DNA from: Takashimella koratensis
Taxonomy: Eukaryota > Basidiomycota > Tremellomycetes > Trichosporonales > Tetragoniomycetaceae
Assembly (NCBI GenBank): GCA_003116875.1
Contig: BCKT01000001.1
Span: 2,351,486-2,415,485, forward strand
Reading direction: 5' to 3'
Length of the DNA: 64,000 nt
Shown here: positions 1 through 64,000 of the stretch, piece by piece
How the letters are laid out: every line of letters begins with the position of its first letter
How positions within the stretch are numbered: the stretch's first letter is position 1
Notes under the pieces: generated by a model
What the model was told of the DNA's origin: nothing
The model's database searches: none
What the model saw: the letters and a program-made list of their open reading frames with translations, nothing else
Position numbers and translations under genes: made by a program

Positions 1-307
1 CAGGGGACTAACCCAGCCGCCCACTACTGACTGCTGCCTGGCTATCCTCTGCCTCGCCGCCTCTTCGCCTCCTTTGACGGAATCCATCCTTCACTCGCCA
101 TTGTCTAGATCCGTCGACGCCAGTCTCGCCATTGTCCTCTCCCTCCCTCCTTTCTCCCTCTCCTACACTTACCTCACTCACAAGCGCACCCATTGCCATC
201 CCTTCCCCCCTACTCCCCAACTCCCCAACCCCACTCCCTACTCTGCGTTATATCCCGCCTACTTTCCCCGTCCCACTCTCACTTTCCTCTAGCCGCCAGC
301 TCACCCA

Positions 308-1003
308 ATGACCATTTATTACCGTCGCCTGACCATCCAAGCCGCTCGAACCATGTCCACCGGTCCCAAACCCTCGTCCTCGTCCTCGTCGCAGGGTCCC
401 AAACCCAAACCTGACTCTTCAACCCCTTGGGCATCCCGTTCCCCACCCCCATTCCCAATCACCTACCCTCCTCGTTTCTCTCTCCCTTCAGCGCTCTCTC
501 CACCCTCCTCCGCCCGCTTGCACGCCTCCGCCCCTTCGCCTGCCTCGGACCTTGTTCTACCGCCGTCGCATGTACCCCGCCGGCTCCCGACCCCGCACCC
601 ACATGCCGCCCCAGCGTCGACCGGAACACTCTTGGAGCCCGAAGAGGTCGCGCACGTCTTGTCTGAGCTAGCAGGAGATCTGCCCGCTCAGAGACGGGCG
701 GAACTTGTGCAGCTGTTGTTGAGGCATGTCGGGGTCCAGCAGGGCCGCGCGGCACCTGAGGAAGCCGAGGGACATGGATCAAATTCTGGTATTGGGGCTG
801 AGGCTGGAGAGGGAAAGGGAGAGGGAGTTGAGGTTGGGAAGGCTGGGAAGGCGAAAAGTCATGGTGATGGGGAGAGGAGGAGCCCGAGGCCCTGCGCAAG
901 GGAACGTTTGGCAGGGTGAGAGCAGCGAGAATATACAGCGGAAGGCGAAACAGTGACTGACGTGAACTGTCTCAGTCCCGATTCCGAGCCCATGTACCTG
1001 TAG
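308..1003 (+). CDS. small hypothetical protein, two exons
   Basis: I do not recognise this protein. Exon 1 (308-915) joins exon 2 (976-1003) across a 60-nt intron with GTGAGA donor and CTCAG acceptor. The splice replaces an immediate stop with a short tail ending SEPMYL, giving about 202 residues from the first Met or about 197 from the Met at 353. The N-terminal half is Ser/Pro-rich and low in complexity. A predicted helical stretch near residues 110-145 (LEPEEVAHVL ... RRAELVQLLL) is the only part that looks folded, and a Gly/Lys/Glu-rich linker follows. The Arg-containing first 16 residues (MTIYYRRLTIQAARTM) could act as a mitochondrial presequence, which would favour the 308 start; this is inference. 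It is convergent with the transporter gene at 1389-3133. Confidence 0.5.
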
Positions 1004-1388
1004 CGCCACACCTGTCGAGGAAAGTCTGTCGTCGTCGTCGTCGTCATCGTCGGGACCAGTGCTCAGTGTTCCCTATCCGGTATCCCTTATGATGTATCCC
1101 CTTTGCCCAGACAGTGTAGTACAGAAACAAATGCTATGTAGGGTTCTCAGTCTTCCTACGCTACAGAGAACCTGTACCTCGATTAGACCCAGCATGTGTA
1201 AAGTCAAGCAGAGCAAGTCTATCTTGTTTCCTACCACCACCACCACCACCACCACCACCCTTTCATTCTCCTCACCGGGGTATTGCCACCTCCCACCACC
1301 TCTTTCCCCCTCTCATACCGCCTCTTTGTCTCACCTGCCACGAGACGCTGTGCGATCCACTCACCCCACGCCCCACTCCAGTCCACGT
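1004..1388. other. convergent 3' spacer with trinucleotide repeats
   Basis: This is the presumed 3' UTR and terminator space between two convergent genes. It contains a GTC-rich tract at about 1027-1051 and a run of about nine ACC units at 1233-1259. I see no credible gene. Confidence 0.5.
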
Positions 1389-3133
1389 CTAGACATCGCG
1401 GTACGTACTATTCGCGCTCGTCCGTCTTGACGCGACATGTGGTGCGAGCTGACTAGCTCCACTCTTCCCTATTGACCCCATCTGATCTCCTACCCCATTA
1501 CTCAAACCACCACCCACGCCACCCACGCCCGTCCCCACCGTGCTCCCGCCTGCCGTAGGGATCGGAACAGCCGCATAGGAATAGTGCTCGCCCCGTACCG
1601 TCCGGCCGTCGGCGGGGACAGGAGAAGGCGACCGCGAAATGGGTTGAGATTCTTCGTCTAGTCCACCTTCGTCGGCAAGCTTCTTCTGCTCTTGCTTCAT
1701 ACCGGACACCTAAGAGGCAAGAGGAGAGATCAGCAAGGAGCGGTCGAGAAAAAGACTGTCAGCAAGGGTTGAAGAGGAGGACGGAAACGGAGAAAGGCTT
1801 ACCGCGACCCAGAGAGCGGAGGAGAGGATGATGATTGTGCCGATCATACTAAGCAGCGAAGGGACGGTGTGGAACAGGAAGAGCTCAAGGAGGAGGGAGA
1901 AGAAGAGCTGGGTGTACATTGCCAGCCCAGCTCGTCCGGCCTTCTCTCTTTGCAGCCCAAGGGTGACGAAGACTTGAGCTAGGAAGCCAAAGACCTGTAA
2001 AGGGAGGGTGAGTCAGCGGTTCGGTTGATGGACGAGGCTCTTGGAACAGGATGAAGGACTTACACCGATGAGAATGACGAGGAACATCTCGGTCAAGTTG
2101 GACACCCAAGACGACGGGCCGGGAACGAAAAAGAGGCCACTAGTGAAGTGAGTGTTGAGAATAGAAGATCTCGTTGGATTTGGTGATGGCTTACAATATT
2201 GAACCTGCAGTGCAGAAGATGGCAAAGTAGTTGATCGAGTGCATCGCATGTGCTCGATCACCAATGTACCTGATCGTAGTGTCTGATAAGATAAGGCGTA
2301 GGTGGTCAGCTTGGAAACCGAGCCATCAGGTTCTACTGGCGACGGGACTCACAGGCAGCGGCCGAGAAGAGGACGCAAGAGAAGGCCCAGAAGACGGATA
2401 TGACTCGGAGCGAGTCATCCTCTGGCGTCGGCGATGACGCGAGAAGCTCTTCAGGAGGTATCAACCCCGCGTCCTTTGCGGTATGGCCAAAGATGAAAGG
2501 CGGGCGGGAGATGAGGACAACGCCTGATAGGGAGATGAGACCTGAAACGATCTCTTTCCAGTTTGAGCTCTCGTTGAGTAACAGATACCCGATGACAGCC
2601 GTGACGCTTGGTGTGAGGAAGCCGATGACGACGTTATCGCTGACGCTAAGACCTCGGAGACCTTCGTAGGACGCGAGAAGACCCATGAACCCCATGAGAC
2701 CCCGCCAAGCGAGGAGCCGCCGGACACCTGGCGGACCGAGGATGGGGTTTTTGTCGCCGACATAGAGAAGCGCCGCGATGCCGCAGGCGCCCGTGATACC
2801 CATCCTCACAGCGATGAGCGTGAGGGTTGACATCTTGGTTGTCGTGAGGAGGTACTTGACCGACAAGCCCATGCAGGCGAAGAAGAACTGGGACGCCGCG
2901 ATCAGGCATAGTCCAGAGTTGGCGCGACCAAAAGCGAGGACGGAGGGAGGGATGTAAGGGGAGTATGAGGATGGGTCGAGCAGTTTGAAGCTGCGTGGGG
3001 TGTCGGGTTCGGGATCAGAGAGCGCGGGGATGGACGAGAGGGGCAGGGACATGATGAGTGGGTACAGAGGGTCGTTGGTGGTCGTTACGCGTGTCGCCGT
3101 ATTAACATTGTTCACAACCCAGTGTGAAGGCAA
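1389..3133 (-). CDS. EamA/DMT-superfamily transporter (SLC35G-like)
   Basis: This is a multi-pass membrane protein of the drug/metabolite transporter superfamily, probably in a plasma or internal membrane; the substrate is unknown. Five exons on the minus strand (3133-2353, 2282-2195, 2139-2064, 1994-1803, 1709-1389) join in phase to about 485 residues. The first EamA repeat spans about residues 70-220 (FFACMGLSVK near its start, GFLTPSVTAV further on). The second begins around 240 and contains the conserved TTIRYIG and HSINYF segments created by the first splice. The C-terminal 100 residues are a Gly/Ser-rich cytosolic tail. A start at the Met at 3052 is also possible, since the first 27 residues show no family similarity. 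Family knowledge: fungal relatives such as yeast YMR253C/YPL264C are uncharacterised. Confidence 0.85.
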
Positions 3134-3853
3134 TGGGAGTGTAGAGAGGGAGGGTCAAGGTGTATGAGAGGTAGAGGACAAAGTAGAGATGCATTGTTGA
3201 CACCTGTGGTCCGGGACTGACTCGGACCGACTGCAACGAACAGGTTCCCGAGCTGTGTCAGAAATAATCTCTCACGCGTGTTTGTGTTTGCAATTTACAA
3301 TAATCGTGCTAGTCGGCCGTGTCTTTTACCGGCATCGCACAGGGGCGGGCAATAATGTACAGCGCAGCAGCAGGCGGAGGCTGCAGAATGGTCTAGGGAA
3401 AACTCAAAAGGTGAACAGAAAGAGAGAGGGGCGGGGAGAGAGAGAGAGAGAGAATCCGCGGTGAGAGAGGCCGGGGAGCCGAGGTTCAAGGCAGGAGGAA
3501 TCGTGGCGTCCTGTCAAGGGCAAGCTGACCGTCAACAGGGCCAAGCTCGTAATGTCTGTCTGTACGCAAGCGGGAGCCGGGGCGGAGAAGGAACAGAGCT
3601 GCCGCTGACCCAGACAGACTGACTGAGACCCAAAGCGTAACGCGTAAGGTTGCAGACATCTTGAATGCAGGGTCCACAGGGCGGATACTGAAAACTGAAA
3701 TTTCAGAATCCACGTTGCCTGCTTGCCAATGACCACATCGCAACCTTGTCCTTGTCCTTGTCCTTCTCCTTTCTTCTCATCTACAAATGGTCTCCATGCC
3801 ATCTCATCCTCTCTCCACAATCTCATCCTAGCTTGACCACTAAAACTCTCCAC
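3134..3853. promoter_or_regulatory. divergent promoter interval, transporter / DNAJC11
   Basis: About 720 bp separate two divergently transcribed genes, so both promoters must lie here. A GA dinucleotide tract occurs near 3436-3453, and the last 100 bp before 3854 are C/T-rich on the + strand, as is usual for fungal leaders. No TATA box stands out. No coding signal is seen. Confidence 0.5.
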
Positions 3854-5921
3854 ATGGACGAGCCGGGTCCGTCTACCGCCTACTACCGGCGTTTCGCTGG
3901 GACGTCTTCCGGTCCGATCCGCCCTCCCAGCCCACCTCCCGACCCTCTCCTTCCCCCATCCTCCTTACCCCACCCGGACGGTCCAGCCTCCTCCTCCCAA
4001 CCTTCTGATCAATCGTCGTCGTCCTCCGAGGGCCTCTATGCTATTCTCAACGTCCCCCGAGATGCGGCCGACGCCGAGATCAGAGACCGCTACCGGTCCC
4101 TCGCGGCGGTGTACCACCCCGACAAGCAGCGAGACGAGGCGAGCCGGCTCGCTGCTCATTCACGGTTCACCGAGATTCAGCGCGCTCACGAGGTCCTGAC
4201 CGATCCAGCACGGCGGGCGGTGTACGATCTCTTTGGCGAGGAAGGGCTACGTACCAGTTGGGAGGTAGGACCACGCAACATGACCCCCCGGCAACTCCGA
4301 ACACACTTTGAGAAGCAGTACTACGTGAAGAAACAGCTTGACGCCGAAGCGCTGGTCAAGTCCAAGGGCGACATGTCGGTGGTTCTCGATGCCCGTGCTG
4401 TCTTCCTCCCCCGCTCTTTCTTCCGCCGCCCCGAGTCGGTCTCGCATACACCGCTTGCCCGTATCCAACGTGTCCGCCCAGGTCAGATCCTCATGCGGCA
4501 TTCGTTCGAGACCCCGATTGACGACAAGACGCAGTTCATCTTTGAAGGGACGATGGCCGCGAGGAGTGGGGCAGGCGGAGCAAACGTTGCCGGAACACTG
4601 AGGCACCAATTCTCGCCCCGCTTGTGGGCGCAGTGCACCCAAACTCTACTGTCCCCGCAGGTCAACACTGTCAAGGGTACATTTACGTTTGACGAGAACA
4701 CGTATATCACGGGCACGGCAATCACACAGACGCTTATCGCACCGCCGCGCATGTCGATAACCCTCGGCAGACGGATTTACCCTTTGACCACGAGCTACAT
4801 CAGTGAGTCCGCGGCGATGGAAGCAGAGTGTATGAAGACAAGAACTTGTTGTTCCATGCTAACTCGGTTACCCATAGCGTTTAAATCTGGGTTCTTCGCT
4901 CTCGGTCCGTGGGGCGCGAGCATGCCGCCCGAGATGGCGCGATCAGATTGCTCGGCCCTCTCGTTCGGAGTGACCACGGCTCGACCGAACGGATCCGGGT
5001 GGACGGTCGAGACGACAACGGGTATCGTCGAGAATGGCCTCTCTGCCGACTGGACGACACGTTTTGCTGGCTTGACCATTAAACTCGGCACCTCTCTCGA
5101 CTTGTCAGGCATCAGCGCGTTTGCCGACGCCACCGCCCGAGTCACCGAACACGTCCGTGCCGGCCTCATGCTGCAAGTCCCACTCCGCGGAGGTGTCCAA
5201 CTCCGCGTCAAATTCTCTCGCCTCGGTCAAAAAATCACCGTACCTTTGCTCCTCTCCAACGAATTCAACGCCTACGTTGTCGTCGCAGCGGCTGTGATCC
5301 CGACTGCATCGTATGCGGCTCTGCGTCACTTCTACCTGCTTCCACGGAAACGAAGAAGGGTGGTCGAGCGGATCCGCGAGCTGAGGGAAGAGCACGCAGG
5401 TTGGATCGAGCAGAAACGTGCCGAGGCGACAGATGCGATCGCTCTGATGGAACGATCGGTGACTACCAAGGTTGCAGCGGAAAGAGAGAGCCATGGACTC
5501 GTGATTGTCTCTGCTTACTATGGTCGGGCGGAAGCGTTCACCGCTCGTGGGATGAGAGACGACACGACTGTCAATGGGACTGGGGACGGGACCGTAGCGT
5601 CGCCGACGGTCATCGACGTGACGATCCCAGTCCAGGCACTCGTCCAGTCAAGCAAGCTGTTCATCCCTGGTGGCAGAACGAAATTCAACCTCCTGGGGTT
5701 CTACGATCCCTGTGTCGGCGAGAGCAAGAAGTTGCGAATCCGATATCTATTCAGAGACAGGCTGCACGAGTGCACCGTCGACGACGTCTCGGTCGTTCGT
5801 TGTCCGGTGAAAGGTGGGTCAAGGTTGCTCCCGAGACACAATGTTGTCTCTATAGCCATTGTGGAGGTTTCAATTATGCTGACACTCATCAGCCCATGCT
5901 CTCGACGAGTATCACGGATAG
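3854..5921 (+). CDS. DNAJC11: DNAJC11-family J-domain protein
   Basis: This is a J-domain protein with a C-terminal DUF3395-type region. The family in animals is mitochondrial and associated with MICOS and cristae; the role here is by homology only. Three exons (3854-4802, 4878-5813, 5893-5921) give about 637 residues, against about 560 in human. The N-terminal 50 residues are Pro/Ser-rich. The J domain spans about residues 55-125, with GLYAILNVPR at its start and an intact HPD tripeptide in YHPDK. A beta-rich middle follows, then a helix (RKRRRVVERIREL) and the C-terminal domain. The last intron replaces a readthrough tail with a short exon ending DEYHG. The first intron (75 nt) is a multiple of three without stops, so its retention would still give full-length protein. 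Confidence 0.88.
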
Positions 5922-6132
5922 ATCATTTCGATTTGATCTCACCATTGATTTCTTGTCATCCACCAACGTCACTCACCGCCCCACTGCTACGCGAGACACC
6001 AAGCATCAAACACAGATATGAAACACATTTACTTAATTACATGCTAAGCACAATGCATATCTCCCCCATCCACATGCTAGACTAGCCATTACTCTCGACA
6101 AAGACACTCTCTACAAACTTCTCCCGGCGGCC

Positions 6133-7599
6133 CTATGCAAAGGGCGTCACGCCTTGTTCAATCTGATTCAGCGTGACACTAACTTCAGCGAGTGCACGAA
6201 GCAACCTCGCGTTTTTCGCTGCTTTACTCTCTTTCTCTTTCTCTTTCGGACTATCGTCCCTTGACCGCTTCGTCCCCGCCCCACTTGCCCAAGTCGATGT
6301 GGCGGTGAGAGGGCCGAACCCAGATGCGCCCAGGTCGAGGTCGGCGGTATGTGAGAAGGGCCCTGGGGTAGCCACGTCGCCGTTGGTTTGGCTCCAAGGT
6401 GAGGGCGGGAGTGGGACTGTCCACGGGCTCGAGATCGGGGTCGCACCTGTTGACCTGTATGACACAGCTCCAGAAAGCGGAGGTGATCCAAACGCTTGCG
6501 CAGGATGGTCTACCACCTGCGTAACCTGCTTCTCCAAGGCAAGTTGTGCTTGCGCAGCTTTGGCCTTGGCTTCAGCCGCTTCAGCTGCCGCTGCTGTCGC
6601 CTTGACGGCCGCAGAGGCAGCCGTCGCCACCTTCTCCACAGCCTCATCCAGCAGCTCCTCAAAAGCCGTCGCGATGGCATACACCTTCTTCCTCTCGCTC
6701 CCTCTCGCAGCCGCTGGCGAGTCCTCCCACTCCTCGAGGTCCCAGTCGCTCGCGCCAGCTTCGAGCGTCCCGAACGTGATCAGGCCAAGTACCTGAACCA
6801 GCCGAGAAACGTCGAATGAGGTTGTGGCAGTATGTGTAGCGGCTCGACGGAGAGTTCCTAGCTCGAGCGCGATCTCGTCAAAGTCGTTGAACGGCTCTTG
6901 TGAGAAATAATCAACCAGAAGGTCGGTCGCTTCGTCCAGGCTGAGGCTATCGGATGGCGGAGGCGGGAACAGCGGGAATTTAATCGGCGGGTCGGTACCA
7001 GACCCCCGGTTTCTCGAGCAGCCTACTTTCGCTTCGATCAACGGTTCGAGGCTGTTCAGTACGTCAATCGCTACACGAACAGCAGCGATGGCTACAGAAA
7101 CCTGCATCGATGTCGTCGATCCCACGTGCACAATGTCTGCCGGCCTTGGTCCGCTTGTTTGGCATGTTGCGATCCGCACGAGGTCCACGAGCTTCTCCCA
7201 ACCCGGCCTTATCGAAGCGTTGAGGGCCCCTAGGTCAAGAGTGACAGGGTAACGCCGCATCTTCATATCTCCTCTCACGACCGCCCTGAGCGCTTTCACG
7301 AACCGTTTCGTCAAGTTATCGGCATCTTCGAGCGACACCACCGCGGCGGCTGAGAACTGCTCGACCTGGGATCGAATATCCAGTCGATCGATCACCTCGT
7401 CGAGGGTTTCATCCTCCCACGTAACAATGAGCAGCGGGGTCTTGTACCTGCTCTGCTCGGCCAGCTGGATCGCAGTCTCCATCCTCTCCGCGGCTTCTGC
7501 GGTATTACGGGTGTTTATGCTCGTGGAGAGCGATACTAGCGGAGCCTCGAGAACAATAAGGCCCGTCTCGGTCTCCCCGTCGCCTCCGCTCGACATCCG

Positions 7600-7632
<33 letters not shown>

Positions 7633-10600
7633 TTGCTTGACCGTCGCTGTAAATTCGATTCCATCTTCATCGACGATATCGCCATCTTCCCTGGGCTGAA
7701 ACTTTGACGCCAGCCACTTCCTTGCGTCCGCGGGGGCTGGGGACGTACTCGACCTCGCATCAAGTATGACCGTCTGCCACGTTTCGCTCCAAGCTGATTC
7801 CGCACCTGGTCCATCTCCCATCCCGTAGTTGTTCACTCCCCTTCCCAAAGATCCCGAAACCGACGATAGCCTTTGTCGTTTGAGGATGGGCGCAACGTGT
7901 CGAGCAGTAGCCACGAGGAACGATCCGGGCTCGTACAGCTCATCTTTACTCCTTTCAGCCTGCCTCAATTCGACGTCGAGCTCCATCTCATCCACCTGGT
8001 CTCTCCGCCCATCGAGAGGCAAATCCCACGGATTGGCTGCGACTGTCGATTTTCCTAAACCTAGGCCCATCTTGCTTAGCTGCGCAAAGACATCTTCCCT
8101 CTCCTGCCTTGCCAGCTCCTTCTGCTTGATCGATTCCTGCGTCCACGCTCGCCAGTGCTTCGCAGCACGCGCGACCACCCCACGCACCCGCGTCTCAGCG
8201 ACGATCGCCTCGCGAGTGAGGGTATCGACTTGCTCGTCAAACATAAAATCGGTCAAGAGTCGTGCGAACCGTTCAATCTCGTGTTGCCGTCGATCGCGCG
8301 CGGTCGCGTACGCCTGCGCTGCGAGCTGCTGGCGGACGTATTTCTCAATATCGGGTGAGACAAGCTCGACTATTTGGTCGACAACCTCGCCAACGAGCTG
8401 GTCGCGCAAGGCCGGCACGATTCGACGGAAGACGTCTCGATCGACACGGAGCCGGGTAGGTAAGGCCCGCTTCGAGATTGAGGGGGGCGCGGGAGAAGGT
8501 TGTATTGGTGGGGTTGCTAGTGGTGGTGTGAATCGAGGCGCAGTTGAAGGGGGTGATGGGGTGGACATAGAAGGGTGAGTAAAGAAAGTGGGACGCGAAG
8601 GACCAGCTTCTGCAGGTTGCGAGATCGGATCTGGCGCCGGGCGAGGAGCTTGAGCGGATGTCATCGTTGACGCAAAGGAAAATGGAGGGGGTGTGACGGG
8701 CTTTGAAAGCGTTGTCGGGGTTTGTGGCTTGGATGAGGAGAAAAATGAGGGGATAGGTTGCGGTCGGGGCTGCGATACAGGAGGAGGTGGTTGGATTGGC
8801 GGTTGCGACGGTGTTGGCGCCGATGAAGCCGGTCGTGAGGTCGGTTGAGGAGCAAAGGCCGACACGCCTGGATTAAACGCGAACACAGGTTTCGACGCCG
8901 GGACAGGTTCGGCCTGGACGGGTTTGAACTGCTGCTGGCTTGCCGGAGACGAGATGCGCTGAGGCGGCTGGGAAGGAGCAAATGCCGTCGGTTGTGTGAG
9001 CGGACGAGGTATTGGTTTCACATCATTGACGCTGTAGCCACCGATCGACGTTCCGGCTCGGCCATTTACAATGTCCGCGTAGGAAATGTTTTGGCGCTTG
9101 GCGGTGATGAGTTTCCATCGACGAGTGAATGGCGCATCTCGGTTATCTAGCATTCTCGAGTCAGCAGGGGATTCACAAGGTCTTAGAATCCCGATCGCAA
9201 AAGGACTCTAGCAACACGTTGTGAAAGCAAGTTGCTGTTACTCACCATTGTACGGCGCTCCTAGGTTGATGAGTGCTCCGACGGGCCCTGTGTGGTCCTT
9301 GTACACCTCGAGTTGAAACTTCTGAGCGATCCTGACTGCCTCGGCATCTGGGCTTCGCGAAACTGGTTCCACATCATCCCACGCCGACTCATCCTCCTCT
9401 TGCTCTTCGCAGCCCAACAATTTATCAAGCGTCTCAATCAACACCATCCTCCTCTCTACAATCTGACCCGCGTCGTTGACTCTGATCGGATCCGCTCGGA
9501 GGCGGGGGTACGTCCTCGTCAATGCTCTCAGCGCGCTTCTTCGAACTTCTCGTAGCCGTATCTCCACCAAGCACGCAAGTAGGAAAGGACACGACGAGTC
9601 CCGAAGCAAGCGGACGAAGCGGGTGATTAGATTGGCTCCAAACTCGGCATTGAACTTGCTACCTTCCTTTTGAGAGTCAAAGTTGCGTTGAGCGGATTGT
9701 CGGATCTGCCATGCGAGGCGGACGAGTGGGTGGTCGAGAATTACAGAAGGGAGTTCGGCAGTTGGGATCGAGACGGATTTTTGAGCCAGGTCAAAGATGA
9801 GCATGTACGCTCGAAACTCGGGCTCGTTGGCGCACGGCAAGTCAACTCCCAATTCCTCGCGACGGTCATTGTACTGTTGTCGCAAACTGGTAAAACCTGG
9901 GCACAGGGTCAGCCTCAGTTACCGCCCTCCAACCGCGGACCATCCCCTTCAACTCTCCTCTACCACCTGATCCTAATCCACACTCACATCGCCCTAGTTC
10001 CGCCGAGTCGATGTGCATATCCGTATTCGACCCCGTCTCCTCCTGCAGCTCTCGAAGACACAAGATATGCCACCTCGCGATCCTTTCGTAACTCGCGATA
10101 GCCTCCTCCTGGCCCCAACTGCTCTGCATTGCGAATTCCTTACGGATCGCACGGGTCCGATCACGGATGAAGCCTGCGGAGTAGCCGAGAGCTTTGCGGG
10201 GGGTCGGGGTTGGCGGGTTAACGGCGTTGGGTGAAGGCGGTGGGTTAATCGGCATGATTTGGTTGATCAGGTAGTCGAGAGAGCGCTGATGGGAGAGTTA
10301 GACGTGAGGATTGTGATACGATGTTGGAGGGTGAGGACTTACGACGAGAGCAGCAGGGGTTCGGAGGTCAGAGGGCAAGACCGCAGCTTCTCCGTGGCCC
10401 GCACCTGCGTCTGACCGCGTGTACGCCGTCACAGCTTTGGCATGGTCCATTCTCCTATTCGGCGTCTGCATTCAATCATCAGCCTCAACTCTTCCACCCC
10501 AAACCACCGCGATGCCATTCGAGAGTGTGTTTTCACTTACAGCTTCAAACGGGTGAATCTCTTTGGTATACTCTCTAAATTCGATTTCGTACTCTGAACA

Positions 10601-10969
10601 CATGCCTTCACATGTACCTCTCATATCGACCGCGTCACCCAGCTCGGTCTTGCCGGAAGTGATGAGACCCTGTTTCTCAAACACCTTGCGTTCTCGAGAC
10701 CGCTGTTCTTCGAGCTACTCATGGAGGTCGTATCAGCATGGACCTCCTTCAACTTTGTAAGACTTGTACGCCAGAGGCAAAGGATTTGATCAAGTCTAAT
10801 TCTTTCTCTGGAGGGCAGATATTGACAAAGATAGACATACCTCTTTGTAGCGGTTACCGGGAAGGACATTGTTGAACCTCGCGGCACGCGCAGCGAGACG
10901 ACTTGATTTGACGAGATCATCATCACTGTCCGGGTCGCCGGACCCGAGCGCTGAGAGGTTTGGCGCCAT
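6133..10969 (-). CDS. SAC3: SAC3/GANP-family mRNA export factor
   Basis: This is the scaffold of the TREX-2 complex, which couples transcription to mRNA export at the nuclear pore. Six exons (10969-10841, 10714-10541, 10465-10343, 10285-9988, 9896-9246, 9146-6133) join in phase to 1462 residues. The SAC3/GANP helical region covers about residues 55-420: GTCEGMCSEYE near its start, RSLDYLINQI and KEFAMQSSWG in the middle, then the PCI-like segment (EFRAYMLIFDL, DHPLVRLAWQIR). A Pro/Gln/Ser-rich linker follows (about 485-690). Next comes a helical, charged block around 720-850 that resembles the Sus1/Cdc31-binding region; that is inference. The long C-terminal half contains a run of about eleven Asp (near 7601-7633) and an Ala-rich coiled-coil near 6530-6700. 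It is divergent from the MPP-alpha gene. Confidence 0.92.
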
Positions 10970-11401
10970 CGCGAGAGACTAGGTGTGGATGAAGAGGGCG
11001 AGCAAGACGTGGATGGGAAGGGATCAGGGTAAGAGCAGGAGAGGGGGAGGGGAGGGAGAGAGGCTAGAGGTCTGGCGTCTGATCGCGTCGAGACATATAT
11101 GTGCGATCCTCGGGCGCGACAGTTGAAGACGTGTTTCTGATCTGGTACGTCTATGCTCTGCTCGACGCTCCCTCCCTATGCGTTGCCCGAGTGGTTGTGC
11201 TTTGTGTGGTGGTATGGTGGTGAGGAGACAAAATGACGAATCCAAGTTGTTGTCCATTTCCTCACCTTGGGACGAACCCAGGTCACGTGACATACATCTT
11301 GGCCGCTGTTCCTCGTCTGCGTCTCCTTTTCTCTTCTCACTCTTGTCTCTTCTCACATCCACACCCACACACCTCAACCCTCTCCCCCAACCTCGCCCAG
11401 T
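10970..11401. promoter_or_regulatory. divergent promoter interval, SAC3 / MPP-alpha
   Basis: About 430 bp shared between two divergent housekeeping genes. The sequence just upstream of 11402 is strongly C/T-rich and carries CACACC motifs. No TATA box is evident. Confidence 0.5.
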
Positions 11402-13535
11402 ATGCGGTTGCAGCCTCTTACCAGCTTGGCCACTCGGGCAGCCGCTGCCCGGTCTACTTACGCCAGCTCCAGTGCGATCCCTGCGCTTGCAAGGAAGGCA
11501 TCTACCTCTGTCGCTCCGGTACGTCTTTGGCCTTACCCAATCATCACAAAACCTCATCTTCCCACCATTTTCCACCTCCATCGCTAGTGTGCACTCATAC
11601 TCGATATGAAGATGACTGATTTTTAATGCCTTCGTCGTCATCTTGACTTATACACAGACCATACCCGTGCCATCTCAAGTCACGGTGCTCCCGAACAAAC
11701 TCAAAGTCGTGACCGAATCGACTCCTGGACATTTCAGCGCTCTCGGTGTCTATATCGACGCAGGGAGTCGGTACGAGACGCCTCAGAACAGTGGGGTCTC
11801 GCACCTGCTTGACCGGTTGGCTTTCAAAGTGGGTCCAAAGGGAGACTGAATCCAACGTCATTTTTTCTTTCTGTTCGGGTTCATTATCACCTCACCTTTT
11901 TCTCAGACTTGATTGCTGACTACTTTGCTTGATCCGATGTTCTTTTCCATTTACAGAGCACGGAACGACACTCTGACGAGGAGATGACGAAACTGATCGA
12001 TTCCCTCGGTTCTCAAATGATGTGCACCTCATCCCGCGAGACGATCATGTACCAAACGACTGTCTTCCCTCAATCTCTCTCACTCGCCATGTCCCTCCTC
12101 TCCTCTACAATCCAACACCCACTCCTACTTCCTTCCGAGCTTGTCGCGCAAAAGGACGCGGCGAGCTACGAGATCCGTGAAATTTGGGCGAAACCCGAAC
12201 TCATCCTTCCTGAGACCTTGCACACCGTTGCGTTCCGAGACAATACCTTGGGAATGCCATTGCTCTGCCCCGAGAGCCAGGTGGACGTTTTGGGCGAGGC
12301 GGAGATCCGAGCGTTCATGCGCGACTGGTACCGACCCGAGAGGATGGTCGTTGCTGGTGTGGGGATGGACCACGAAGTTCTCGTCGAGCTCGCCGACCAG
12401 TTCTTCGGCGGTATGGCGACGGCAGATGCGGTGGCCCCGATCCCGACATTGCATGCGCAGGGGCAACAACAACCAGCGGGGAGTAAAGGATTTGCGACGG
12501 TCTCTTCGGCACCGTATATCGAGCCCTCGACAGACTATGAGCGACTTGCGTCGGCGAAAGCAGTGTACACGGGGGGAAGCGAGCTCATCTCCAAGCCCGA
12601 CGAGCAGTTTGTCCATCTCTACATCGGCTTCGAGGGTTTGGGTGTACACGACCCGGACATTGTAGGTGCAACTCTCCTTCTACGACTACTTCTATCATTT
12701 CACTACCCTGCTTTTATCCCAAGGTTCTTGCTGACTATCTTCAGTATGCGCTCGCAACGCTCCAGACTCTCCTCGGCGGCGGCGGCTCCTTCTCCGCTGG
12801 CGGTCCCGGCAAAGGCATGTACACTCGGCTCTACACCAACGTTCTCAACCGATACTATGCTGTCGACTACTGTGCGGGCTTCCACCACTGCTACGGTGAC
12901 TCTGGTCTCTTTGGGATCGCTGCTTCGGTATACCCGGAGCAGGCATCGGGGATCGCCAATATCATCTGCCACCAGCTGGATACGTTGACGAGGCCGATGA
13001 TGGGCGGGATCACGGAGAGGGAGTTGAATAGAGCAAAGAATATGCTCAAGTCGCAGTTGGTCATGGCGCTAGAGAGCAGGCTCGTCGCTGTGGAAGGTGA
13101 GTAGGGTCTCTAGGTTTCAAGTTGTGTGTAGTGAACGGATCGCTGAATGGGTCGTTGCCTCGTCTCCTTGGTGCAGACTTGGGTCGCCAAACTCAGATTC
13201 ACGGGAACAAAGTCCCCGTTGAAGAGATGTGCGCCAAGATCGACGCTCTCACCTTGACCGTAAGTATGATTCCTCATCTCCATCCTTAGGTATACTCCTC
13301 ATCTCCATCCCTACCTATTCTGTAATCCAATCTCCCTATCCTACTGGACATTGCTAAACCTCGACAGGACCTACACCGAACCGCAACTCGCGTTTTGCGT
13401 CCATCATCAACGACCACTCCTCTCAATTTTGGTTTGGGGTCGGGCGAACCTACGATTGTCGCCCAAGGTCGAGTTGAGGAATTGGGTGATGTTGCCGAGG
13501 TGGTGAAGAGCTGGGCTTTGGGTCGACAGCAATAA
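11402..13535 (+). CDS. MAS2: mitochondrial processing peptidase alpha subunit
   Basis: This is the non-catalytic, substrate-recognising subunit of the matrix peptidase that removes presequences (M16 family). Six exons (11402-11518, 11658-11828, 11957-12661, 12745-13096, 13177-13259, 13368-13535) give 531 residues, normal for the family. The first 36 residues are rich in Arg, Ala and Ser and lack acids, as expected of a presequence. Near residue 90 the zinc-binding HxxEH of the beta subunit is replaced by [10 protein letters not shown], as in alpha subunits. The Gly-rich substrate loop ([15 protein letters not shown], about 342-356) is intact and is followed by [10 protein letters not shown]. 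Exon 1 encodes essentially only the targeting signal, so the first intron separates presequence from mature protein. Confidence 0.94.
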
Positions 13536-14394
13536 AGCCCCTTTGTTTGGTCATTGAGATTTCTAGAGCCTACAGTGGACCTCCAGTGCCCGCCTTGTCT
13601 TTACTCAATAAGCCTGTCTCCCCTCGTTTCCTCATGACCTAGACACAGACTTAGTGTAAATCATATTGTATCGTAGTTGAAATCGCACCATACCCATCTC
13701 CACCATTCTTACCATTCCTGCATGCACCTAACCTTGCACTTTACCCACTCGCTTCAGTGGCTCCATGAAATCTGAACAACCAAAAGACTTGACGACTTTA
13801 GAGTTTTGGTTTCAAAGCTTTTCATTCAATGGCGTCTATATCTCAAGAGGTGAGGGAAAGGGAAAAAGAAGAAGGGAAAAATGTATATACTGTGAACTCA
13901 GCAAAGCAGGCAGCCGGCAAAGAAATCATGATCAGTCGCCCCCTCCCCCTATATCAGTCCCATCGTCACTCTCAGCGCTTCCTCTACCTTCTACGTCCTG
14001 GTCTTCCTGGTACCCACAAGACCCCATGATGGCCGGGATGTGTTTTCTTTTCGAGGTATCGTGATTTTTTTTTTCTTTGTTTCTGGTTTTTTTTGGTTTG
14101 GTGATTGTATTTTCGGGAGGTAGAGAAGAGAAAAGAAGAGAAGGGAGGAGAGGCGAGGAGAGGAGTGAAGAGAACAAGGGGTTAGGTGTTTGAGCATGCA
14201 AAGAAAATAGGAAGAGCAAAAGCAAGGACAACGCCAGACTGGGTTGTACACACGCCGCGAGATAATCAATCTCTGCTAGACGCCCGTCTCCCAGCCCGAC
14301 TCACGTCTCACCCACTCCCAACCTCTTCCATCCCTCCCTTGCCCACGATACTCGACGGATAGCAATCCACCGACCCCCTTGGTGTAGGAGACCC
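13536..14394. other. convergent 3' spacer, low complexity
   Basis: The 3' ends of MPP-alpha and the TPT carrier converge here. The stretch contains T-rich tracts (about 14065-14100) and a GA-rich purine tract (about 14120-14175). Open frames on either strand are low-complexity products of these tracts. I see no gene. Confidence 0.5.
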
Positions 14395-17046
14395 TTACTT
14401 GCCGCCGGTGGTCTTGAACATGACGAGACCGCCGAGGGAGATCCTATGGGGGGAGAATTCATGATCAGTCATTGCGTATCTTTCAGAACTGCAACTCGGG
14501 CCACCAGCCGCTCGCCAACCGCCCCGCCTACCCGATCGTTGGAGACTAGTTGTCCTAGACTGCAACACTCACGAGTAGCCAAACACCTGGAGAGGGGTAA
14601 TAGACGAGCCGAACGCGACGACGGATCCAGCGATAAGGAGCTGTTCACGGACAAAGAAGAAAGAAGAGTATGTCAGATATAAGAACGATCTCATGTAACC
14701 AAGCCAACGCCCATCTTGACGTCTGGCACACTCACAATGTCCTTAAGAACACCAGCGAGGGTGAGGATGAGACCCGACCCGGCGCTAATGAGGAAGACGG
14801 CGGCGACCTATCGGAGAAAAGCAGATGATCAGCGCCCATTTTAATTCCTACTCTCTCCATGCCCGCGACTCGAGAGAGCTCAAGGGAGTGCTATAGATTC
14901 CCCAGGCGAGGGGTTACTCACGTTGAGGGCAAACGCGATACCGGCGTTGGAGAGGAAGACGAGGATCCCGACGCGGTGGAGCGCGTAGAAGGGCTCGAGA
15001 CCCTCAGTGAAGGGGATGAGGCACGCGTTAATCGCCGCGCAGACGGGAGCGTAGTAGTGGAGCGAGACGATGGGGTCCATCTGTAAAAATGTGGAGGATA
15101 AGACAAATGATGATTAACCCAAGCAGTTCAAAGGACGCCGTCGAAGCAACCCACCTTGAGACCGTGGAGGAGGATCTGGATCATGACGAGACGCGAAGCC
15201 TCGAAGGCAAGCGCGGCGCACTGGCAGATGAAGCCAAAGAGCTCAAAGTGGACCTCGCCGTAGGCAGCTGTCAAACTCGATCAGCAATTGATTTTTCTCT
15301 CACGCCCTCTAGTCATCTGTAAACGCACCAAGGGCACAGCCGACGGAGATGAGCTGTGTTATGTCAGCGAGACCCCAACCGCTACCGAACTCGAAACGAC
15401 TTGTGGGTCACTTACGCAGACGATGATGATGAGCCGGCTGTTAGGCTCCTGGATCTTGAAGGCAAACGAGATGAGGAGGATAGCAACGGGGTTGAAGGCC
15501 TGAACAAGGACGATTACAAGATATCAGTTTCTGCCACCACTGATGGAGAAGCGACGATACACACCTTGAGCATCTGGATGAAAGAGACGCTGAGGGAGAG
15601 GTAGGCGTAGTTGGAGAGGATGAGACTGCCTGAGAACAAGGCGCCGATCGGGAGAATCGACTTGATCCAGCGGTCACGCTGTAAGTACGTGTTAGCTAGT
15701 CCCTCTCAGAGAGGCTGTGTCTTCCCTGATCCACGCAAAAACACAACGCGTCGTAGAGGTCATATATCCATCCGCAACACTCACCGACATCTCAATGTCC
15801 TTGGCGCCGTCCACGAGCGTGGTGGTACGTTGGAGGACGCGAGTCGCGATAGCCTATAGGTTTACGGGGTAAGAAGTCATAGTGTTAGCCTCATTCTCCA
15901 GTCGGTCCGTTGCGCGCATCGAGGCTGGGGTCGTGAAACTCACCGAGAAGGCAAGGTGCCAGGTAGTCAGGAAAGTCGGGTACGGGAAGTTGAGGGTGGA
16001 GAAGACGTATTCTGCCATTCGTGGTCAATATCAATCTGAACGCCTTCTCATAACGCCCTTGCCCATGGATATGGGATGTGGGTTCGCAGTGTTGGCGCAT
16101 TTCTGGAGGTTGATTGTATACGTACTGTTGTAGAGAATGACACTGATGGAGCAGGCCATCCAAATGGGAATGACTGGAGGCGTTTGTCAGCCTTAGCTCG
16201 TGTGAAGGGCAATCGTTCCCATGTGTTTGAAAGGGGCACGATGGGGCGCGTGTTCGAGTACAACGGCACGTCCACATGGCTTCCCGTTCCACGTCCACGA
16301 TCACCGTCTTGGCCACGGTCACGGCTGGAGGCTTGGACTCACTGATGTAGGCCGGGATGACGATCTTCTTGGGCTGCTCAGAGGGAGCGCGGGGCTCGGC
16401 GATCCTACGGCGCAGCAGCCGCAGCAAGCGCAGCACCATGTCAGTTCAGATCACGGAACAAAGTTACAACGGAGGGAGGTACGACCTGTCCACTCGCTGC
16501 AGCTATGCGGCGAGCCGAGGCAAGGCAGAGTCCGATGGGAGGAGGAATGGGGGGAGACAAGGGTCCGATTAGGGTGAATGAATCGGTTGACTCACTTGAC
16601 TTCGATCTGTTCACCGTGCGTCAAGTCGCGCTGGACGTCGCTTGCTCGAGGCATCGACTGTGGAGCCAAGGGGTCCGAGTCAGCATCCGCTCACTTTGTG
16701 GGTCCGCTGAAACGCCTCCACTCTGCAAGAACCAGGATAGGAGAGCTTAGACGCGACCAACGCGACGCCAAAGCGTGGACAGCGGCAGAGCGAGTCGGCG
16801 CTGGTCTCGTCTGCCCATCCGCGCTCGGGAGCGACGACAGCGACGATCAACGCGTCGAGACGCGCGCGGGTCCGCCGTCGCCGTTGCTGTCGACTACGCC
16901 TTTGGGTGGAATGGAAGAGGACGAGGACGAGTGGATCAAGGGTAGAGTCGAGACGTGCAGGGGTGGTCTGGGTGGTCGGGATAGCGTGGTCTACTCACGG
17001 TGAGGGGGATGGAGGCCTCGGCGTCTTCGCGAGTTGAGGAGGCCAT
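14395..17046 (-). CDS. TPT-family sugar-phosphate/nucleotide-sugar carrier
   Basis: This is a ten-helix carrier of the triose-phosphate translocator/nucleotide-sugar transporter group, probably in Golgi or ER membranes. The substrate cannot be assigned. Fourteen short exons (17046-16999, 16657-16596, 16404-16343, 16173-16126, 16011-15944, 15853-15785, 15678-15565, 15499-15416, 15353-15329, 15267-15155, 15080-14922, 14807-14736, 14640-14573, 14443-14395) join in phase to 346 residues. Exon 9 is only 25 nt. Recognisable family segments include [35 protein letters not shown], the glycine-rich [15 protein letters not shown], and [12 protein letters not shown]. Membrane helices run from about residue 60 to 335 and both tails are short. 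The first 45 residues are hydrophilic. Without splicing the gene is almost invisible, because every open frame is broken. Confidence 0.9.
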
Positions 17047-18075
17047 GTTGACTCGTTTGGAGGAGCGGGATGACAGCGTGAAAGAGTGTACAAAGTGTAA
17101 GAAGAGGGTGATCTAATGGCGGTGGCCGCTGCGTAGGGGTGGGGTGGGGTGGGGCAAGGAAGGGGGTAGGGGGCAGGTGGCGGGGGGCAGGGGGCAGGGG
17201 ACAAGGGGGCAGGGGAAGGAGGGAGGAGGGATAGAGTCAGTGTCTGTTTGAATAATGATGCGGGCACAAAGGATGAGAACGTGGGACGGGGATTGATTCG
17301 GTAGCTCGGGAGAACAACTATCACCTTGTCCCAACTCGAGCCCCAACCCAATCGACCAGAGGGGGACTAACGAATGAATTGACCAGGGGTAGACTAGACC
17401 TCGGTAAGGGAGAGTCACTTACGTGCTATGCTGCTCTGTCTCGACAGAGGATGTAATGGTGCAGGTGGTGTTGGCGATTTGCTGAACGTGTGAAGCGTGA
17501 GCGTGAGCGTGGACGTGAACGTGGAGGTGGACGTGAGAAGCCAGGCACTACTATGCATCTGTCTCGTGTACGGTTTACAGTGTATGCTGTACGGTGTATC
17601 ATTCAGACCACCGCAGTAGACGGGAACAGAACGCGTTCCGTGGCTACGGCTAAGGCCTCTTCCCATCTCCCACTCACGGCCCGTCTCTCTCTCTGCCCCC
17701 CCCCCCCCTCTCTCTCTTCCTGCCCTCCTCCCTCCTCCCTCTCTGCGTCCCCCCGTCCCTCCCTGCCTGCCTCTCTCCTGCTCTCCCTCCCTTCTGCCCT
17801 CTGCTCCCTGCATGCTTATTCCCGACCCTTACACGTGAGATCCCGCCTGTCTCTACACGTCATTTCCCTCTTTTTCATCCACTTCTTTCTCTCCCCCCCC
17901 CCCCTTTCCCTTTCCCTTTACTCTTCTCCGTTATCACTCTCTCTCTCCCGAACAGACGAAAAATCCCACCCACTAGAAATCAGAAATCAGAAATCCACTT
18001 TACATTTTAGGATTCGTCACTTGTCGACATCCCAGCAACCTCAGCAACCACGCACCAACGCACCAACGCATCGTC
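17047..18075. promoter_or_regulatory. divergent promoter interval, TPT carrier / uL22m
   Basis: About 1 kb lies between divergent genes. Near the carrier it holds a G-rich stretch with GGGGCAGG-like repeats (about 17150-17225). Nearer uL22m it holds long C/T tracts, including C runs at about 17696-17708 and 17895-17906, typical of a pyrimidine-rich fungal promoter or leader. No coding signal is seen. Confidence 0.5.
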
Positions 18076-19356
18076 ATGTCAAGACCCCTCCGCTCTGCCA
18101 TCTCCTGTAAGTTACCCTTCCCATCGCATACCCCGCCTTCCGGGCTTTCCCAGTTCAACCTAGCCTTACTCCTGACACGTTGCAGTCTCGCACGCACTCG
18201 CTGGTCCCTCTCGACTTGGCCCTGCCGTTCCTCGTCCCGCTCAACTCTCCCAATCCCGATCGTACGTATCTTCCTTTCCTCTCCTTACTCACTTCTTCCA
18301 CCTCTCTATTTCTCTCTCTTTCTCTTTCTCTCTCTCTCCTACCGACTTCGGTCATTAACCACACCCTGACCATCAACGTAGGGCATACAACTTCGCCAAC
18401 CTCGGTTTCTCACGACTATGGGGTCGCTCAACTGAACCTGCGACAACGACACCTGCTACCTCGGACGCCGCTGCATCGTCTGTGACCACTGCTGAGGCCG
18501 AGACTTCGGGTAGCTTGTTTGATGAGATGGGCAAAGAGGCCGAATCGAAACGAGTCGGAAAGCACCACGAGGTGAGCGTCTGCTTCTCTCCTTCTCTCCT
18601 CTTTCTCCGCCTCTCAGCCTCTCAGCCTCTCAACCCCTCATCCAGCGTCTACTCCATCACTCTCCCCCCTTCCCCTTCCCTCGCGCGACCCAAACTACTC
18701 TCTCCCTTCCTTTCCATGGAAACCCTACTGACCCAAACCCCCGCGACCAGCACCGATACAAATCTGCGTTTCACAAAATCTCTCATCGAAAACTTAACAT
18801 GATCTCTCGTCAAATCTCTGGGTTACCGATCGATGAAGCGATTGTGCAAATGGAGTTTTCTGAGAAACGAGCTAGTGGATGGATCAAGAGTACACTTGCT
18901 TTAGCTCGTGACCATGCGTCTGATAAGGGACTTCGCCGAGCTCGACTTGTCGTTGGTGCGTCTTTTCACCCTCTCTTCACCGTCTCCAGTCTCTCTACAA
19001 CTTTTTTTTCACTTTTTACTCTCTCAGCTCCTCCCGTCACCAACCCTCGCGGACCGAGTCTTGAACCTTGAGCTGACTCGTTTCTCTTTCTCTCTCTCTC
19101 TCTTTTCCCCGGAATAGCCGAGACATGGGTATCCAAGGGCCCCAAGATCGCTCGAGTCGATATCAAGGGCCGAGGACGAGCAGGTATCAAGCACCACCCT
19201 TCTGCTCGGTTCCACGTTGTCCTGCGTGAGGGCAAGACATGGGAAGAGCAGCAGGCTGCTGAGCGCCGGAAAGAGTTGGGCAAGGTTCGCAGTGCGGGCG
19301 TCGTTCGTGAGGACGGCAAGCTCAGGCGTAAGGTGGTCAGTGGGTGGACGTGGTAG
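18076..19356 (+). CDS. MRPL22: mitochondrial large-subunit ribosomal protein uL22m
   Basis: This is a mitoribosome large-subunit protein lining the exit tunnel. Five exons (18076-18106, 18186-18261, 18382-18571, 18751-18955, 19118-19356) give 246 residues. The first 50 residues are Arg/Ser/Pro-rich with no acids, consistent with a mitochondrial presequence. A Thr/Ala-rich linker follows. The L22 domain covers about residues 105-215: KSAFHKISHRKLNMISRQI at its start, SGLPIDEAIVQMEFSEKRAS, then ARDHASDKG and the conserved AETWVSKGP made by the last splice. The basic loop KGRGRAGIKHHPS corresponds to the tunnel hairpin. It is convergent with TPI1, 246 bp downstream. Confidence 0.92.
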
Positions 19357-19602
19357 GCTTTTGCTCTAGCGTTGGGTCAGGCAGGGAGGTCAAGAGGTAG
19401 AGATAGGAACTGAGTGAGGAGAGAGAGGGAAAACGTCATCTAGGGTTAATTCACTTCTATCGCATGCATTTTGACGACCAACATGGTCCAACCCCTCATT
19501 GAAGAAGCTTTCTCCTTGCTGTCCACCTATCGATGCTGCTACTGCTTTCCTACTCCTTTTCTTTTCCAGACATCAACTACCAAACCCGTCTTGATCCCTG
19601 TT

Positions 19603-21145
<1,543 letters not shown>

Positions 21146-22066
21146 GTTGACTAGATTGATACGTGGGGGTATGTTGAGTGCGGTGAGTGTTGAGTGTTGA
21201 GTGAGAGATGTGAAGGAAGAGGAAGACAGCAGATCCGAGATAGACGAGGTCGTTGGGTGGGTGGGGTGGATTTTTCCACGTTGCTAGCAAACCGTGCGGC
21301 ACAGGCGGGTCATGTCATCGTTGGCCCTGGACGGCTTTGCGGTTGTGGCACTGGCACTGGGAGAGAGAAGGTGCAAAGTGACCAAAGTGACCCTGTACCC
21401 CACAGGACCAGGCGGCATTCATCGGCTTGCCGCTTTTTCTCGCTCCTTTTTTTTTTCTCTCGTTTGGCCGTTGCCGATTTTCGCTTCGGGTTGGAGAGAG
21501 AGAGAGAGAGGGCGTACAGTACATTTCCGCCGCGGCAGTAAGAGACGTCAAGGGAGAGGTAAACAACGCGAATCGTCGTGGCACTATACGCAAACCATAG
21601 CAAAAGACAAACCTGTCGACGAGATCTTATCAACCGTTGCGAGTCATTCTTCCACTTGGGCATAAGTTTAACCGGATCCATGAATCCGCATTCGCGGGCT
21701 TGAGAATGCGCAAGTGTACATTGCAACCCAAACGAATCCCCGTTAAAAGACAGCGAGTGGATATCATCGAAAAGAGGGGGTAATGAGAAGAAAGAGGGAG
21801 AGAGGCTAAAAATCAAAGAAGTTAAAAAACCAAGAGAGGATCAATTGTTCGTGACACAAGTCAAGAGGAGGAGCGTGGCCTTGGCGGAGTATGTATGTTT
21901 CCGCTCAAGGCAAGAGAAGTATAGATTTCGTGACAATCGGTAAAGTAGGAGTTATAGAAGGAAATTTTGGTTTTTGCCTTTTGTCTTTGTTTTTGACTCT
22001 ACACAGATCAACGCGACGCTCCATCTACTGGTAGGTAGAAGGAGAGAGAGGGCGTGGGTGTGTGAT
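21146..22066. other. spacer between two minus-strand genes
   Basis: The interval holds the TPI1 promoter (near 21146-21500, pyrimidine-rich on the minus strand, with a GA/TC tract at about 21495-21511) and the 3' region of the GPI-protein gene (about 21700-22066). I see no additional gene. Confidence 0.45.
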
Positions 22067-23197
22067 TTAGAGGAGGGCGACGAGGCCACCGACGACGGCG
22101 ACGAGGAGGGCCGGGGCGGCGACGGCACCAGCGCCAGACTTGACGGTAACGGTGGTAGCGGCGGCCGAGCCGGTGGAGGAGCCCGAGGCGGAGCCGGACT
22201 TGGCGGCGGAGCCAGAGGCAGCAGCGGCGCCAGCGGCGGCGGCAGTGCCGGAGGTGGTCGACTTGGAGGAGCCGGAGGAGCCAGACGAGCCGGAAGAGCC
22301 AGACGAGCCGGTAGAGCCAGCACCGGTGGCGGCACCAGCAGCGGCAGAGAAGGAACCAGTGGCGGCGTCACCACCGCCCGAGGCAGTGAGGGTAGGGGCG
22401 ACGTAGTTGGCTAAATCAAGAGTTGGCGAGTGTTCACTGCGGAACAAGCGAGGAAAAGAAGAAAGATAGGAGCAGGAGAGGAAAGAGAGACTCACCCTGG
22501 CCAGTGACGGTGGCAACTGCGACGGTGGCGTAGTGCTGGGTGACACCGGAGTAGGACTGTGCGCCGCAGGATGCGTTCAGGGACTGGAAATCGGTGAGCT
22601 GGGTGGCGCCGGTGTTGCCGTTGGCGGTGTTGCAGCTTGCGCAGTTGTAGATGCTAGCGAGGTACGAGGCGGAGCACTGGCACGAGATGTCGGTCGAGGA
22701 GCAGGTGGTGAACGAGCACTCGAAGAAGCAGGCCTTCTCAGCGGCCGGGCAGGCGGTGATGGTCGAGGTAACGAGCGAACCGAGGGCAGCGGCGTTGTTG
22801 CTGTTCAAGCAAGAGGCGCACGAAGAGGCGTCAGAAGGGAACGAAGTGCAGTAGCAGCCGTAGATGTCGGTAGAGTCGGAGTACTCGGTCTGAGAGAGAA
22901 TCAGCAAAGGTTCAAGTTGGGGCTCAGACGCGAAGGGGTCGGATGGGTGTTGAGAAAAGGTGGAGGTAGAGGTGTTGAGACGTCTACGACTCTCGCCTCA
23001 CCTCGCCTCGACTCGCGGGGCGGGGCACTCGGCGCTCGACTCACCTCACAGAGGTACGAGACCTCGATGGTGTTGGCGCACTGGGACGCACAGGCAGTGG
23101 GGAAGTACTGCCAGTTCGGGGCGGCCTGGGCGTTGGCGAAGATGGCGCCGAACGCGACAGCGGCGGCGGAGACGATAAAAGTCTTGGAGGCGGGCAT
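22067..23197 (-). CDS. Cys-rich GPI-anchored cell-surface protein
   Basis: This is a predicted secreted, GPI-anchored wall or membrane protein. Three exons (23197-23045, 22889-22496, 22410-22067) give 296 residues. Residues 1-24 form a classical signal peptide (SAAAVAFGAIFANA). Residues 35-165 hold two similar cysteine modules, each with a C-x-C pair followed about ten residues later by C-x-x-C (CYC...CASC and CQC...CASC). This is followed by a Ser/Gly/Ala-rich stalk with repeated GSSGSS. The C-terminus (about 275-296) is a hydrophobic GPI signal ending VAVVGGLVALL after a small-residue region. It resembles fungal CFEM-type architecture, but the Cys spacing does not match CFEM as I know it, so I do not assign that domain. 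Ligand and role are unknown. Confidence 0.8.
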
Positions 23198-23365
23198 GGT
23201 GGTGGTTAGGGGTTGGTTGAACGAGTGTGGGTCGGGTGCGGGTGGGCCAAGTTATAGAGGTAGTAGTAGTAATGGGGAAAAGAGAAAGAGGAGAGGAAAG
23301 GGGGATGGGGGGAGGTTGTTTAAATACCAAGGTGACCGTGCTCAGATCCAAAGGAGAGGAAAGGA

Positions 23366-23380
23366 GGGGGGGGGGGGGNG
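23366..23380. repeat. poly-G run with an undetermined base
   Basis: Thirteen G are followed by an N at 23379 and one more G. The true length of the homopolymer is therefore unknown. This is the only ambiguous base I found in the window. Confidence 0.9.
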
Positions 23381-23989
23381 TTGATGGCCCTCAGGACAGA
23401 CAGGGGTTGGGGATCGTGAATCGCTGTTTGAGCCTGAGCAGAGGGCAGAGACGGACCCAGAGGAGAGCAGAGCACAGGTGTCTGAGGATCAAAACGGTGA
23501 AAGGCACTGGACCGGGGTGCCCCGCGAGCCAACTGGTCGTTCGCGCCAGAGACAAACAAACATTGTGGGTCCACTGGGTAGGACAGTGTCAACACCGGAC
23601 CCTGGGGAGGAGGACGCAGGGACACGCGAGGGAGGAGGGGAGAGGGGGAGGGGGACAGGGGGGAGGGGGAGAGACGCATGCCGGTGTTCAGCCAGCACGG
23701 GGTTAGACATGAGTCGTGGTGGACGCGGCGGCGGTGGTGGTGGTGGTCGTCTCGAGTCTTGACCTGTGCTCTGTCCTCTATCCTCGTCCTTCGCGTGTGT
23801 GTGCTTGTGCGGTTCCTTCCTTCCCTCTCTCCCTTTGATTTGTGTCCTTGCCCTGAAATCAGAGGCGTACAGGCACGGATTATCCCCCTTCTGGCCTCGT
23901 ACCTACTGAAACCCTTTTTCCTCCTCACTTACCCTTTGGCTCACTTTACTCCCCTCCTCCCTGATCCCAATGTTCAAACGCCTCTTGGC

Positions 23990-24788
23990 ATGTCCGACGA
24001 AGCATATCGCGACGCTCTCTACTCTACACTCTATCTACTCTTTCTTCACCTCGGACCGTCGGATGCACCCGCGCTCGTCGTTCACTGCGTGCGTCGACGT
24101 GCGCAATTGAACCACCTTTTTCCGCTCTTCCTCGGCGTCCAACCGTCTCTCTTCCCCTCCCCCGCCTTGGGTTGTTGTTTACCGTTCAATCGAGCACCTA
24201 GGGGGTGTGCGTTATCCTCTCGTTGTCGCCGTGTTGTCCATACGTATCGGCCGACGCGTCGCGTCTCAAACTGGTTCACCGGTTCATTCCTTGACCGACT
24301 ACATACCCAGTCTGCGACAGATCCTCCCCCAATCTCAACTCGACCCCTTTGGATCAGCGTCGTGCTCACATGACATGCATGGATCCGCTTGGTCCCCCAA
24401 TTTCTCATCTCTTTCCTTTCTGAGACAATGGCCGAAGGAAACCGCGCGACCTGGAGACGGCTCGACAACGCCAGCGCAGCGTTGGCTCGCTCGCCTCCGC
24501 TCGCCTCCTTTGCATCAATTGCACATGTGTGCCAAGCACGGACCCCGGTTCCATTCCGGGTTTTCAGCACTCATCTCCTGCCTGCCTTGCACTTACCTAG
24601 CCTCGGCTGGCTATTCGGACGCCGCAAGGTCCTCGAATCTCGCACCCAAGTCCCTGCGCCTAGTTCGCTCGCCTCCTCGCCCACCCTCAGAGAGCCCTCT
24701 CCTGCCCTCAAAACCCCTGCGCCTGGACATCAAAACACTGATCTGTCCAATCACCGGCGCCCCTCTTTACCCCCCCTCGTTGCCCTGA
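23990..24788 (+). CDS. tentative small gene, low support
   Basis: I do not recognise this. A 33-codon stretch from the ATG at 23990 (starting MSDEAYRDALYSTLYLLFLH) ends at a plausible GTGCGT donor at 24089. An open frame entered at about 24195 continues in phase (GGVRYPLVVAVLS, then SLTDYIPSLRQILPQSQL) before drifting into low-complexity Ser/Pro sequence and stopping at 24788. The first 90 or so residues have the amphipathic, Leu-rich look of real protein; the rest does not, and an additional intron or an earlier end is likely. The interval otherwise lacks genes. It could equally be chance open sequence in GC-rich DNA. Confidence 0.22.
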
Positions 24789-25469
24789 ATCTCGGTGACC
24801 CTGTGATTCTATTTTTTTTTTCGTGCAGTTCAATTTTCCTGAACCTGCACGATCCTTGTCTCTCCTGACCGATTTTGCCGTAATCTGTCTCTGCCTCGCC
24901 TCTGCCCGTGGTTGTAAACAACAACAAAACTCAACCCTACTAGAGCTCTGTGTTGCTGGATTGTTCATCTTGCCAGCACTGCCGCTAAACTCTAATATGG
25001 GCAATGTTGGGTTAGCATCGCGGCGATCGAGTTAGGCCCCGGGCCTGCTCTGCCACCTGCTAGCCGTGGATTGGTGCGTGCCTACAGGGGGCGCGTCCAT
25101 CGATGGATAATGACCTGTGTTTTTCTTGGTTCACCCTTCTGGCTTGGTGATAATCTCTTCCGCCACGAAGACAGCTCACTTTTTGTGGTCCTTGTTGCAA
25201 CGCCGAAACTCCGGAGACACGTGTCTAGTGAGAAACGGGGACTGTGTGATGGTATAAAAAACCTTTAAGAGAGTGGGTGGACAAGGCAGCAATCTGGCTG
25301 GGCTTATAACCCCCTGGCCCCTGTGGGATATAAAAGCCTTTTAGCTACTAATAAGCCTCGTCCTAGACCGCGGCGCCCACACACACCCCACACACTCAAG
25401 TGGAGGTGGTCCACCACCCCACACACACACCCTCCCCCTCCACCTCACCCTATACATACACTCTCTACC

Positions 25470-25473
<4 letters not shown>

Positions 25474-25516
<43 letters not shown>
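25474..25516. repeat. CA dinucleotide repeat in the MOT1 leader
   Basis: About 21 uninterrupted CA units end 22 bp upstream of the MOT1 start codon, so they are probably transcribed in the 5' UTR. Confidence 0.9.
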
Positions 25517-25517
<1 letters not shown>

Positions 25518-25537
25518 TCATAATCACCCCCCACACC

Positions 25538-28500
25538 ATGTCGTTCAGGTAAGCCCACCCTCTCCCCCTCCACCTCCTTTATCCCCCTCCCCACCCTGAC
25601 CCCCCCGCCCTCGCGCTCATCGCTGACGATCCGGTCCTCCTTCTCACCCACCGCTTCTAGGCAAGACAAACTCGTCGTCTTGCTAGAGACCGGCACGTCT
25701 CAGCAGGTCCGACGCACAGCTGCCAAGCAGCTTGCCGACCTCTCTTCCAAAACCTTTGCCGCTCGGCCAAAACGAGAAGTACCTGATCAGGCCGCACCTA
25801 AACCCGAGCCGGATACCTTAACAGCCGCTCAAGATGGCGCCGTAGAGGTGAAGCCAGACCTCAGTGCCGAGGCCGATATCAGACCAAAGATCGAAACGGA
25901 GATCGACAACGATGTCAAGCTGCAAATACCCGAGGAGAGCCAAGCAGCCAAAGACGCCGACGGAGAAACCGCGCCAACGACGATCGAGAAGACCGAGCAG
26001 CAGTACGAATTTGACGCGTGGTCTGATGCGCTAGAGACGATTGCCAAAGTCACCCCACTGCTATTCAGCAAGTCCTCCGAGACGCGTCACGCGGCCGCCT
26101 ATGCTCTAGGCCTACTCGCTACTCAACTACCCTCATGGACTGCCCCTTTCCCCACCCGCTCTCCCTCCGGCTTCACTTCTGCACCTACCGCCTCCGGCCC
26201 CCGCGCGCTCGATCCATGTCCTATCGACGGTGTACCCGGTGCACTCGACATCCCTTCAGTCCTTCGTAAACCCTCTCTCCTCGCATCCGCCGGGCGAGAG
26301 TACATTGCCAAACCCTCTGCCGGCGACAGGGCCAAGCGCAGAAAAGCGATGATGGGGAGTATCGGCCTCGGCGATGCCGTTGGCGGATGGGGCGAGGACG
26401 TGGATAGAGTGATTGGAGAGGACGAAGAGGATGGGGATGCAGAAGGGAGCGGGACGCAAGGGTCGCCAGCGAGGAGTCTAGGGCAGGATAAGGTTCCAAC
26501 ACCCAAGGACATCTTCGAGGGTCTCAGTGCAAGGCAGATTACCATGATCAAGCGGAAAAAGGGCGATATCGTCGAAGAGGCAAACAAGTTAGTCCCAAAT
26601 CTTACTCGATGAGTAGCTTGAGTGAGTGTGGAGAATGAACTGATGAATGCTTCTTCCACTGCTAGGATGCGCCGACTCAATGCCAAGACGGCAGGTTCGT
26701 CCGACCCACCGACTCGGCAGTCATCACCTGCCAAGGCCGAGTTGGACGAGGGAACCAACGGCGACACTCCTTCCCAGGCTTCCAACTCCAACGCGGTAGT
26801 CATTGACCCTGGTCGGAAAATCGAGCCCACCGCTCCTCCCGTGGACAACAAGCCAACCCTCCACCTGGTCCCCGGCCACTCTCCTTGGTCTGTCGTCGTG
26901 CTGGACCTCATCCCGCGCTTGACCGACCCGAAGTGGGAAGTCCGGCACGGTGCCGCTCTCGGCCTCATGGAGGTCCTACGGTCGACAGGCGCGTCGATCG
27001 GGTGGGGGTACGACGGATTCCTCATTGCCGTAGCGAGGCAGCTGCTCCAGCTCCTCGCCCTAGACCGGTTTGGCGACTTTGTAGGCGATACAGTCATCGC
27101 GCCAGTCCGTGAGACCGCGGCTCAGGCGCTCGGAGTCACCCTCAAGTTTCTCGATACAGGGGACGCGGCGCGGGCAGGGGAGGGGGGGAACAAAGGCGCA
27201 GTGAGGGAGGTGCACGAGACGTTGATGGCCATGGTTAGGCAGTCGTGGGCTAAACGAGGTCAGAACGTACCACCCGGCGAAAAGTTTGCGTGGGAGGTCC
27301 GACACGCTGGTCTTTTAGGACTCAAGTATCAAGTCGCTGTCAGGCCAGATCTCTTATCCCTACCCCTAGGCGCAGTTGATAGCGTCGACGCAAAATTTAT
27401 AATCGACACCGATGTCAAGGGTTTGACATCTCCTAGCTCGACACTTCTCGATGATGTGATATCCGCTGCGATCCTCGCGCTTGGCGAAGTCGACGACGAC
27501 GTCCGCTCCGTCGCTGCCTCGGCATTGTTACCGATCACCGCGCACCTGACCTCGCCTCAGCTCATCGAGACGCTGTGGGACTGCCTCGCGGAGGGCGGGG
27601 ACGAGCTGGGCAGTAGCACGGGCGCGGTCATGGATCTCGTTGGGGCCTTGCTCGAGCACCCGGCAGTTATCGCGATCATGGCGGACCCTTCACGCGATGG
27701 CTCGAGCGCCATGAGCGAGGTGATCGACGTCGACGCTGTGGAGGTGAACGGGAAGAACGTGCAGTCACAGGATAGGTCAAGAAGGTCGCTGATCGGTCGG
27801 ATCTACCCGTTCATGCGACACACGATCGCCTCGGTCCGCTTAGCCGTCGCCAAGGCGCTATACGTACTAATCACGGTTGACGGACTCCCTCAGGCCGATT
27901 GGCTCGACCTCGACGTTTGCTCATTGTTGTTTCAAAATCTCGTGCTTGAGGAACGGGCCGAGATTCGACAAGTCTCGTTCAACGCGTTCGCTGCGGCCTT
28001 GCCCCAGGTCCTCGGATATTCGACCGGCGGGCTTGAAGACGCCGTGGCTCGATGGTATGCGCTCGCGATGACGGTCCCCGGGAACCGACTGGAAGAGCAC
28101 TTGTTCGTCCGTAAGGGGAAACGAACCAGCGGCCACGATGTGGATAAACCAATTGTCGCAGGGGACTTGAGTCTGGTTTCGATGGATACAATATACAGGA
28201 CTCGGATCGCAGCTTCTAAAGCCCTCGCTCTCGTCCCGCTCTCGGCTCACGACGTGATGGCGTACCTCTCCTCGGGTGTCGCTCACCAGGTCTTCCTCTC
28301 CGCGGCGATCGTTCAAGAGATGGTCGCTGCCTCACGCGTCTCCCCTGATCCACGACCACTACCTTCTTCCGACGCGCTGATCGCTTACATCTCCGCCCCT
28401 CCACCCGCTACGTACTTTGAGATGGCGATGCTCTTGTCCCGCTTGCAGACAGAGTGCAAGGGTCTCCTCTCCGCGCTCACTGTCGAAGGGAAAATCAACA

Positions 28501-31500
28501 AAGATCGTATCCCGGACCTACCTTCCCGAGTCGACCCGCTTGGTCACAACGCCAGCGACGTTTTCACCCTCGACACCGCCCGCAAATCGGCTACAGCGAC
28601 ATTTGACGCTTTGCTCAAACTCATCAAACCAGCGGGGAAAGGCTCGATCCCGAGTTTGAGAGAGAAACAACGTAAAGTCGTCGCTGCGATCGGATACTAT
28701 GGTGCCACAAAGGACAGATACGACGTCCAAGTTGCCGCAGCTGTAGCGGGTGCGATCGTCGCGCTGGGTCAGATGCCGCCCAAGCTCGGCGGAGTTATCA
28801 AGGCCGTCATGGATGGAGTGAAGAAAGAGGAGAATGAACTACTTCAACACCGGGCAGCGGAATCCGTCGCGTCGCTTATCCAATTCTGCACGAGCCCAGC
28901 GATGGAAGGAAGACCCAACCCAGTGGATAAAGTATTAAAGAATCTCTTCACTTTTTTGAATTCGGATACGACTGTAACCCCCGTTTTCAATCCAATCGGA
29001 GAAGGGATCGTGTCGCTGAAAGAGGAGAACAAGGCCGGTGGAGCAAGTGTGGGTGCGGCGGGGCCGGGGAGGAGAGGAGGTGCAGCAAGCGGGAAAGACG
29101 TCGTTCCGGAGGAAACGGAGGATCAGATCGCGGCAAGAGTGATGAGGCGAGGTGCACAATCGGCTCTATCTTGCGTCGCGACGAGATTTGGAGCAGACCT
29201 TTTCGACGCAGTGGGGAAGTACTGGGATTGTCTTGGTTCTTCTCTCCTCTTCGCTCCTACCCCTTCAGCGCTGGAATCGGCTCTTTCCCCACCCGCCCCT
29301 CCCGCGGACCCTACCTCGACACCCGCTGCCCCAGGAGCTACTTTGGTATTCGGACAAGACCTGATCGACAGCCTGACCTCGCTCCGACTCTTGGTCCCGT
29401 ACCTCCACCCTTCCCTCTACCCGAGACTCATGACCCTTTTCCCGCCCCTCGTGGCGGCGCTCCAAGTCGCATCGCCCTTAGTCAGAAACGCAGCGAGTAA
29501 AGCCGTTGCAGCAGTTTGCGATACAGTTACCACAGAAGCAATGAAGTTGATCGTGGATGAGGTAGTGCCGCTCGTTGGGGACGCAAAAAGGGTTCATGCG
29601 AGGCAAGGCGCTGTAGAGGTCATCCATCGTGAGTTTGGGACTGAGAATTGGAGGGTTGGGCCAGAAGATAGATGGCGAATCACGAAGACGCAGCGAAGGA
29701 AGAAGTGCATTAAAATCTGGGATGGAGAGCTGATAACTTTGTGGATAGATATCATCAACCTACTCGATCTCAAAGCGTTGCCATATGTCCTCTTCCTGAT
29801 TGTCCCGATCTTGGGAAGAATGAGCGACCCGGATGAGCATACGAGGCTGCTCTCAACGAGCACGTTTGCGTCTCTCGTCAAGATGGTTCCTCTAGAAGTG
29901 AGTGAAGAGTATAGCGAGGCCCAACTTCTGCCTTCCTCTCTCGTTCGCAAGCATTCCTGGTCGTCAACAAGCTGATCCCCCTCCCCCCCTGCTCAGGCCG
30001 GTATCCCGGACCCCGCCGGGTTCTCGCCCGACCTCTTGGCGAAACGCGACGAAGAGCGACAGTTCCTGATGCAGCTCCTCGACGGATCAAAGGCCGAACA
30101 GTACGCGATCCCAATCAAGATCAAGGCAGAGTTGAGGCAATACCAGAAGGATGGTGTGAGCTGGCTCGCGTTCTTGGCAAAGTACCAGTTGCATGGGATC
30201 CTCTGTGATGGTGAGTCTTAAGTCCACAACCATGAGAGTGCGAGTGTAGAGAGCGTATCAAAGGTTCTGCTAACAATATGTCCGCTACTACCGCAGATAT
30301 GGGTCTAGGCAAATCGTTGCAGACTATCTGCATTGTTGGGTCGAAACACCACGAGCGAGCCACTCGGCACAAAGTCACCAACTCGGTCGACTCTGCCCAC
30401 CTTCCCTCACTGATTGTATGCCCACCCACCCTCACCGGGCACTGGTACTATGAGATTGAAAAATTCACCGACTCGACTACCCTTCGACCTATCCAATATG
30501 TTGGTAGCGCCTCTGAGCGTGCCGCACTTCGATCTCGACTGACCGCCCACGACGTCGTCATCACCTCTTACGAGGTCGTACGTAACGATATCGATTTCCT
30601 CGGTCGGATCGACTGGCTCTACTGCGTTCTCGATGAAGGTCACGTCATCAAGAACGCAAAGACGAAACTCTCTTCCGCGGTTAAACAGATCCGAGCTCAA
30701 CATCGATTGTTGCTGTCGGGTACTCCGATCCAAAATAACGTGCTTGAGCTATGGAGTCTATTCGATTTCCTCATGCCTGGGTTTCTAGGTAGTGAGCGAG
30801 CGTTCAACGATAAATTCTCTAAACCGATCCTCGCGGATCGAGATGGGAAAGCGACCGCCAAAGAAAGAGAACAAGCTGCTTCCGCACTAGAGGCATTGCA
30901 TAAACAAGTTCTCCCGTTTCTTCTCCGTCGATTGAAAGAGGACGTACTAAACGATCTTCCGCCAAAGATTATTCAGGACTATTACTGCGAATTATCGGAT
31001 ATTCAAAAGGCGCTATACGACGAGTTTTCGCGGTCCCGAGCGGCCGAGGAGGCTGGTGAGGTCGTAGGAGGGAAAGAGGCAGAGGTGGTTGGAGAGAGTG
31101 AAAAGGGGCAAGGACAGCAACATGTGTTCCAAAGTCTACAGTATCTGAGGAAACTGTGTAATCATCCGGCGCTGGTGATGGGATCAGGAGGGCAAGGGGT
31201 CGCTTCAATCGCCAAGAAGATTGGGAAAGAGTTGCCGCCGATTACGGATATCTCGCACGCCCCGAAACTCGAGGCCCTCAGGTAAGTATCGTCCACGAGC
31301 TGGGAGGTAGTTGGGAGTGTGTCCATCAAGTGGCTACTTTCGCCCTTGCTCGATATATGTGCGATGCTGAAAATACTCCTAGGCAACTCTTGACCGACTG
31401 CGGGATCGGGCTACCTTCTACCGACAAACTCGCTGCGGATGATTTCTCCTCACACCGCGTTCTCATCTTCTGTCAACTCCGACCAATGCTTGACCTAATC

Positions 31501-32277
31501 GAGCGTGACCTATTCCGAACTCACCTACCTTTAGTCTCTTATATGCGTATGGACGGCTCCACCGACCCGAAGAAACGACACGCTATCGTTCAGACATTCA
31601 ACAACGATCCCCGAATCGACGTGTTGCTGCTCACCACCTCGGTAGGAGGGTTGGGACTTAATTTGACAGGAGCCGATACGGTTATTTTCGTCGATCATGA
31701 TTGGAATCCAATGAAGGATTTACAAGCGATGGATCGAGCGCATAGGTTGGGTCAGAAGAAAGTGGTCAATGTGTATCGGTTGATCACTCGTGGAACACTC
31801 GAGGAGAAGATCATGGGGTGAGTTACTGAAATGCAGATTCGAAGTGAGGTTTTGAGCTGATATTGGGAACTCGACCTTTCGATAATCGACAATCGTCAAT
31901 CGGAAACAGGTTGCAAAGGTTTAAACTGAACATTGCGAGCTCGGTGGTGACACAGCAAAACGCGGGTTTGGGATCAATGAACACGGGAGAAGTGCTCGAC
32001 CTGTTCAAAGTCTCTTCAGAACCTACCAAGACCAAGGCAGCGGGATCAAGTACCTCTGGACCTACCGGTGCAGGGGTTTTATCGACCAGCAAGATTCTCG
32101 AGGGGTGAGTACATCGCTTGAACTTGGGTTCCCCGAGGTCGAAGAGAAAAGATAAACATGCTTTTGATCGGTTTACTGACATTTCAACGTATTTACTTTT
32201 TCATTAGGCTGGAAGACTTGCCGCCCGAGGACGAGTACGCCGAGTTGTCGTTGGACAATTTCCTCAGCAAAGTGTAG
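25538..32277 (+). CDS. MOT1: MOT1/BTAF1 TBP-removing ATPase
   Basis: This is a Swi2/Snf2 ATPase that strips TATA-binding protein from DNA and recycles it, acting in the nucleus. Nine exons (25538-25548, 25661-26587, 26666-29628, 29749-29897, 29997-30210, 30297-31281, 31383-31817, 31910-32104, 32208-32277) join in phase to 1982 residues, close to family size. The first exon has only 11 nt. Residues 1-1350 are HEAT-like helical repeats, with an acidic insertion near 230-290. The helicase core follows: DMGLGKSLQT (motif I), DEGHVIKN (motif II, with the family-typical DEGH), LSGTPIQNN (III), TTSVGGLGLNLTGAD (V) and DRAHRLGQKK (VI). Intron 3 (120 nt) is a multiple of three and free of stops. The protein ends in NFLSKV. 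Confidence 0.95.
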
Positions 32278-32336
32278 AGGAAAAATTGAGGAGGATGTAG
32301 ATTGAAAAGAGGACATGCTGGGTGAGAAGAGGGTGG

Positions 32337-32446
32337 AGACGAAGACGAAGACGAGGACGAAGACGAAGACGAAGACGAAGACGAAGACGAAGACGAAGAC
32401 GAAGACGAAGACGAAGACGAAGACGAAGACGAAGACGAAGACGAAG
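32337..32446. repeat. GAAGAC hexanucleotide array
   Basis: About 17-18 nearly perfect GAAGAC units begin 60 bp after the MOT1 stop codon, probably in its 3' UTR. The frames read as Lys-Thr, Asp-Glu or Arg-Arg repeats, but none is joined to a credible gene. Confidence 0.9.
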
Positions 32447-33071
32447 ATGAAAATGAGGACGAAGATGGACAGGAAATATGACGGTCAGAAGAGGACTAGC
32501 CATATACATTGTAGCAATCATTCATATCGGCACCAAATGCATATCGGTTTGTCCGTATCCACTCACTCACCATGATCGAATCCTGACCCTCACTCAGGGC
32601 TGGTGAATCGCTGCCACTGTACGAGGCCAGCATACTACACCGTAGAGCAGCAGCCATCCATTCACCTCCGCCCATACCGTAGAATTCTCCGCAGAACGAA
32701 CGACCTTGTCCAAACCTCGCTCTCACCTCGTTTCTCACTCTTGTCGATCCTTACACTTGCCGATCTCACCTCACTCTCTCTCTCTCTTTCTCTCTGATTC
32801 AAATCGCGACCTGACCTCGAGTTCTGGGCATGAGCGCCCTTCCTTCCTTTGGGGTCCTTTGGATCTACGCCCATGCCCCTTTGGTTTTCCCCCTGTTGTT
32901 TCTGAACCCAAGAGCCAGATTTCACGCACAGACCTTCCCTCCCCTAGGATTGACTCTTTTCCTGGCCTGCGGTTGAGACAGGGCAGGGAACGGGGAAGAG
33001 GGCAGGAAGAGGGAAGAGGGAGATGGAAGGTGCGATGCGAACGTGTGTGTCTATGTGTAGGGCGGTGACGG

Positions 33072-33114
33072 CGATGATGATGATGATGGTGATGGTGATG
33101 GTGATGGTGATGGA
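33072..33114. repeat. GAT/GGT trinucleotide tract
   Basis: Five GAT units run into alternating GGTGAT units. It lies in a region without a supported gene. Confidence 0.85.
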
Positions 33115-35378
33115 TGACGGTTGATCCGAACGCGACGACCCGTCAACGTTGAGAGACGACTATGACCACTTCTCTGATTTCATGTCTCGTCGCTGTCTCT
33201 CTCTCACTCATTGCTCATCCCTCACCTGACCTGACTTCAGACACGCAATCCCATCTCCAGTCCCAGTCCCAGTCCCAGTCAGTCCCCTTGTCGTATCTCA
33301 TCAACCACACCATCGCCCTGCCGACGACCCGACCAACCAACCCACCGGTCCCTCTCTCCGCCGGGCTCCACCGCACTGCGCCCCGATCGTCATTCGGTCG
33401 ATACGTTTCACCTAGTCCCGGCGCCAATGTAAGTCCACGAGTCTATCCTGGGGTCATGTGGACAGAATGTACTCTTGGAATCTGTACATCCCATCTAACC
33501 CCCACCATCTACCACCCACCATCCTCCCATCCCGCGGGGCCGAAATATAAACCAGTACCAGCACCCAATTCAATCCAATCGTCATTGTACATTACACGCA
33601 GTCTAACGCTAGCGCTCGACCAAATAGAACGGACATAGACGCACACACCCACATACTGTCCTGTCGCATTGCATCGCACGCAGGATACGCAGCGTTGCAT
33701 CTCAAACAAGAGACAAGAGACGAGACAACAGGAAAACATCATTGTCCTTGACCGGTCTCATCTCGCATCCCTCCACTACACTTACCATCTCAACCTCACC
33801 TCGACCTCAAATTTCAGCCTCGAGCACGACCTGGGTTGTCCAACACTTGTCTCTGTTGACGATTCGCGAGTCTAGTATTCAGCCCAAACACAGTGAGCTC
33901 CCTAACCCAGCTTGTCTCGTCCTCGGCCCGTCCACATCTCAATCTCATCCACATCTCACTCTCACACATGCTCAGCCACCCTCCCTCACCCCTCTACTCC
34001 TACCTTCTACCTTCTTCCTGCTCTCTTGTACCCTCTACCCCTTACTCAGCCCTTTAACACTCTACCCCCGCTGCTCACCTATCGCACCTTTACTCCCACA
34101 ACCGCCAACAACTCCCTCAACACCCTCACCCACCGCCCCTCCACCCACCCTGCAGGAGACTACCATGACGTTCAGCGGCTGATTCGGTCTCTAGACGTCC
34201 CTGCCTTTTGTCGTTACCGTGGTTTCAGCCTTCGTTTCGTCGACCCGATCGCTCTCCAACTTTTCTACCTTCTCCTGCCCTAGCCCTCGACGACGGCTTA
34301 CCCATATCCCTCGGCTGCTCTCCCGTCATCCTCCTCTCTCTCTTCCTTCTTCCCTCCTCCTTCTGCACCCGTTCCCCATTCACCATTCGCCAGCATTCAA
34401 GGCGACGTGGCGTAAAAGTATCGCATCGCACTCATCGCATCGCATCGCATCGACATACGACCATCGTACCCCGCCGTCTCCAAAACGACACGACTCCACT
34501 TACCGCTCGCCGACCGCGCCTCGTCGCCAAGCGCTCGTCAAGTCTAGTCCCCGTCATCGGTCAAAAAGCCCCGCAGTAGGTTGCGTCACAGAAACCCAAC
34601 CGCGTTTCCAGGATAGATATAGACTATGTGAGTAACCGTTACCATAGTTCGTCTCCTTTACACGCCCACATGCACCGGTCCCACTCCCGGCCAAGTCGTC
34701 AACCTTTCGCGCTACCCCCTCTCCCTGCCCCTCTCTGCATTCCCACCCCTGTACTCCATACTCCTCCTCACCGCGATACCGCGCCACACCTCCTGCTCTC
34801 CCCTCCCTCTCGCGTCGGTGTCCGAAGCACACGTCCCCTCTCTCCTTTCAGCACGCCCCGACGCCCTTCTCTCCCTTTGGCGTGCTCATGCCTCCCACCG
34901 CCGCCTACTCTTTTCTCCTCTTACCGGGCCATGGCTCCTGTCGACCACTCTAGCCTCGTTCGCCTCCATTGTAGCCAATCAATCTCTCCGTCCTTCACCT
35001 CCCACCCCTGCCATGCTCGGCTCCCAAGGCCGTCGGTCGCACCGGGGGATCGGCCATGCTGACTCCTCTCTGATCAAACAGAAAAACCCGACCGGTGCAC
35101 GTTCCGACTCTCCTTTGACGCTCAAGTCGCCTCCAACGCGGGACGTACGACATCTGCCTAGGACAAAAGGACAAAACAAATTCCTCGCTCATTCACACGC
35201 GTACGAGACCTCCGTCAGTCCTCACCGCCGCATCTCTTCGCCTCCATTCCCCCTCTTGTCGTCGGTGCTCAGAGGTCAGAGGCTGGAGCGATTCGACGAC
35301 GAGTCTTGATCACGTCAAGGACAGTTGCGTCAAGCTGTGTCATTCGTTGAGTCGGGAATAATCAAAAGAAGTTGCAGT

Positions 35379-35461
35379 GTGAGTCGGGTTTCCCCCCTCA
35401 TCCTCACTCTACCCTCGCCACCTCGCCCTTGTCGTCTCGCTAAGCAGATCTCATCTCACAG
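35379..35461 (+). promoter_or_regulatory. probable 5' UTR intron of the 35522 gene
   Basis: A GTGAGT donor at 35379, a CTAAG branch-like motif and an ACAG acceptor at 35460-35461 define an 83-nt intron. It lies 60 bp before the start codon and in phase with nothing coding upstream. This is inference from splice consensus only. Confidence 0.4.
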
Positions 35462-35521
35462 ATCTCACTTCCCAGGCTCGTTAACCATCCCGAACATTGA
35501 CTCAAACTACCCGACGACGGT

Positions 35522-38500
35522 ATGTCGGTTCACGTCTCGCAGGTACCTCTGGCTCCAGGTCGGTCGCCTACTTCACCGACGAGCTCGACCTTTGCCGCAG
35601 AGCTCGCTCGACCGCCTTCTTCCCTACTCATCTCCAACGTCGCGCCGGTCCCTACAACACCAGGTTTCACCTCTCGACCACTGCTCGACGCCTCGTCTTA
35701 CTCCCCCTTCCCCACCATTCCAGGCTCTGGTCACTCCCGCGATCCCTTCGGCCTAAACGCCTACCTTCTCAATCCTCAGGACGCACTCTGGGACTATATG
35801 GCCCCTGCGCAATCCGTGCAGCCGGGCCTCGACGCGGTCGACATGGATCGAGCCGAGACAATGTTTGACCCAGACTCGGTGATAGCTATGGACTCGGAGC
35901 TAGGCGGGGTCAAGCGGCAACGACGAAAAAGTCTCGTCCAACGCGCATCGTCCATGATGTTCCGCCGCTCATCGCCGCTCACCGCACCGCCAGTTCTACC
36001 CAGCGACGAGGGAGCAGAGACCGACGACTCCCAGGTAGACGAGGTCGTGCAGATCATTGAGCAGCCACCGAAAGCGAAGCAGAGGTCTCCGGGGCGGCGA
36101 AGTTTGCGGCGAGTCTTACACACTCGTCGGCAATCTGAAGGCTTTCCTTCCCCTCCCTCACCTGTCCCCGAGCTCCCTGTCCCACCTGTACCCGAGATTC
36201 CAGTGCAACACATGACGAGCCAGGAGGACGCGTCCTCCATCTCTTCCGCATCTACCACGCCATCGATGACCTCCTGCTCCAGCGTCAGCGTCGCAACGTC
36301 CGGTTCGCCCGCGTCATCATCGACGACTCTCCCTCTCCCACCATCCACGCCCATGTCGAGCCGGTCTCAGTCCACGTGCAGTGCCATCAGCTCGGCGAGC
36401 TCGGACAGCAGCGACGGGATCAAGACGCCCGCTGACGCTGAGGACGTTGCACTTGAGCGTAGGATGGTGCCTGTCGATTTGGCGAACGCGCTCGAGAGCG
36501 CCGAGGCGGCGAGTCGGAGCAACATCAAGGGATCGGTGTCGACTGGGGGCTGGAGGTCTTGGCTAGGCGGTAAGAGGGGGTCGAAGATCAGAGATTCTGC
36601 TAGCGCGATCATGAGCTCGACGTCAAGGTCGACTTCGAGTAACTCGACTTCTGGCTCTCCGGTCAACCTGTCGCCCGAGCTCAGGTCAATCCCGCTCGAT
36701 CCGTCCCCGCATATCATCTCGAGGTCGGTCTCCCCGGCTCGACCACGATCGAAGCAATCCTCGTTACCGCCCGAACCACTCCGAGCGCGTTCGGCGCAGC
36801 AACTCCGCCGCATGTCCATGTCCAAGCTCAACGCCCTGCGCACGCCCTCGCCTCACCCGTTAGCCCTCGTACTGCTTCGACAGTACTCCAACCTCCCTGG
36901 CGAAGTCGCGTCCTCCATCCCTGCCAGTCGAAGAGTCTTCCCCCGGTCCGTCAACTCGCACCGTGCACTCACCGACTCGCCTGCCGCCGTTGTCCGTGGG
37001 GGTCTTCGAACCAGCCTCGCGATCCAGTCTGTGATTAGTAAAGTCGACCAAGGGATCCTCCCTGAGATCGTTCTTCTTAACCTCAACGCTCGAGTCCCCC
37101 CGAACTCCCGCGCACCGTCACGCCGATCGAGGCCCCGGGGCGTGAGAGACTTCATCTCCCGCCCGCCGTTCGAGGAGCGTCATTTGGTGTTTTACGGAAA
37201 CGACACGTTCTCACATGTGAGCATGGCTCGACCGGGGAACGCGGTGTGGGATTTGGATTTTAGCAAGTATATGCTCGCCCTGTCGAAGGTGGAGGAACCG
37301 CCGCCTGTTGAAGTGAGTAGCGAGGCGCTGGGTGTAGGAGAAGGGTGGGCGGGACCGGTGCCTCGTGCGTCGATCGGAGAGCGGGACGAGGTCGACGAGG
37401 TGCTCAAGCTTGTCGTCGGGTGTGGCGAAGCTTTGTCGGACCGGCCCCGTAACGAACCGAGTGGACCAAATGCCAAAATCGAGGCAGGAGACAGAGATCA
37501 ACCGATTCTTCGTCTTCCCAAACTCGACGCTATTCGGATCCCGACCGCAACAACAACCGAAGTGGAAATCCAAGCAACAGAAGAGATCATCGACTTGCCC
37601 CGCTCCGACCTCACTACCGACGTCTCGGCATTCATAAACTTCCCTCCGACCCTCTTTGGCGCCCAGTTCCCACCTCCGCCCAAACCGCCAATGGCATCTT
37701 CGTTTCGACGCAGCGTGGTCGGCAATAGGTCGCCGAAGATGTGGGAGAGTTCGGATGATAGTGATGATGAGCGATTGTCGGTGACGTTGGATCGGAGTCG
37801 AAGGGCCAGCTCGAGTAGTAGTAATGGGAGTGGCGGTCGGGGTGGGGTAAGGGGCGGGAACGGGCTGCACCGAGCGAAATCAGAGATTAGCTTGCGTCCT
37901 GAATCGCCAAGGACGAGGACGCATAGCCAGCCCGACGGAGAGAAAACTGCGGTTCACCCCTCGGGCTCGGGAGACCGAGGACACCCAAGCTTGCGAGCCC
38001 GACCACGATCATCATTCGTCATCTCCAGCGTCTCCAAGCACACCCAACGTCCCACCTCGACGGCGTGGTCCGCTTCCCCGCTCCCGACCTCGCTGACCGC
38101 ATCCATATCATCGTCATCCTCGTTCTCAAAGTACCTCGACCCCGAAGAAGCGCTGGAACAGGTCACTCGTGCCCGAGAGAGAAGAGACGAGTTCAAGTCG
38201 GGTGAACTTGCGAGACGGGCCGATGCGGAGAAAGTTCGAGAGAGGATTGAGAGCCTAGCTGGGGTGGCCGGGGTCAAGGGAGACAACATGAAGCAAGGAT
38301 CAAAGTCGGCACCTACTTCCGCAACGTCGACGAGGAGGATGTCGTTGGTTGTACCGGGTCAAGAACAAGCCAAGGCTGCGCTCATGGCGAAACGAAGATC
38401 GACACCAAACTTACTCGCTTCCGTCGCGGAATCTCACGAGACCCAGGTCATGTCGACTCGAGCCCAGCCGGAAAACGACGTGGCTGATTTGCGTAACGGA

Positions 38501-39223
38501 TCCAGCTCTCAACCGGGTTCACGATTGCGAATGCGACAAGCTTCGTCTTCGTCAGCGGGTACAGCAGCTACGGTATCTCCCCCTCGACCAGGGAAAGACC
38601 GACGCCGTGCGAAATCGTACTACGATACCCCTGAATCCCAGTCCCAATCCCAGTCACGATCCTTGTTTGCCGAAGTCGCAGGATCCAAGTCGTACCCTCA
38701 ATCACCAGTGTTGAAACATGCTCAGCGAGCGGGGAGCTTGCCCCGCCCTTCGAGTTTCTACGACCTTCCCCGACAAGCCAGCCCAGTTACGCACCCTCAC
38801 TCACACCCTCCCCTGCCAATGCCTATGCCGATGTCTGCGCCTTCCTTGCCGTCGGGACTGCTGAGCCTCAACGCCGCGCAATACTTTCACCCATCGCTTC
38901 ACTATGCGCCGCAGATCTACGGAACACAGATACAGGTCCAACCTCAACAGACCGGGTTCAATGCCTCTCTTGTCACGAGTCGACCAACTTCAATTCACGG
39001 GTACGCTTATGGATATTCGCACCCGGGGATGCAGGCGTTCAACTCGGGAGTCGTACCACCCCATGCGTTCGACCCGAGGTACGCACATGGACCCGGACAG
39101 CAGATGGGACAATTGGGTCAGATGAGTGGACAGGTGTATGGGCGAGGACAGGGAGGTAGTAGTGTGCCTCCTGGAACGGGGTTGTCGAGTAGTGGGAGCA
39201 GGCTGCTCAAGCCCGTCTCGTGA
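35522..39223 (+). CDS. large disordered Ser/Pro-rich protein, unknown
   Basis: This is a single uninterrupted 1233-codon frame in a genome where genes of this size usually carry introns. I do not recognise a family. Most of it is Ser/Pro/Arg-rich and presumably disordered, with many basic-Ser patches (KRQRRKS, RRRSSP-like, RRMS) that look like kinase sites. Three short blocks look more ordered: LNAYLLNPQDALWDYM near 80-95; FEERHLVFYGNDTFSHVSMA and VWDLDFSKYMLALSKVEEPP around 540-600; and a heptad-like helix (PEEALEQVTRARERRDEFKSGELARRADAEKV, interrupted here only for description) near 880-915. The last 150 residues are Pro/Gln/Tyr/Gly-rich. The architecture suggests a regulatory or cortical scaffold protein; that is a guess. 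Confidence 0.75.
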   Translation: MSVHVSQVPLAPGRSPTSPTSSTFAAELARPPSSLLISNVAPVPTTPGFTSRPLLDASSYSPFPTIPGSGHSRDPFGLNAYLLNPQDALWDYMAPAQSVQPGLDAVDMDRAETMFDPDSVIAMDSELGGVKRQRRKSLVQRASSMMFRRSSPLTAPPVLPSDEGAETDDSQVDEVVQIIEQPPKAKQRSPGRRSLRRVLHTRRQSEGFPSPPSPVPELPVPPVPEIPVQHMTSQEDASSISSASTTPSMTSCSSVSVATSGSPASSSTTLPLPPSTPMSSRSQSTCSAISSASSDSSDGIKTPADAEDVALERRMVPVDLANALESAEAASRSNIKGSVSTGGWRSWLGGKRGSKIRDSASAIMSSTSRSTSSNSTSGSPVNLSPELRSIPLDPSPHIISRSVSPARPRSKQSSLPPEPLRARSAQQLRRMSMSKLNALRTPSPHPLALVLLRQYSNLPGEVASSIPASRRVFPRSVNSHRALTDSPAAVVRGGLRTSLAIQSVISKVDQGILPEIVLLNLNARVPPNSRAPSRRSRPRGVRDFISRPPFEERHLVFYGNDTFSHVSMARPGNAVWDLDFSKYMLALSKVEEPPPVEVSSEALGVGEGWAGPVPRASIGERDEVDEVLKLVVGCGEALSDRPRNEPSGPNAKIEAGDRDQPILRLPKLDAIRIPTATTTEVEIQATEEIIDLPRSDLTTDVSAFINFPPTLFGAQFPPPPKPPMASSFRRSVVGNRSPKMWESSDDSDDERLSVTLDRSRRASSSSSNGSGGRGGVRGGNGLHRAKSEISLRPESPRTRTHSQPDGEKTAVHPSGSGDRGHPSLRARPRSSFVISSVSKHTQRPTSTAWSASPLPTSLTASISSSSSFSKYLDPEEALEQVTRARERRDEFKSGELARRADAEKVRERIESLAGVAGVKGDNMKQGSKSAPTSATSTRRMSLVVPGQEQAKAALMAKRRSTPNLLASVAESHETQVMSTRAQPENDVADLRNGSSSQPGSRLRMRQASSSSAGTAATVSPPRPGKDRRRAKSYYDTPESQSQSQSRSLFAEVAGSKSYPQSPVLKHAQRAGSLPRPSSFYDLPRQASPVTHPHSHPPLPMPMPMSAPSLPSGLLSLNAAQYFHPSLHYAPQIYGTQIQVQPQQTGFNASLVTSRPTSIHGYAYGYSHPGMQAFNSGVVPPHAFDPRYAHGPGQQMGQLGQMSGQVYGRGQGGSSVPPGTGLSSSGSRLLKPVS

Positions 39224-40212
39224 TTCTGGACGATGGCTCACAGGTTGGCACTTGCACTAGCAATGTAGCAGCGAAGCTTAGGTGCCACGGACTCTTTAGC
39301 AGCCGCGTAACGGACAATCAAATAGTCCTTTCCTTCACAGTAAAAGTGTTTATACCGTTCTACCGTCCCGAGCCGAACCGAGCTGGTATCGGGCGGATCA
39401 AAGATAGAGCGTCAAGTGTTGTTGCATGTGGATAATCGTTTGTTCCTTCCTCCTTCCCTACACACTCTCCCTGCCATCCCTGCCACAATAGACGAATCAC
39501 AATTCGCACGTTGCTTCACACGTTACTTCATAACTTGTGCACATAGGACCACCAACGACCGTATGCATTCCTCTCTACGTCATCATCCCCCACCCCAGTA
39601 ACGCAACGGGTGAGCCGAGGGTGAGAGCGCGAGTAAGTACGAGCCTGGGAGGACTGTACTTACTGTATCATCGGCAACCCAGCGATCGGAAAGGGAAGCC
39701 AAAAGAGGGAAGGGGGAAGGGGAAAAGACAGACGCGGAGCTCCGAGAGAAACAGCCGTAATCGGGGAGGTCGGGGCGCGGTTTTCACCGATCTGGGTCCC
39801 TCCTTCCCTTAGTTGGGCGAGGGATTTGATACACCGGTCCGATGGGCCGTGGGCGGCTCGAGTGGCCTTGACCAACCGTGTGACGCTCTTTACTACGCTC
39901 GGTCTCTACCTGGAACCAAGGAGACTTGGGGGTGTATTGGGCCCGCCGCGGTGTTTCCTGGTTCACTGGGAACGGGGGACAAGGTGATCGTACCCCGTCA
40001 CTTGAGCCGGCTCAACATATGCATGGTCAGTCAGATCTGGAAAGAATTGTCGAGCGAGACATAGACCAGATTTATTATGTATGCACAGTATCTAGTGAGA
40101 GACAAGACGGGGAGTAAGACATCCACCAGTGTCAATACCACACAGTACGGTACGGTACAACCAGAGAATAGAGAATGGAAATAGCACCAGCCAGGCTTGG
40201 GTTTTGCGCACC

Positions 40213-40256
40213 AAAAAAAAAAAAAAAGAAAAAAAAAAAAAGAAAAAAAAGAAAAG
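40213..40256. repeat. A-rich tract
   Basis: A run of A interrupted by single G residues, 44 bp long, without flanking target-site duplication or upstream coding sequence that would mark it as a retroposon tail. Confidence 0.8.
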
Positions 40257-40563
40257 GTTACTACGCAAAATCAACACGGCAGATCCCGTCGCTCTTGGCC
40301 GGTACAGTACGAGCAGGCAAGTTTCAGTACGCTTTGCCGTGGCGTAGGGGGATCCCATTCTCCCCTTGGGATGTGGGATGGGGTATATCCTCTGCTCCTC
40401 CACCTGGCTATTTGTGCCGTCTCCACCCGGCCCCCTGTGCCCGGACTTTTGCTTACCCCTTCTCCCCTCCCTCCGCCTCTCCCCTTGCCCTCTGCCCTCT
40501 CTTCCCCCCCCCACCCTCCTCCGCTCCGTCGGGAAACCGCCCCGTCCGTACCGATCAGCACCC

Positions 40564-40619
40564 AGCACCACAGCACCACAGCACCACAGCACCACAGCAC
40601 CACAGCACCACAGCACCCA
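40564..40619. repeat. AGCACCAC octamer array
   Basis: Six perfect AGCACCAC units plus a final variant AGCACCCA. The 8-bp period means each unit shifts frame, which argues that the tract is non-coding. Confidence 0.9.
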
Positions 40620-41959
40620 CCCCACCCCACCCCAGCACCAGCATCACTACCTCACCGCTCCCTTCCCCTCCGTCAGACACCCACCCCCGTTGTTTTCTAA
40701 TTCTCAAAAAATCAAGTGACGCTCTCCTTCCCTCTTCCATACCTCATCACCACCGCACTATCCCACTCTACCTCACCCTCGCTCGTCTTGGTCTCACCTA
40801 CGACGCATACGAACCGGTGAGTACAGGTCGGGAGACCAATAAGGCCCAGTCGTGTGAGCAACCCAACCCAGTGGGCGCTGTGTTGGAATCGTGGCGCGAA
40901 GTGTCAAGAACGGATCAACCGTCTCGCGTGATCCGTTATTGGCGCCCACCCCACACTCCACCGCGCATCCCTCCTTGTCTCTTCCTGTCTTGCTGTATAC
41001 ATCGGGTGTCATCGCCCGTGCTGTCTTCTACTTCCCCTGCCCTACTTCCCTTCGTCCGAAGTAAGAAGCCCAAAGCACAAAACCCCGGTTTCCGTTGAAC
41101 ACCAATTGGCCACCGGATCCTTCCGCATCCTTGATCCTTGTCCTCGCCGGCCGAAACATGTCCTACATCATACCCACCGACCAGCACTAGCCAAGACACA
41201 AGACCAACTCACTGATACCTTCTCCCCCTCTGCTTCACTGTAACCTTCCCCCGCAGTTGTCTATTCATTTGCCGTACCCGTGAACACCCGACGACCCCTT
41301 ACCCCTAGGTCTTCTCCTTTCTCCTGTCGCCCGACCGTCGCTCGACTCCTAAGTACTCCAGTCCTTCGATACCCGACAGACGTACATCACTGGTCGTGCA
41401 TTCCGCCCATTCAGACCCCGGTACAAGGATATCCGTCGTCTCCCGATTCCTCGTCGTTGCCTCGTTTAGCGCGCCAGCTTTTCATTCACGGCTAAAGATC
41501 TGCACCGCGTCACGGCTGCAAAAGATCCTCTTTCCCTCGTGGTATCCCGGCCTCCCGCGACAGATCACCTCATCACCCCACGACCACACGACCACACAAC
41601 CCCACCCCTACCCTTCATCATCAAGCTTGAACTCTGAGCTCAGTCTCTGTGCGCTTGCTTTCACTTACCCACCGCCCCGCACCTCTCCTTTCTCCCTTTC
41701 TTACATCCACCCGAAAGGACGACCTCCTTTGGGTCATCGTCTCTAGTCACGCGACTCGCTCCGTTGCCGCCATCGCAACCCGTCTACAACCCACATCTCC
41801 ATTCACCCGTTACCCACTGCCTAACACCCACCCACCCCTCAACAACGCGGCCTCGTCCGAGAGCGACTCACAACCAAGGCCTCGTCGTTTCGTATAAATC
41901 ACCACCACCTCACCCCCCCACCGCCCCCTCCCAACCATTCCCAACACCAACCAGCACCA

Positions 41960-43152
41960 ATGATCATGACGTCCTCTCCTCTTCTTGCCTCGCACGTCCA
42001 CACTCCCCTTGACGCCTCCCCCATCTCCTCCCCTTCTCTTCGGCCCGTCGCTTCCACCATGGCCAAGTCCCCTATCCACACCCCTGGATCCTGCACCCCT
42101 CCCCTCCTTGCGCCTCCAACCTCCGCTACCCTCCCTATCTCGCTCACCGCCACTGCGTCCGCGCCCACGTCCCCAGCAGTGTCGCCAGGCAGATCATACG
42201 CCCGCGCCCCGCCAATCCGGCCGTACCAGTCACCCTTGATGGGCCGGCGCAGGCTCGGCGGAGCCACCGCCGCAGAGGGCGAGACTGCCAAGTTCGCCCA
42301 GCTCGTCGTCGCTGCCATGAAAGACAAGTCGGCAACCCGCGCTCAACCAATCCCTGGTAGCCCCGACGCGAAGAAGAACGCAGAGCTCATCGTTGATATC
42401 CCCGTCTGGAGCCCCGGCTGCTTCACTGGTACGTTTTCTGCGCCCACCCCTCTTGCCCATCCTTTGCCGCTCCCATTCGATCAGCACTGATCATCCCCAT
42501 TCAGACTTGTCCACATTGCACGCATTGCGAGACACGACCTTGTCGCACACCCACGCTGTCATTGCCCACCTCTCTCCCAACACCTCGGCCTCTTACCGCC
42601 TTTTGGCCCGCTGCCCGAACTCGGTCGGCTGGGGGTGTGTCCGCCTCGCCCCTTCCTCCGCAGCCGGGACTCGCGGCAAGGGCCGGCGCACGAGCTTTGT
42701 CAAGCCCGAGCGCAGCCCAACCCACACCTACGCTACCGACCCGCTCGCCTCGATCCCGCTCAACGGCGCGACCTCCAACTCGCTCCAGCTCTCTCAGTCG
42801 CCGCCCATCGCCTCGCCCATCTCCCCTGTCGTCGCGCACGCGCGGTACGCGATGAGCACGTCCTTCGAGCAAGCGATCGCGGACGACGACGAGGATGATG
42901 ACGAGGACGACGACGGAGCAGGGGGAGTCGGAACAAGGGAGAGGAAGATCAAGCTCAAGTCCGGGTACTCGACCGCCAGCGACACCGAGGACGAAGAGGA
43001 GGCGGATATCCTCGTCAAGCGCGAGATTGAGAGACGAGGCGGCAAGGAAGGGTGAGTGGATTAAAATTGTTTTGTTGGACGTGAAACTGACTTTTGGCAG
43101 ATCTGCATTCGTCATGACCCTCCACGGCCAACCTGCTTTGATCCTTATCTGA
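41960..43152 (+). CDS. hypothetical protein with acidic C-terminal half
   Basis: I do not recognise this protein. Three exons (41960-42428, 42505-43051, 43101-43152) with consensus splice sites join in phase to 355 residues. Residues 1-95 are Ser/Pro/Thr-rich. A more ordered segment from about 105 to 205 includes AKFAQLVVAAMKDK, a stretch ending DIPVWSPGCF, and LHALRDTTLSHTHAVIAHL. An acidic patch near 285-300 (DDDEDDDEDDDG) and a KKSGYSTASDTEDEEE-like segment follow. The last exon encodes FVMTLHGQPALILI. Composition suggests a nuclear or cytoplasmic regulator. Splice phases agree at both introns, which supports a real gene. Confidence 0.65.
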
Positions 43153-44249
43153 ACGCATTCCAATCCATCCAGTCTCCCGTCTCTATTTTGGGCTTCCAGT
43201 CACTGTAACGATCGAGCGATCCATTCGGAATCCGGCAATCGACACGAGCTCCACCTCATTCGAAAAGCCAATACATCGTCTCGTATACGAAAACCCACCA
43301 GAAAACACCAAAAAAACAGCAGCCATCAATGTTCCACGTTGTGCATCTATCGCTTAACGGCCGACTCTGTAGCCTAGACTTCTCGACTTGATTCTCATCT
43401 TCCCTTCTACCCTTCTGCACTTTTTGCTCCGTCTCCCCCGCCCCGCTCATCCGTATTGACCTAATCACCTCTTGTGATCTCTTGCCAATCAATGATCTGT
43501 CCATTGTTTCCTTGCAGTATACCCCGCAACTCTTTTGATCATGTTTTGTCTCCCACAGCACAAGCACTAGCACTTTACTTGGCATATGTTGGGCTGGAGA
43601 TTGGGGGATCAGGAAGGAGGTGGACGAGAGAATGGTGGATGTGGTGGATGTGTATAGTATAGTATTGTACGTGCTTGGTGTTTGCAGGAATGGATCGATG
43701 TCACTTTGACCATTGCTCTGCTCCTCTGGTCGTGGCGAGTTTCACCGGCTTACCGCATAGGCAAAGTACGTCCCAAAGCACTGACCTGCTCTTCTGGTCA
43801 TTTGGTCTCGTCTTCTGGCCCGAGCGTGCATCTAGCATCTAGGCCCTGTCACTGTCGGGTGATGATAAAGTCATGGGGTCGTAGTCTGTTTAGTTGACTG
43901 ATGGACAGGGACTTTGAGTGAACGTCGTTGGTGCAATTAGCTGATGGGACCTGGTTTCCTCACGACCGCCAAAGCATCCCAACCGAGGCCTGAGCGTCGC
44001 CGGGTGGGGGGTGGTAGTCTTGACTTTGGTAAACAAGGAAGGAGGAAGGATAAACAATCTGGTCGTTGGCCGTGGACTGTGGGCTCTGGGCTCTGGACCG
44101 TGGCGACGGAGAGGGCGTCAACGTGAACAAAGGAGAGCAAAGCATCCATTCTACCCCCCTCCTGCTCCCCCTCCTTCCACATCTCCACCTCTACCTCAAC
44201 CTCTATCGTTCTCTCAACACATCCACTACCTGTCCGGTGTACTTGCTCT
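43153..44249. other. intergenic interval
   Basis: About 1.1 kb between two + strand genes. The left half is AT-richer than its surroundings. I see no gene or repeat array. Confidence 0.45.
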
Positions 44250-45290
44250 ATGTCGCCCACGATGCCCCACCGTCGAGCGGCGGTAGTGCCGACCCCCAGC
44301 TCAAGCTCCATCTCCAGCTCCAGTGCCATCTCCAGTTCCAAGTCCGAGTCAAGCACGAGTACCCTCGGGATCTCTAGCTCCAGCGGCAGTTTCAGCTCCA
44401 TCTCCAAGTCTTCATCTACTTTGTCCATCTCCACCACATCCAAAGCCTCCTCTTCGTCCATTTCTTCAACGACCACAGCCGCACTCACAACTTACTCTAC
44501 AACTCCCGTGACGACCGCAACTGCGGATGCTAGCCCATACTGTAAGTCTATCCTGTCCACCCTCTTTCGACCGAGAACCTAGGGAGTTGTACGAGTTGTC
44601 TGTGCACGACCAGGGAAACGGCCTTCTTGGCTCTCACCAGTTCCTGCTCTGCTGACACACGCACACAGTGATCACAACGTTCGGAGCCGACTTTCCCGTC
44701 GGTACAGCGTCAAGCCAGACCATCTCGGATTCCTTCCAGCGTACATGGGTTTTCTTCCCAGGCTACCCTATCCTCGATTCAGGTGAGTAAACACAAGACC
44801 ACCATTTCCATCTCATATCCTATCAACCACCTACTGATCCATACTCCTCTCTACGCTTCACCAATCATCCCTCCTCTCCTCACCTCACCCAACCCACGCC
44901 ACAGCCCTGCTCTTCGCTATCATGCTGGGCGCACTCAGTATCTTCTCTTACCTCCTCATCACCATAACCCGGCGCCTCGACCGGCGGGCGGCACTGGTCA
45001 AAGAAGACTCGATGGTCAGTGATCACACCCGCTGGGCCGAAGGTCGGGTAGTGAATGATCGCAAAGTCGTAAGGGACCACGTTTCGGAATTTGATAGGGC
45101 AGAGAGCAGTGGGCTCTTGGGTGGGGCAATGACGGGATTGCCGCACGCGGGACAGCAGGCAGGACAGCAAGGTCAACAGACTCGGAGGGGGGCGCCGGGG
45201 TCAGGGAGATTGGGTGCAGGGATGGGTACGGGCGCAGCGAGGGCGGTCCCGGCGACTGGGTCGAAATTGAAGCGCACAGCTCAGTGGTAG
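44250..45290 (+). CDS. Ser/Thr-rich single-pass membrane protein
   Basis: Three exons (44250-44541, 44669-44782, 44905-45290) join in phase to 263 residues. Residues 12-95 are almost pure Ser/Thr with Lys spacers, consistent with a heavily O-mannosylated ectodomain. A short folded-looking part follows (TTFGADFPVG, FQRTWVFFPGYPILDSG). A single hydrophobic helix (ALLFAIMLGALSIFSYLLITI, about 137-157) is followed by RRLDRR as a stop-transfer signal and a 100-residue cytoplasmic tail rich in Gly and Gln. The plan resembles WSC/MID-type wall sensors, but no N-terminal signal peptide or Cys-rich WSC domain is visible. The true start may be in an unrecognised upstream exon, or the protein may be a signal-anchor type. 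Function is unassigned. Confidence 0.65.
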
Positions 45291-45529
45291 CTGCGATCCG
45301 CCGTAGAGACGACGACGAGATCCAATGGGGCGAGAAGGACTTTTGCGATGCTTGAAGTATCGTAGATCTGGGTATCTCATGTGCATGGTATTTGCGTCCT
45401 CGCGATCCTTGCTTGGTCCAGTACAAGACAGCGCCAGCTTCGGTTTGTAGGCGCGATTGTCGTATAGTTGTAGATACATAAATTGGGTTGTCCGTATATA
45501 GTCCGGACGATGAACAATGTTCTGGTCCC

Positions 45530-48500
45530 TCAACACCGCTCGAATACTCTAAACAGGTCGGGCAGATTAGCGATCTGCTTGATACTCCCCGCTGTTGACC
45601 TTGGCCAAACTGTTCGTCGAAACGAAGGGAAGAGCACATGTTCGAGTTGCCAAGTCTGGTGCTCAAGCTCCTCTTTCGTCGGGTCGGATGGGTCAAAATC
45701 GACATCGCTTACTGGGCCGGAGAGGGTTCGAGGTGAGTAGAAGAACGCCAGTTCACGAAGGAAAGTGTCGAAACATTCTTGTTCCGTTTCCCAGTTGACC
45801 TGAGTTCCAAGGCAGAGAAGGAAATGAGGTAGGCGATCGAGATTGGGAGTGTAACCCTTGAGCAAAAGAGGAATGGATTCGACCGCACCGTCTTCGGAGA
45901 GTGAGAAAGAAAAGTACTCGTCCAGCATCTCACTTTTGTCCATCAATAGGCGGACAATGTCCTGTAACACAAACCCAGTTAGTTACACTGAAATGTCTAA
46001 GACACAGACAAGTGCTGTAGCAAGTTGAGTGACTTACCTCAACAACATCTTTTATTGACAGCCCATTCTCCTCGATCCCGGGCTCGTCCTCGGCAGCTAG
46101 GCGGACCAGGTCGCGCAGTGCTGGCGCTGGCTCGAGCCGTAGCCTGTTCAAAGCGCCGAACTGTCGCAACCCCAATTGATAGAAATGTTCATCTCTGCGG
46201 ATCCGACGTCAGTCTGCTGCCTACTTTCCGAGCTGAACAGCACGACGCCAATCCCCAGACCTTCACTTACGCCAGCGCCGTGTGGTCGACGATGAACAGC
46301 TTGGTCGAGTGCTGCAGCACCGATTGACCAAGATACTTATCGACGAGTCCGACGAATGCGTGTTTCTGCATCACCTCGACCATTTCTGAGTTTCGACCAT
46401 CCGAGTCAGTCATGCACTCAAAACCCCACACCAGCAGTGACATACCTGGCGAAGCCCGTTTCTTGACTGCTCTCCTCAATTCGACGATACTCTCAAACTC
46501 ACACACACTCTCCTGCACCTCTGCCGACCGACCACTCTTCCCCACGTCCACGTCCCCCGCTTCCGCATTCCACATCGACCCAACAACCGCCCCGTCCTCT
46601 TCGTCCTCGTCGTCGACGTCGATTGCAGCACCAGGATCTCGGTAGTCCTCAATCGCTCGGCGCTTGGCGGGTCGACCGTCGCTGGGGTCTGGTTGGGTCT
46701 GAGTGAACGCAACGATCTGAGATGGGTCGATGACGGCCAGCATCGAGTCCAGGGTGCGGTTGGTCGGGTCCATACGGACTTTGTAATTGGGTGCGGGTTT
46801 ATGCACTAGGAGGAGGTTAGCAAGAGATGTCAAAATTGAAACCCGCGTACAGCGTGACTCACCCCTCTCGCGATCGCTTCGGTCAGCGGGGTCAGCAGCC
46901 CCAGGCAACAACGTCTGGACAGTAAACGTCCGTGAGACATTCGCATTCGCCAACGCACGATTAACGACGGCGACGATACTCTCGACAACCTCGTCTTCGT
47001 GTAGGAAGTGCACCTCCGATTTGGTCGGGTGGACGTTGACGTCGATCTTTGCTGGGTCGATCTCGAGACTGGTCACGGATGCAAGATACTTAGCTCAGCG
47101 TGGACAGTATGGTCTGCCGTAGCTCGAACCACTCACCTGAGGTAAACGAATGGCGAGGAGCCCTTGGGTAGGTACGCGGTGTACAGCGACTCGATCGCCT
47201 TTTTTATCTTACTTGACTCGACTAGTCGATCTGAGTTCATCAGCCTGCCTGCTCCTCCACTATATCGCTCAAAGATTGGGTAACAGCGACAAGACGCACG
47301 GTTGATGAACAAGATCCAGTTCCCCCGCCTTGACCAATTACTATTCGCGTTGCTCACCCAACCTCCACACTTTGCACCCAGCCCAGCGGGCTCGAGCTGC
47401 GTCTGAGGGACCTCTAGGAGCTCGTTGGCCAGGGCGGAGGTGTATAGCAGCGAAATGTTTTGGCGGGTCGTAGACCCCGCGGACGTTGAGATATCTGGCA
47501 GCGCTGTACCGGCCTAAGCTCTTGAATCAGCCTCGACCTCAGTGGGAAGAATGGGAGAGGGGATAAATGAAGCAAACCTTCTTGCACACCCAGCCAGCGT
47601 GCGGATTATGAACCGCATACTTGGTGATCACGTCAAGAACACGGTTATACTCATCCGAAGCCGACTTGAACGCCCGTTTCCGTAGCGGCATATTATAGAA
47701 CAAGTCCTCGACCTGGATATCCAGGTCAGCATAGATCCTGGCACAAGTAGGCGTCGTATGTGGGGAGATGAAGCAGGAACTCACGTTGATGATCGTTCCA
47801 TCATTTGCAGCTGCAGGTCGAGGGTCCGCTGATCCTGTGCCGCGTGCTACCAGCTCACCATCCGAATATGTTGCCCTTTACCCATTGTCAGCTTGCTCTC
47901 ACGCCCTGACCCTCCAGCCAGCCTTCCGCCCTCCGCCCTCCACGCCCACGCAGATACTCACTTCCACCCACACTCGTCCGCCCGCGTCTTCGTAATAACC
48001 TCCACATGCGCGCAATAACTGATACTAGCCAAGGCCTCGCCTCGGAACCCATAGGTATTGAGTTTCTGGAGATCCGAGAACTCGCGCAATTTTGAGGTCG
48101 CGTACCGCATACACAGGAGGGGCAAGTCGGATTTCTAATCAGTCATCAACAGATGTCTCTCTAGCTCGAACAGCAGATGGGCGAGGGAGCTTCTGAGTGG
48201 CTGAACGTACGTTGATGCCGTGTCCGTTATCGGTGATTTGGATGAGCTTGAGACCGCCCTCTTTAAGTGTGACTTTGACAGATGTTGACCCAGCATCGAG
48301 CGAGTTCTCGATCAGCTCCTTGATTGCGTTCGCGGGGCGGTGGATGATCTGCAAAGGTTCTGTCAGACAATTGATCACGAGCTCGACAGAAAACCACAAG
48401 CGACACCGCAGCTCCAGAGGATCCAGCGGGGACCAGGAGCATGAGCAGGAGATAGGCAGAGGGGAAGCACATAGCCTGTACCCGGAATGTGACGTACCTC

Positions 48501-48710
48501 AGCTGCTGCAATCTGATTGACCACGTCCTTACTCAGCCTCAAAATCGGCCTCGGACCCTCTGGTTCAAACTCGACACTCATCTCCACTGCCGCTGCCGTC
48601 TGCACGAGACCGGTCCCGAGGTCCCCGGTCGGACCTGAGGATTGGGCGAGGTCGAAGGGGCCAGTCGGTGGACCCTCGAGTAGCGCTGGGTCCATGTCCG
48701 GATGGGTCAT
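45530..48710 (-). CDS. MLH1: DNA mismatch repair protein MLH1
   Basis: This is the common subunit of MutL-alpha, -beta and -gamma heterodimers, acting in mismatch repair and meiotic crossing-over. Twelve exons (48710-48498, 48348-48211, 48134-47962, 47875-47785, 47712-47578, 47513-47300, 47230-47137, 47068-46863, 46805-46446, 46385-46271, 46194-46038, 45961-45530) join in phase to 775 residues. GHKL ATPase motifs are present: [26 protein letters not shown]. The MutL transducer signature [12 protein letters not shown] follows. The protein ends in FERC, the family hallmark at the endonuclease-site interface. Two oddities are visible. The N-terminus has about 50 extra residues. The usually invariant AAGE before the ATPase motif I helix reads AAAE, although the neighbouring residues are normal. 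Confidence 0.96.
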
Positions 48711-49175
48711 GGTGAGGGTGAGGTCATGAGTCGCGTCGAGGGGAGGAAATTGAAATGTTCAGTCCGGAGTAATTTGAAACGACCCAGTCCATCATGTGAA
48801 CTGGAAGGGGTCATCCGCCGGTTGCAGGCTCTTTTCATGCTCGCAGGCGAAAGAAGGCGCCTTGCCGCACAGCCGACTCCAGCAGCGACTTTGCGTTTCA
48901 AACACACTTACACAAAGGGTCGGGGCGCATCCTTGAGCTGGAGTTCACATATAATGCCAGCTGTTGAAACGGACTGCCGTCTCATCCTTATTGTCTACAA
49001 CCATTGTCTATGCTCTCATCCTTTGAGTCGGAGTCAAACATTTTAGCCAGGGTGGATTTGGCAGGTGGTGGAGTGGTGTATGTCTCTCCCCGTTCAGCTT
49101 ACTTGGAATCGCCCTCTTAAGCAGCATTATTTACCACAGCTAGTTTTACCCACCCATTACAATTCAGCAGCAAAG
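48711..49175. promoter_or_regulatory. divergent interval, MLH1 / first small-family gene
   Basis: This holds the MLH1 promoter and the upstream region of the first member of the tandem small-protein family. A TATA-like CATATAATG lies at 48948-48956. A GTATGT donor at 49078 and an ATTCAG acceptor ending at 49167 suggest a 90-nt 5' UTR intron just before the start codon at 49176. The pseudogene copy has a similar GTATGTCT donor between its TATA box and start. Confidence 0.45.
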
Positions 49176-49583
49176 ATGTCCAATACCGAGACAGAGACTA
49201 GTAAAGAAGAGTTGACAGTTGCCGCCGGGTACTACAGGTATAAGACCTACCAAGGCCACTATTGGGGCTGCGAGACCAGCGGTCCATCCTCATCGTCTGC
49301 CTCGAAGTCAGCAGCCAGATCAGTGGCAGACACACTGGCTACTTTCTTCGAGACATGTGAAGAACAGGACTCCGAAAAAAGCCTTGAGCTAGCCAAGGGT
49401 TTGGTCCAAGAATCAAAGTACGCTTCATTATACAAGTTCAATTACATACCATGTGCTGTATCTCTGCATCGTTACCTCGATACTCTCAAGGCGCAGGACC
49501 CCGAATCGGAAACGCTAACAACTGCGGTAACGGAAGAGCCTGTGAAATCTGAACCAAAGGTGAAGACTGAAGGAAGCGTCTAA
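49176..49583 (+). CDS. tandem small-protein family, member 1 (type A)
   Basis: An intronless 135-residue protein of no family I recognise. The shared domain covers residues 12-108. It starts with a strand LTVAAGYYRYK and a second strand GHYWGC. An Ala/Ser helix (SAARSVADTLATFF) comes next, then an acidic turn, a helix LELAKGLVQESKY, an aromatic strand YKFNYI and a final VSLHRYLDTL. The tail contains two V-K-x-E motifs (VKSE, VKTE) that fit the SUMOylation consensus. No signal peptide or membrane helix is visible, so it is probably cytosolic or nuclear. The start at 49176 is chosen because the AAGATGTCC context and following length match other members; an upstream in-frame Met at 49065 falls in the probable leader intron. 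Confidence 0.75.
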   Translation: MSNTETETSKEELTVAAGYYRYKTYQGHYWGCETSGPSSSSASKSAARSVADTLATFFETCEEQDSEKSLELAKGLVQESKYASLYKFNYIPCAVSLHRYLDTLKAQDPESETLTTAVTEEPVKSEPKVKTEGSV

Positions 49584-50097
49584 GCGGCTTTTATATCGTC
49601 TTCCTCTAGGAACATCGGCGAGTAGAAGCTCTTGCGGGATATGGCAGAGAGAACATATGAGGTGATGGTTCATAGCAAGGGGGCATGCATTGCACTTGAA
49701 GAACCATCGTCTGCTTTGGTCACTCACATGAGGGAGGTCGGGAGCAGGCTAGCCACACTTGTCCGGCCTCGCCCTCCAAGAAAAAAGGCGTCATGACGCC
49801 CACCTCCAGCGGATACTTGGCCTTGCAGACATGTTTACAAGGGATGACTCCTCAGGTGTACGCCGGAGCTCAAAAATCCTTCCATCTGTTGGAACGGACT
49901 TCCGCTGGCTTCTCATCTTTCACAAAATATGTTTTGGTCGCTTCCTTTCGGTCGGTCGGCGTTGAAGGTTTTAGCTGGCTTGGTCCGTCGAAGCGACAGT
50001 CGACTGCAGCTCATATAAGCCCCTGGTATGTCTGCTCTCTCTCCTCAGCTTCACTGAGCGACCACCACAGCATCATCTGACAAACCAAACAGCAAAC
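49584..50097. promoter_or_regulatory. spacer and promoter of the pseudogene copy
   Basis: It holds a TATA-like CATATAAG at 50012-50019 followed by GTATGTCTGC at 50026, resembling the leader of member 1. The first half is the presumed 3' region of member 1. I see no gene. Confidence 0.4.
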
Positions 50098-50592
50098 ATG
50101 TAGAAAGTCGGCGACGTGACGGAGGTGACGGCAACAACATCCAACAATGTGACTAAACAAGTTGATAACCCGATAGCATCGAAGAGTACCCGAGAGGTGT
50201 TGTTGGTTGCTGCGGGGAACTACCATTACAAGAGCGAAGAAGGAACTTAGCAAGGTTGCGGTGCAATCGGTACTTCCCCCTCCGCAACCGCGAAATCGGC
50301 TGCTTCTTCCCTTCAATCCATCTTCAACGAATTCTTTGACGAGTGCGAGGAAGAGGATCCCGAAACCCTCCTGGGGTTTGCCAAAGATCTAGTCGTAAAG
50401 TCGGAGTACGCCGCTGATTTTGATTTCGAGTATTCTCCGTGCTGTGTGTCCTTGGGGAAGTATCTAGATGCGCGCGAGAAGCAGGAGAGCAAGTTGAACA
50501 GGTCTACTGCTGTGGCAAAGCCAGCGATATGTGAATCACCAGTGACCACTGAGAGGTCTCAAGCATCGGCGACAACTGAGCCTAGAGCTTAG
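50098..50592 (+). pseudogene. tandem small-protein family, broken type A copy
   Basis: This is a full-length relative of member 1, collinear through its domain (LLVAAGNYHYK, SAASSLQSIFNEFFDECEEED, FAKDLVVKSEY, FEYSPCCVSLGKYLD) and ending at 50592. It carries two in-frame TAG codons. One is directly after the ATG (50101-50103). The other is at 50248-50250, where member 1 has an aromatic residue of the second strand. There are no frameshifts, so the break is recent or the copy is kept by unusual means. No Met follows in frame to restart translation before the domain is lost. The context after the second TAG (CAA GGT) does not match the full TMV-type readthrough signal. An assembly error is possible but would have to occur twice. 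Confidence 0.75.
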
Positions 50593-51391
50593 GCTGAGTT
50601 AAATACTTTCGGTGATCGAGTGGCTATGAGAAAGTAAAATACTGGTTATGTAATGGGTATGCAGAGTGGTTCATGCATCGCGAGTCTGAACGCCTACGTT
50701 GGGCCCAACGAAATCCGTCCACTACTGTACAGTAGTACAGTAGGTGGCCCACCACTGTTAACTTGCCTTCTCAACGTCGAAAAGCTCGGCGGAAGTATCG
50801 TGGCGTAGCAATGAGAACATGTCGGGCAGTTGAGATTGCCAGTCGTGTTGGGAAGGTAGGTACGACAACCTGATGAAGATACTGAGAATTTGACCTTGGG
50901 AAGGGGGATAGGAAATAATCCACTTCGTCTGGCAGTTTGCGTATCAAGGTTGTTTGTGCACAGAGAGGCTGACGGAGCCTATTGCCTCTAGGCTCCTCCT
51001 TTCAGCTCGTCGTCTCTTACTCTGCCCGGACCATGCGCGTCTCTCACATTCCACCTCGTTCTCCCCCTATATGGACGACGACAAAGAGAGTCGGCTTCAA
51101 CTGACACTCGGCTCTACTTTGCCTCCATGACATAGGAGAAAAGCCGACCAAGTTTTCGACCGGGCGTATGGTACAAAGGAACCCAGCACTCAAGGCCTTC
51201 CGCGCTCAAGTCTCGGACTTATATTTATACCTTTCAACTGACATCCTGTTTGACTCCGGTTCGCTCCAAGTCCAAGACCTTGTCACGAGTTATAAGGCTA
51301 CCTATGGACCGCTTTTACTCGCCCCCCTCAAGTATTTTACTTATCTGATCAATCAGCGTCCTACGTACAGCGCATCAAACAGATCAACAAC
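50593..51391. other. spacer before member 2
   Basis: About 800 bp, relatively AT-rich on the left. It contains the inverted repeat listed separately and, at 51228-51240, a TATA-like CTTATATTTATAC that probably serves the next gene. I could not recognise a decayed copy of the family in it. Confidence 0.4.
50719..50747. repeat. perfect 9-bp inverted repeat hairpin
   Basis: CTACTGTAC at 722-730 of the 50-kb block pairs exactly with GTACAGTAG at 735-743 around a 4-nt loop, and flanking CCA/TGG extend the stem with one bulge. It lies between the pseudogene and member 2. It could be a transcriptional terminator, a protein-binding site or a foldback remnant. Confidence 0.7.
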
Positions 51392-51859
51392 ATGTCCATG
51401 GGTAAAGGAGAAGTGATTATTATTGGTGTTGGGTGGCAACATGACGTTGAAGGTGGGCATACCTACTACACCTGCCGCTCGAACTTACCTAAACCCTCAA
51501 AGAAGGCGGTCGAGGCGACAACAACGCTTGATACGTTGATCTCGAATGGTCTTGGAAGCTGGTGCCAGGATTCCGAAGCGCTCCTGAGAACTGTCAAAAG
51601 GGTTGTAGATTTCTCGGAATACAAGTCGCTTCCTTACAGTTACATGTCGGAAACAGAGGCATCGAGCAAGCACGCTGTCTCCTTTGCCAATGGCACGTGC
51701 GAAAAGGAAGGGTGGAGGATCCTGCGGCCGAACTCTGGCTCTACCGGAAGCGACGCCACTCAAGGGAGCACCATGACCGTGACGTATGCAAAGCCGTTTA
51801 GTGACTGCCCGATATCGTATTCATCCAAATTGGGTAACTTGACATACCCGAGGGATTGA
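51392..51859 (+). CDS. tandem small-protein family, member 2 (type A)
   Basis: An intronless 155-residue protein. The shared domain spans residues 5-95: strand EVIIIGVGWQHD, second strand GHTYYTCRS, a helix with KKAVEATTTLDTL, a second helix LLRTVKRVVDFSEYKSL matching LVQESKYASL of member 1, and an aromatic strand PYSYMSE. The C-terminal 60 residues (Gly/Ser/Thr-rich, ending LTYPRD) have no counterpart in the others. No signal peptide or membrane segment is visible. A second Met two codons in could also be the start. A TATA-like element lies about 155 nt upstream. Function is unknown. Confidence 0.7.
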   Translation: MSMGKGEVIIIGVGWQHDVEGGHTYYTCRSNLPKPSKKAVEATTTLDTLISNGLGSWCQDSEALLRTVKRVVDFSEYKSLPYSYMSETEASSKHAVSFANGTCEKEGWRILRPNSGSTGSDATQGSTMTVTYAKPFSDCPISYSSKLGNLTYPRD

Positions 51860-52471
51860 GCGAACGAGATGCAGTGTCGTTTAAACCTCTAGGTGCGTTC
51901 TATGGCTGGCGATACGATATCACGTTACCATTCTCTATGCACCGTTATTTATTTATTTATTCAGCCCATGGAATTTCTGTATACATGCATGACCTGGGGA
52001 AGTATGGCTGTCCAAGGACTATGAGTTCTTCATCCAGGACCACTGACTGCATCAGTCGCGAGCAGTGAGCCGAATCAGAGTGGATTACGTGGTATTTAAA
52101 GGACTATGGCAGATCTGGCATGTACCATTGACGGCAGAGCGCAAAAGCCGCTGAGAGACTCTAGCCAACTTCAATGCTGACATTTACGCCCGAGGATAAT
52201 GGTGGTTGAAGGATCACACTGGCTGTGAGATTTGGCGGGACAATCATGCAGAGACCGGCTGCCATTTCGCTCCCAAAAATTTCGGGATCTGGATTCAGCA
52301 GAACCTCCTTTTATCATGGATAAGCTCCTTTCATTCTCGGATCCTATTTGTTGACCAGAGACAGTAGGCGGGACAGATGACAAGCCATTGGGGGGGCTTA
52401 TATGATAAGAGTCTTACGGGATTCCCCCACAATTTATTCGCAACGGTTACGCACGCGATATTGCTACAAAC
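51860..52471. promoter_or_regulatory. spacer and promoter of member 3
   Basis: It contains a TATA-like CTTATATGATAAG at 52398-52410, about 72 nt before the next start. A TTATTTATTTATT tract at about 51948-51960 could be an AU-rich 3' UTR element of member 2. I see no gene. Confidence 0.4.
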
Positions 52472-53161
52472 ATGTCCGACATGACACCAACCCAGTCGAT
52501 CGTTGATCCCATGCAGATAGATGAAGGTGGCGACATCATCATCATTTCGACGGCCTGGGATTCTGGTATCCCAGGCGGATTTATTGACTGCAGATGGAAG
52601 AAAGACGACCGCAATGCAAGCCGCGAAGACGACGATATTACGTATGTGATCGAAGATGAGCTCAAGCGGCATCTGAACCCTGAAGAGGTTCAAGGTAAAA
52701 GCAACGAAGAGATTCGTAACGAAGCTCTCAAGTTCGTTTTGAGTCGCAGATACCCCGACGGTACGCACATCCAAGCAGAGCTCGCCTCTCACGATGACAC
52801 TCTGGCAGGATGGCTCAAGGCCACGGAAGACCAAATGGAAGCTGAAGGCCTGCTGAACCCCAGCATCCCAACCATTGTGGTGTGTGCATATCGCAGTCAA
52901 GAGAACAAACAGAATTTCCTTACCTGCAATTGGAAGGAGGATAACGTGGGCTACCCCGCCATCGAAGGTTACAGTGTTGAGAATTTTAGCAACGATTTAG
53001 GAGAATATCTACGCTCGACTTCAATGGAAACGCAGAAGAGTTTTGCGTTGTTCAGGGCGTACACAACGCTAAAGTCATTCCGCCTTGTCAAGACTCAATT
53101 TCCAGGCTGCTCGTTCAAGGTCATGGAAGAATCGGAAGCCATGCAACAGTACTTGGAGTAG
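52472..53161 (+). CDS. tandem small-protein family, member 3, two fused domains (type B)
   Basis: An intronless 229-residue protein made of two copies of the family domain. Copy 1 (about 20-112) starts DIIIISTAWDSG, has the second strand FIDCRWKKDD, and a helix around YVIEDELKRHL. Copy 2 (about 132-229) starts TIVVCAYRSQ, has FLTCNWKEDN, a helix NFSNDLGEYLRS, and ends with FPGCSFKVMEESEAM. Both replace the YY-C signature of type A by C-x-W-K. Copy 2 is strikingly close to member 6 (FSWKDDKEG, FSDELGLFLSS, RFPGSAIMVMDEEA). No secretion or membrane signals are seen. The fusion suggests that the domain works in pairs, perhaps as a dimer; that is inference. Confidence 0.78.
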   Translation: MSDMTPTQSIVDPMQIDEGGDIIIISTAWDSGIPGGFIDCRWKKDDRNASREDDDITYVIEDELKRHLNPEEVQGKSNEEIRNEALKFVLSRRYPDGTHIQAELASHDDTLAGWLKATEDQMEAEGLLNPSIPTIVVCAYRSQENKQNFLTCNWKEDNVGYPAIEGYSVENFSNDLGEYLRSTSMETQKSFALFRAYTTLKSFRLVKTQFPGCSFKVMEESEAMQQYLE

Positions 53162-53974
53162 GTTACATCGCTGGCAGCTGGTACTGAGAAAATGATCTGA
53201 GGGTCATCTTCCCGAGGATACTATATTCAGGTAGATTGGTGAATATCAGTGACCTTGAATACCGAATATGCCGGCGATCCGCAGTTAGTTTGATGATATG
53301 TCTCTTACCATATGCCGAAAGCACAGCTTTCTAACGCAAGTCGAACCATGTGTGATTTTTCCTAATCCGTGGCTTCCGTCAACAGCTACTCATGTTCTCG
53401 CCGAGAGTGAGTTTGCTTTCGCCGGCATCCCTCTATCTTTGTGGACAGCATTCATCCAGAAAGACGAACAATTTGTCGTGTTCTCTATCGTCGGCATTTC
53501 TGTACACCGCAGGGATTCTTCCCCTTGATGAAGTCGTGAGTTCCGCCTAAGATGAGAAATTTGGACACTGGTAGGGTTTGAAGCTTAGACTACGCTACCA
53601 GCATGGGGGGGCGAATTTAGCATCAGATACCTACCGCACACCCGCTCTCCGTTTGCCTTTTCTTGGCTTGTATGTCGGGGTATGAATGTCTCCTTTTCCT
53701 GGCGCTTAGGTGGATGGAGGTAAGAAGGCGTCTCGTCTCGCCCACCTCGGCTACAGCTGCGCTCCCCAAACCACGACCGAATTCACCCCCGAGGTTGCAG
53801 TCGAGAAAGGAACCATCACTTGCGCTGCGCCTTCCACCCACAAGTCTCGGCATCATAAATCCATACCGTTTTGTCGTATTTTCCGGTAGTTGTTTGACTC
53901 CGATATCCTCGAAAGTCAGCAAGGTTTGACGTGAGCTGAAAGCTGCCTAAAAATCCGTCACTCTTTCTTCGTCT
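53162..53974. other. spacer before member 4
   Basis: About 810 bp without a supported gene. The open frame at 53298-53528 shows no similarity to the family and no homology I recognise. A weak CCTAAAAAT element near 53947 is the only TATA-like candidate for member 4. Confidence 0.4.
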
Positions 53975-54556
53975 ATGGCAAGCTTTCCTCAACCAAGAAA
54001 TCCAGAACCCCTTAGTGACCGTACTGTAATAGCAGTGACGATGTCGACACTAAGCGATAAAACATCGACCAAACAAGCAGCGACAATGTCGACTGCGACC
54101 GGTACAGGCAAAGAGACACTGAGGGTAGGTGGTGGGTGGTACGGTGACAGTGAGACAGGACATGGATATTACTGTTGTCTATCAACCAGCAAGGAGCCTT
54201 CGGAGGCGGCAAGGACAGCCTGCAAAGCTCTTCAAGACATGTTCCACAAGCGCCTTGACGGTTCCGAGGAGACTAATTCGCCGTCGATCCTTGACACTAT
54301 CGAAGAGCTAGTGCTGGAATCGCATTATGCTACGATATTCATATTTGAGTTCATGTCAGACAAGGAATCTCTAGAAAGTTATACTGCTTATCTCGAGAAG
54401 AAGAGACCCCTCTCATTGTCAACGACTGGGGAGTCCGGTCAATCAAAGTTAACCACTGAGAATAATGCAAAGTCAAACTCATGGCAAAGGTGGATGCCCT
54501 TCTTGAGCCTTAGTTCTCGTCCTCCCTCGAAAGCTGAGAAGGGAAGGAAACGTTGA
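53975..54556 (+). CDS. tandem small-protein family, member 4 (type A)
   Basis: An intronless frame of 193 residues. The shared domain starts near residue 48: strand TLRVGGGWYGD, second strand GHGYYCCLS, an Ala-rich helix (EAARTACKALQDMF), an acidic loop, a helix LDTIEELVLESHYATI, an aromatic strand FIFEFMSD and a final YTAYLEKKRP. Three in-frame Met codons precede the domain (53975, 54041, 54086). By comparison with the short leaders of members 1 and 2, the start is more likely at 54041 or 54086. The C-terminus adds a Ser/Lys-rich tail with RWMPFLSLSSRPPSK. No secretion signal is obvious. Function is unknown. Confidence 0.72.
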   Translation: MASFPQPRNPEPLSDRTVIAVTMSTLSDKTSTKQAATMSTATGTGKETLRVGGGWYGDSETGHGYYCCLSTSKEPSEAARTACKALQDMFHKRLDGSEETNSPSILDTIEELVLESHYATIFIFEFMSDKESLESYTAYLEKKRPLSLSTTGESGQSKLTTENNAKSNSWQRWMPFLSLSSRPPSKAEKGRKR

Positions 54557-55168
54557 ACTGGGTAGAAGTATTCGTCTTAGGCATGCATTGATTGAAAGGT
54601 CAGGCTGGGGAGTCTGAACTCTCCCACACCCAAGTAGCGAGTATTGTGCTTCCTTTGGACCGCTTCCGCCGATTCCCTCTCCGGAAACGGTGGAAACTGT
54701 TGGAACAGAGACTGCGACGGAGACAAATCTCAATCGAGGCCCATCTGCGACAGCGCAGTGACGTCAGAAGCCTAGAAATCTTACTTCTTTGGAATTTCGG
54801 GGACATCTTGGCGTTTGAAAAGAATGCTGACCGTGAAATATGACATGGAAAGCGCACACAACAACTTCCCCCGAGCATGGCCGGGATCCCCGAAAAATCC
54901 TGGAGAAAGGACTCGTGTTTGGGAGCATCGTGTTTCAAGAAGTCTCCTTTGCCGACGCAGCTTTCGCGCAACGCAGAAACATCTCGTCTTTCTTTTGAGG
55001 ACGGAGAAGCAGCATAACGGAGAGAACCCGTTTGAAAAATGGACGAGCTTGGGAGCCCATCTATATAAGGGTAGGAAGGTAGAAGGTCAACATCTCTTCT
55101 CCTCTTCTTCTTGAACAGCGGCTTTCGCAGGAAGATACTCACTACACTCCAAGCTCACATCAACGTAA
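54557..55168. promoter_or_regulatory. spacer and promoter of member 5
   Basis: A TATATAAG box at 55072-55079 lies about 95 nt upstream of the next start codon and is the clearest TATA element of the cluster. The Arg-rich open frame on the opposite strand looks like a chance product. No other gene is seen. Confidence 0.5.
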
Positions 55169-55600
55169 ATGGCAGACTCTACGCAAGCCAGAGAAGACGC
55201 GAATACGGGAAAGCAGGCAGAGGCAAGCAGTGAGCGCGGATCTGTTGTTATCTCTATCCATTATGATGGAACGGAGTTCTACAACAACTGCGCATGGAAA
55301 CATCCCCTAGCTGAAGGGTCCGCTGAAGATGAAATTACCCTCGACATGAACTCTGCGGTGACAGACTGCCTCTTCACACTTTATGAAAGCGGTACCAGAG
55401 ATCTTGAGACCCTTCGGACGAAAACGAAGGATTTCGCAGAAACCATTTGGCCGAAGTATCGCTTTGAGCTCGCGACTCCGCAAGTGGCTTTAGACGAGTA
55501 TACCGTCGCTATGATTATAAGGGATCAAGAAGCCGAGATGGACAATCAGGGCGATGCCGATGCACCTGACCAGGCGGCGACTGAGGACAATGAAGCGTAG
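55169..55600 (+). CDS. tandem small-protein family, member 5 (type B)
   Basis: An intronless 143-residue protein. The domain spans about residues 24-118: strand SVVISIHYDG, second strand YNNCAWKHPL with the C-x-W-K signature, an acidic loop, a helix SAVTDCLFTLYES, a second helix LRTKTKDFAETIWPKY, and a strand RFELATP. It is closest in plan to the first domain of member 3. The last 25 residues are acidic and Ala/Asp/Gln-rich. No signal peptide or membrane helix is seen. It has a strong TATA box and a 95-nt leader. Function is unknown. Confidence 0.72.
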   Translation: MADSTQAREDANTGKQAEASSERGSVVISIHYDGTEFYNNCAWKHPLAEGSAEDEITLDMNSAVTDCLFTLYESGTRDLETLRTKTKDFAETIWPKYRFELATPQVALDEYTVAMIIRDQEAEMDNQGDADAPDQAATEDNEA

Positions 55601-56212
55601 TGAGGGAGGTAACGTTTATCGACTAAAGTGGGACTGCGAGCAGAGCTGTTCGTAATCCGTAAATCGAGGTGACATGTTACTCTCCTTTGATGCTCTCGTG
55701 ATGAGTCACAATATCCAGGGGGTTAGTTGCTGATACTCATTCTATATATGCAGTCTTTTTTTTCGGAGGACAAAATGCGGCCCCCGAGGCTTTGCATTAT
55801 GTGTGACTTCGAAAGTTCCGCATAGTGCACTATGCCTTCACAGCAAGACCTACCGATCATAGCGTGGATTTCAATCCCTCTACATATCCCGCAGAGCTTA
55901 TATGGGCTCTTTTACCTTCAGTTAGATCCTACCTTTCAGTACGGGTCTGAAAGGATAGGCTGTGACGCGGCCGAGCCCGGGCATGGAGGCATATGTCGCA
56001 CTCAAGGGAATGTCTCAGCTGCCGGTCAAAGGCACTGTACTGTACTCTCACCCACCAACAACAGAGCGCTCGGTAGAAAACTGAGCGTAGTCGACACCTG
56101 GTGGCAACCGTTCATATAAAGAGCGACTTGAGCGGCTGTATGTTTGTATTCCAGACCGCATCCACGACGTCCAACGCCGTATACAAACTCTTAACTATAG
56201 TACAAACCCACC
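55601..56212. promoter_or_regulatory. spacer and promoter of member 6
   Basis: A CATATAAA box at 56113-56120 lies about 95 nt before member 6. A second TATA-like site at 55742-55750 lies about 85 nt before an ATG at 55832, which opens a 95-codon frame without family similarity. This could be the relic of another copy's promoter, or chance. Confidence 0.4.
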
Positions 56213-56659
56213 ATGAGCTCTTCCCGAACCAAAGAGAGAGACCAACAGGAACCCCAGGAAGGGAGCAGCCGTCCGACCCTTCAAGTATACGTATACTATG
56301 ACTCGGAGGAGTCACAGGGTCATCTTGGTTTCAGCTGGAAGGATGACAAAGAGGGTGTACCCTTCAATACCCGCTACACTAACAAGATGTTTTCGGATGA
56401 GTTAGGACTATTTCTCTCTTCGTCGCTTGTCATGAGTGAGAAAGAGTGCTTCACAACTCTCCGTTCCCTCACTGAAACGCAGTCAAGCAGTCTAATACGC
56501 AAGCGCTTCCCAGGGTCCGCCATCATGGTCATGGATGAGGAAGCTTGCAAGAATGATTACCTCATGAAGCGTCCTCACTATCAAGCAAGAAGAAAGGCTC
56601 GTAACGCGCGGGAGCAGAGCACCAAGACGACAGATTCCGATGAGACGAGCTTTCAGTAG
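56213..56659 (+). CDS. tandem small-protein family, member 6 (type B)
   Basis: An intronless 148-residue protein. The domain spans about residues 20-118: strand TLQVYVYYDSEE, second strand HLGFSWKDDKEG, a helix FSDELGLFLSSSL, a second helix CFTTLRSLTETQSSSLI, then RFPGSAIMVMDEEA. It matches the second domain of member 3 almost throughout, including VM-D/E-E, and probably shares a recent ancestor with it. The C-terminal 30 residues are basic (ARRKARNAREQS) and could be a nuclear-localisation or nucleic-acid-binding tail; that is inference. No secretion signal is seen. Confidence 0.75.
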   Translation: MSSSRTKERDQQEPQEGSSRPTLQVYVYYDSEESQGHLGFSWKDDKEGVPFNTRYTNKMFSDELGLFLSSSLVMSEKECFTTLRSLTETQSSSLIRKRFPGSAIMVMDEEACKNDYLMKRPHYQARRKARNAREQSTKTTDSDETSFQ

Positions 56660-57151
56660 CCTGTCCAAGTCCGTAGACAATCAGTTCGTCATTGTTTCGT
56701 TCTATCTTTACACAGTTCAGCCAGTTGGGTGAAGGCAGAGCCCCAACGGGAATGATGTCTGTAGTGGTGACAGACAATGTCAGCTTGGTGCTTGAAATTA
56801 TCTTGTTCAACTTGCGTCCTCCTTTCCCATACCGACCGCTTTCAAGCCGAGGGTCTCCACCCTCGCACTACTGCCTTGATGATGAACTGTGTCATCTGTG
56901 CTTCTGACAAGGATCTCAGATCTGACCACCCTTTCATCTCGGCCGAGGCCACTCACTCCACACAACGTCACCTCTCTCCTTTATTTCAGCGAATCTCACG
57001 AAGTCACCAGATCGCGCTCCACACCTCTGCCAACCACTGTATAAATCATGTTTCTTGCCGCCAGTTTCTTCCCCCCCCCCCCCTCTTCCCCACTTTTCAT
57101 TTTTGCCACTGGCATATTGACTTTACTCGTTGCTGAACTTCCTGATCAAAG
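56660..57151. promoter_or_regulatory. upstream region of the 933-residue repeat protein
   Basis: It contains a TATA-like TGTATAAAT at 57038-57046 and a C run at about 57071-57083 in the presumed leader. The arrangement (TATA, about 100 nt, start) is the same as in the small-family genes. I see no gene. Confidence 0.45.
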
Positions 57152-60128
57152 ATGTCCATCGGCAACAGGTCCTACCAACAGGACTTGGAGGGATGGCGAC
57201 GAACGGCTTCTGCAAGGTCCACCCCCTGGACCGCAACCGACAGCCCCGAGGTGGCTGCCGTACCCAACACCGCTCCCTTCTCGATTCCCGCCTCGGTCAG
57301 TTTCTCTCAGACCCAGATCAGTCCCAGAAAACTTATACTGGGAACATTTTTGAGGATCTCGACCAGGCGTGGCACCACCGTGGTCTGCATCACACTTCGT
57401 CCCGAGAAGGGAATTCCAACAGAAGCTGACTGGGAGACCATTCACCCGCTTCTCAAGTTCGTTCCAGACTTGACCAAGCATGTTGCAATTGGTGGCAGAA
57501 GATGGAGCAAAGGGAGGCAAATAGTGACATCCAGAGTGTGTGCTGGTCTCAAAAGCATCTTGGAATCTCGAATTTCTCTCACCCACACAGTCAGGCCCAT
57601 GCGAGGTGAGGAGCGCCGAGAGTTCAAGAATGTCGCCATACGTACCGATGACGCGAGGCTCATCACGACAGCTGAACCGCACATCGTCAGGCAGCATTCC
57701 ATGGTCAGCTTCTGCCTCGGGGACTATTGGGCAGACATGGGAAGCGATACGATCCCCGACTCAGCCGACGCGAGGATCGACCCCCCCCAGGGTGAACTGT
57801 GCCCCATACCGGCTCTTTCCATTCCCACGGGGAATTTGGCCGCTCCCGAAGACGGAAGAAACGCATACCAGCGAAAGGCAGGCGATTTGCTCTTTCCCCG
57901 CCAGGCCTCCATCGGCGTCACGGGTGTGAACTTGTCCGGACAGAGGATTCTACATGTGGGTCTTTGCGCTCTCCGTTCAACTGGAATCTGCCACGTCACG
58001 ATCCATCGGTTCCACCGCGATACCACGACCAAAGACTCGGAGACGTGTGATAGGCTTCTGAAAATCGCTGAGTCCTTCGTCGCCACACGCTTCGAGTCCG
58101 TTGTCGCCACACGACTTGACGACAGAGCCACACGCACGTTTCTCAGAGAGCTTGAAAAGGAACTGCACCGCTATGCAGGCAAAGGTTATACCACCAGTAT
58201 TCTATCCCGGCTTAAAACGTCGAAGCTTCTCCTACGACACCTTCGGGAACTGGGAACGGCATCCGAGGAAGAGAGTGCAGAGTTGAGCGAGTACATCGAC
58301 GACAATGACCCTGCTGAACGGGGTCGGACGCGGTTCAGGGATACACCGGACAGATTTGATTTATCCGCTGACCGTGAGTTGATCCCAAGTTTTCTATCTC
58401 CCATTTCATCTTATCGGCAAATTGTTACCACAACCTTGTATATCTTGCTATACTAAAGCGCTGAAGCTAGTTTCTTTCCCGTCGTTCAACCCGCGTCCGA
58501 GCCCACCGATTGACTCCCCATTTACTTTTGAGGGAGCTCTTGGAGCAGACCACATCCAGCCAAGGACGCTACGGCTTGGCACTTTCTTGCGATCGCGTGG
58601 GGCAAACCGCCCCTCTATGCTCACCGTCTTTCTTCGCCCAGATAATTTCCAGAACATCCATGATGACTGGGAGGTGATCGAACCCCTGCTTCGCAGTGCT
58701 CCAGACATCTTAGCCAATGCCACCTCCTACACCGCCCAAGAGAACGACCCCCTGAAAGACATTGCCGTGAGGCTGGGATTTCACTTCAACGACAGCTTGA
58801 AATGCCAAGACCCTCCTTCTCACTTCGTGAAGCTCATGAATAAGTATGAAAGGTTGCGACTTAGAGCTTCATTTCGAACATACGACAATGAGTGGGCGAC
58901 GACCTCTTCCGAATGCCGTATCTCCAAGGAACACTGCATGTCGAGATTTTGGATAGAGAATTATCGGGCAGCAATGTCTCCCGAACAGTACGAGAGGGGT
59001 GCTCCGGTTTTTGCCAGGGAAGGGCAGCTCGACGAAGAGGATACCCCGAACATCCGTGAGTTGCTGGCCAGGTCCGATTATTCAGATCGTCATTTCACCG
59101 ACAGCGCCTGACATCGGATAATTACCCTGACAGCATTGCTCGACCTCGACTCTTTCCCTCCTTTGGTCGCTGGGACCTCTTCGTCGACAGTTCCCGAGTG
59201 GCCAATCCGAGAAGACGGATGTCCCAACTCTCCCACCGACCCGTTCATCGTCGAGTCGACAACCCATCAATGCGAACCTTCGGCAGCACCAGAGCACGAC
59301 CTCGAACCTACGGACAAAGAAGATTCATTTTCGACGGCAGACACGCCGGAGTCGTTATCGGGCGCTGACGAGCAAAACGAGTCCCCGCCGCCCGAGACGA
59401 AAGTTGCACCAAAGGCTACCTCACAGACGACGAAGCCGAGACTGATCCCGTTGTACAAGGCCCATCAAGAGTCACAAAGAACAATGAGCGCGGTCAAACT
59501 GCAGACAGAAGCTTCTGGATCTAGTACCAACATGGAGCAGGAGCCGCTCACGTGGGACTCACTCATTTCACGTCCTCCAATCGACCATTGGGCGGATGTC
59601 TCTGACGATGAGCTTCCACCTCCCGACGACGTCGACGTCTCCTCAAGTCACGCTGGAACAATGAAGAATCCTGGGAAGCCAGGATACTCCGACACCTGGA
59701 CGCAGACGATTCCTGACAACAATCTGTCGGACAAATACGTCGACCCTGTCCCGACATTCACAGGGAACCGAGACGATACCCACAGATGGGATTCGGTGCT
59801 TCCTGAGCGCCGGTCCCCCCGTCCCGTCAAGCAGTCCACCGATCACGAGAATGTCGACGACGGATGGACACCGGTAGCCTCCAAACGCGAAATCCAGAAC
59901 CGTCGCCGAGACGAACGTCATCGACTCTTCGACAACTCGGCACCCACTCGTCCGACCACCGGGCGGTGGGCCCGACCAAGCCCTAGCCACGGTCAGCCCC
60001 CAGTTCAATGGCACAGGACCCTGCGAGAGATCTCTCCCGAGCGGAAATCGTCGAATGCCGCTGAGGGTCGGCGCTGCTTCGATTATCGCTCGTCTACGTA
60101 CGATCCAAACGCAACAACGTGGCGCTGA
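57152..60128 (+). CDS. 933-residue protein with a triplicated unknown module
   Basis: I recognise no known family. Three exons (57152-58373, 58471-59055, 59134-60128) with GTGAGT donors join in phase. A module of about 45-50 residues occurs three times. Copy 1 (59-106) contains LILGTFLR, then VVCITLRP, then WETIHPLLKFVPD. Copy 2 (265-309) contains RILHVGLCALR, then HVTIHRF, then DRLLKIAES. Copy 3 (439-487) contains LRLGTFLR, then LTVFLRP, then WEVIEPLLRSAPD. Similarity of copies 1 and 3 continues another 90 residues to H-x-M-x-x-F and DYWADM / NYRAAM. The last 330 residues are acidic, Ser/Pro-rich and disordered, with short Trp-containing motifs (WDSLIS, WADVSDDE, DGWTPV) and an Arg-rich end. 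It lies directly downstream of the small-protein cluster with a similar TATA spacing. Confidence 0.75.
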
Positions 60129-60490
60129 TCGCCACTCTGGGTTGGAAGAGCTGGCTGCGAGGTGTAGGGGAAAGGGAATGGATGCGCGGTGGTGGAGGGA
60201 GTTGGAGCTGAGGAATATCACAGTACGGTCGATCAGATGCTCGAGATGAGTTTGAATACAGCAAACAGAGGACACAGACGTTACATACACGAACTGGACT
60301 GTTATGCATACACGAGGTGTTGACGGGTGGAGTGCCATGTGCTAAATGCGCACCCGGACTTTCTTTGGCGCGTCCCCTTGGCGTCGGCGATCGAAAATAA
60401 GGTCAGTTGATCGTCCATCTTGCAGTCTGCTGTCATCCACCCCTCCACCATCGCGCATCCACCATCTCCATCTCACCAAAACCCCAGCCC
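60129..60490. promoter_or_regulatory. spacer and PYM promoter
   Basis: A 360-bp interval holding the 3' end of the repeat-protein gene and the promoter of PYM. The last 80 bp are CCACC/ATCC-rich leader. No TATA box or gene is seen. Confidence 0.4.
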
Positions 60491-61806
60491 ATGTCACTCC
60501 CACCTCTCAAACCAGATGCAACAGCATCGGGCATCGTTGTCGACCCACGCACGCTCGAGCGAGTTATACCTGCCTCACGGCGGAAGGACGGCTCGTAAGT
60601 TTAACCCTCAGTCCCTCCACTCCCTTTCTACTCCCAGTTCAGGTTCAGTGCCGAGTTGACCACCGATGCAGAGTACGGAAAGAGCAAAAAGTTCGAGAAG
60701 GCTTCGTTCCTCAGGAAGACGTCAAATCTTTCAAGCCACGCCGCCAGTTAGAGGAAGAAGCCCGCCGCGCGCTCATACCAGGCTCCAATGGTCGTACTGG
60801 AGCTGTGAAATCCGAGCAGGCTGTCAACCCATTTGCCCAGACCGGTCCGGCTCAACCTAAATCGAAAGCGCAGGTGAAAAATGAGAAACGGCGAGCGAAG
60901 AAGGCCGAAGTGTTGACGACGGCGGCGACACATAATTGGGATAGCGACGAGGACGACGCGGATGCGGATGCGGAGGAAACACGAGCAGCGTTTGCGGCGT
61001 TAGATGCGGGCCAGGGCGCTCCAGGGTCGGCGTCGACAAAGGGTGCAGGAGCGGGGACAGCTGGGTCGAGCGATTTCCCACCGCTCAGCGGCGGAGGCGC
61101 ACCACCTCCAAAGGTCGAGCAGAGCCTCGGCGTGGACGAAGCTGCGAAAGAAGACGCGAGCGTACCGATCCCAACGGCGACAGAAATCCCAGCTGCCGCC
61201 GACGTGCCCGAAACAGCGAGCGAACTTCCCGATGCGCCGACACCAGATGCTTCGACTGAGCCAACAACAGCCGCAGAGCCGGCGAAGCCCAAACCAAAAG
61301 CATCATCGACACCTGCGTGGCGACAAAATGCTGGACCAAGGCAGGCACCAGCACCAGGCGTGAGCAATGCGAGTATCGACCCCAACTTCAAGCCGCACCC
61401 TATCCAGGGAGGCCGGAGAGGACCGATCGGGCTAGCGCACCCGCCTCCGCAGAACGAGGCGAGTCCGGCGGCTGTGGAAGGTGGAGCGCCGCGAGGAGGG
61501 CGAGGAGGTCGGGGTGGGCGAGGGGGTAGAGGAGGCAGAGGAGGCAGAGGCGGTGGGAATGGTCGAGGGGGAGTGCCTGGGGCTGGAGCGCGGAGCAACG
61601 GTGTACCCAACGGCGCCAATGGTGCTGGTGCACAGGGTGGGAAGGCAGCGGGTGAGCCTCGGGTACGGCCAGAGGTGCGAATCAGGCAAGGAGGCGCCAA
61701 CGACGTCGGTTCTCTCGCTGCTCGCGTGAGGAATCTGGTTTTAGAGAGCCAGAGCGGGGAGCGGAAACCCAAGGAGGGCAGCGGAAACGGTGTGAATAAG
61801 GCTTAG
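60491..61806 (+). CDS. PYM: PYM (partner of Y14-Mago), exon-junction-complex recycling factor
   Basis: PYM binds the Mago-Y14 heterodimer and the ribosome and removes exon-junction complexes from translated mRNA in the cytoplasm. Two exons (60491-60594, 60672-61806) give 412 residues. The N-terminal Mago-Y14-binding segment is clear: GIVVDPRTLERVIPASRRKD spliced to VRKEQKVREGFVPQEDVKSF. A coiled segment KNEKRRAKKAEV follows. The rest is unusually long, as animal PYM has about 200 residues: an Ala/Pro/Glu-rich linker, an array of about seven RGG/GRGG units near 330-350, and a C-terminal helix LAARVRNLVLES. An open frame beginning at 60346 runs through the intron in another phase and is not the real N-terminus. 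Confidence 0.88.
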
Positions 61807-62110
61807 GCAAAAGTTGGGCCGGGAAGGCATCGCACTCAGCTTGCGAGAATGTCAGGTATAATCATCAGCAGGCTGTTCTTCATAACCACATCTTAGGCAG
61901 AAATGTCCATCACAAAATGTACAATACATTGTCTTGCAGTCAAACCTTGATCTCCATCATGTCATTTTACAGTTTGAGTGGCCAAAGAGAGACAGTGCAT
62001 GATTTGAGTTGAGGAACTACCGATCAACATGATATCGACGACAGAAGAGAACATGTCACACATGCGAAAAGTATGTAGATAGATACTTGTCTGAGTGAGC
62101 CACAGCCTGG
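61807..62110. other. convergent 3' spacer
   Basis: About 300 bp between the convergent PYM and ALG1 genes, AT-richer than its flanks. This is presumed 3' UTR for both. Nothing else is seen. Confidence 0.45.
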
Positions 62111-64000
62111 TTACTTGCGAAACTCAAGCACGCCGCGTTTCATAACCGCCTCCCAGTTCTGGTCCCACGTCGACCACTCGGGAGGTTCTTCTCCCGGCGC
62201 CAAGGATCCGCTCCGGGGCGTCGAGCGGCCGTTGGATCGTGTGCGAGGTCCCGAGCTTGGAGGGTCGAAGAATGCACGGAGCTTAGATAGGTCTGTCCCG
62301 TTGGGGAAGTCGCCGAGTAACTCCTGCGGTAAGAATTAGAATACGTCAGCTCCTTCATCGTGGTCGGAGAGAAGCTGAGCCAAGGTACTCACGATCAATT
62401 GATCGCCCAGCTCTGTGCCAGTCTCAAAGACACGACCGTTGACCCCTTCTTTCACAAGCTCCGCTATGCACTCAAACCGCCTAGCAAGCACAGGTACTCC
62501 GCACCCAAACATATCCACGACCTTCATTGGCAAGTCCCTTCCCGAGCTGCTCGCGTGCATGCTTACTCCAACGTCGGCGCAGCCCAAGAGTGTCGGGTAG
62601 TCGCGCGCAGGCACGAAGGCACAGCGAACGAGGACGCCGTGGTCTGCCCATGTGGTGGCTTCACGTTTTGCGACCTCGGCCTCGAAAGCGGCTCGGAGTG
62701 TGCCGCGACCCGTGATAATGACGACGAGTCGCGGGAGTGTGGAACCAGATGCCTTGGAGGTAGAGGTGCGCGCGGCTTGGTATTGGTCGAGCGCGGTGAG
62801 AAGGGGGGAGAAGTCTTCGTCTGCTGTCCAGGAGGTGGATGAGAAGAGGAAAGCGGGGCGGTCAGATCGGAGCTCGGGAATGCCAGATTTGGCGAGGCGT
62901 GTAAATGAAGTCTCTGAGGGAGAGTCGTGAAGTAACGCTGGTGGGATAGGCGGTTCCAAGGTTGGTCCGATTCGCTTGAACAACTAAAGGCATAAGTCAG
63001 TCGACTGTTATGAGTCGTGTAGCAAGGTGAAGAAGGTTGACTTACCTCGTGTTGCATCATTGCTTCAGTTCGGTGGAAGTGCGCAGGTGGCCGGTCGTGT
63101 AGAACGACTGTTTTGCCTCTGGAAAATATCAGCTTCCGCGATCGAATTCGAACAGCTGAGGCTTTATTGGGAATGTCGATCTACCCACTCTAATGACCAC
63201 TCTTTGACGAGGAACTCCTGCAATGCCTTGGTAACGAACAAGTGTGCGTATGCGCTCTGGCCGTATGTCCGCTCGAACCTGACATTTGGTCAGCTTCCGG
63301 CCGCGCTCAACAGCAAAGCTGTCTGCGTTCTTCTCACCATCTAGCCACTTTCACCAACGGGGAGGACGATCCAACTCGCATAGCGAGGATCGAGTATCCC
63401 GTGTTATGCCAGTCAATGATGAGTTTCGAGTTTGACAGGAGGCATATGATCTGCGCGAGGAGTAGCGTTGGGATCGATGGTGGGTTCTGCAAGTCGTCAA
63501 TAGCCGATAGTAGCCGACGCCAAGCTCCGAGTCGAGTATATGGTGGAATGGAAGCTTACCTGGACTAGGAGGATCTCGGTGTGGATGGGGACCTTGATGA
63601 GGCAGAGGTAGAGGACAGAGATGACTTGCGAGACGATTCGGATTGGGGCGCGGAGGATCCACGGGAGTTTGAGCAGGATAGCCGGAGGATTGTGGATGTG
63701 TAGTAAGTGGATCAGGGGAGTTTCGAGCAAGGCAGGAATGGGCGGTGTATCTGAGGCACGATAAGCACATTTCCATGAGTCACTTCAGAAAGTCTGTGCT
63801 GTGGTTTTCTACCACGCTCATGCTTTGCCTGCCTTGACACCCGCTACTCGTCATGGACCTGGCCACGTTCATTCGCCAATCTCTGGTCCTAAACTCACCA
63901 CCGTAGCCCACGACATACGTCTCCCAGCCACTCTTCGCCAGGCTCTCGGTATGGTACATCATTCTGGGGCTCCTTCCCAGGTCTCCAAGCACGAGCACGG
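62111..64000 (-). CDS. ALG1: ALG1 beta-1,4-mannosyltransferase, 5' end outside window
   Basis: This enzyme adds the first mannose to GlcNAc2-PP-dolichol on the cytosolic face of the ER (GT33 family). Seven exons lie in the window (64000-63899, 63750-63560, 63486-63338, 63278-63189, 63118-63046, 62983-62393, 62323-62111), coding for 468 residues. The start codon and N-terminal membrane helix are beyond position 64000. The first visible residues, [13 protein letters not shown], are the conserved N-terminal signature. [35 protein letters not shown] and the donor-binding [25 protein letters not shown] (split here only for description) follow in order. The C-terminal exon adds a Pro/Ser-rich insertion before [12 protein letters not shown], then the protein ends EFRK. 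Confidence 0.95.

What the first reader, a model, noticed from the sequence alone, without database searches (positions are those of the whole stretch)
48948..56659. Tandem cluster of an unrecognised small-protein family
Six intact intronless genes and one pseudogene, all on the + strand, encode eight copies of a divergent domain of about 90-100 residues. The shared plan is a hydrophobic strand, a Gly/Asp turn, a second strand carrying Y-x-x-C or C-x-W-K, a helix, an acidic loop, a helix ending in a Ser-x-Tyr-like motif, and an aromatic strand. Pairwise identity is low although the genes are neighbours, which suggests rapid divergence. None carries a signal peptide or membrane helix. I know no family with this pattern. 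Tandem arrays that expand, diverge and decay are typical of conflict or allorecognition genes, but that role is inference.
Basis: partly seen in the sequence, partly recalled or inferred. Interest (0 to 1): 0.88.

Follow-up and report, generated by a model that had tools for sequence, protein, structure and literature searches.

The report
Orphan small-protein gene array in fungus
A yeast-like fungus carries a row of six small genes and one dead copy that seem to share one compact protein shape and have no recognised relatives; they are probably an old family of intracellular binding proteins whose job is unknown.

Summary
In detail: six intact ORFs and one pseudogene at 49176-56659 (+) carry eight divergent domain copies of 94-101 residues. 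Pfam, NCBIfam, PHROGs and PDB sequence searches give nothing significant. Predictions for g1 (mean pLDDT 79) and g6 (62) show the same order, strand-strand-helix-helix-strand-helix. By sequence there are two groups, A (g1, pseudogene, g2, g4) and B (g3a, g3b, g5, g6; g3a and g5 linked weakly). The A-B link is weak but present. Two further tandem members lie on another contig, so the family is not confined to this locus. The fungus is a Tremellomycete beside Trichosporonales on a long branch; the protein database returned no close relative of its MOT1, so 'orphan' is provisional. 'Rapid divergence' is not supported: synonymous sites are saturated, replacement sites less changed, and two pairs were copied with their promoters. 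Nothing here favours conflict or allorecognition specifically. Best guess: an old family of soluble intracellular binding domains kept by birth-and-death, faintly resembling the RNase J C-terminal domain in fold.

The parts
49176..49583 (+). g1, 135 aa, one domain (group A); upstream in-frame ATG at 49080
50098..50592 (+). pseudogene, one group-A domain with two in-frame stops (second codon and 50248-50250)
   Evidence: 43% identical to g1 over 120 codons
51392..51859 (+). g2, 155 aa, one domain (group A)
52472..53161 (+). g3, 229 aa, two domains (g3a about residues 19-118, g3b about 131-228), group B
54041..54556 (+). g4, 171 aa, one domain (group A); alternative ATG at 53975
   Evidence: ORF
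55169..55600 (+). g5, 143 aa, one domain (placed in group B, weakest member)
   Evidence: ORF; summed score to the seven other copies reached by 0 of 1000 shuffles; hold-out rank 1 with group B, E 1.5; own-genome search finds only itself
56213..56659 (+). g6, 148 aa, one domain (group B)
   Evidence: ORF; fold model
48826..49175 (+). upstream region of g1, homologous to that of the pseudogene
49748..50097 (+). upstream region of the pseudogene, homologous to that of g1
51042..51391 (+). upstream region of g2, homologous to that of g4
53691..54040 (+). upstream region of g4, homologous to that of g2

Best explanation
An old family of small soluble intracellular proteins, probably restricted to this lineage. 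Each carries one domain (g3 carries two) that is predicted to fold as three strands and three helices in the order strand-strand-helix-helix-strand-helix, between polar tails. The family grew by tandem copying, at least twice together with the promoter, and lost one copy here to stop mutations (birth-and-death); two members sit at a second locus on contig C2. SHOWN by sequence: the ORFs, the pseudogene, homology within groups, promoter homology of two pairs, and protein-level constraint. LIKELY: that groups A and B are one family. PREDICTED: the fold. INFERRED: since no catalytic motif is evident and hardly any residue is shared by all copies, the domain most likely acts by binding partners or itself, with the tails setting location. 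Partner and process are unknown.
For: ORFs, pseudogene; homology; promoters of g1/pseudogene and g2/g4; pN below pS in 6 of 6 pairs; same element order in g1, predicted from group-A rows only, and g6; profile of g3a, g3b, g5 and g6 ranks the two adjacent C2 ORFs 1st and 2nd of 1832; Cys near the end of strand 2 in 8 of 10 copies, 1.4 expected; the window was set after seeing the sequences; no signal peptide or membrane helix by hydropathy; no known domain or enzyme family.
Against: The A-B link is weak: the group-A profile ranks the six B and C2 members 31st to 1164th, the reverse ranks A copies 8th to 444th among about 2620 ORFs; hhalign E 0.22; a profile of all seven window domains does not list c2b. 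g6 model confidence is low. No expression data. Binding is inferred from the lack of anything else, and lineage restriction rests on a database without close relatives.
Confidence: 0.5

Rival explanations
1. A divergent branch of a known family whose kinship is beyond the reach of the searches made here.
For: Profiles were built from 2-10 sequences; protein search needs exact five-residue words; the best listed MOT1 relative in the database is only 50% identical, so intermediate sequences are missing; no library of predicted cellular structures was on hand.
Against: Best family matches are weak and each in a single member: Pfam E 0.079, PHROGs 0.035, NCBIfam 0.089; no PDB sequence match at E 10; no significant Foldseek match.
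Confidence: 0.25
2. Conflict or allorecognition genes: variable intracellular proteins that tell self from non-self or oppose parasites, expanding and decaying under diversifying selection.
For: Tandem array, low identity between neighbours, one pseudogene.
Against: pN is below pS in 6 of 6 pairs, though saturation leaves recent selection untested; no known recognition, death or receptor domain in the six intact ORFs or the adjacent gene; the same pattern fits any old tandem family.
Confidence: 0.13
3. [quoted passage not shown]
Confidence: 0.12

Closest known systems
RNase J C-terminal domain (Pfam RNase_J_C, PF17770)
   Same: Heads the structural second-look list for both models; three-stranded sheet with two helices (PMC3997798 passages)
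   Different: No profile match; stand-alone small fungal proteins rather than the tail of a bacterial nuclease; an additional C-terminal helix in both models
Lineage-specific tandem gene families evolving by birth-and-death (a kind of gene family, recalled)
   Same: Tandem same-strand copies, promoter-including duplications, one pseudogene, no recognised domain
   Different: Copies are very old (synonymous sites saturated) and the family also sits at a second locus
Fungal NLR/HET-type non-self recognition genes (recalled; PMC4986451 seen only as a search listing)
   Same: Intracellular, duplicating and decaying genes
   Different: No Pfam domain of any such gene in the six intact ORFs; no polymorphism data

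Membership tests
RNase_J_C (PF17770) | Match to the family profile | tested here: not met
   Pfam scan of the six intact ORFs, no hit; PF17770 against the whole genome, no match at E 10, controls ring in 7 of 14
RNase_J_C (PF17770) | Same fold | tested here: inconclusive
Fungal NLR/HET-type recognition genes | HET, NACHT or NB-ARC domain (recalled definition) | tested here: not met
   Pfam scan of the six intact ORFs and the adjacent gene finds none
Allorecognition genes in general | High polymorphism between strains | not testable with these tools
   One genome only
Secreted effector or small secreted protein | N-terminal signal peptide | tested here: not met
   Polar N-termini by hydropathy, 8 of 8 proteins including the two C2 members; no dedicated predictor
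KH domain, type II (considered because of a similar element order, recalled) | GxxG loop between the two central helices | tested here: not met
   Inspection of the eight window domains and c2a/c2b; no Pfam match in the six intact ORFs
Tandem lineage-specific family (birth-and-death) | Tandem paralogues with duplication and pseudogenisation | tested here: met
Tandem lineage-specific family (birth-and-death) | Absence from related lineages | tested here: inconclusive
   No hit for g6 (13 candidates) or the seven-sequence alignment (1050 candidates) at E 10, but no close relative in the database

The most novel reading that the evidence does not exclude
A previously undescribed intracellular domain family, present at two or more loci of a deep Tremellomycete lineage, works as a variable recognition module (self/non-self or anti-parasite), each tandem copy binding a different partner through the variable faces of one conserved fold.
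Probability: 0.1. Interest if true: 0.75.

Novelty: new member of a known kind. Interest (0 to 1): 0.36.

Why it matters
It adds an apparently undescribed compact domain family and a second locus that helps to search for more of it. If sister genomes show the array in other states, it becomes a case for measuring how a fold is kept while sequence similarity falls below detection. A role in recognition would be of wider interest, but nothing here shows it.

Tried and rejected
Family and sequence searches: Pfam, PHROGs, NCBIfam and PDB sequences gave nothing significant for the copies; PADLOC was not searched and the pseudogene was not given to Pfam. Protein database: g6 alone 13 candidates, the seven-sequence alignment 1050 candidates, none at E 10. 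Control: a MOT1 exon of the window gave 1063 hits at E 0.001 among 7997 scored candidates, best listed identity 50% (24).

Own genome: ten protein searches with family members, one with the adjacent gene (62), one with PF17770 (90). Outside the array only c2a was reached (E 0.133 from g3, 0.253 from g3b); c2b by no search except its own, so ten copies is a lower bound. The weak C5 hit (E 0.218) showed no ORF with the plan and was dropped.

Structure libraries: PDB, second look, viral proteins for the g1 model only: no significant match, which does not show that the fold is new. The adjacent gene was considered as a larger relative: family profile E 0.024 and 0.11 in a two-sequence search, not evidence.

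Own errors: one search used a wrong frame for g1. In one search the pseudogene ORF fragment stayed among the decoys by oversight; it is a member, so 'rank 2' there often means behind it. Leave-one-out over all ten copies: nine rank 1st or 2nd, g3a 4th (behind that fragment and two decoys). The profile contained the hits it found, so its scores prove nothing; one search is the test. MAFFT puts the second helix and third strand of A and B in different registers; I aligned those by eye only.

Papers: search listings in 82 (none), 83, 84, 92, 93 (none), 95; passages of PMC3997798 in 94. I claim no absence from print beyond these searches.

Full report
What is there. The window is G000:C1:2351486-2415485 of a genome of 25.1 Mb in 24 contigs. 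Between an MLH1 gene (Pfam hits on 46267-47091, minus strand) and an unrecognised gene from 57.15 kb lie six ORFs and one pseudogene, all on the + strand. They hold eight copies of a domain of 94-101 residues as I delimited it. GC is 49.1-49.9% in the three 2 kb blocks from 50 to 56 kb, while the other 29 blocks of the window range from 51.2 to 61.9%.

A second locus. A genome search with g3 gave a weak hit on contig C2 (E 0.133). That locus holds two adjacent same-strand ORFs, L031:1465-1815 (c2a, 116 aa) and L031:2401-2916 (c2b, 171 aa), with the same plan by eye. As a test I fetched C2:1-196200 and searched its 1832 ORFs with a profile of g3a, g3b, g5 and g6 only: c2b ranks 1st (E 0.0062), c2a 2nd (0.049), the third scores 0.88. 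With g3b and g6 alone the order is the same (0.0044, 0.055, then 3.2). Against this: with the group-A profile c2a ranks 17th, with all seven window domains 6th, and c2b is listed in neither. The region was chosen because of c2a's hit to g3, so c2a's rank is not independent; c2b's is, apart from adjacency. Ten copies is a lower bound.

How far is it an orphan? Two protein-database searches found nothing at E 10, but a MOT1 exon of the same window finds its best listed relatives at 50% identity, and a MOT1 tree of 19 chosen database proteins puts the fungus beside Trichosporonales on a long branch (support 0.99). A weakly conserved small protein could have homologues there and escape a search that needs exact five-residue words. 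'Unrecognised' stands; 'lineage-restricted' is only probable.

What it most likely does. The proteins have no signal peptide or membrane helix by hydropathy and no recognised catalytic domain, and they keep a plan with few shared residues; g3 carries the domain twice. I infer a binding or self-associating module whose tails set location (basic in g4 and g6, acidic in g5, by inspection). I put this reading at 0.5, an undetected branch of a known family at 0.25, conflict or allorecognition at 0.13 and an RNase J-like role at 0.12. Tandem orphan families are, to my knowledge, common in fungi, so the interest is moderate.

Noticed in passing
L031:1465-1815 and L031:2401-2916 (G000 contig C2, about 100 kb from its start): Two adjacent ORFs that follow the same domain plan: a second locus of the family, between ORFs that look by eye like a vesicle-tethering protein and a class I myosin.
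   Followed up: yes
57152-60128: The next gene on the right has no Pfam match and holds a second repeated domain (57152-58372 against 58485-59110, 26% identity over 162 residues, E about 1e-15); the exon limits are my guess. Another unrecognised, internally duplicated protein beside the array.
   Followed up: partly
50001-56000: The array lies in the window's lowest-GC stretch (49-50%, other 2 kb blocks 51-62%).
   Followed up: no
L031:1835-1942: Directly after the stop codon of c2a a unit of about 54 bases is repeated twice in tandem (seen by eye).
   Followed up: no
49536-49580: The tail of g1 (EEPVKSEPKVKTEGSV) holds two matches to the sumoylation consensus (recalled motif), seen by eye.
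   Followed up: no
48826-56212: A simple TATA pattern lies 84-226 bases before the ATG of five of the seven genes (g1, pseudogene, g2, g5, g6; not g3 and g4); no chance level was computed.
   Followed up: no
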